Virus record (IMG/VR): IMGVR_UViG_3300009604_000062
Coordinates: 1-27,469 of that record
DNA length: 27,469 nucleotides
From: a virus
Direction: 5' to 3' (one strand)
In this document: positions 1 to 27,469 of the stretch, in pieces
Layout: every line of letters begins with the position of its first letter
How positions within the stretch are numbered: position 1 is the stretch's first letter
Notes under the pieces: generated by a model
Told to the model about the DNA's origin: nothing
Databases searched by the model: none
What the model saw: only the letters and a program-made list of their open reading frames with translations
Program-made: the position numbers and the translations under genes

Positions 1-714
1 CTTAACCGCACATTTGGCAGACCTGTTGATGGTGAAGACCCACAGCATGCAGTTGATATACTACAAGACCAAGTTAATCAGTGGATGCAGAATTGGGTAG
101 AAGTTATCAACCAGATATGGGATTTAGACCAACAATTCGGTGATGACGAGAAGTTCTTCCGTGTTATAGGGTCCAGAGATGCCCAAGCCATGCAATTCAT
201 ACGTAATGCAGGCGTAGAACGTGTCGATTTCTACTTTGATTATAGTCTATTGAATGCTGATACGGCTAAACTTATAGAAAACCTCGCCATGTTAGGTGAT
301 ACAGCAGCTAAATATGATAAAGGTGGCACATTTGATTTTGACGAGTGGCTTAAGGCTATGGCTGGAGCAATGGATTCTTCATATGCAGATAGATTTGTAC
401 GTTCTACGCAACAGGCGACTGAGGAAGAAGCACGCAAGACACAGGAAGATATAAGCAAGATGGTATCAGGTCAGGTGGTTAATGCCCCTGAGAATGCTAA
501 TACTCAGCTACGTATGCAAGTTATAGAGCAATGGATGCAAGGAACAGAGGATATTCCTGCTGAAGATGTGCAACAAATGCTACAGAACTCACCACAGGCA
601 CAAGCCCGTATCCAGAAGTATATCGAGCAATTACAGTTTCAAGACACACAACGCCAAAATGCCCTCATAGGCAAACTAGGCACAACACCTGGTAATTCCG
701 TCCCTAGCGCATAA
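1..714 (+). CDS. Portal protein, C-terminal part (5' end outside window)
   Basis: The frame is open from base 1, so the ATG at 85 is internal and the gene starts before the window. About 237 residues are visible, helical and rich in Gln and acidic residues, ending in a flexible tail (GTTPGNSVPSA). This composition is usual for the C-terminal crown of podovirus portal proteins, the dodecameric ring that anchors the head at the packaging vertex. Position supports the call: a small gene, an acidic coiled-coil scaffold candidate and the major capsid protein follow in the order normal for phage head modules. No catalytic motif is visible. The next gene starts with ATG overlapping the stop (TAATG). 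Function is inferred mainly from context; another head protein is possible. Confidence 0.6.
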   Translation, partial: LNRTFGRPVDGEDPQHAVDILQDQVNQWMQNWVEVINQIWDLDQQFGDDEKFFRVIGSRDAQAMQFIRNAGVERVDFYFDYSLLNADTAKLIENLAMLGDTAAKYDKGGTFDFDEWLKAMAGAMDSSYADRFVRSTQQATEEEARKTQEDISKMVSGQVVNAPENANTQLRMQVIEQWMQGTEDIPAEDVQQMLQNSPQAQARIQKYIEQLQFQDTQRQNALIGKLGTTPGNSVPSA

Positions 715-950
715 TGGCAAAACGTAAAGAATCCCCTGAAGACGAGTTCCGTAGCTTAGTTGACCGCATGCATAATTGTGGAGACTTAAAAGTCTTAAAT
801 GACTTTATTACGGAGTTACGTGATGACTGTAAATATCGCAGGTATGACCCTGAGACTATTGCAAGCCCCCAAGCCCTTACCTCTGTATCTGGTGAAGAAT
901 TGGCATATGATAACATCCTCACTGTTATCGCTAATTCATTAGAGAATTAA
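714..950 (+). CDS. Small hypothetical protein between portal and scaffold
   Basis: A 78-residue charged soluble protein that starts in a TAATG overlap with the portal stop, so it is probably translationally coupled. It begins MAKRKESPEDEF and has two or three predicted helices, without membrane segment, cysteine pairs or a motif I recognise. It is followed by a small hairpin and a promoter-like site, so it ends the portal transcription unit. The tight overlap argues that it is a real gene. I do not recognise the family; a role in head assembly or packaging is only inferred from position. Confidence 0.7.
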   Translation: MAKRKESPEDEFRSLVDRMHNCGDLKVLNDFITELRDDCKYRRYDPETIASPQALTSVSGEELAYDNILTVIANSLEN

Positions 951-968
951 CCCCTCAGTAAATAGGGG
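951..968 (+). terminator. Short hairpin after portal unit, possible weak terminator
   Basis: CCCCT at 951-955 pairs with AGGGG at 964-968 around an 8-base loop, directly after the stop codon of the 78-residue gene. There is no U tract behind it, so it may be an mRNA-stabilising 3' hairpin or a factor-dependent stop rather than an intrinsic terminator. Confidence 0.35.
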
Positions 969-986
969 GGTAAATAAACCACTCTA

Positions 987-995
987 TGATATAAT
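987..995 (+). promoter_or_regulatory. Extended -10 promoter candidate for scaffold and capsid genes
   Basis: TGATATAAT is a perfect TATAAT preceded by TG at the extended -10 spacing. No good -35 box is seen 16-18 bases upstream, which extended -10 promoters tolerate. It lies in an 85-base gap before the scaffold gene and would give a leader of about 35 bases to the ATG at 1036. Together with the terminator at 3637-3676 it would bracket a scaffold, capsid and capsid-accessory unit. Confidence 0.5.
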
Positions 996-1035
996 ACCAC
1001 CGTCTAAAGTTCTGTACACTTAAAAATACTGGTAT

Positions 1036-2127
1036 ATGATAAATGAAATTGAAGGTGATTCTGTGACCGAAAACGCAGTAGAGGATCAGGTGTCAAACCC
1101 TGTACTAAATGAACACAGTTTAGCCAAGATGTTTATGGCAGAGACCGAAGCGGATACGCAGGAGGAATCTGAAGTAAATAACGAAGTTGAGCAGGAAGCA
1201 TTTGAAGAACCTGAAGTTGAAGAACCAACTGAAGAATTAGTCGCTGAAACGGATGAGGATATGCATGCGGATTTCAGAGAAGAAGAGGCTGAGACTAAGG
1301 AAGAGGAAGCAGAAGAAGGGGATGTTCTTTCTAAACAAGATAAGAGTTTGAAGAAGATGCGGAAACGTATCGACAAGGCTACTAAGCGATTTAAGACTGC
1401 TGAGGAGGCGATCCAATCTAAAGAAAAAGAGATTGAGTCACTAAAAGAGCAACTTTCAAGCAAAGGTGAGGCTAAGTCTTCAGGCGAGCAATCATTCAAG
1501 GATATTACAAGTGAAGCTGACAGCATAAGCGACCTACAAGCCGTTTATGACAAAGCAGAGCAAGCAGAAGAGTGGATCGAGGATGCATTAGACCAGTTAA
1601 GAGACTCAGGAGAGGATAGCTTGGTAGTTAATGAACGTGAATACTCTCGTCAGGAAATAAAGTCATTCCATAAGGAAATTAAACAGGCTTTAAAGAAAGA
1701 TATACCTGCTAGAGCTAAGATGCTAGAACAACGTCAACAGTATGATGAATATGCGTTGAAAGAGTTCCCATTCTTAGGAGATCCAGAGAGTGATGGTTAT
1801 AAACAAGTAGAGACTGTGATGCAGAACAGTGCCATTTCAAATGCGTTTGATGGGTTAGCTGAACAATCATATATCTACGGTCTACTCGGTGAAGGCTTAT
1901 TATCACGTAATGCACGACAAACTCAACAGTCTCAATCTGGGATGGATAAAACCAAGGATACGGTTAAGAAGCCAGTATCAACTCAGAAAGCTCCAAGCGT
2001 ACCTTTTGTTAGGTCTAACGTAGCAGGCACTAGGAAGACATCAAGCGAGAAGACAAATCAAGTAAAAAGAGAAATTATGAACCGAAAGTCCATTGGGACT
2101 AGAGAATTAACAAAGCTGTTCATGTAA
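1036..2127 (+). CDS. Putative head scaffolding protein
   Basis: A 363-residue, strongly acidic, helical protein. Residues 1-100 are dominated by Glu and Asp, residues 100-145 are Lys/Glu-rich and coiled-coil-like, and the C-terminus from about residue 300 is basic (KTKDTVKKP, VKREIMNRK). An acidic coiled coil with a basic C-terminal tail just upstream of the major capsid gene is the usual signature of a phage scaffold, which templates procapsid assembly through its C-terminal contacts with capsid protein. ATG 1036 has no Shine-Dalgarno sequence. An in-frame GTG at 1063 is preceded by GAAGGTG at good spacing and is an alternative start. Function is inferred from composition and position. Confidence 0.65.
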   Translation: MINEIEGDSVTENAVEDQVSNPVLNEHSLAKMFMAETEADTQEESEVNNEVEQEAFEEPEVEEPTEELVAETDEDMHADFREEEAETKEEEAEEGDVLSKQDKSLKKMRKRIDKATKRFKTAEEAIQSKEKEIESLKEQLSSKGEAKSSGEQSFKDITSEADSISDLQAVYDKAEQAEEWIEDALDQLRDSGEDSLVVNEREYSRQEIKSFHKEIKQALKKDIPARAKMLEQRQQYDEYALKEFPFLGDPESDGYKQVETVMQNSAISNAFDGLAEQSYIYGLLGEGLLSRNARQTQQSQSGMDKTKDTVKKPVSTQKAPSVPFVRSNVAGTRKTSSEKTNQVKREIMNRKSIGTRELTKLFM

Positions 2128-2148
2128 CAGCGCAATACATAAAATATT

Positions 2149-3120
2149 ATGGCACAAGCAGAATCATTTAATGTGGTGAACAACAAGGAAGACCGTATGG
2201 ATCTTCTTACTATTGTATCACCTGAAAAGACTCCTATACTATCAGGAATGCCTAAAACACGGGCACAGTCAGCAACTCTTGCAGAGTGGTTTACTGATGA
2301 TTACGATAACGTAGAATTCCCTGGGATTAAAGAAGGTGAAGACCAAACAACACACAGCGATAAGACAGCTAATCGTGAAGCTATTGGTAATCGTTACCAA
2401 ATCTTCCGTAAGGATTATGCGGTTACTGACATCCAAGAAGCGGTAGATACTGCTGGCGTTGGATCAGAAGAAGCTAAAGCAAAAGCAAAGTCTATTGCTG
2501 AGTTGAAACAGTCTATGGAAGCAGCTATTGGATCTGATAACGATCTTCAAGTTGGATCTGGATTAGTACCTTCACTTATGCGTGGTCTTGGTGCTTGGGT
2601 TAATAACTCAACATCTACTATTCCTAGTGCAGTACGCACACCATCGGCTTCAATCGGAACTACTAGTTCTTTGACTGAAAGCGGATTCAATGATGTTCTT
2701 CAGAGCGTATTTGATTCAAGTGGTGTTGTTCAGAACATGAGCTTATTTGCTGGATCAGAGCTACAACGCAAGATCAGTAACTTCACTCGTGCAGATGCAG
2801 TAGCTACTCGTCAGCCATTCACTGTTAATAGTGATCAGACAGACCGTGAGATCGTATTCTCAGTTCAGTTCTATCGTGGTGACTTTGCTAATGTTCAGAT
2901 CATCAGTGATCAGTTCTTAGGTCGTGTTACAGGTGGTGGACAGACTACTCAGTCTAAAGCACGTGGATACCTTCTTACAGACGAGCACGTAAGTGTATCA
3001 ATCTGGCAGGAGCCTCAAATTCAAGAACAAACAGACAACGGTGGTGGACCTCGTGGCTTTGCTAAGAGTCGTGGCACACTTTGTGTTAAGAATCCTCTTG
3101 CACTCGGTAAGTTTGCTTAG
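2149..3120 (+). CDS. Major capsid protein, SU10-like (DUF5309) family
   Basis: A 323-residue protein. The N-terminal stretch with TPILSGMPKTRAQSATLAEW (residues about 28-47), followed by an acidic segment with GEDQTTHSDKTANRE, resembles the SU10/DUF5309 major capsid family, in which the shell subunit has an HK97-like fold. Ser/Thr- and Gly-rich loops in the middle and the C-terminal GGGPRGFAKSRGTL segment fit a capsid subunit. The gene follows the scaffold and precedes a small capsid-accessory candidate and a strong terminator, a usual arrangement for the most abundant virion protein. The start ATG at 2149 has only an A/T-rich leader (AAAATATTATGGC) without a Shine-Dalgarno sequence. The family assignment is from memory of motifs, not a search. 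Confidence 0.8.
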   Translation: MAQAESFNVVNNKEDRMDLLTIVSPEKTPILSGMPKTRAQSATLAEWFTDDYDNVEFPGIKEGEDQTTHSDKTANREAIGNRYQIFRKDYAVTDIQEAVDTAGVGSEEAKAKAKSIAELKQSMEAAIGSDNDLQVGSGLVPSLMRGLGAWVNNSTSTIPSAVRTPSASIGTTSSLTESGFNDVLQSVFDSSGVVQNMSLFAGSELQRKISNFTRADAVATRQPFTVNSDQTDREIVFSVQFYRGDFANVQIISDQFLGRVTGGGQTTQSKARGYLLTDEHVSVSIWQEPQIQEQTDNGGGPRGFAKSRGTLCVKNPLALGKFA

Positions 3121-3156
3121 TCTGAAGTTTAATATCTAAAATAGAAAGAAAATATC

Positions 3157-3621
3157 ATGGGTGTATTAACACAAGCAGCACAAAACGGGTGGACACACGT
3201 TAAAACTATCAAGTTTGACGATTTCACTGAAACAGTATCAGGAACAGAGGAAGTTATCTCTTGTTTCACAGTCCCTAAAGATTCAATCGTTGAAAAAGTA
3301 GCTTACTTCCTAGTAACTAACTTTGACGGTGCATCTTCTACTGACCTTACTATTGAAGTAGGCGATTCAGCAGATGACAATGGTTATATCGCAGCTACAA
3401 TTATCCACGAAGATGCTACTGAAGTATCTAGTGCGATCAATAGTGGTGCATATTTCAATGATGGAACTACAGACAATACCGTAAATGGTAAAGTTTGGGA
3501 TGGTGCATCTGATACTACATTGACAGCTACATTCAACCCTACAGGTGATTCATTGACTGATTTCACAGCAGGTGAGATCCGTATCATGGCACAGATTACT
3601 GATTTAAGTTTATCAGTTTAG
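3157..3621 (+). CDS. Putative capsid decoration or accessory protein
   Basis: A 154-residue, Thr/Asp/Ala-rich, probably all-beta protein with no cysteine-rich or membrane segment. Its position directly after the major capsid gene and before a strong terminator suggests that it is produced together with capsid protein, as head decoration or stabilising proteins are. Phrases such as FTVPKDSIVEKVAYFLVTNF and ITDLSLSV occur in beta-sandwich virion proteins of other phages, but I do not recognise a named family. The start has the A/T-rich context AAAATATCATGGG, the same 13 bases as the start at 13756. Confidence 0.5.
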   Translation: MGVLTQAAQNGWTHVKTIKFDDFTETVSGTEEVISCFTVPKDSIVEKVAYFLVTNFDGASSTDLTIEVGDSADDNGYIAATIIHEDATEVSSAINSGAYFNDGTTDNTVNGKVWDGASDTTLTATFNPTGDSLTDFTAGEIRIMAQITDLSLSV

Positions 3622-3636
3622 TTCGTATCGTTATTC

Positions 3637-3676
3637 AAGAGGGGTGGGGTTTATTCCCTGCCTCTCTTACCTTTTT
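3637..3676 (+). terminator. Strong intrinsic terminator after capsid genes
   Basis: A 13-base arm at 3637-3649 (AAGAGGGGTGGGG) pairs completely with 3656-3668 (CCCTGCCTCTCTT), counting G-U pairs, around the six-base loop TTTATT. The U tract TTTTT lies at 3672-3676. It ends just before the ATG at 3679, so it separates the capsid unit from the neck and tail genes and probably keeps capsid transcripts abundant. Confidence 0.85.
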
Positions 3677-3678
3677 AC

Positions 3679-3999
3679 ATGGCTAATATAATAATACCAA
3701 AGTTTCCGAAGAATGTTACACAGAAGGCGTGGGATCAGTTTTACCGCTGGACTCAAGATGAGCAGATGGCTGATAAAGTTAAGTCTAACTCGTATCTTGA
3801 GCTTGTTAAAGGCAATAGCAAAGAACAGGGCCACCACAGGAAGGCCATAGATGGCTTAGGCGAGTGTTACGCAGAGATGGATTCTCGTATGTATCATCGT
3901 CAAATGCAGAACGACCCTGATTTCTGGAAAGATCCAAGTAACCATAAGAAGTTCTTTAAAGACAATTCTAAATATCTGAATGAAGGAATGAAAGTTTAA
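3679..3999 (+). CDS. Hypothetical neck-region protein
   Basis: A 106-residue soluble protein, rich in Lys, Trp, Tyr and Asn, probably helical (MANIIIPKFPKNVTQKAWD at the N-terminus; a polar stretch with HKKFFKDNSKYLNE near the end). No motif is recognised. It begins only two bases after the terminator U tract, and its stop overlaps the ATG of the head-tail adaptor (TAATG), so it is likely translated together with the adaptor. A head completion or connector-associated role is possible from position only. Confidence 0.65.
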   Translation: MANIIIPKFPKNVTQKAWDQFYRWTQDEQMADKVKSNSYLELVKGNSKEQGHHRKAIDGLGECYAEMDSRMYHRQMQNDPDFWKDPSNHKKFFKDNSKYLNEGMKV

Positions 4000-4841
4000 T
4001 GGCATTAACAACCACAGTTCAGAAGATTAGAGATAAATTTGCAGGCTTATGTGGCCTGGATAAAGACAATATAATTACAGATGATGCAGCAGCGTTTCTG
4101 GAATTTCTTAATTTAGCAATAGATGAAGTCTGGCTACAGGCTGAGTGGCCCTTTGTTATGCGTATTATCGCAGAGCAGACAAATGCAAAGGCATTCGTAG
4201 ACCTATCATCTAACACTGGTATCAGCGAGGTCGTAAGAGTCTATGATGTGCATCCTTATAATGCAGTCTTAGGTTCAGTAATAGAATACAGCGATTTCCG
4301 TAGAGTTGAGGATGCTGATACCGATGGTTTATATGTTCCCGATGCAGGAGCAGCAACAGCAGTAGCAGTAACAACCCTGACAAGCTCAGGAACGACCGCT
4401 ACATGCACTACAACGGCTGTACATGGCTTAGAGGCAGGTCAGTCCGTAATCATAGCAGGAGCAGGCGAGAGCGACTATAACGGCACATTTGAGGTAGTTA
4501 CAGTTACTAGCACTACAGTGTTTACATACACGATGGCTGCCGACCCTGTAGATACAGCCACAGGCACAATAACGTCAACTAAGGCGACAGTATTTTTAGA
4601 GCATAGGATAGCAACACCAGTATATACATTGGTTACTGATACTCCACCAAGGAGGTTAGAAAACTACCTAGCTTATAAGACAGCAGCTACATGGTATTTA
4701 GGTGAGGGCCAATTTGATAAGGCTAACCAAATGACAGGCTTAGCTGAGAACACAATTTTAAACGAAAAAGAACGCCTTGAGCGTCAAATGAGTCAACAAC
4801 CATCTCAACGTGTTGGGGTGAGAGTATCAGGAAGAGTATAA
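3999..4841 (+). CDS. Putative head-to-tail adaptor with inserted FCCH-like beta domain
   Basis: A 280-residue protein. Residues 1-60 are helical, with LEFLNLAIDEVWLQAEWPFVM, typical of gp4/gp6-like connector adaptors that bind under the portal. The C-terminal part (about 200-280) returns to helical sequence with RRLENYLAYKTAATWYLGEG and an ERLERQ tail, also usual for adaptors. Between them, residues about 122-198 form a Thr/Ser-rich beta module with HGLEAGQSV, YNGTFEV and ATGTITS. That module resembles those annotated in phages as E1 FCCH-like, and two copies occur in the nozzle protein at 10630. The start is coupled to the gene before by TAATG. The adaptor call is inferred; the inserted module is seen directly. 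Confidence 0.6.
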   Translation: MALTTTVQKIRDKFAGLCGLDKDNIITDDAAAFLEFLNLAIDEVWLQAEWPFVMRIIAEQTNAKAFVDLSSNTGISEVVRVYDVHPYNAVLGSVIEYSDFRRVEDADTDGLYVPDAGAATAVAVTTLTSSGTTATCTTTAVHGLEAGQSVIIAGAGESDYNGTFEVVTVTSTTVFTYTMAADPVDTATGTITSTKATVFLEHRIATPVYTLVTDTPPRRLENYLAYKTAATWYLGEGQFDKANQMTGLAENTILNEKERLERQMSQQPSQRVGVRVSGRV

Positions 4842-4845
4842 TAAT

Positions 4846-5181
4846 ATGAATAGCAATATAAACAATTTAAGTAACAGCTTAGTTCCGACTAAGGATAACG
4901 CAGGCACAAGTATACCAAGTCAGTCTAAGGCTGTATCTAGCTCATCTGTAGCCCTAATAGCAACACCACTAAATAATGCGACTGACATGGTTGCATGGAC
5001 AGTGATGGATGCAGGTATCTATGTAACATTTGACGGCACAGCAGCTAGCTCATCTAATGGTCATTTGATAGCATCAGGCACAAGCGGTGAGTGGTCTAAG
5101 GCTACAGCAGCAGCAGCATTAGCGATACGTGATGATGCGACAGATGCTCGTGTTCAGTTTAGTGAATTCCAAACTCGCTAA
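4846..5181 (+). CDS. Small virion-associated protein
   Basis: A 111-residue protein, Ser/Ala/Thr-rich. It contains AWTVMDAGIYVTFDGTAASS and ATAAAALAIRDDATDARVQFSE, phrases that recur in small structural proteins beside the adaptor gene in marine podoviruses. A beta-sandwich is likely, with neither signal peptide nor membrane segment. It starts four bases after the adaptor stop and ends three bases before the next gene, so it is part of the neck and fibre operon. No specific function is known to me. Confidence 0.6.
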   Translation: MNSNINNLSNSLVPTKDNAGTSIPSQSKAVSSSSVALIATPLNNATDMVAWTVMDAGIYVTFDGTAASSSNGHLIASGTSGEWSKATAAAALAIRDDATDARVQFSEFQTR

Positions 5182-5184
5182 GAC

Positions 5185-6117
5185 ATGGGTTTACTAGGAG
5201 AAGGCGTATTAGGCTCTAACGGCACAGGTGGTGGCGGAGGAGGTGGTGGTGCTGGCCTTAATGGAGAAGAATTAGAATTTGTCACTGACACAGGTGCAGG
5301 GTCAACCGCACTACTTGGTGGACAGAAATTAACTGATGCATCGGCTGCTTTAGATGCTGGCGGTATTAATTCAATTAGTGTTTTAAATGGTGCTAATGCA
5401 GCTACGATGGTTGCTTCTGGTCTTGAGACAATAGCGATAGGGCATGATGTCAGGGCTTTAGGTGATTACGCAGTATCAATCGGTAGTGGGGCTGAAGCCG
5501 ATAATACTGGTTGTACTAGCGTTGGATACAAAGCTGGCGCAGGAACATCAGTCTCGCTAGGAATCAGGGCTACCTCAATAGGATATTTATGTGGTGCTAC
5601 AGTAGGAGTAGAGGCAGTAAGTGTTGGTAGAAGTGCAAATGCTAAAGGCGATAAATCTATTGCACTTGGTTGGTTCACTGAGACTACAACAATATCAGAT
5701 GGCGCAGTAGCAATCGGAGGATTAGCAGATTGCAATGGAGAGGGTTCTGTCTCTTTGGGTGGCGGTCTAGCTACGGGCGCACAAGCAATGTCAGATGGAG
5801 CTATTGCTATTGGTGGAGCTATTGGTGCTACCGCAGCAGCAATCGCAAACACTGGAGATAGGGCAATGGCAATAGGTTCAGGTGCAGTTGCTACGGCAGC
5901 AGATTGCGTAAGCGTTGGTATAGGAACAAACTCTACAGCAAACACATTTCAATTAAATGCAATGAAGTTGGTTGTTCCAGCGACTACAACTACTAGAGCA
6001 GGTATTAACTCTCCACATGGAACAGCACCTACAACACCCGTAGATGGTGATATATGGACTACTACGGCAGGCTTATATGTTCGTGTAAACGGATCAACAG
6101 TCGGCCCTCTATCTTAA
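5185..6117 (+). CDS. Fibre or spike protein with YadA-head-like beta-roll repeats
   Basis: A 310-residue protein. It starts MGLLGEGVLGSNG followed by a run of Gly, probably a virion anchor plus flexible linker. Residues about 80-250 contain about a dozen short repeats centred on A-I/V-(A/S)-I/V-G (AIGHDV, AVSIGSGA, SVGYKAG, AVAIGG, AMAIGSGAVAT). This is the pattern of the left-handed parallel beta-roll in the head of YadA-type trimeric autotransporter adhesins. Residues 260-310 (TRAGINSPHGTAP, TPVDGDIWTT, GLYVRVNGS) are a C-terminal cap common in phage fibres. The protein is likely a homotrimer exposed on the particle, for receptor contact. Family knowledge plus visible repeats; the assignment to fibre rather than head spike is inferred. 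Confidence 0.75.
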   Translation: MGLLGEGVLGSNGTGGGGGGGGAGLNGEELEFVTDTGAGSTALLGGQKLTDASAALDAGGINSISVLNGANAATMVASGLETIAIGHDVRALGDYAVSIGSGAEADNTGCTSVGYKAGAGTSVSLGIRATSIGYLCGATVGVEAVSVGRSANAKGDKSIALGWFTETTTISDGAVAIGGLADCNGEGSVSLGGGLATGAQAMSDGAIAIGGAIGATAAAIANTGDRAMAIGSGAVATAADCVSVGIGTNSTANTFQLNAMKLVVPATTTTRAGINSPHGTAPTTPVDGDIWTTTAGLYVRVNGSTVGPLS

Positions 6118-6134
6118 TTTAAATAAACAATATT

Positions 6135-6428
6135 ATGGCATTAAACAAAACATTAAAAGGGCGTGGAAACGCTGACGTAACATATCACATGATACCATCT
6201 ATCTCAGGGTCCAAAGACTTATCAGATGGAACATACTCATGTAATTTTAACTTAATAGGCTTTGTGGATGAGGCTACAAGAACTGCTAACCTCGGTCACC
6301 TTAGCGTTAAGAGCTATAATATGGGAGTCACAGGCGAGCAGATGGCACACATTATAGACTATCTCGGTTTATATCCTCATGTGAAGGCTAACGACCCTGA
6401 TTTCACAGACGCAGTAGACGTATTATAA
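6135..6428 (+). CDS. Hypothetical protein
   Basis: A 97-residue soluble protein, probably mixed alpha/beta, starting MALNKTLKGRGNADVTY and ending with a small helical part (EQMAHIIDYLGLYPHVK). The start has the A/T-rich AACAATATTATGGC context shared by several late genes. The stop overlaps the ATG of the next small gene by TAATG. No family is recognised. It lies between two fibre-like genes, so a virion or fibre-assembly role is possible. Confidence 0.65.
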   Translation: MALNKTLKGRGNADVTYHMIPSISGSKDLSDGTYSCNFNLIGFVDEATRTANLGHLSVKSYNMGVTGEQMAHIIDYLGLYPHVKANDPDFTDAVDVL

Positions 6429-6571
6429 TGAGCAAGAAATACATTATAGATGAATCCTTAGTTCTTGGGTTGCTTAAATATTTAGGCACACGTCCACATA
6501 GCGAGGTCAGAGATGGTGTAGATGGATTAGAAGGCTTAGAAGAAGCATTAATTAAAACAGATAGCGAGTAA
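6428..6571 (+). CDS. Very small acidic protein
   Basis: A 47-residue ORF starting in a TAATG overlap with the gene before and ending four bases before the next ATG (6576). The sequence is MSKKYIIDESLVLGLLKYLG followed by an acidic Gly/Glu-rich tail ending KTDSE. The exact fit into the gap with coupling on the left side supports translation. One short amphipathic helix is likely. Function unknown. Confidence 0.6.
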   Translation: MSKKYIIDESLVLGLLKYLGTRPHSEVRDGVDGLEGLEEALIKTDSE

Positions 6572-6575
6572 TATT

Positions 6576-7436
6576 ATGGGTGGAATGCTAGGAGGAGGAA
6601 TTTTAGGAACAGATAGCGGTGGTTCAGCGGCTTCTACAGCTATTGAGGTAGCTACAGATAAAGGCAACTGCGTTGTTGCTACAACAGAGAATATTAGCCT
6701 CTCAGACCCCTCCACATGGACCGTAGCTAATACTATTGATGGTGTTAGTTTAGTATCTAATGCAGATGCAGGGCTAGACTATATATTAGTTAAACACCAA
6801 ACGGATTCAACTGAGAATGGCATTTACACGTGGAATGGCACAGGCAATGCGATCACACGATCTCATAATGCAAATGAGAGTGCAGACTTCAGGCAAGGTG
6901 CAGTAGTGCATGTTGATGCAGGAACAGTTAATGGTGATTCAATTTGGCATTTAGCTAATATCGGTAAAGGTCTTGTATTAGGCACAACGGAATTATTCTT
7001 CCGTATGATAGCGGCTGACAGAGAGACAAGTAATATTATATATGTTGGTGGTCAACATGCTACTGATACTAAGTCTAGTGGTGAGATATATAGCCACCAT
7101 GTCCCTTATGCGACTGTGCAATCGGCTATGACAGCAGCTACCTCTGGTGATATATTATTAGTGCGTGATGGAGATTACACAGGAGAAGGAACTATAACTA
7201 ATACTGCTGGAGTAGATGTGGTGTTAGATTATGGAGCATCTGTAACTGAAACAGGGTTAAGTATAATTGACAGGGAATTTGACCCATCTGGTAATTTAAC
7301 TCTAGGTGGCAACTTAGAGGTTGAGGGTAATGTAGGTTTTTATAATACCACACCCGTAGCACAGCAAACAGGTGTCGCTGTAAGTGCAGCAGGCATCCAC
7401 GCAGCCCTAGTTAACCTTGGTTTAATAACAGCATAA
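6576..7436 (+). CDS. Tail fibre or spike protein
   Basis: A 286-residue protein. It begins MGGMLGGGILGTDSGGS, echoing the MGLLGEGVLG start of the spike at 5185, which suggests a common virion-attachment motif. Residues about 20-145 contain phrases (NGIYTWNGTGNAITRSHNAN, QGAVVHVDAG, LFFRM) typical of repeated beta modules in phage fibres. The middle (YATVQSAMTAATSGDILLVR) looks like the start of a parallel beta-helix of pectate-lyase type. The end (NTTPVAQQTGVAVSAAG, AALVNLGLI) is a frequent fibre C-terminus. Host recognition is inferred; no enzyme residues can be assigned. Confidence 0.75.
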   Translation: MGGMLGGGILGTDSGGSAASTAIEVATDKGNCVVATTENISLSDPSTWTVANTIDGVSLVSNADAGLDYILVKHQTDSTENGIYTWNGTGNAITRSHNANESADFRQGAVVHVDAGTVNGDSIWHLANIGKGLVLGTTELFFRMIAADRETSNIIYVGGQHATDTKSSGEIYSHHVPYATVQSAMTAATSGDILLVRDGDYTGEGTITNTAGVDVVLDYGASVTETGLSIIDREFDPSGNLTLGGNLEVEGNVGFYNTTPVAQQTGVAVSAAGIHAALVNLGLITA

Positions 7437-7437
7437 C

Positions 7438-7668
7438 ATGGCGTATGATAATACCATACCTATCCTACGGGAGCAAAAGAATGAGATAGTCGAGCAAGGG
7501 CTAACCTTAGACTCCATAGATAGTAAGCTAACAAGTCAAACTACAGGCGTAACACAATTAGACCAGAAGGATTTAATAATACATTTAGTATCATTACAAG
7601 AGGACTTACTAGAGGTATCAAGACAGATTTTAGAACAAATTAAAGCCCTTAGAGGGGGTGAATTTTAA
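7438..7668 (+). CDS. Small coiled-coil protein
   Basis: A 76-residue acidic protein, almost entirely helical, with heptad-like spacing (IVEQGLTLDSIDSKL; IIHLVSLQEDLLEVSRQILE), starting one base after the fibre stop. It resembles small helical proteins next to phage fibres that act as trimerisation or assembly helpers, but no family is recognised and the role is inference. Confidence 0.55.
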   Translation: MAYDNTIPILREQKNEIVEQGLTLDSIDSKLTSQTTGVTQLDQKDLIIHLVSLQEDLLEVSRQILEQIKALRGGEF

Positions 7669-7679
7669 CATTAAAGATT

Positions 7680-8243
7680 ATGGCGAGAATAGATTATAAA
7701 AATGACGTAACACGGGCAGTAGAAGAAGCTGAAGGTTCTGATGGACGGTTAAATGTATCATCAAGATCAGACGGAAGACCTTATTATAACTCACGAGATG
7801 AAGAACAATGCTATACAGTAGCTTTTGACTTTCAAAGTGCAGCAGCAGGTGAGTTTGGAGTTTACTGGAAGAATACAAATTCTAGCGGAAAAGATTTAGT
7901 TATCTCATCCGTTGGTATTAATTCCGTAGAAGCTTCTAGGATTAAACTTTGGTTTGTATCAGGAACAGCAGCAGGTGGAACAACATTAGTTCCTACTAAC
8001 CTTAATCGTCACTCATCTAATGCGGCTACAGCTACAGCGATGGAAGGCGGTAGTGCGGCTACAGGTATCACAGGTCTAACAGGAGAAGCGTTAATTGACT
8101 TTGCATATTGTACAGCTACAGGCCATGAAGAGTTCCGTCTATCAGATAGAATTAGATTAGGTCAGAATGATGCTATTGCTATTGAGTATGACGAAGGTAC
8201 TACTGGTGATTTCAGTGGTGTTATCTTTGGCTTTTACGAATAA
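7680..8243 (+). CDS. Putative virion protein, beta-rich
   Basis: A 187-residue protein. An N-terminal polar arm with DGRLNVSSRSDGRPYYNSRD is followed by a predicted jelly-roll or beta-sandwich (CYTVAFDFQSAAAGEFGVYW, DLVISSVGINS, KLWFVSG, DAIAIEYDEGTTG, VIFGFYE). Such sequences are common among uncharacterised structural proteins of marine podoviruses. There is neither signal peptide nor membrane segment. It is followed two bases later by the next virion gene. Function unknown beyond likely incorporation in the particle. Confidence 0.6.
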   Translation: MARIDYKNDVTRAVEEAEGSDGRLNVSSRSDGRPYYNSRDEEQCYTVAFDFQSAAAGEFGVYWKNTNSSGKDLVISSVGINSVEASRIKLWFVSGTAAGGTTLVPTNLNRHSSNAATATAMEGGSAATGITGLTGEALIDFAYCTATGHEEFRLSDRIRLGQNDAIAIEYDEGTTGDFSGVIFGFYE

Positions 8244-8245
8244 AG

Positions 8246-9346
8246 ATGGCAGTCCCCGTAAAGATAGCTGGCACTATAAAAGGTGGCGAGCTTAGAGAGG
8301 CAGACCTTCACCGTAGAAATGGTGATACAGGTCTTGTCGTCTTTGCAGAGGATTTAAGGGCTAAGACGCAGAAATCAGGATTTGCAATCAACTCAGATTT
8401 TGGATTTGAGATGGCTGTAGATGGTCAGTTTGGTGGAACACCTGATGTAGTGCATGTGGGTATAAGTGATGGAGTTAATTGGACAGGTAGCAATATAGTA
8501 GGTGGTAAAGGTAACTTTGATAGTGGAGATAGAGCTAATAGTGGAACAGTTAGTGTTAAGTGGGATAATATGGCCCTTAATGATATTATTGAGTTTGATA
8601 AAGGTTCTGATATAACTGCTTCTAATCATGTTGCTGTGACAATGTTTGTTAATGTAGACAAGGATTGGTCCGCAGGAGATTCTATAGAGTTATATGCGTA
8701 TGACACAGGTTCTGCAACAACAGTAGGTAACTCTATAGCTATAGAGGATTATATAAATGAGTTCTCTTTTGATATTTGGCAGAGCGTTACAGTCCCATTT
8801 TCAGACTTAGGATTAAGTGATACTGATTTTGACGCTTTCCGCATGGCACATACCGCTAAGGGTGGTGGCAAGTCACCTAAGTTTTATATTGATGACTTCC
8901 AAGTTGAGGAGACAGGAACACCAGCAATATTTAAGGTAGAGCCTGACTTTAATGAGATATTTAATGTTGAAAGAATGACACTTACATTTATTGATGCACT
9001 AAACAATACCTTAGCATCAGGGACTACTCCTAGTATAAGTTATGATAAGATTCTAGGTGAGACTAAGCTTACAACAGGCATTCAGCTTCTCAGGATACAA
9101 TCTGAAAGCATTAAGTTTGGAGCAATAATAACTTGCATAGGAGACTTAACCAGGGGTGGTGCAACTATTAGGGATAACTACGGAGATGGAACAAATACAG
9201 TAATATCATTTGATATAGATTTCAGCGTACCTGTTCCCTTAGACCCTAGAAGTAGAGATAGCCTGTCAATTACTATTAGTGATAATTTAACAGGACTAAT
9301 AAGCTTTACTGCTTTAGCAAGAGGCTACACCACAGACTTAGATTAA
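8246..9346 (+). CDS. Putative virion protein with galactose-binding-like beta domain
   Basis: A 366-residue protein, predicted all beta. Residues about 90-225 (GTVSVKWDNM, VTMFVNVDKDWSAGDSIELY, FDIWQSVTVPFSDLG, FDAFRM, KFYIDDFQVEETG) have the rhythm of galactose-binding-like or carbohydrate-binding domains, in which the last strand reads as F-x-I-D-D. The C-terminal 140 residues (IFKVEPDFNEIFNVERMTLT and on) form a second beta domain. A role in surface glycan binding or as a receptor-contact accessory is plausible but not shown. The stop overlaps the next ATG by TAATG. Confidence 0.55.
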   Translation: MAVPVKIAGTIKGGELREADLHRRNGDTGLVVFAEDLRAKTQKSGFAINSDFGFEMAVDGQFGGTPDVVHVGISDGVNWTGSNIVGGKGNFDSGDRANSGTVSVKWDNMALNDIIEFDKGSDITASNHVAVTMFVNVDKDWSAGDSIELYAYDTGSATTVGNSIAIEDYINEFSFDIWQSVTVPFSDLGLSDTDFDAFRMAHTAKGGGKSPKFYIDDFQVEETGTPAIFKVEPDFNEIFNVERMTLTFIDALNNTLASGTTPSISYDKILGETKLTTGIQLLRIQSESIKFGAIITCIGDLTRGGATIRDNYGDGTNTVISFDIDFSVPVPLDPRSRDSLSITISDNLTGLISFTALARGYTTDLD

Positions 9347-9837
9347 TGAACTTAACTTTAGATATAGATCAAGAGCAAAAGCTTAGTAGGGATTTCTCTA
9401 ATAAGGTAATTGATAGTTTTAAGGACACATCTAACCCTGTTACTTGCGGTAATTGCTACTCTTGTTGTGCGCTTGATGTTAAGTGCTTCCCAGAAGAGGC
9501 TAAGAAGCTTGCTGAGATGGTTATTAATGAAGAGGTAGAGATTGATATTAAGAAGCTTGAGAATCGAGTCAAAGGCAGCAAGGAATCAAAAGATAAGTGG
9601 TGTTCATTTCTTAAAAAAGGCAAATGCTCAGTGTATGACAATCGCCCTATCACCTGTTCAAGAATGTTAGTAGTTAGTGACCCAGAGAATTGCAAGGACA
9701 CAAATAATAAAGCAGTAGCACAGGTAGAACCTAAGATGCTTGATAAGAGGTGGCATGTATTGGCATCCACACACGGCAAGGTGGTTCTTCATGTAGCACT
9801 ATACAATTTATTGAAGAAAGAAGGATTTGTAAACTAA
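9346..9837 (+). CDS. YkgJ/FliB-type CxxCxxCC cysteine-cluster protein
   Basis: A 163-residue protein. Residues 34-41 read CGNCYSCC, followed by C47, W85-C86, C94 and YDNRPITC (C104), then C116. The pattern CxxCxxCC ... C ... C-x-x-Y-x-x-R-P-x-x-C is that of the YkgJ / flagellin N-methylase (PF03692) metal-binding cluster, thought to bind Fe-S or zinc. In FliB it is linked to lysine N-methylation of a structural protein, so modification of a virion protein is a possible role here. That is inference. It is embedded between virion and lysis genes, with TAATG overlaps on both sides, and is a non-structural gene in a structural operon. Confidence 0.8.
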   Translation: MNLTLDIDQEQKLSRDFSNKVIDSFKDTSNPVTCGNCYSCCALDVKCFPEEAKKLAEMVINEEVEIDIKKLENRVKGSKESKDKWCSFLKKGKCSVYDNRPITCSRMLVVSDPENCKDTNNKAVAQVEPKMLDKRWHVLASTHGKVVLHVALYNLLKKEGFVN

Positions 9838-10310
9838 TGATTACATTGTTACTTAGTCTATTTGCAAGCGGAGGAGGAGTTGCATTAGGCGGTATCTTAA
9901 AAGCAGCAACAGGCGTAGTAGCATCAGGAGCACACAGGAAGGAACTAAATGTCCATAAAGAAATACTTAGAGAATCAACCGACAAGGAGGCGTTATTGGC
10001 TTTTCAAGAGGCTGTCTTTGGCAATAGTGAAGTGGGCATTTTTGCTGTCCATACTCGCAGGATTCTGGCTATTATCGGGGTGTGTACACTCGCAGTCGTC
10101 ACAATCCACTGTGTCCTCTTCTCCTACGATCCCTTCATCACATTGCCGTCCGTTGCCAGTAGCTCCGAAGGAGGAAGTTGGTCAATCCTCGGTCTTATCA
10201 CGATACCGAGAAGTAATGCACCGATACAGCTTACGCTTGGGCATCTTGCACTAATGAATTTAGGATCACTACAGATGGTATTAGGCTTTTATTTTGGAGG
10301 TAGGAAGTAA
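9837..10310 (+). CDS. Holin-like membrane protein hosting a nested lipoprotein gene
   Basis: The start is taken at ATG 9837, in a TAATG overlap with the previous stop; the in-frame ATG at 9750 would lie deep inside that gene and is rejected. The 157-residue product has an N-terminal hydrophobic, Gly-rich segment (MITLLLSLFASGGGVALGG), a short charged helix, a membrane segment near residues 75-95 (ILAIIGVCTLAVVTIHCVLF) and a last hydrophobic stretch with LMNLGSLQMVLGFYFGGRK. This topology and the C-terminal GFYFGGR are usual for small holin-like phage membrane proteins. Between about 9950 and 10250 it uses many C-ending codons (GTC, ATC, CTC, TCC), unlike its AT-rich neighbours, as expected where a second frame is also coding. 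Confidence 0.65.
   Translation: MITLLLSLFASGGGVALGGILKAATGVVASGAHRKELNVHKEILRESTDKEALLAFQEAVFGNSEVGIFAVHTRRILAIIGVCTLAVVTIHCVLFSYDPFITLPSVASSSEGGSWSILGLITIPRSNAPIQLTLGHLALMNLGSLQMVLGFYFGGRK
9949..10254 (+). CDS. Nested lipoprotein, putative o-spanin (Rz1-like), out of frame inside holin-like gene
   Basis: A 101-residue ORF in another frame, entirely inside the holin-like gene. It has an Arg-rich start, hydrophobic core FLLSILAGFW and lipobox L-S-G-C (Cys45), then a Ser/Pro-rich segment (SSPTIPSSHCRPLPVAP) as in short outer-membrane spanins. AGGAAGGA at 9936-9943 lies five bases before ATG 9949. An alternative TTG start at 10018, with AAGAGG six bases upstream, would give a compact 22-residue signal peptide. 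Rz1-type lipoproteins fuse outer and inner membranes at the end of lysis and are often nested, but normally in the Rz gene. Signal, lipobox, ribosome site and the codon shift of the host frame together support a real gene; the spanin role is inferred. Confidence 0.7.
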   Translation: MSIKKYLENQPTRRRYWLFKRLSLAIVKWAFLLSILAGFWLLSGCVHSQSSQSTVSSSPTIPSSHCRPLPVAPKEEVGQSSVLSRYREVMHRYSLRLGILH

Positions 10311-10633
10311 TGGGTATTGATGAGCAGAGTATAAAGAATCAGCTAACTGATCTGTTTAAAAAGACAGACAATCACACTGAGAGGATAGCTGCTATTGAGA
10401 TCATTATGGGTAACAACTCAAAGATGATAGAGGCTATTAATAATTCATCTAATGTGATGGAGAAGTGGGTAGCAGATGCCCATAGAGTTTTGTATGGTGA
10501 TGAGAAGATCGGTGTAGCTGGATTAGTAAAACAACACAATAAGATGTGGGTATATACTCAGAGGATATTGATTGGTGGCGCAGTAGGCGTTTATCTTCTG
10601 AAAGAGTTAAATTTATTAGATAAGTTAGCATGA
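10310..10633 (+). CDS. Small coiled-coil protein with C-terminal membrane segment, lysis-associated
   Basis: A 107-residue protein. Residues 1-70 are helical and charged (NQLTDLFKKTDNHTERIAAI), and residues about 82-100 form a single hydrophobic segment (TQRILIGGAVGVYLLKEL). Coiled coil plus C-terminal anchor recalls XhlA-like holin accessory proteins. An inner-membrane spanin partner for the nested lipoprotein is an alternative, although classical Rz proteins have an N-terminal anchor. It is coupled by TAATG to the holin-like gene and by ATGA to the nozzle gene. Role inferred from topology and place. Confidence 0.55.
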   Translation: MGIDEQSIKNQLTDLFKKTDNHTERIAAIEIIMGNNSKMIEAINNSSNVMEKWVADAHRVLYGDEKIGVAGLVKQHNKMWVYTQRILIGGAVGVYLLKELNLLDKLA

Positions 10634-13152
10634 GTAGATATAAAAACAAGCAGCAGAGTATGGATGATGTTTACGTCGAGAATGGCGATAATCACTTCAT
10701 GGGTTTTGACACTAGGTTACACCCTACCTTGTTGCCTGCTGGCGTTGTACAGGTATCAGAGAACATGCGCTTAGATAACCTTAATGCCACTGTGCGTAAA
10801 GGTATAGACCGTATTAGCAATGATGTAATTACAGAGGGTAATGCGCTTACGCTTCCATTTGCTTTAGGTAGTAGTATTCCTTTATCTACAATTGATGCTT
10901 ATGATTCTATAGGTATTGCAACATTAACTAATGCACCTAGTCCAGCCATAACTAATAATGACACATTAGAGGTTACAGGAGCATCTGATGCAGAATATAA
11001 TAGTCATTCTTCATGGTTTAGTGTTGGTGGATTAAACTACCTTTATATTTTAGATGGCACTCCTGCTAGTGACCCTGCTGTGTTAGGTTCACAAACCAGT
11101 CCAGACTTTCCATTAGCATCACCTGTAGAGGCATTAAAGCCTGGTGTTGAGTATAAGATAACCACTTATAACTCCCCTGATGACTTCACTAATATCGGTG
11201 CTAGTGCAAATCAGGTGAATGAGGTATTTACAGCTACAAGCGATGCAGAACCTACTAACTGGACAGGAGCATCGGTATTAACTAGGACAACACTTACTGC
11301 ATCTGGATTACTTGGTTTAGTTACAGATGGTGTATTTGCTACATGTTTATTTTCAGATGTAGAGACTAATAAAGAGTATGTGGCTATGGCTACATCTACA
11401 AAGTGTATTCTTGTTAATCCTGACGATACAGGAAACCCTATTAATATAGCATACGGAACAGATTTAATTTTAGAGCCATCAGATGCATCAGATATAGTCC
11501 AAGTAAATAATGGCTTACTGATAAATATGGGTAAGCTTAAAAAGGCTATTGAGTGGGATGGTAATGTTTCTTCAGTGGCAGATCATCGTGCAGCAGATGT
11601 TACTGTAGCTAGTAATGTGGTAACTGTAACACTAGGTGCGACACATGACTTTCATGTAGGTGATAATATGCTTGTAAGTGGTGCTACACCATCAGACTTT
11701 AATGGAACTTTCCCTATAACTGCTATTACGAGCACTACATTTACGTATGCATTAACTTTAGGTGACCAGACAGCGACGGGGACTATATTAGTATCTAAGG
11801 TAGCTACATTTGAAGAGGTGGCTGATACTAACGTAACAGGTTTCTTGAGTATGCCAAAAGCAGACTTCAGCACATACCATCCTTTTGCTAGGTTGATTGT
11901 TCCGTTGCGTGTTCTTGAGTTAGACATTGATACATCACTTACATCAGTAGGCACTACAGCGACAGCTACAACTACTTATAATCACGGTCTACAGGTTGGT
12001 GACAGGATTACTATGACAGGTGCAGCTAACCCTGAGTATAATGGCATTAAAGAGATATTAACTACGGGTGATAAGACATATACTTACGCTATTACAGGCA
12101 CACCTACATCACCCGATACTGGTGCTAGTATTACATGTGAGATAGATGTAAGAGATCAGTTTATCATATCTGATATATATGACCACAGAACATACGACCC
12201 TGTTAATAACCTATTTAGGATTAATCGTGGTGCTGCTGACCAATTAATAAGCTTCTTAGTATTCCAAGAGGATAACTTAGTAGCATTATATCAGAGGTCT
12301 ATACATATCATCTCTGGATTAAACACAGCAGAGTTAAATGATAGCCAAGTGCGTCAGGTAACATCTGAGGTAGGTTGTATCGCTAGAAAGACAGCTACTA
12401 TCGTTGGTAACAAAATGATCTTCTTAAGTGAGCATGGTGTTTATATGTTAGAGATCACACCTGAGTTAAACCTTAGAGGTGTAGATGTTCCGTTATCATT
12501 TGACATACAAGATGAATTTAGAGGTTTAAATTATGACTTCATTGATAAGTCTGTAGGAATATACTTTAATAACCGTTATTACATTGCAGTTCCATCATCA
12601 GGTAGTGAGCGTAATGATGTAGTTTATATTTATAACTTCCTTAATAAGAAGTGGGAGTCTAAAGATACATTTGTAGGCTCATCTAACTATATTGATAATT
12701 GGGTTATATGCCAGAAGGACGGACAAGATAGATTGTTTGCTTCATCAGTTGAGGGTGCATTGCAGTTATATGAAGAGTTAGAGCTTGATGAGATCCCTAT
12801 AATTGAGGCAGGTCCATTTGTAAACACTGAGATTGCAGGCAAGTTGACTACACGTAGATACGTAGGTGGATCAAATAACACAGTTAAGAAATTTAATAGA
12901 GGCACAGTAAACTTTGAGGTAGGAACTTCAGATGCCTTTACAGTAACAGCTACAACAGAGAACCCTGAGACATCAGTAACGGGGCTAACTGAGGTGGCTA
13001 CAGCAGATGAGGATAAACATAAGAGATTCCGCATCAATAAACGTGGCACTGGTGTCGAGTTAGAAGTCAACACAACTGTTGGCAGACCTACTATACGTAG
13101 TATCTCAGCAGAGTCTACAGAAACACAAAGAGCAAATAAATCTTTTGAATAA
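10630..13152 (+). CDS. Tail nozzle / tail stabilisation protein with inserted beta modules
   Basis: An 840-residue protein. The N-terminus (GFDTRLHPTLLPAGVVQVSE, then RLDN ... VRKGI) matches the start usual in gp10-like tail hub and nozzle proteins of podoviruses. Residues about 540-700 (NLVALYQRSIHIISGLNTAE, VGCIARKTATIVGNKMIFLS, GVYMLE, RYYIAVPSSG, YIYNFLNKKWES) form a beta-propeller-like repeat set typical of these proteins. Inserted are a module near residues 165-222 (GVEYKITTYN, DFTNIGASANQVNEVFTAT) and two FCCH-like modules near 320-392 (HDFHVGDNMLVSG, FNGTF, FTYAL, ATGT) and 436-505 (NHGLQVGDRITMTGA, YNG, YTYAI). The nozzle closes the tail and channels DNA. The start overlaps the previous stop as ATGA. 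Confidence 0.7.
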   Translation: MSRYKNKQQSMDDVYVENGDNHFMGFDTRLHPTLLPAGVVQVSENMRLDNLNATVRKGIDRISNDVITEGNALTLPFALGSSIPLSTIDAYDSIGIATLTNAPSPAITNNDTLEVTGASDAEYNSHSSWFSVGGLNYLYILDGTPASDPAVLGSQTSPDFPLASPVEALKPGVEYKITTYNSPDDFTNIGASANQVNEVFTATSDAEPTNWTGASVLTRTTLTASGLLGLVTDGVFATCLFSDVETNKEYVAMATSTKCILVNPDDTGNPINIAYGTDLILEPSDASDIVQVNNGLLINMGKLKKAIEWDGNVSSVADHRAADVTVASNVVTVTLGATHDFHVGDNMLVSGATPSDFNGTFPITAITSTTFTYALTLGDQTATGTILVSKVATFEEVADTNVTGFLSMPKADFSTYHPFARLIVPLRVLELDIDTSLTSVGTTATATTTYNHGLQVGDRITMTGAANPEYNGIKEILTTGDKTYTYAITGTPTSPDTGASITCEIDVRDQFIISDIYDHRTYDPVNNLFRINRGAADQLISFLVFQEDNLVALYQRSIHIISGLNTAELNDSQVRQVTSEVGCIARKTATIVGNKMIFLSEHGVYMLEITPELNLRGVDVPLSFDIQDEFRGLNYDFIDKSVGIYFNNRYYIAVPSSGSERNDVVYIYNFLNKKWESKDTFVGSSNYIDNWVICQKDGQDRLFASSVEGALQLYEELELDEIPIIEAGPFVNTEIAGKLTTRRYVGGSNNTVKKFNRGTVNFEVGTSDAFTVTATTENPETSVTGLTEVATADEDKHKRFRINKRGTGVELEVNTTVGRPTIRSISAESTETQRANKSFE

Positions 13153-13160
13153 ATAATATT

Positions 13161-13715
13161 ATGGCAACAAATGTAACACTACAAGCAGGCAAAACGTGGG
13201 TAACAGGTGAGTCTGTAACCGCAGCAAAATTAAATACCTCACAGACAGGGGCGCAAACATTGGTCAATGACATTGATACGGGATCTAGCGTATCTAGTGG
13301 TGGTTCAGATATATTTAAACAGAAGGCAACTAATGACCTTGAGTTTAAGGGGATTGTAGGGGGAACTAATATAACCCTATCTGAGAGTGCTACTGATATT
13401 ACTATTAATAATGATTTGACAGCAGCATCAGGTAGTAATTATATAGATGTTGGTAGTAAACGCCAAGCGTGGTTTACTGGAACGTCTGCTACAACAGAGA
13501 CATCACAGGTAATTAGCTTTGGAGGTATTTTTTCTAGTGTAGACACTGTTTTGGTTTCTACTGATTATCCTAATTGTAATAGCAGTTCTAATAGCTGGTT
13601 TCAGCTTTGTAGTTTTACATCTGCATCAGCAACAGTCTTTTCTCAGTCTGACGGATCACTTGGAGCAGGCACACCGATCACTCCAAGAATATTAGTCATT
13701 GGAGTTCCAGTGTAA
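13161..13715 (+). CDS. Fibre-like virion protein
   Basis: A 184-residue protein. The N-terminal TLQAGKTWVTGESVTAAKLN is a frequent opening of phage fibre proteins (the W-x-x-G-E-x-V-T-A-x-x-L-N motif), followed by Asn/Thr/Ser-rich beta sequence and a C-terminal domain with VISFGGIFSSVDTVLVSTDY and ITPRILVIGVPV. It lies between the nozzle and the internal virion proteins, so it may attach to the nozzle. The start has the shared AATAATATTATGGC context without a Shine-Dalgarno sequence. The receptor is unknown. Confidence 0.6.
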   Translation: MATNVTLQAGKTWVTGESVTAAKLNTSQTGAQTLVNDIDTGSSVSSGGSDIFKQKATNDLEFKGIVGGTNITLSESATDITINNDLTAASGSNYIDVGSKRQAWFTGTSATTETSQVISFGGIFSSVDTVLVSTDYPNCNSSSNSWFQLCSFTSASATVFSQSDGSLGAGTPITPRILVIGVPV

Positions 13716-13755
13716 CCTTGTAATTAATTTTAAACAATATAACATATAAAATATC

Positions 13756-14658
13756 ATGGGATTATTAGACTTTTTTAGTGGTGGCGCAGAAGAGCCAGAA
13801 ATGATGAGTGGCGCAGAGATGGCAAGGGAAACCGTTGGAGCGCAAGAAGTATTCTTGCCTGAGCGTGAGCGTTTACGTGAGCAGTATGGTAGCCAAATAA
13901 TGCAAGGCGCATTAGGTCGTGCTGGAACAGCAAGGAGTGGCTTAAGCGGTATAGCAGCAGGCCAAGCACAAGATATATCCAGAGATCGGGGTATATTAAA
14001 CCGAGGTGATATGGACATGCTTAGGCAGCAGTCACAAGGGTTTACTGGTGCTGAAAGGTTACAGGCTTTATTACAGCAACAAGCAGAGGATGAGCTAGCT
14101 TTAGGCGGTCAATTGTCTAATGAGGAGATGAGGAATGTAGATCAACTCACACAGCAAGCCACACAAAGGCAGGGAAGGGGTGCAGGAGCGTTTAACGTAG
14201 GCCAGCTAGCCCTCGGTAGGCAAGGAGCAGTAGATGCCCGTAAAGCTCAACGTAGGCAGTTTGCTGGACAGACAATTGGTAGTGGGCTAGCGGTATCTAA
14301 TCCGTTACAAAGGATAATGCAACAGAACACAGCAGCAGCAGGGAGTTTACCGCAGAGGTTAGGGCAGACTTTACAGTTTGCAGACCAAAATACAGTAAAC
14401 TTTGACCCTATTAACCAGAATGTAGCTAATGCGGCACAAGCACAGTTTGCGGCTGACCAAGCACAATACCAAGCTGATAGAAGCTTCCTACCTGATTTAA
14501 TAGGTGGTGGGCTAAGTATGGCAGGATCTATCTTTGGTGGACCAGCAGGAGGTATGCTTGCTAGTAAGATATTTGGCGGTGGAGGCGGAGGTGCATTCCC
14601 TCAAGGTCCTGTTACACAGACAGCACCAGGCGTTACAAGATTCGGTAGATTAGATTAA
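13756..14658 (+). CDS. Putative internal virion (ejection) protein 1
   Basis: A 300-residue protein, rich in Ala, Gly and Gln. Residues about 15-230 are helical with many Q-rich stretches (LRQQSQGFTGAERLQALLQQ), and the C-terminus is Gly-rich and mildly hydrophobic (LIGGGLSMAGSIFGGPAGGM) before a polar tail. This composition is usual for podovirus internal proteins that leave the capsid with the DNA and assemble a channel across the cell envelope. It is first of three consecutive genes of this kind. The 5' context AAAATATCATGGG equals that at 3157. No enzyme motif is seen. Confidence 0.6.
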   Translation: MGLLDFFSGGAEEPEMMSGAEMARETVGAQEVFLPERERLREQYGSQIMQGALGRAGTARSGLSGIAAGQAQDISRDRGILNRGDMDMLRQQSQGFTGAERLQALLQQQAEDELALGGQLSNEEMRNVDQLTQQATQRQGRGAGAFNVGQLALGRQGAVDARKAQRRQFAGQTIGSGLAVSNPLQRIMQQNTAAAGSLPQRLGQTLQFADQNTVNFDPINQNVANAAQAQFAADQAQYQADRSFLPDLIGGGLSMAGSIFGGPAGGMLASKIFGGGGGGAFPQGPVTQTAPGVTRFGRLD

Positions 14659-14673
14659 TAGAAAGGTTTTATT

Positions 14674-16398
14674 ATGGCAACAATAGGAGAAGGATTAGCA
14701 TCATTTGGTAGGAATTACGCTGCTGGTAAACAAGCACAGGCTAACTTGGCTTTACAGAAGGAGGCACAGAAGCTACAGAAGGATCAACTTCAGCTCAGGC
14801 AGGATATGTTTGATCAGGAGATGCTGCTGCAAACTGCTAAACAAGCAGAAGTTGATAGACTTAAGGGTGCTATACGGGGATCTCAGGAGTTTATAAGGAA
14901 TATGGAGGCTAAGAAATCAGAAGCCGTTCCATTTATACCTGATGAAACAATGGATATTCAGTCAATGAAGATTTCTACCCCTGAAGTTGCTCCATTAAAA
15001 CAAGGCCAAGGGTTAGAGTTTGGTGCTAAAGGTGTATCTAGGGCTGATAGCTTTATATCTGATATGGTTAAGGACTCTGAAGCAACACCAACATTATCTC
15101 TAGGAGATGTGCCAGAGGGAGTTACACAAACATTTGGCACACTGCCAGAGATAGCCAAACCTGAAAGAAAGTCAGCAATAGATTTTGCATTAAACACTGT
15201 TAGAGAATCCAAGAAGAAAGACTTATTGCAACGAGCTAAGTTTCATGGACTTAATTTCTTCCCTACACTATTTGAAGCAGGTGGTATAGTTGTTGATAAA
15301 GTTGAAGGTTTATTAGGTTTATCTGATAGTGAGTTTGTTAAGGCTACTAAAAAGCTTGAGAAGGAGTATAAGGCAGAGAGATTAAAGGAAGAAGGCAATG
15401 GTAAGAAAAAGGAAAAACCTGAACCTACACCAGAACCAATAGATCAAGGGTTGTCACTAGATCAAATGTCTAAAGGTGGATTAGAAGGTGTCCCTGAATT
15501 AAAAGCACAAGAGGATGTGTCATTTGTAACTGAGAGGGGCCAAGATGCTGTAGTTGCTGTATTTAAAACAGATGATGAGATTGCACAAGAGGTTGAGCAA
15601 GGCTTATTAAATATTGATGGATTCCTAGAATTACCACAAGCTACACAGAAGGGTATTAGAGATGCTGCTTTTATGGCTAGAGATGAGCGTAGGGCTAGAG
15701 AGATGCATGAGGCTACTGTAGGCAATACAAAGGCAGATATAGCTACTAAGGAGATGAAGTTAGCGGCTAGTGAAGCTGAGATGAATAGGATGCGCATGAG
15801 AGGTGGAGCACCTGAAGAGGATGCACATAAGTTGCGCTCACAATATCATGGTTTAAATACTATTAGAGATTACAATACTGTTCAGGCTGCATTTGAGAAG
15901 ATTAGGTTCTCAGGCGACCCTAAAAGGACACCAACAGCACAAAGCGATCTATCATTAATCTTTGCATATATGCGTATCTTAGATCCTAATTCCGTTGTTC
16001 GTGAATCAGAGTTTAAGTTAGCTGAAAATGCTCAAGAGTATTTCGGTAAGCTAATTGAGAATGGTGAGCTTACAGATAGAGAAATAGGAATGTTGCCGAT
16101 CATCAAACAACAGCTTGAGCGTGTTCAGACAGGGCGATTATTACTTGATAGCAGTAGGGACAATATGGTCAAGGAGGCTGTCGGTGTATTTAAAGGACAA
16201 GTTACCACAGCAGTAAAGGGTATTAGGCAATACACAGACTTTGAAGATGAGCAAGGCTGGCGTAGTGGTACAGTTGTACCAGTAGAGGATAGGGCTTTAT
16301 TGAAAAGCTTTGATAATGGCACACTATTAGGCAGTATGACAGATGCACCTACAGGTGAAACACAAGTTGGTCGATTCACAGTTAAAGAAATAAAATAA
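14674..16398 (+). CDS. Putative internal virion (ejection) protein 2
   Basis: A 574-residue, mostly helical protein. The N-terminal coiled coil (residues about 15-75) is followed by a low-complexity central region and a helical C-terminal half (SQYHGLNTIRDYNTVQAAFE, DLSLIFAYMRILDPNSVVRE, SEFKLAENA). The segment around LSLIFAYMRILDPNSVVRESE resembles helical bundles I have seen in other phage internal proteins. Neither signal peptide nor membrane segment is present. AGAAAGG lies 8 bases before ATG 14674, one of the few recognisable Shine-Dalgarno sequences in the late module. It probably forms the ejection apparatus together with its neighbours. Confidence 0.6.
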   Translation: MATIGEGLASFGRNYAAGKQAQANLALQKEAQKLQKDQLQLRQDMFDQEMLLQTAKQAEVDRLKGAIRGSQEFIRNMEAKKSEAVPFIPDETMDIQSMKISTPEVAPLKQGQGLEFGAKGVSRADSFISDMVKDSEATPTLSLGDVPEGVTQTFGTLPEIAKPERKSAIDFALNTVRESKKKDLLQRAKFHGLNFFPTLFEAGGIVVDKVEGLLGLSDSEFVKATKKLEKEYKAERLKEEGNGKKKEKPEPTPEPIDQGLSLDQMSKGGLEGVPELKAQEDVSFVTERGQDAVVAVFKTDDEIAQEVEQGLLNIDGFLELPQATQKGIRDAAFMARDERRAREMHEATVGNTKADIATKEMKLAASEAEMNRMRMRGGAPEEDAHKLRSQYHGLNTIRDYNTVQAAFEKIRFSGDPKRTPTAQSDLSLIFAYMRILDPNSVVRESEFKLAENAQEYFGKLIENGELTDREIGMLPIIKQQLERVQTGRLLLDSSRDNMVKEAVGVFKGQVTTAVKGIRQYTDFEDEQGWRSGTVVPVEDRALLKSFDNGTLLGSMTDAPTGETQVGRFTVKEIK

Positions 16399-16399
16399 T

Positions 16400-19300
16400 A
16401 TGCCACAATATCAATTAACATCACCAGACGGAAGAAGTGTTATAGTTACAGGCGAGAGCGCACCTAGTGAGCAGGAAGCTGAATCTATATTTCAATCAAT
16501 GGGCGTTAGTGATAAGGTCCAACGTCAACCCAAGAAAACTGAAGCATCAGGATATGCTAAACAGACCTTTGAGCAATTCAAGAATCAGGCTAAGATTGAT
16601 TCTGAGAAGTCATTAGGTGAACAGTCATTAGAGTTTGGTGCTGGTGTTGGTAGAGGTATATTGCAGATGGCTCGTATGGGTGCTAATGCTGTAGGTGAAA
16701 CATTTACTGCGGCCCAAGAAGGTGAATGGGGTAAGATTGCTAAAAGCTTACCTGAAGGTGTAGCTAAGGCTGTATTTGACATAGGTGAGATGGGTGAGGC
16801 TATTGGTGGCCGTATAGGTGATCAGTTTGTAGGTGATGAAGAAGCATTGCAGCGACAGTTTGCTAGATTCCAACAAGACCAATTAGATGCCCAAAAGAGG
16901 CAGAGAGGGTTTGTATATACACCAGAAGAGACTCTACATAATTTAACAGAGACAGCAGCGATATTTGGCGACCCTACTAATCTTATAGGTTTAGGTGTAG
17001 CTGGTAAATTAGGTAAGGTATCTAAGTTAGGTGCTGTAGCAGAGAAGACAGGTGCAATCCTTGATGTACCATCTAGAGTTGTAAGGTCTGGCTTAAAGGG
17101 TGGAGTTAAGTTGGGTGCTAAGGGTGCTGAGATAGGCTTTAAAGCGTCTAGGATTCCCCTGAAGATACTTTCGGGTGCTGGTAAGGGCACAGAGTTCATT
17201 GCAGGAATACCAAGGCGTACAGTGGCTGCTGTAATAAGTAAATCATTAGGTGTAGCTGGAGGTTCTAGGTCATTAGGTGGTTTAACTAAATTAGGTGGTA
17301 TTGCTACAGGTCCAACAGGTGCTAGCTTAATAGCGGCTGAGGCATTAGGTGGCGTAGCTGCTAAGTCAAGTAAATTAGGTTTACAAGCTGAAAAGGTATT
17401 GCATATATTAGGTGACCGCAGTAGGCAGGCAAGATTTATAGATGAGGTATTATTGGACCCTACAATATCAAAGTCAGTCAAAAAAGGCGTAAAGCTTGCA
17501 GGACTTGGTGGAGGTAGAGCCTTAGACCTAGCGTTTAATTCTATAGCTAATGGGGTGACTACAGCCACACTACAAGGTATTTTAACTAAGATGGCTACAG
17601 ATGACCCTGGAATGATAGGTGAAGCTGTAGGTGCTGGTGGATTATTTGGTGCTGCTATTCCCGTAGGACCAGTCCAAAGTAGGTTGACTCCAGAGCAATT
17701 AAATGGTGTAGCCCGTAAGCGCATTGAGAATTGGGCTGAGAAGCAACAAGTAGAGAATTTAGGTAACATGTCTGCACAGGATAAGACTATGATTACAGCA
17801 TTAGCATCAGGCGTAAACAATATGGATATACGCTTAATGGATGCAGATAGCTTTAACATGTTCTATGAGTCTGAAAAGGGTGGTGTGAACAAAGATAATA
17901 CTGCTACTATCATTGATGATGATGGCGTAATATGGGTAAACTCAGACCATAAAAACAGTAGTCCTGAGATTATTAAAACAATGACTGACCGTGTTGGTGA
18001 GGATTACCTTGATGCTAACCCTGATGCAATGGATTCAGTGGTTAATTCATTCCTCGATGATGATGGCATAGCTTTAACACATGCTAATGGCGATGAGGTT
18101 AAGGTTGGTGGAGACTTCGGCAGGGAGATAGAGCACTACAACAGCCAGCAGCCTGATGGTGCTCAGATAACAACTACACAGCAAGCGGTGCAGAAATACT
18201 TAGAGATCCAAACCACTTCATTGTTCAATAGAAATAACCCTAAATTCATTAAGACTTTACCTGTTGAAATGCAACAAGTGTTACGTGATGTATCACATTC
18301 AGCACTAGGTAAGATTGGATTAGTTGATTCATCTGGTAATGGGTATGTCGGTAAAGATGTACCTGTTGCACTGAAAGGTATGGCTAAGAATAATGAGATT
18401 AAGCAGGGTATAAAGAATTTAGATAACCTTAATAAATCATTACAAGGCGAGCAGGTATTAACACTTAAACAACAAGCGGCAGAAGCAAATAGAACGCTTA
18501 AGGCTAAGGAGAGGGCTGCTCAACTTAAGCAACGTAAGGCTGAGAAAGACCAACGTGCTAAGGATGATATTAAGCGTAAGGATGATATTGCTAAGGCTAA
18601 TATATCTAGGAAGCAGATGATATTTGATAATGCTGAAAAGATCAGGAATGAGACAGCACAAGGGAAAATTGATAGGCTTGATAAAGTAACTGCTAATAAA
18701 ATAGCTAACAAGTTTAAGATTGAGGAAGATAACCAATCTAGGGCTAATAGAAAGTTTATTGAAGATCAAGAATTGCGCTTAAAGAAGGATAGGATCAAGC
18801 AAGATATAGCTAAGGCTAAAGAGGAGAAGAAAGCTACTAAGAAGCTTGAGAAGGAGTTAGAGCAAGCTGAAGCTGAACAAGCATTCAATGATGAGTTACA
18901 TAGGTTAATAGATGAAGTTAATCAGGATATAGCCATACAAAAGGTTAAGAATGAAGAACTCAGAATCCAAGAGGAGAATAGGGCTAAGGAGAAGGCTAGG
19001 GCTGAAGATGAGGTCCATAGGTTACAAGCTGAAGCTGACTTAGATCAATTACAGGGTGATTTAGAATCTATTAGAAGACGTATCATTGAGGAGCAAAGGA
19101 GTGTCCCTAATAAGGATACTGGACGTAAAGAGAGGGATAAGGTCAGATTTCAGACAGCTGCTAAACAGAACAAAGGAATTAATAAGGCTCGTATTGTTAA
19201 GATGCCTAATGGTAATTGGCAGTCTGTCGATGGAAGGCAACTAGGCAAAGTAGAAGGTGCTGTTATTGATGCACACGCTAATGACCATGCATACAAGCTA

Positions 19301-19774
19301 CAAGAGTCTGTTGATGACCTTACACCTGTCCGTATTGATGCGGTAACTACAGGCGCAGAGAAGGGTGCTGAGATAGCCCCAATCAGTAGCACTTACTATG
19401 TATTTAACTTTAATGTGCCTGCTGGCAAGAACACTAAGACTAGGGTTACAACACACTTAATTGATACTAATGTAATGGCAGCTATGCATGGGGCATCACT
19501 AGCTGATGTAAAGCAAGCTATGATTCAGGTTGATGCATTCTACAAGAAAGGTGGTAATGCAGAATCAATACTTAAGTCAGTGGACTTTGAGAATAATATA
19601 GTAGTTAAGGCTATGAGAGATGATGACTCTTTAAATATTACTAAACCTAGAAAAGAGCTAGGCACAGAAAAGAGCAGAGAGGCAGACATTAGGACTAGAA
19701 GTGGAAGTGAAGTTTTTAAAGCTATCGACTTTCACAATATGGTTAATGTCATACCTCTACCTGATCCTTTTTAA
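16400..19774 (+). CDS. Large internal virion / DNA ejection protein
   Basis: A 1124-residue protein. It starts with YQLTSPDGRSVIVTGESAP, a small N-terminal module frequent in phage internal proteins. Residues about 190-420 are Gly/Ala/Lys-rich with repeated amphipathic, weakly hydrophobic stretches (LGVAGKLGKVSKLGAVAEK; GASLIAAEALGGVAAK), suited to membrane insertion. Residues about 680-910 form a very long charged coiled coil. The C-terminal 200 residues are mixed alpha/beta. No lytic transglycosylase motif is evident. A short stretch near residue 500 (TATIIDDDGVIWVNSDH) recalls the lead-in of phage metallopeptidase domains, but no HExxH follows. It is last in the late operon and convergent with the early module. 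Confidence 0.6.
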   Translation: MPQYQLTSPDGRSVIVTGESAPSEQEAESIFQSMGVSDKVQRQPKKTEASGYAKQTFEQFKNQAKIDSEKSLGEQSLEFGAGVGRGILQMARMGANAVGETFTAAQEGEWGKIAKSLPEGVAKAVFDIGEMGEAIGGRIGDQFVGDEEALQRQFARFQQDQLDAQKRQRGFVYTPEETLHNLTETAAIFGDPTNLIGLGVAGKLGKVSKLGAVAEKTGAILDVPSRVVRSGLKGGVKLGAKGAEIGFKASRIPLKILSGAGKGTEFIAGIPRRTVAAVISKSLGVAGGSRSLGGLTKLGGIATGPTGASLIAAEALGGVAAKSSKLGLQAEKVLHILGDRSRQARFIDEVLLDPTISKSVKKGVKLAGLGGGRALDLAFNSIANGVTTATLQGILTKMATDDPGMIGEAVGAGGLFGAAIPVGPVQSRLTPEQLNGVARKRIENWAEKQQVENLGNMSAQDKTMITALASGVNNMDIRLMDADSFNMFYESEKGGVNKDNTATIIDDDGVIWVNSDHKNSSPEIIKTMTDRVGEDYLDANPDAMDSVVNSFLDDDGIALTHANGDEVKVGGDFGREIEHYNSQQPDGAQITTTQQAVQKYLEIQTTSLFNRNNPKFIKTLPVEMQQVLRDVSHSALGKIGLVDSSGNGYVGKDVPVALKGMAKNNEIKQGIKNLDNLNKSLQGEQVLTLKQQAAEANRTLKAKERAAQLKQRKAEKDQRAKDDIKRKDDIAKANISRKQMIFDNAEKIRNETAQGKIDRLDKVTANKIANKFKIEEDNQSRANRKFIEDQELRLKKDRIKQDIAKAKEEKKATKKLEKELEQAEAEQAFNDELHRLIDEVNQDIAIQKVKNEELRIQEENRAKEKARAEDEVHRLQAEADLDQLQGDLESIRRRIIEEQRSVPNKDTGRKERDKVRFQTAAKQNKGINKARIVKMPNGNWQSVDGRQLGKVEGAVIDAHANDHAYKLQESVDDLTPVRIDAVTTGAEKGAEIAPISSTYYVFNFNVPAGKNTKTRVTTHLIDTNVMAAMHGASLADVKQAMIQVDAFYKKGGNAESILKSVDFENNIVVKAMRDDDSLNITKPRKELGTEKSREADIRTRSGSEVFKAIDFHNMVNVIPLPDPF

Positions 19775-19836
19775 AGTTGAAACACACACTCAGTAAACAG
19801 TGGAACTTCTGTAGCTTCACCATGCTCATCTTTCCA

Positions 19837-20382
19837 TTACTGCTTAATGTGATCCCACCTTTTTCTCCTAACAATTAAGCTTATGTTAGTTCCTGTAGTA
19901 TTATATATCCTGCCAATATCTGCGTAACTATAATCACTAGACTTATGTAGTTTTCTTATGTTTATGACATCATGCCCTTTGAGCTTTGAAGATCCATTTG
20001 TTTCCCCGAAATTTCTAGTCCCATGCTCTATCTGTCTGCCTATATTATCCTTATGAGACTCCCATATTAAATTATCTAAACTATTATTATTAGGGTTTCC
20101 ATCTATATGAGAACCCTCAAATCCTTTTGGGCAAATTCCTTTAAATGCTTCTAATACCGCCCTATGGGTATAGAGCGTCTTACTGACTCCTTGATAAGTC
20201 ATGGTAAACTTAACCCTAAGGGTATGTTTAGTTATGGGTGATTGCCTTATTATTTTTTCTGGCAAGACACGTGGAGTGTTATTTTTTCCATCAACAATCC
20301 GCTTTAGACTCTTTACCCTGCCTAGATTACTTACTTGGTATAAGCCCTCCCAGTCAACCACATTTTTCCATACTTCCTTCAT
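19837..20382 (-). CDS. NUMOD4-HNH homing endonuclease
   Basis: A 181-residue free-standing nuclease. Residues 1-28 (EVWKNVVDWEGLYQVSNLGR) are the NUMOD4 DNA-binding motif. The HNH core is H73-R74-A75 (THRAVLEAF) and SHIDGNPNNNSLDNLIW with H92, D94, N99 and N104. Residues 133-178 (KLKGHDVINIRKLHK, DIGRIYN, NISLIVRRKRW) are a helix-turn-helix NUMOD-type tail. The domain set is complete, so the enzyme looks intact. It lies last in the minus operon next to an RlpA-like gene with a 98-base spacer. Beyond its TAA the same frame stays open for 21 codons with protein-like composition before another stop. Confidence 0.9.
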   Translation of the reverse strand: MKEVWKNVVDWEGLYQVSNLGRVKSLKRIVDGKNNTPRVLPEKIIRQSPITKHTLRVKFTMTYQGVSKTLYTHRAVLEAFKGICPKGFEGSHIDGNPNNNSLDNLIWESHKDNIGRQIEHGTRNFGETNGSSKLKGHDVINIRKLHKSSDYSYADIGRIYNTTGTNISLIVRRKRWDHIKQ

Positions 20383-20480
20383 ATTTAATCTCTCTGTTAA
20401 ATTACTTTCATTAATATTATATGGCAGGCGGTGAAAGTTTCCGCTTTTCAGGAGCTACCCTAGCCACATATAAAGATAAT
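20383..20480 (-). other. 98-base spacer between RlpA-like gene and HNH gene
   Basis: No ORF of note and no convincing hairpin with a U tract. The minus strand carries the A/T-rich context upstream of the HNH start (AGAGAGATTAAATATGAAGG, with AGAGAG as a weak ribosome site). It may be the leader brought in with the homing endonuclease. Confidence 0.4.
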
Positions 20481-20840
20481 CTACATTTCTAGCATGTCAA
20501 CACTTTCTCCGTACTTGTCCTTAAATGCTTGTGTCTGTGAGTCTAAATCAAAGACAACCTCTGCCTGTATCCTACCCACATCTAAGGGTGCTATATGCTC
20601 AAATGCCCTCATTGATAGGTCAAGGTCAGTCTTATGGTCTGATCTGTCCGTATTAACGACAACCACTTCCTCGCCACCCCATCTAACAGTTAGCTCAGTC
20701 CCTAAGGGATAAAGCCACGAAGCGCATGTGAAGGCGTGAGGGTCAAAAGGTTCACCACTAGCTGTCAAGTTTCCTGCGTGATCATCGCCATACCACGTCA
20801 CCTGAGCAAGGACTACTATTACTGCTGTATTAAATGTCAT
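20481..20840 (-). CDS. RlpA-like double-psi beta-barrel protein, candidate peptidoglycan-active lysis enzyme
   Basis: The start is chosen at 20840 (MTFNTAVIVVLAQVTWYGDD), preceded by AAAGGA on the minus strand; the longer frame upstream would run through the neighbouring HNH gene. The 119-residue product has a short hydrophobic N-terminus and then the RlpA-type double-psi barrel: WYGDDHAGNLTASGE, FDPHAFTCAS, PLGTELTV, VVVNTDRSD, DLDLSMRAFEHIAPLDVGRI. RlpA proteins are lytic transglycosylases for denuded glycan. The catalytic Asp equivalent (D33) is present, but the residue eight positions on, His in Pseudomonas RlpA, is Ser41. It is the only recognisable wall-active domain in the window. It lies between two HNH genes and overlaps the stop of the upstream one. 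Confidence 0.75.
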   Translation of the reverse strand: MTFNTAVIVVLAQVTWYGDDHAGNLTASGEPFDPHAFTCASWLYPLGTELTVRWGGEEVVVVNTDRSDHKTDLDLSMRAFEHIAPLDVGRIQAEVVFDLDSQTQAFKDKYGESVDMLEM

Positions 20841-21351
20841 ATTGTTTTTTTCCTTTAGTATTAATTGCAGGTTCCCAACCAAATCTTTTTTCACCCTCTT
20901 TCCTGCACTGTATAGCATCGTTAATATTATCAAATAAACCAAGATGGTAGCTCTTTCTTTTATGCATAATTCTAGCTTGCCATTTATTGCATAAATCATT
21001 CCACACTATACCCCGATGTCCGCTATTATTAGTCTTACATGGACCCGAATTTCTAGCGTTCTCCATATTGCTAAGGAATCTTAAATTTACCCTTCTATTA
21101 TCTAATTTAGCACCATCTTTATGGTCAACACATGTTCCTTTTTTAGCATTCATGATATGCCTATGCATAAATATATTTGAGGTAGATCCATTTTTTTTCT
21201 CCTTTACCGATGCACCACGACAAGCATACCCTGCTCCATTCTGGCGATACCATTTATACTTAGATAACTCCTCAAAGTCATCTGCATCCACAAGTGCTGT
21301 GCCCTTATTATTAGCAAGCTGTATTAATCTATAATTAAAGTCTATTTTCAT
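20830..21351 (-). CDS. HNH endonuclease with AP2-like DNA-binding domain
   Basis: A 173-residue free-standing homing-type nuclease. The N-terminal half has VDADDFEELSKYKWYRQNG, usual in this group. The HNH core is FMHRHIM (His63/65) and CVDHKDGAKLDNRRVNLR with H77, D79, N85 and N89. Residues 110-147 (SGHRGIVWNDLCNKWQARI ... LGLFDNINDA) form an AP2-like three-stranded sheet that binds DNA. It overlaps the RlpA-like start by 11 bases, so translation may be coupled. It shares no obvious sequence with the NUMOD4-HNH gene on the other side of RlpA, so the two are separate acquisitions. Confidence 0.9.
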   Translation of the reverse strand: MKIDFNYRLIQLANNKGTALVDADDFEELSKYKWYRQNGAGYACRGASVKEKKNGSTSNIFMHRHIMNAKKGTCVDHKDGAKLDNRRVNLRFLSNMENARNSGPCKTNNSGHRGIVWNDLCNKWQARIMHKRKSYHLGLFDNINDAIQCRKEGEKRFGWEPAINTKGKKQYDI

Positions 21352-21353
21352 AA

Positions 21354-21662
21354 TTAATATATCATTGTTGCTTGTTCAAAATCTGTGTTAATCAAAGGTC
21401 TTACTTCCTCTGCTAGCTCTTGTCTTGCCTGATGCGCTTTACCACGCAGGAAAGGGTTATGTTCTTGTATCTTACGTCTACAGCGACTCATAGACTCATG
21501 GCTAGGTAATACCTTCTCCTCTTGTAGCTTTGATATAGCCTCATAGGAGTAGCCATTAGTATCATGTGTCATACTGATTACAGCCCTAAATAGAGCGTTA
21601 TCATTGTCCCTTGTGCGTGGGTTATCTTCTAGTGCTTTTATTACTTTATCTTGTGTATTCAT
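21354..21662 (-). CDS. Hypothetical phage protein, helical
   Basis: A 102-residue, mostly helical protein. TRDNDNALFRAVISM near the N-terminus and HESMSRCRRKIQEHNPFLRG in the middle are typical of a small protein family seen in many phages (a D-N/D-D-x-L-x-x-x-V stretch followed by S-x-R-R-x-R-R-K-x-Q). Its function is unknown to me. A helix-turn-helix-like arrangement is possible. It is preceded by the large structured non-coding region 21682-22058. Confidence 0.7.
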   Translation of the reverse strand: MNTQDKVIKALEDNPRTRDNDNALFRAVISMTHDTNGYSYEAISKLQEEKVLPSHESMSRCRRKIQEHNPFLRGKAHQARQELAEEVRPLINTDFEQATMIY

Positions 21663-21681
21663 TTTAGTCTATGTTTAGTTT

Positions 21682-21707
21682 TGATTTGGGTGGAACAACT
21701 GAAGCGA
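21682..21707. repeat. Left arm of 26-bp inverted repeat closing the permuted tRNA element
   Basis: Complementary to 22033-22058 except at 21699 and 21703, both of which form wobble pairs in minus-strand RNA. The arms are about 325 bases apart, and nothing else in the window has an inverted repeat of this length. Confidence 0.85.
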
Positions 21708-21824
21708 CTAGCCAAGGATTGGTTATTAGGAGTTATATTAGTCGTTAATCTGTTGTTCTGCTATTCGGTCATTTGGATGTATTTATATCAATGGTTCTTC
21801 TATTCGGAGTTCCTTTGTTTTTTA

Positions 21825-21915
21825 GTAAGTGCTCTAACCACTGAGCTAATCCCCCATAGAGCCTACTTAAATAAGCTCTAAGGGAGATGAGGGATTTGAA
21901 CCCCCGACCAATTAC
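21825..21915 (-). tRNA. Circularly permuted tRNA (3' half before 5' half), anticodon not readable
   Basis: Minus strand, in order: stem strand GTAAT (21915-21911), variable loop TGGTC, T stem GGGGG with loop TTCAAAT and CCCTC, acceptor 3' strand ATCTCCC (21888-21882). A 26-base linker with hairpin TAGAGC/GCTCTA follows. Then come acceptor 5' strand GGGGGAT (21855-21849), TA, D stem GCTC, loop AGTGGTTA, GAGC, A and CTTAC (21829-21825). The acceptor strands pair 7 of 7, counting one G-U. Tertiary positions U8, A14, G15-C48, G18, G19, U55, C56 and A58 are all present. The anticodon stem CTTAC/GTAAT has one C-U mismatch and neither side offers U33 in the normal register. CCA is not encoded. The halves are certain; maturation to a working tRNA is not. 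Confidence 0.75.
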
Positions 21916-22032
21916 GCTATTATTTACATATCCAAAATGTATGTTGAATTAACTGTCAACGTCAGCTTGCAACGAGAAACCGATTTCTCTACGGTTTAAA
22001 GGTACCGAGCAACCTTGCCCTACACGCACCAC

Positions 22033-22058
22033 TCGCCTCAATTGTTCCACCCAAATCA
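22033..22058. repeat. Right arm of 26-bp inverted repeat closing the permuted tRNA element
   Basis: Pairs with 21682-21707. On the minus strand it forms the 5' end of the element, a few bases after the stop of the DIP1984-like gene and next to a TATGAT that could be a -10 box without a good -35. Confidence 0.8.
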
Positions 22059-22064
22059 TAGTTA

Positions 22065-22361
22065 TTATTCTGTGAAGTCTGCCATTACTGATTCCTGAAC
22101 CTCTAGTATAGTTGTCCAGTTTGCTTGTTGTATAGCTGAATCTACTAAACGAAGTTGACGACAATGCCAATCAAATTCTCTAGTTACTTGACTTGCTGTA
22201 AGTTTAGGCACTTGTGCAGTAATATCATCTACTGAGTCAGTGACCTGCTGTCGCCTTACCTTAACTTCATATAAGTCTGCCTGTTTAATTGATTTAAGGG
22301 TATCTACTTTACCCTGTAGTTCTTTCCTTCTTAGTAATGCTTCTGCTAATTTTATGTTCAT
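22065..22361 (-). CDS. DIP1984-like helical protein
   Basis: A 98-residue, all-helical protein. The N-terminus MNIKLAEALLRRKELQGKVD and the segment VTDSVDDITAQVPKLTASQV, then REFDWHCRQLRLVDSAIQQA and NWTT, match the pattern of small proteins named DIP1984 or septicolysin-like. These have a helical hairpin and a conserved R-x-L-D-x-x-I-Q-x-x-N-W ending. No enzymatic activity is established to my knowledge. It follows the RuvC-like gene in the early operon and is the last gene before the structured RNA. Confidence 0.55.
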   Translation of the reverse strand: MNIKLAEALLRRKELQGKVDTLKSIKQADLYEVKVRRQQVTDSVDDITAQVPKLTASQVTREFDWHCRQLRLVDSAIQQANWTTILEVQESVMADFTE

Positions 22362-22372
22362 ATCGTTATTAT

Positions 22373-22906
22373 TTATTTTATGCTTAGTTTTATTATCTTC
22401 TGTTCATGTAAAAATAGTAGGATAGCGGCTGCATCTGCTGTGTGGTCCTTAGCCCACTTATATTGATACGGGTATTTGAATCCTATAGTTGTCAGTTTGC
22501 GCTCAACTAGCTCCATAATCTCATACTTATCAACAGCCCCCTTAGCCCTTACAAGGCGTTTTAACTGTAGTGGGGTAACCAAGGTAACAGGGATGCCTAG
22601 AGAGTAGGTTACAGAGGCTAATATAGCCACTGAGGATGCCATGCTCTTTACTGCATTGGATGATTTCCCACCGCCTGTTGGTGACTCAGCATATATATGT
22701 TCAGGGTTCCATTTGTTGATAACGAAATCAAGGTGTTCTGCTAAGGTCTGGCAATCATCAAAATGCTCTAATGCCTTTGAAGCTTTAGGTGTTTTCATCA
22801 CCCTGATACAGTCAGTGGCTACGATTTGTTTACTATCTAAGTCATATACTACAACACCCGTAAAACGGTATCCGATGTCTAATGCAATAATAGTATTCAT
22901 AGTCAC
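22373..22906 (-). CDS. RuvC-like Holliday junction resolvase
   Basis: A 177-residue protein with an RNase H-like fold. ALDIGYRFTGVVVYD carries the first catalytic Asp (D10), HIYAESPTGGGKSSN carries the Glu (E74), and WAKDHTADAAAILLF carries the C-terminal His/Asp cluster (D154, H155, D158), as in RuvC and phage resolvases. The enzyme cuts four-way junctions made during recombination-dependent replication and so clears DNA for packaging. The start is GTG at 22906 with GGGAG six bases upstream, overlapping the previous stop (GTGA); ATG at 22900 is the alternative. It belongs with the ERF and RecE-like genes upstream. Confidence 0.85.
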   Translation of the reverse strand: MTMNTIIALDIGYRFTGVVVYDLDSKQIVATDCIRVMKTPKASKALEHFDDCQTLAEHLDFVINKWNPEHIYAESPTGGGKSSNAVKSMASSVAILASVTYSLGIPVTLVTPLQLKRLVRAKGAVDKYEIMELVERKLTTIGFKYPYQYKWAKDHTADAAAILLFLHEQKIIKLSIK

Positions 22907-23127
22907 TGACTGCTCCCTTGTTGTTTGTATCTCGCTCTGAGTTTTTTGAACTCAATAATCGCTTTGTCGAGCCTAGCCTTAAGGTGTTTGTTCTCAGCCC
23001 TAAGGAACTCGTTTTCTTGATCAGTAGTCATTAGTAAATCTGTAGGTAGCTTAGTCTCATGTAATGTAAAACCATGTAGTCCTGCATTAGTCAAGGATTC
23101 TTTAAAACTTTCTACAGTATTCTTCAT
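22903..23127 (-). CDS. Small coiled-coil protein
   Basis: A 74-residue protein. Residues 37-70 (ENEFLRAENKHLKARLDKAI and on) form a clear coiled coil with leucine heptads and a basic end. It is coupled to its neighbours: ATG overlaps the stop of the tiny gene upstream (ATGA) and its stop overlaps the RuvC-like start (GTGA). Leucine-zipper length fits a dimer. Function unknown. Confidence 0.65.
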   Translation of the reverse strand: MKNTVESFKESLTNAGLHGFTLHETKLPTDLLMTTDQENEFLRAENKHLKARLDKAIIEFKKLRARYKQQGSSQ

Positions 23128-23219
23128 TTATCCTTTTTAGGTTTAGGTTTCTCAGGGAAAGGCCAGTTAGACCTCACCCTGTCTGCATCCTCATTTCTAC
23201 GTTTAGAACCCTTACCCAT
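23124..23219 (-). CDS. Tiny basic protein (MGKGSKRR type)
   Basis: A 31-residue ORF starting MGKGSKRRNEDADRVRSNW and ending in a Lys/Pro tail. Very short proteins opening with MGKGSKRR or MGKGSKQR are frequent in phage early regions, which supports a real gene; their function is unknown. It starts one base after the stop of the gene before, and its TGA overlaps the ATG of the coiled-coil gene. Confidence 0.6.
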   Translation of the reverse strand: MGKGSKRRNEDADRVRSNWPFPEKPKPKKDK

Positions 23220-23220
23220 A

Positions 23221-23382
23221 CTACTTCTCTTTCTTTTGCTTATTAATATTGTTCATCAGGTTTGTAAGGGATAACATCTCACCAATGTAGTCTCCCCTTT
23301 CACAAGCTAGGTAAAAGGATAAGCTTAAATCGCAGTAAGCCTCCTTATGGTATTCGTCAGTAGTCTTTTTATAATTAGCCAT
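23221..23382 (-). CDS. Small hypothetical protein
   Basis: A 53-residue ORF (MANYKKTTDEYHKEAYCDLS ... NKQKKEK) filling the gap between the RecE-like gene and the tiny basic gene. It starts two bases after the RecE-like stop. Helical, charged, with a basic C-terminus. Its exact fit in the operon supports translation; the family is not recognised. Confidence 0.55.
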   Translation of the reverse strand: MANYKKTTDEYHKEAYCDLSLSFYLACERGDYIGEMLSLTNLMNNINKQKKEK

Positions 23383-23384
23383 AT

Positions 23385-24194
23385 TTACATCCAGCTTGGT
23401 AGTGTTACCTTAATTACATCTGTAGAGTAACTAGGCCACTCATCAGTATTAATACACTCATCTAGCTTACGCAGATCCTTCTGGTATTGTGCTCTACCTA
23501 GCTCTATACATTCCTCATCTAGCTCAAACACACTCACAGCGTAAGGTGCTTCTTTCTCACAGACGACAAATACAAAACGGTTAATATCTAACCCTTGTTC
23601 TCTTGCTAAGTCTATATAGTAGGCAGCTTGCTTATGGTAATTGAATTTAAAGATAGATGATTGAAAACCTTTAGCAGAACCATCAGTGGTAGTCTTATAA
23701 TCAATAATCATATTAGCATCTTCACAGATACGGTCCAACCTACCACGCTTCATAATGTTAGTCTCTTTACAGATAGAGTAGATGCTTTTCTCATTTACCC
23801 CATTCTGCTCCATAAGACTATTAGCTAGTTCATTATTACGGACAGCATTAGCCATGTGGTTAGCTTTAAACATATCATCTTCTGATACTACTACCTTGCC
23901 CTCTGAGTGCGCTAAGAACTCAGCATACTCAGCCTTACCTGCCTTTGTACGTCTATCTACCTTGGGTGCTACAGCGTATTCTTCACTGAGTCTGTTAGGC
24001 TCAAGTAATACACAGTGCGCTAGGCTGCCAAACTTCATAGCTGGTGTTTCCTCTGTAGGAGTGCCTAGTGCATGTTGATAATGCTTTGGTGATTTCTGGA
24101 ATTTATCTAGTATTGATTTACTTACTCCAGGCGAGGAGTGGTATTCTTTTTCAGGGACATCAAAGATGCCTTCATCTTGTGTTGGTGTATTCAT
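23385..24194 (-). CDS. RecE-like PD-(D/E)XK exonuclease
   Basis: A 269-residue nuclease. SPGVSKSILDKFQKSPKHY opens the fold, GSLAHC carries the conserved His60, RGRLDRI ... IIDYKTT is the PD-(D/E)XK core with D154, D165 and K167, and HKQAAYYIDL (Q189) is the QxxxY motif. This is the pattern of DUF3799 / RecE-type phage exonucleases, which resect 5' strands of double-stranded DNA to give 3' tails. It lies two genes from the ERF annealing protein, its functional partner in single-strand annealing recombination. All expected active-site residues are present. Confidence 0.85.
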   Translation of the reverse strand: MNTPTQDEGIFDVPEKEYHSSPGVSKSILDKFQKSPKHYQHALGTPTEETPAMKFGSLAHCVLLEPNRLSEEYAVAPKVDRRTKAGKAEYAEFLAHSEGKVVVSEDDMFKANHMANAVRNNELANSLMEQNGVNEKSIYSICKETNIMKRGRLDRICEDANMIIDYKTTTDGSAKGFQSSIFKFNYHKQAAYYIDLAREQGLDINRFVFVVCEKEAPYAVSVFELDEECIELGRAQYQKDLRKLDECINTDEWPSYSTDVIKVTLPSWM

Positions 24195-24195
24195 A

Positions 24196-24399
24196 TTAGT
24201 AGTTCCTCCAAGCGTTCATGTTTTGTGTTTCATAATAGGTAGTCTGTGCTCTCTGTAACCTTCTATCCTCTGATCTGCGTCTATTCTCCTGCCACCTTAC
24301 ATTGAACTCTTGCATAGCCCTTCCTAAGTTATAGTGGTTATTAGGAGTGCCACAGCCTGTAAGCATGGCTAGTATCATTAGTATCACTATTGTCTTCAT
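24196..24399 (-). CDS. Small early lipoprotein
   Basis: The start is chosen at ATG 24399, giving MKTIVILMILAMLTGCGTPN, a perfect short lipoprotein signal with lipobox L-T-G-C (Cys16). A longer in-frame start at 24438 would add 13 polar residues before the signal and overlap the tiny gene upstream. The mature part (about 50 residues) is Arg/Gln/Asn-rich and probably helical (RWQENRRRSEDRRLQRAQTT). It is expressed with replication genes, not with lysis genes. Small early phage lipoproteins elsewhere block receptors against superinfection. That role, or a second spanin, is inference. Confidence 0.75.
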   Translation of the reverse strand: MKTIVILMILAMLTGCGTPNNHYNLGRAMQEFNVRWQENRRRSEDRRLQRAQTTYYETQNMNAWRNY

Positions 24400-24400
24400 G

Positions 24401-24490
24401 TTATTTGTCGCTTGGGTTGATTGGTTCCTCGTAGCCACCGCCTAGACCTAAGTCATGTGGCGATGGTTGATTAGTTTTAGTTTTGCTCAT
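24401..24490 (-). CDS. Tiny hypothetical protein
   Basis: A 29-residue ORF (MSKTKTNQPSPHDLGLGGGY ... NPSDK) starting one base after the ERF stop, with GGAGGG 9 bases upstream and the AAATAATATGAG context shared with the start at 25445. It ends one base before the lipoprotein ATG. The good ribosome site and exact fit argue for translation. Probably unstructured; function unknown. Confidence 0.5.
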   Translation of the reverse strand: MSKTKTNQPSPHDLGLGGGYEEPINPSDK

Positions 24491-24491
24491 A

Positions 24492-25076
24492 TTATTTACC
24501 CTCCTTAATTAGCCAAGCGTTGATCTCTGGGAATACCTTAGACCAATTATTACTAAGTGCTTTAGCGTTAGCAGATATATTTATATCCTTCTTTTTCTCA
24601 GCTAATGCCCACTTAGCTACATCACTGAACTCAAGGTCACTTTCCTTACACAGCTTCCTGATGCCTGCTACATAGTCCACTGATGGCTTTGCAGCTACCT
24701 TCTCGTGCTTGTTAGTAGCATCAGCATCCTTAGTATCATCTATGAGGAACATAGCGTTTAGAGCGTATTTACGGGCATATGAGGAGGCTGAACCGAATGC
24801 TTGGGGTAACGCCATACCGCCAGCCTTCTCGATGCCTGCCTGCGCTTTAGTGGTGTATTTAACGCCACTTGCATCTAGCTCACATATAGACTCTATATAA
24901 GCCCATCCATTAGCCTCCTTAACCTCATCTGAGATAGTTAGTGTGGCATCATGTTTAAGTAATATAGGCTTTACAGCCTCAAGTATGTCTTCACAGCTTC
25001 TGTAGTTATATTTACCGAAGTCGTTGCGTTGATTCTTTGGAGCGTGTAGCTCGTTTTGTATTTGTGTTAATGACAT
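24492..25076 (-). CDS. erf: ERF-family single-strand annealing protein
   Basis: A 194-residue protein. The first 115 residues match the ERF family closely: LTQIQNELHAPKNQRNDFGK, NYRSCEDILEAVKPILLKH, GIEKAGGMALPQAFGSASSY, ARKYALNAMFLIDDTKDADA. ERF proteins form rings on single-stranded DNA and anneal complementary strands, circularising phage DNA and supporting recombination. The C-terminal 70 residues are a variable helical tail (VDYVAGIRKLCKESDLEFSD). A PD-(D/E)XK exonuclease and an OB-fold ssDNA-binding protein flank it, giving a complete annealing set. The start has no Shine-Dalgarno sequence. Confidence 0.9.
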   Translation of the reverse strand: MSLTQIQNELHAPKNQRNDFGKYNYRSCEDILEAVKPILLKHDATLTISDEVKEANGWAYIESICELDASGVKYTTKAQAGIEKAGGMALPQAFGSASSYARKYALNAMFLIDDTKDADATNKHEKVAAKPSVDYVAGIRKLCKESDLEFSDVAKWALAEKKKDINISANAKALSNNWSKVFPEINAWLIKEGK

Positions 25077-25100
25077 TTGTCTGATTGGTTTAGGATTAAT

Positions 25101-25445
25101 TTAGAATGGCACGTCTGAGTCTTCTTCTACAGGAGCAGCAATCTCATTTGTTGAAACATTGTTAGATTGGATCTTCCAACAGTCGAGGTTATGATAATAC
25201 TTCCCATTGAACTCTCTTGATGAGACATTGAAAAGAACCTGCACATGCTTGCCTACTTCATAGTTAGCCAACATCTCAATCTTATCACTACCGAATAATC
25301 CAAAACAAACCTCTGGGTTATACTTCTCACCTGTATCAATTACAAATGATTGCCTGGACCATTCCTTACCTAGTTTAGATTTACCTGTTTCTACAGATAG
25401 TATCTTAGTTATCTTTCCTTCTACTTTTAGTGTATCTTTACTCAT
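25101..25445 (-). CDS. DUF3127-like OB-fold ssDNA-binding protein
   Basis: A 114-residue protein. The beta-rich core (LKVEGKITKILSVETGKSKL, EWSRQSFVIDTGE, EVCFGLFGSDKIEML, VGKHVQVLFNVSSREFNGKY, YHNLDCWKI) has the order of DUF3127 OB-fold proteins. A linker and an acidic tip ending in EEDSDVPF follow. That tail mimics the SSB C-terminus (D-D-D-I-P-F), which recruits replication partners. It is therefore probably the phage SSB. The gene precedes ERF in the operon. The start context is AAATAATATGAG without a Shine-Dalgarno sequence. Confidence 0.75.
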   Translation of the reverse strand: MSKDTLKVEGKITKILSVETGKSKLGKEWSRQSFVIDTGEKYNPEVCFGLFGSDKIEMLANYEVGKHVQVLFNVSSREFNGKYYHNLDCWKIQSNNVSTNEIAAPVEEDSDVPF

Positions 25446-25460
25446 ATTATTTATTTGTTA

Positions 25461-25658
25461 TTAGTTATCAAAGATTGTCTTTTCATCAGATTTTTGACGG
25501 CCTGGATAGCCTGGTATCTCTCCTGCCATCTCAGCCTTATCAATAATCTGCATCAATTTATCTCTGCCTTTATAATGTCCACACAGAGCATCCCACTTAT
25601 GCCAGTATTGCTCAGGTAGATTAATTCGTGTTGTTATTGTTTTTGTATCTTCACTCAT
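25461..25658 (-). CDS. Small hypothetical protein, ribbon-helix-helix-like
   Basis: A 65-residue protein. TKTITTRINLPEQYWHKWDA followed by a helix (RDKLMQIIDKAEMAG) resembles a strand-helix-helix of the MetJ/Arc type, though the match is weak. A DNA-binding or regulatory role in early gene expression is possible. It overlaps the upstream gene stop as ATGA, so it is coupled. Confidence 0.5.
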   Translation of the reverse strand: MSEDTKTITTRINLPEQYWHKWDALCGHYKGRDKLMQIIDKAEMAGEIPGYPGRQKSDEKTIFDN

Positions 25659-25990
25659 AATACTGCCTTTCTATCATCTAATCTTAAAAGTATATTGTGG
25701 TAGAACTGAGCATTATTATCTGAGAGAGAGTTAAAGGCTGCGTTTTCTATAACTGCTATCACTACTTCCCATTGTTTTAGTGTGAGTTGCGCTGTAGACT
25801 CTTGATCTACCTCTGGGCTATTGATAGGCTCTGTATCGCCCACAGTTGTCTCTCTGCGTATAAGGTCAATAGAGTCTGCCTTGAATCCAGTTACTTCACT
25901 TACTGAACTCCAGCCTGATAAATCAGAGTATCTTTCATCTCCTGATTTGATTTCATCTCCTTGTTCTAGGAATATATATGTCTTTTTCAT
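25655..25990 (-). CDS. Hypothetical early protein
   Basis: A 111-residue acidic protein. The start MKKTYIFLEQGDEIKSGDER followed by GWSSVSEV resembles the small beta domain (E-G-D-x-I-x-x-G-D-E ... W) common in phage early proteins. The C-terminal 40 residues are helical (TLKQWEVVIAVIENAAFNSL, NILLRLDD). Function unknown. It is the first gene of the operon after the 357-base gap, so it is probably the first read from a promoter in that gap. Confidence 0.6.
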   Translation of the reverse strand: MKKTYIFLEQGDEIKSGDERYSDLSGWSSVSEVTGFKADSIDLIRRETTVGDTEPINSPEVDQESTAQLTLKQWEVVIAVIENAAFNSLSDNNAQFYHNILLRLDDRKAVL

Positions 25991-26163
25991 TGTGTCTTTG
26001 GTTTAGTGTTAAAGCCTTTTACAAGGCTGATGGAAGCCAATGAATAGCCTTTCTATTCAATTGTCAAATTTATTTTTAATTTATTTTTATTTTATTGCTT
26101 TATATATTTTATCCCCTTAATTTATAGGAGTATTCAGATGTTTTAGTCTGATTGGTTTAGTTT
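25991..26163. promoter_or_regulatory. AT-rich regulatory gap: candidate minus-strand promoter and two perfect inverted repeats
   Basis: No ORF. A TTGACA box on the minus strand (26067-26062) could be a -35 for the early operon, but the -10 at 16-18 bases is weak. Just downstream on the minus strand are perfect inverted repeats TGAATAG/CTATTCA (26041-26059) and AGCCTT/AAGGCT (26013-26028), usable as operators or leader hairpins. 26062-26130 is extremely A/T-rich and could also serve as an unwinding element. On the plus strand TCAGA/TCTGA (26135-26150) forms a small hairpin before the terminator. Confidence 0.4.
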
Positions 26164-26200
26164 GGGCTGGTAGGGTTTGTCTCCTCCAGCCCCTTTTTTT
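26164..26200 (+). terminator. Intrinsic terminator on plus strand, abutting tRNA-Gln
   Basis: GGGCTGG at 26164-26170 pairs with CCAGCCC at 26186-26192 (7 bp, GC-rich), followed by a run of seven T at 26194-26200. The next base is the first of the tRNA. It would stop plus-strand transcription coming out of the AT-rich gap, perhaps ending a short RNA. Confidence 0.7.
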
Positions 26201-26274
26201 AGGTCCATGATGTAATGGTAGCATAGTAGATTTTGATTCTATTTGTCGGGATTCAAGTTCCTGTGGACCTGCCA
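26201..26274 (+). tRNA. tRNA-Gln (anticodon UUG), CCA encoded
   Basis: Cloverleaf: acceptor AGGTCCA pairs 7/7 with TGGACCT, G discriminator, CCA at 26272-26274. D stem ATGT/GCAT with loop AATGGTA. Anticodon stem GTAGA/TCTAT with loop TTTTGAT, anticodon TTG. Short variable loop. T stem CGGGA/TCCTG with loop TTCAAGT. All universal positions are in place. Many phage genes here are Gln-rich (portal tail, ejection proteins), which may explain carrying it. It is on the strand opposite its early-gene neighbours. Confidence 0.95.
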
Positions 26275-26276
26275 TA

Positions 26277-26341
26277 TAACTACCCTTATATTACTACTTA
26301 ATGGGTTAAAACGGGCTTAAATGGCAACATAAGGGTAGTTA
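26277..26341. repeat. Perfect 13-bp inverted repeat after tRNA-Gln and after the helicase gene
   Basis: TAACTACCCTTAT at 26277-26289 and ATAAGGGTAGTTA at 26329-26341 are exact complements around 39 bases. It starts three bases after the tRNA CCA and ends five bases from the helicase stop. Without a U tract it is not a classical terminator; an RNA-stabilising stem, protein-binding site or bidirectional stop are possible. Confidence 0.7.
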
Positions 26342-26346
26342 GCAGG

Positions 26347-27469
26347 TTAAATAATCTCCTCTTGTTGTTCTGCTGCTACACCGAAAAAGCTAGTAGTGCA
26401 TTTCTTAAAAGCAATACTGATCTTCCCCCTTGGTCCTTTTCTACACTTAGCCTGTATGAGTAGTATCTCCTGAACTGGTAGGTCCATTTGATCTAGTCCA
26501 CTACTATTACTCATAGGGCAATGAATAAGTATAACCCTATTTGCATCCTGCTCAATAGAACCTGACTCTCTCAAGTCTGATAGCCTTGGCTGCCTATTAT
26601 CTGCCTCTCCTGCTCTGTTTAGCTGTGATAGTGCTATGACAGGGCAATTATATGTCTGTGTCCACTTCTTAAGCGTCCTAGACACCTCACCAACCTGTGT
26701 AGCTCTATTATCTTTACTACCTGTGGACTGTATAAGCTGTAAGTAATCTACTGCAATAAAATCAGGGTTACCATACTTCTGAACGTGTAAGTCTAATTGA
26801 CTATTCATCCGTTTAATGTTCTCTGATTTAGTGAATATCTTAAGGCGATTGTTTACGATAGGCTCTAACTGCCTTGATGTCTCAATGAAGTCTTGTATCT
26901 GTCTCTTGTTATACCGCATCATCCTAGAGTCATGTTGGCCCTCGATACATGCAAACTGCTCAATGATCTCAGAGCTAGACATCTCAAAGTTAAATAGCAC
27001 ACCATTTTGCCCTTGTTTAATGTTCTCCTTAATAGCTTGGTTGAGTAGGCTAGATTTACCGATACCTGGACGAGCAGCCAGTATGACTAATTCCTGCTTT
27101 CTAATGGGTCCAAAAGAAGATAGAAACTCAGCTAAATGATTCATTGAGAAATACACCTTTGGCTTCTCGCCATCTATGAGTTTTTGCATCTCATCATAGA
27201 TTTCAGTGAATCCTTCCTTAACCTCATCATCAGAAGCTTGCTGAAGCGTCTCTATACGGTCTAGGAGGGCTTTACAGCTCTCATGCATAACCTTTATCTC
27301 ATCAGGGGGTGTATCGTCTCTGAGCGTCTTATATGACTCATAAGCTTTAACCTCTAAATCCTTCTGCCTGATGCCTACAAACTGAGCAATCCAATCATTG
27401 AAGCCTGCTGTGGTATCAACTGCTGAAGTAGCTAATGTGAATTCATTGGATAATCCATTGTGCCACTCA
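26347..27469 (-). CDS. DnaB-type replicative helicase, 5' end outside window
   Basis: The frame is open to the window edge (visible start WHNGLSNEFTLATSAVDTTA), so the ATG at 27288 is internal and the gene is cut. The RecA-like motor is complete: Walker A AARPGIGKSSLL, FNFEMSSSEI (motif 1a/H1a Glu), Walker B FIAVDYLQLI, LSQLNRAGE (motif 3 Gln), and DLRESGSIEQDANRVI (motif 4 with arginine finger region). This is the DnaB C-terminal domain order. Helical sequence before it fits the N-terminal and linker domain. As a hexamer it unwinds the phage fork. There is a tRNA, a terminator and a promoter-like gap between it and the next early gene. Confidence 0.9.
   Translation of the reverse strand, partial: EWHNGLSNEFTLATSAVDTTAGFNDWIAQFVGIRQKDLEVKAYESYKTLRDDTPPDEIKVMHESCKALLDRIETLQQASDDEVKEGFTEIYDEMQKLIDGEKPKVYFSMNHLAEFLSSFGPIRKQELVILAARPGIGKSSLLNQAIKENIKQGQNGVLFNFEMSSSEIIEQFACIEGQHDSRMMRYNKRQIQDFIETSRQLEPIVNNRLKIFTKSENIKRMNSQLDLHVQKYGNPDFIAVDYLQLIQSTGSKDNRATQVGEVSRTLKKWTQTYNCPVIALSQLNRAGEADNRQPRLSDLRESGSIEQDANRVILIHCPMSNSSGLDQMDLPVQEILLIQAKCRKGPRGKISIAFKKCTTSFFGVAAEQQEEII

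Follow-up and report, generated by a model that had tools for sequence, protein, structure and literature searches.

Embedded spanins count among the classic examples of gene overlap and, to our knowledge, the embedding gene has so far been that of the spanin's own partner. Two-component spanins are described as embedded, overlapped, or separated, with the embedded o-spanin lying inside the i-spanin gene (Kongari et al. 2018, PMC6139136), and a 2025 catalogue of viral lytic proteins contains the same classes (PMC12596118). In lambda Rz/Rz1 and other embedded spanins, a short, Pro-rich outer-membrane lipoprotein is encoded entirely inside a membrane-protein gene, in its +1 frame (PMC6139136), and that gene encodes the i-spanin, with an N-terminal transmembrane (TM) segment followed by a periplasmic coil.

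The locus described here resembles an embedded o-spanin in these respects but lacks the feature that defines this architecture, in that the embedding gene (hereafter the host gene) does not encode an i-spanin. Its product is instead an unrelated, holin-like protein whose C-terminal part has two hydrophobic segments, and a gene with the i-spanin plan, where present, is separate and upstream. As with separated or overlapped spanins such as T4 PseT.3/PseT.2, a lipoprotein and a TM+coil protein are encoded by neighbors in most relatives, but here the o-spanin-like frame sits within a third gene. In the open-licence literature, we found no account of an o-spanin lying within any gene but that of an i-spanin, and an earlier mention elsewhere is possible.

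A predicted lipoprotein gene lies within a gene for a holin-like membrane protein

The window, i.e., the whole stretch of DNA analyzed, is viral and comprises positions 1 to 27,469 of IMG/VR record IMGVR_UViG_3300009604_000062. Its host gene (9837-10310, plus strand, ATG start) encodes a 157-aa membrane protein with an N-terminal hydrophobic, Gly-rich helix, a charged helix, two C-terminal hydrophobic segments, and a C-terminal GFYFG motif. The nested gene (9949-10254, plus strand), encoding a 101-aa predicted lipoprotein, lies entirely within the host gene in the +1 frame, with nested codon position 2 coinciding with host position 3. A Shine-Dalgarno-like AGGAAGGA (9936-9943), followed by ACTAA, precedes the nested ATG at a spacing of 5 nt. 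The positively charged N terminus leads into a strongly hydrophobic signal segment (h-region plus LSG, residues 22-44, 10012-10080) and the lipobox L-S-G-C (10072-10083), the cysteine of which is Cys45 (codon 10081-10083). The predicted mature lipoprotein (10081-10251) is 57 aa long, Ser/Pro-rich, and without a TM segment, and carries Val, not Asp, at position +2. Coordinates, frame, Shine-Dalgarno sequence, signal, lipobox, and Ser/Pro-rich mature part are thus all as a first-pass annotation of this DNA had given them.

A CxxCxxCC gene (9346-9837; putative zinc/iron-chelating, PF03692) immediately precedes the host gene in a setting of structural genes, and a Cys-rich ORF resembling this type also occurs near the nested module in the relative L054 (9216-9506). 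The next gene downstream (g10310, 10310-10633, plus strand) encodes a 107-aa protein with a helix-rich N-terminal part and a C-terminal hydrophobic segment.

The first-pass annotation had called the host protein holin-like, and the membrane plan is consistent with this: the protein is small and has an N-terminal helix and, towards its C terminus, two clear hydrophobic segments, within the range of holins, which have 1-4 TM segments. However, no family match was found in Pfam, PHROG, or PDB, including the described holin families. An AlphaFold model of the host protein (15 sequences) was all-helical, with low confidence (pLDDT 45). The arrangement of an N-terminal helix, a charged helix, C-terminal membrane helices, and a C-terminal GFYFG is shared with three-TM phage holins and phrog_38283-type proteins, and from this plan a small inner-membrane protein with a holin role is plausible. 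The plan is not that of Rz, since it has two C-terminal hydrophobic segments and no N-terminal anchor followed by a long coil. In nine phrog_38283-type membrane genes of similar plan, for which homology to the host family is not established, the +1 frame contains 12-19 stops. Profile comparison aligned these proteins with the host family over 11 residues, at the C-terminal GFYFG only, and they were therefore rejected as an outgroup.

Under codon shuffling that preserved the host protein, P was 0.0006 for a +1 ORF of equal length, and 0/20,000 shuffles produced a lipobox plus hydrophobic region. When codons were resampled according to genome usage, the corresponding values were 4e-5 for nested length and at most 2e-5 for length together with the lipobox/hydrophobic region. 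A chance origin of the nested frame is excluded for the window and for L054. Moreover, host codon choice deviates from the genome solely over the nested span, where mean log RSCU is -0.25; the value is +0.27 in the part before, and the 18 other genes all fall between +0.03 and +0.24. Codons ending in C make up 28% of host codons in the overlap, 14% before, 6% after, and 13% in the 18 other genes tested; the count of 29 in 100 exceeds the maximum of 25 among 4187 windows elsewhere. The shift to C-ending codons that the annotation had placed exactly over the nested span is therefore real and its extent fairly given, but T-ending codons (30%) are equally common there.

Distant relatives retain the nested frame

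Single-query searches with the host proteins of the window and L054 returned only themselves or a near-identical twin contig, IMGVR_3300009418_000040, which represents the same phage as the window (99.99% identity over 8.5 kb). Relatives were reached through a downstream structural gene, which led to L054 (IMGVR_3300024520_000293) and L024. In L054, the gene at 5162-5734 contains a +1 nested lipoprotein at 5340-5678 (...LLLQGCLHTRTAS...), and the L024 host protein is a clear homologue of that of the window (37%). An alignment of the window and L024 host proteins used as a query recovered a large family, and a wider alignment added further members. The nested frame of one type, L191, reads MNLHLNFSNNLIMVLVVLSLGLLVGC...

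In all 144 distinct host-gene sequences, from uncultivated viruses, a nested +1 frame encodes a hydrophobic stretch and, after it, [G/A/S]-Cys, the cysteine being sought around the expected alignment column. The outcome named beforehand as refuting the nested gene, stops in its frame or a missing lipobox cysteine among homologues, did not occur: none of the sequences has a broken frame across the core of the lipoprotein or lacks the [G/A/S]-Cys. A standard lipobox is present in 127/144 and LSGC in 69/144. The remaining 17/144 deviate (e.g., QLSC, HAGC, QGGC, and LEGC), which counts against a lipoprotein or o-spanin reading, and the least typical boxes are those of the L095 group and the L024 type (VLSC, QLSC). 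The frame is retained in about five separate host lineages that are 23-44% identical to the window host protein, with the lipobox position shifted in some. In the host alignment, the LSGC of the window and that of the L110 group share a column; the cysteine lies 6 codons upstream of it in the L094 group and 9 codons downstream in the L095 group. Neither the host nor the nested proteins matched cultured phages.

The nested start also varies by group. The ATG is at host nucleotide 140 in the L094/L208, L094, and L095 types, and upstream, at host nucleotide 113, in the window. In the L110 group, position 140 is ATG, GTG, CTG, ACG, or GCG, often with GTG at 134 and GAGAGAGG upstream. Six L110-group members with neither ATG nor GTG at 140 or 134 have no obvious conserved start, which counts against the nested reading. 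The region containing this variable start (host nucleotides 134-146) is otherwise strongly conserved at synonymous sites.

The nested frame is under purifying selection in relatives

For the window itself, which has a single near-identical twin, the case rests on the codon-shuffle test and positional homology, and the selection tests concern its relatives. These tests employed parsimony reconstruction, and are thus approximate, with other regions of the same gene and the other frame as controls. For the L094/L208 clade, 1778 host-synonymous changes were reconstructed across 74 sequences. Those creating a +1 stop numbered 6 against 40.1 expected inside the nested span (codons 47-125; P = 2.6e-11), compared to 23 against 14.9 in codons 1-46 and 19 against 18.3 in codons 126-154. 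Before and after the span together, 42 were seen and 33 expected, and the +2 frame displayed no stop avoidance (25 vs 29). Host Asn47 is encoded by AAT, which creates the nested ATG, in 70/74 and 15/15 sequences, whereas other Asn codons are AAT in 45% and 15% of cases (P = 4e-16 and 2e-10, respectively).

In the L110 clade (54 sequences), the host synonymous rate was 1.15 in codons 47-79, a stretch containing the nested start, signal, and lipobox, compared to 3.7 elsewhere (P = 2.5e-14), and one +1 stop was found in codons 47-137 against 10.1 expected. The L095 clade had 0 against 9.6 expected, and its drop in synonymous rate was marginal alone (P = 0.08). Over the nested part, host changes altering both proteins were rarer than those altering the host protein only (0.36 vs 0.71 per site), a relation that was reversed before it.

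The controls, within the gene and in the other frame, speak strongly against mutation or RNA structure as the cause of this signal, and selection on RNA structure was rejected because the signal is frame-specific. Purifying selection acts on the nested start codon, frame, and lipobox in these relatives, in agreement with the earlier claim of a lipoprotein gene nested in a host gene of non-Rz plan, and within the host family both the reality of the nested gene and selection on it are close to certain.

The nested lipoprotein is a probable o-spanin

Mature nested proteins are 53-70 aa long, a second membrane segment is present in 0/144, and position +2 is L, S, V, Q, A, R, or W, with Asp in 0/144. 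Given the short mature part and the lack of both a second TM segment and Asp at +2, an outer-membrane lipoprotein of the o-spanin plan, not a u-spanin, is predicted. The lipobox LSGC is identical to that of the phage T1 u-spanin gp11 (PMC6139136), but u-spanin identity was rejected since none of the 144 nested proteins has a C-terminal TM segment. Elsewhere, u-spanin-like proteins were observed: L017, L018, L019, and L020 encode, upstream of the structural gene, 153-161-aa proteins that combine an N-terminal lipobox with another hydrophobic segment in their C-terminal half. In L181, an 86-aa ORF (13746-14006, minus strand; 31746-32006 of the L054 record) has an N-terminal LAFC and a C-terminal hydrophobic segment, so that the L054 genome holds a u-spanin-like ORF besides its nested lipoprotein.

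A TM+coil gene lies directly upstream of the host gene, mostly within 4 nt, in 128 of the 152 loci (relatives with enough upstream sequence, window excluded), and in L054 one begins just downstream, at the end of the host gene. By analogy, this is the plan of an i-spanin gene next to an o-spanin. The gene is missing from the other 24 loci, which counts against a spanin reading, and neither the window nor the remaining 12 kb of the twin contig yielded a candidate i-spanin. The 107-aa protein encoded downstream (10310-10633) is a possible partner of unusual topology, and a single-query search with it recovered only the twin contig. The earlier label of o-spanin-like fits the lipobox and the short mature part, and on sequence grounds we consider the nested protein a probable o-spanin.

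The only lysin recognized in the window is a DPBB lytic transglycosylase (20484-20999, minus strand); the nested gene, at a distance of 10 kb from it, therefore does not form part of a lysis cassette. In 12 records, searches with Amidase_2 and Phage_lysozyme turned up no endolysins. The transglycosylase ORF overlaps an HNH endonuclease ORF (20833-21351, minus strand) by about 170 nt in another frame, which could reflect a misassigned start codon or the presence of a homing endonuclease beside a lysin, and a further NUMOD4/HNH gene is found at 19840-20382 (minus strand). A second, distant candidate lipoprotein is encoded by an 80-aa ORF (24196-24438, minus strand) with a signal, the lipobox LTGC, and a charged, Arg-rich mature part.

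In the near relative L007, flanking genes are 63-77% identical to those of the window, and the host/nested gene is replaced by one for a stand-alone 117-aa lipoprotein with LLAGC (10365-10718, equivalent to 5276-5629 of L010). At the same locus, L012 (5422-5841) encodes a lipoprotein-like N terminus (LLSGC) fused to several hydrophobic segments. The lipoproteins of L007 and L012 suggest that a lipoprotein is wanted at this locus.

Discussion

Based on the data presented above, we favor a model, with a probability of roughly 0.57, in which one DNA stretch encodes a holin-like inner-membrane protein and, nested within its gene, a lipoprotein that forms the outer-membrane half of a two-component spanin. 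The nested frame would be translated from its own ribosome-binding site within the host gene, yielding a lipoprotein precursor that signal peptidase II would cleave before Cys45, with lipidation of the cysteine. As there is no Asp at +2, the Lol system would presumably carry the product to the outer membrane, where its short, flexible Ser/Pro/Gln-rich tail would act in the periplasm as an o-spanin. Its partner in most relatives would be the product of the adjoining TM+coil gene, while the host frame would supply a small inner-membrane protein, possibly a holin.

An unlikely, though serious, alternative is that the nested gene encodes a genuine outer-membrane lipoprotein with a non-spanin role, e.g., superinfection exclusion or receptor masking of the Cor/Llp sort. 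This would fit the persistence of the nested gene with the host gene even where the TM+coil gene is absent, the lack of a recognized endolysin adjoining it, and the weak matches of three members to the Cor PHROG (best E 0.094). However, a TM+coil gene adjoins most loci, the short Ser/Pro-rich mature part suits o-spanins, and Rz-like spanins outnumber Cor among the PHROG matches, even if these matches are themselves weak and scattered (best E 0.0013).

It is improbable, in our view, that the host protein is itself the partner, the two products forming a self-contained inner-/outer-membrane unit tied by the overlap. Host and nested frames do always occur together, in capsid-type, T7-like, and other contexts and with or without the TM+coil gene, but the charged helix of the host protein (approximately residues 29-66 in the low-confidence model) appears short for a periplasm-spanning coil. 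That host codon use gave rise to the nested ORF as a by-product (through chance, or selection on RNA structure or GC content) is scarcely credible, for although conserved host residues fix the nested sequence over part of the host gene, the codon shuffles, the avoidance of +1 stops within the nested span alone (the +2 frame serving as control), the start codon kept through a synonymous site, and the retention across divergent host lineages all oppose it.

The annotation had also suggested a different evolutionary route to the same overlap; this is reasonable but unproven, because no host homologue without the nested gene was found among the 144 distinct sequences to polarize the change.

A selected lipoprotein gene occurs here inside an unrelated membrane-protein gene and is kept in 144 distinct sequences, which shows that genes for other membrane proteins can acquire lipoproteins of this kind by overprinting or capture. 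With neither frame firmly matched in PHROGs or annotated phages, the pair would escape gene callers and family databases. The family also provides a natural system for the study of two-frame selection, with clades of 74 and 54 sequences, within-gene controls, and a lipobox that moves along the host gene while the lipoprotein is retained. More tentatively, and at slightly less than even odds, the locus may represent a fourth spanin architecture, not known from cultured phages and widespread in uncultivated viruses, in which an o-spanin is encoded inside a holin-like gene, possibly with the host protein as its partner. If so, a single locus would encode both the trigger of inner-membrane failure and the outer-membrane lysis factor, and the two would be forced to be inherited together.

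What the first reader, a model, noticed from the sequence alone, without database searches (positions are those of the whole stretch)
21825..21915. A circularly permuted tRNA in a phage genome
On the minus strand a complete tRNA 3' half (variable loop, T arm, acceptor strand ATCTCCC) precedes a complete 5' half (GGGGGAT, D arm GCTC/GAGC with GTGG loop). The acceptor strands pair over all seven positions and the tertiary bases U8, A14, G15-C48, G18-U55 and G19-C56 are all kept, so the match is not accidental. Permuted tRNA genes are known in some red algae, green picoalgae and archaea, where a protein endonuclease joins the ends. I know no equivalent enzyme in bacteria, so this RNA would need self-splicing, a phage factor, or use as a two-piece or tRNA-like molecule.
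Basis: partly seen in the sequence, partly recalled or inferred. Interest (0 to 1): 0.88.

Follow-up and report, generated by a model that had tools for sequence, protein, structure and literature searches.

The report
Permuted tRNA-like module in phage RNA
A phage carries a real, back-to-front tRNA-like RNA module sitting on a long folded stem; it is of the kind that caps bacterial and phage Y RNAs, and many related copies in other phages keep a complete anticodon arm, so they may be genuine permuted tRNA genes, although this copy does not show one.

Summary
On the minus strand (21912-21828) a tRNA 3' half precedes a tRNA 5' half, with a 7/7 acceptor helix and the core tRNA contacts. A covariance model built from 46 other loci, window excluded, finds it at 55 bits, E = 2e-13. 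A structural scan finds none in 150 shuffles. It lies in a non-coding gap inside a ~377-nt structure closed by a 26-bp helix.

Scans gave 107 non-redundant phage candidates. Their halves match each other, many anticodon arms are canonical (26 against 0.9 expected), and UUACUUC-flanked ones sit with Ro60/TROVE genes (p = 5e-7).

This copy lacks what would make it a decoding tRNA: no join at the class split gives a 7-nt U33 loop, no CCA is encoded, and neither this genome nor its 40-kb relative shows Ro60 or RtcB. Most likely it is a tRNA-mimic module on a long Y-RNA-like rod. A spliced permuted pre-tRNA is not excluded. The wider set with intact anticodon arms is the bigger surprise.

The parts
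22033..22058 (-). 5' arm of the 26-bp closing helix (TGATTTGGGTGGAACAATTGAGGCGA)
   Evidence: Inverted repeat I1, 92% complementary, all pairs if G-U counted; score 63 vs shuffle maximum 25
21682..21707 (-). 3' arm of the closing helix
   Evidence: As above
21921..21939 (-). 5' strand of a predicted inner helix (CATTTTGGAT...), next to the tRNA 3' half
   Evidence: Inverted repeat I5; appears in the constrained fold; no covariation data
21770..21787 (-). 3' strand of the predicted inner helix (...ATCCAAATG)
   Evidence: As above
21911..21915 (-). Anticodon-stem 3' strand GTAAT (39-43)
   Evidence: Pairs 4 of 5 with 21825-21829
21889..21910 (-). Variable loop TGGTC and T arm GGGGG-TTCAAAT-CCCTC
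   Evidence: Read directly; model R1
21882..21888 (-). Acceptor 3' strand ATCTCCC (66-72); no CCA follows
21856..21881 (-). Linker joining the two acceptor strands; hairpin TAGAGC...GCTCTA
21849..21855 (-). Acceptor 5' strand GGGGGAT (1-7), pairs 7 of 7
21831..21848 (-). T8, A9 and D arm GCTC-AGTGGTTA-GAGC
21825..21829 (-). Anticodon-stem 5' strand CTTAC (27-31); followed by TAAAA, no U33
21946..21953 (-). GTTAATTC, 7 of 8 like the GTTACTTC motif of Ro60-linked relatives (possible, weak)
   Evidence: Sequence comparison with loci; the stricter motif test is negative for the window

Best explanation
The phage makes, probably as part of its minus-strand operon transcript, a ~377-nt structured RNA from the gap between two genes. 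A 26-bp helix closes it, and within it sits a permuted tRNA-like module: T arm, acceptor with a hairpin cap, D arm. [quoted passage not shown] Unspliced, it presents a tRNA elbow and acceptor stem to tRNA-binding factors (PNPase, TruB and DusA type enzymes, RNase P or a tRNA nuclease), while the long stem is the handle for a protein or for RNase III release. Shown: the module, the closing helix and the relation of the module to a large class of permuted modules. Inferred: transcription, stability, that it stays unspliced, and any partner.
For: Model from other loci hits at 55 bits, E = 2e-13, among permuted modules (48-68 bits) and above nearly all ordinary tandem tRNA pairs. YrlA is the best Rfam match by bit score over exactly this module. 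Many of the other permuted modules also match YrlA over the module. Long closing helices of 17-27 bp occur around several Ro60-linked permuted modules. Fold z-score -7. No canonical anticodon loop in this copy. Known roles of the YrlA tRNA-like domain and basal stem: PMC8394870, PMC7790460.
Against: Rfam YrlA score 23 bits, far below the curated 69. No Ro60/TROVE gene in the window or in the 40-kb relative. No UUACUUC or ACAGCAA motif by strict match. About 115-120 nt of extra sequence on each side. No divergent homologue, so the flanks are untested by covariation. No expression data.
Confidence: 0.5

Rival explanations
1. It is a true permuted pre-tRNA: the flanks are removed and the 5' half is joined to the 3' half, the linker hairpin is cut off by RNase P and 3' processing, and a working tRNA results. 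In this copy the split lies in the anticodon loop, or at 26|27 giving a UGG (Pro) anticodon with a long variable region.
For: In 26 of 107 non-redundant phage candidates the 3' half carries an anticodon hairpin with U33 and a purine at 37, and 27-28 of the 5' half pair with it (0.9 expected for the hairpin signature, 0.1 for all together). Many different anticodons; CCA encoded at 74-76 in 23 of 107 (1.7 expected). A hairpin TACAT-TTTGGAT-ATGTA lies just upstream in the window.
Against: Window: no U33 loop at the class split, C27-U43 mismatch, no CCA; the alternative hairpin is expected 0.36 times by chance and leaves a 19-nt variable region. No known splicing enzyme, and RtcB absent from window and relative.
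Confidence: 0.25
2. It is a decayed permuted tRNA or Y RNA that has lost its anticodon part and partners and is only passively kept as a structured spacer or RNase III site in the operon.
For: Anticodon stem imperfect, no loop, no Ro60. A distant relative (L377) has only a small closed hairpin at the syntenic site, without the module.
Against: Acceptor 7/7 and all core tertiary bases intact in the window and in the near-identical contig.
Confidence: 0.15
3. It is a two-piece RNA, like permuted alpha-proteobacterial tmRNA: the linker is cut out and two RNAs stay paired, with a large middle domain in place of an anticodon arm.
For: Gene order equals that of permuted tmRNA (own knowledge); weak tmRNA match over the 3' half; ~115-nt flanks could hold a functional domain.
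Against: Canonical D arm, which tmRNA lacks (established knowledge); no permuted-tmRNA family match and no tag; no G3-U70 identity pair.
Confidence: 0.07
4. It is the remnant of two neighbouring ordinary tRNA genes (3' half of one, 5' half of the next).
For: Such adjacency is common in phage tRNA arrays.
Against: 7/7 acceptor pairing between the halves, a linker hairpin in phase with the acceptor, a closing helix centred on the module, no tRNA array here (one tRNA-Gln 4.3 kb away).
Confidence: 0.03

Closest known systems
YrlA (Y RNA-like A, RF02553), Ro60/Rsr-bound Y RNA of bacteria and phages
   Same: Order T arm - acceptor - loop - acceptor - D arm, U8/A9, GG in the D loop, basal stem closing the RNA
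   Different: Score far below the Rfam cut-off, ~377 nt instead of ~90-150, no recognisable Rsr-binding stem, no Ro60 gene in the phage
Circularly permuted tRNA genes of red and green algae and archaea
   Same: 3' half before 5' half, joined by a short linker between the acceptor strands
   Different: Those carry a bulge-helix-bulge cut by a tRNA endonuclease (PMC3978253); here no such motif or canonical anticodon loop was found
Phage permuted tRNA modules with complete anticodon arms (found here, e.g. L188, L193, L204, L228; Gordonia phage VanLee)
   Same: Module, linker, several with long closing helices
   Different: They have canonical anticodon arms with the split mostly at 28|29 and UUACUUC or ACAGCAA flanks; the window has neither
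Permuted (two-piece) tmRNA
   Same: Gene order and linker between acceptor strands
   Different: tmRNA has no D stem and carries a tag; the window has a full D arm and no family match

Membership tests
YrlA Y RNA (RF02553) | Permuted tRNA-like module (T arm, acceptor, D arm) | tested here: met
   alignment matches model positions 26-82
YrlA Y RNA (RF02553) | Score at or above the curated cut-off over the whole model | tested here: not met
   23.2 bits against 69; note that Ro60-linked phage copies also stay below it (e.g. 42.1 L063, 38.6 L048, 34.9 L062)
YrlA Y RNA (RF02553) | Rsr/Ro60-binding basal stem with its conserved internal loop | tested here: not met
   Model positions 1-25 and 83-114 do not align; no UUACUUC-like motif by strict match; GTTAATTC at 21953-21946 is a weak candidate
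YrlA Y RNA (RF02553) | Ro60/TROVE gene nearby | tested here: not met
   None in the window or in the 40-kb relative; a host Rsr cannot be excluded
YrlA Y RNA (RF02553) | Binding to Rsr and PNPase | not testable with these tools
   Needs pull-down
Circularly permuted tRNA gene | 3' half upstream of 5' half with paired acceptor strands | tested here: met
Circularly permuted tRNA gene | Joined product has a complete anticodon arm with 7-nt loop and U33 | tested here: not met
   no join at the class split; the only alternative needs a 19-nt variable region and is expected 0.36 times by chance
Circularly permuted tRNA gene | Bulge-helix-bulge or other splice signal at the ends of the halves | tested here: inconclusive
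   No bulge-helix-bulge seen by inspection of the folds; no intron family match
Circularly permuted tRNA gene | Mature joined tRNA and tRNA circle in vivo | not testable with these tools
   Needs RNA from infected cells
Phage permuted tRNA class described here | 27-43 and 28-42 pairs between the halves | tested here: not met
   C27-U43 mismatch, U28-A42 pairs
Phage permuted tRNA class described here | Closing helix around the module | tested here: met
   26 bp, but 118-122 nt from the module
Permuted tmRNA | tmRNA acceptor piece and tag reading frame | tested here: not met
   No tmRNA by ARAGORN, no family match above cut-off

The most novel reading that the evidence does not exclude
Phages, and bacteria with Y RNAs, carry true circularly permuted tRNA genes. 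Many YrlA-type RNAs are precursors whose Y-RNA flanks are removed and whose halves are joined inside the anticodon arm with the help of Ro60 or another factor, and the window holds a Ro60-free, large-flank variant of this system.
Probability: 0.22. Interest if true: 0.92.

Novelty: new variant of a known kind. Interest (0 to 1): 0.6.

Why it matters
It corrects the search image: a permuted tRNA layout in bacteria and phages is not unique but is the layout of YrlA RNAs. The comparison also shows that many phage and bacterial YrlA-type modules keep a complete, canonical anticodon arm with many different anticodons, which a pure tRNA mimic would not need. That makes a sharp question testable in cultured phages: are these RNAs joined into working tRNAs, and is that what Ro60 is for?

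Tried and rejected
Permuted group I or II intron: no Rfam match, and no internal guide pairing to CUUACU seen by inspection (a permuted intron could escape a nested model). Known self-cleaving ribozymes: no match. tmRNA, permuted tmRNA: only a weak partial match. Tandem tRNA remnant: rejected by acceptor pairing. Mobile element with terminal inverted repeats: the repeats have no other copy in the window and no flush target duplication was seen; not pursued further. DNA-level homologues in annotated phages: only ordinary tRNA halves match. A targeted IMG/VR scan for the window-like 5' half returned only the near-identical contig. Phage relatives by portal protein or neighbouring gene: no module. 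ARAGORN on in silico joined copies: not discriminating. Large-flank relatives (L164, L210, L199, L251 and others) share no telling k-mers with the window flanks.

Full report
What is in the sequence. The window is a 27.5-kb virus contig. Its only close relative, G001 (40,082 bp, 99.9% identical), holds the same element. The element lies on the minus strand in the non-coding gap between a 98-aa gene (ends 22065) and a 102-aa gene (starts 21662). Reading 5' to 3': 26-nt arm (22058-22033), ~115 nt, GTAAT, TGGTC, T arm, acceptor 3' strand ATCTCCC, a 26-nt linker that folds as a hairpin, acceptor 5' strand GGGGGAT, TA, D arm, A, CTTAC, ~115 nt, complementary 26-nt arm (21707-21682).

Is it more than chance? 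A script that looks for T arm, acceptor and D arm in the permuted order gives 0 hits in 150 dinucleotide-preserving shuffles. A covariance model of permuted modules built from 46 loci without the window finds only this place in the window, 55 bits, E about 2e-13 (E-values from this tool are rough). The closing helix scores 63 against a shuffle maximum of 25. The region folds with z = -7.

What it resembles. Rfam in permissive mode aligns YrlA over exactly the module, E = 0.033, 23 bits, far below the curated cut-off. YrlA is a bacterial Y RNA, 90-150 nt, with a basal stem for the Ro60 protein Rsr and a tRNA-like domain resembling the D, T and acceptor arms, modified by DusA and TruB and linked to PNPase (PMC8394870; PMC7790460). 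The alignment of YrlA itself shows the same permuted order.

Relatives. Two features not used in the selection test whether they are real. First, positions 27 and 28 of the 5' half pair with 43 and 42 of the 3' half in 75 of 107 (19 expected, maximum 30 in 300 shuffles). Second, the 3' half carries a 3-bp anticodon hairpin with a 7-nt loop, U33 and purine 37 in 26 (0.9 expected, maximum 5). CCA follows the acceptor directly in 23 (1.7 expected). The joined arms are canonical, with anticodons such as GTT, TCT, CCT, GGT, TGG and TTC. Most of these splits lie at 28|29. Bacterial genomes show the same: 24 of 83 candidates with a full arm (one or two of these loci are phage records read in the same batch). 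In the alignment used for the model 99.9% of paired cells are standard, but selection for pairing makes that figure biased.

Link to Ro60. Of 48 contigs compared, a UUACUUC-like motif upstream of the 3' half occurs in 15 of 18 with a TROVE gene and in 3 of 30 without (p = 5e-7). A second group has ACAGCAA instead and mostly no TROVE gene. The 30 without TROVE include the window. RtcB is rare (3 of 50 contigs). Named, cultured examples: Gordonia phage VanLee, where the permuted gene beside a Ro-like gene is annotated as an ordinary tRNA-Arg(tct), and Caulobacter phage CcrPW. I found no paper describing permuted tRNA genes in phages in the held library; the original YrlA papers are not held, so whether their authors noted anticodon arms is unchecked.

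Where the window stands. It shares the module and a long closing helix with the class. It lacks the class signature: C27-U43 does not pair, 29-31/39-41 do not form a hairpin, and joining at any point with a normal variable loop gives no U33. One alternative hairpin (anticodon TGG) exists but needs a 19-nt variable region and is expected 0.36 times per shuffled sequence. Flank motifs are absent by strict match, though GTTAATTC at 21953-21946 is 7 of 8. No CCA, no Ro60, no RtcB. The flanks are much longer than in typical YrlA and match no other locus.

Mechanism. I think most likely an unspliced tRNA-mimic module on a long rod, working like YrlA. Shown: module, helix, class relation. Inferred: expression, partner, function. 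A spliced permuted pre-tRNA is the main rival and, for the relatives with complete anticodon arms, may well be the better explanation.

Limits. One sequence effectively (two near-identical contigs), so no covariation for the window's own flanks; no expression data; collection scans capped; contigs may be incomplete, so absence of Ro60 is only for the sequence held.

Noticed in passing
L188 ~3884, L193, L197, L204, L228, L229, L170, L114, L169 and others: Phage permuted tRNA modules with complete canonical anticodon arms, split mostly at 28|29, often several per contig. This may be a widespread class of permuted tRNA genes.
   Followed up: partly
L188 ~4026, L250 ~2761, L170 ~11418: A further arrangement in the same phages: the 5' half carries the whole anticodon arm and the split seems to fall in the variable region, again next to GTTACTTC.
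   Followed up: no
L258:2979-3050 (NC_073474.1:65454-65525): Gordonia phage VanLee tRNA-Arg(tct) looks like a misannotated permuted module directly upstream of the Ro-like gene.
   Followed up: partly
L158, L194, L177, L152, L111: Several permuted modules have an anticodon stem but A instead of U at position 33.
   Followed up: no
L164, L210, L199, L251, L178, L237, L254: Permuted modules with long structured flanks of an unknown type; L164 and L210 share stretches such as CATAGGG..AGACT and TGCCCCTCA.
   Followed up: no
L259-L375 (e.g. Streptomyces L274, L283): Bacterial YrlA-type RNAs also often contain a complete anticodon arm (24 of 83 candidates).
   Followed up: partly
window 20404-20470 (-): int-alpA RNA (RF02996, 51.6 bits) between an HNH endonuclease and a lytic transglycosylase-like gene; no integrase or alpA gene was recognised beside it.
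   Followed up: no
L377:3884-3971: In a distant relative the site upstream of the homologue of the 102-aa gene holds a small closed hairpin element without the tRNA module; it shares GGGCAAGGTT with the window element.
   Followed up: partly
L140:18860-19031: A T-arm-like sequence (ATGGGTTCAAATCCCAC) after a long hairpin (GTAATATCTGTAGA...TCTACAGATATTAC) near the terminase and a homing-endonuclease-like gene; not a tRNA by ARAGORN, may be chance.
   Followed up: no
L120:5852-6267: GOLLD RNA close to permuted tRNA-like modules and tRNAs in one contig.
   Followed up: no
window 21748-21768 and 21787-21807: Direct repeat CCGAATAGnAGAACnA, two copies 39 nt apart in the 3' flank of the element.
   Followed up: no
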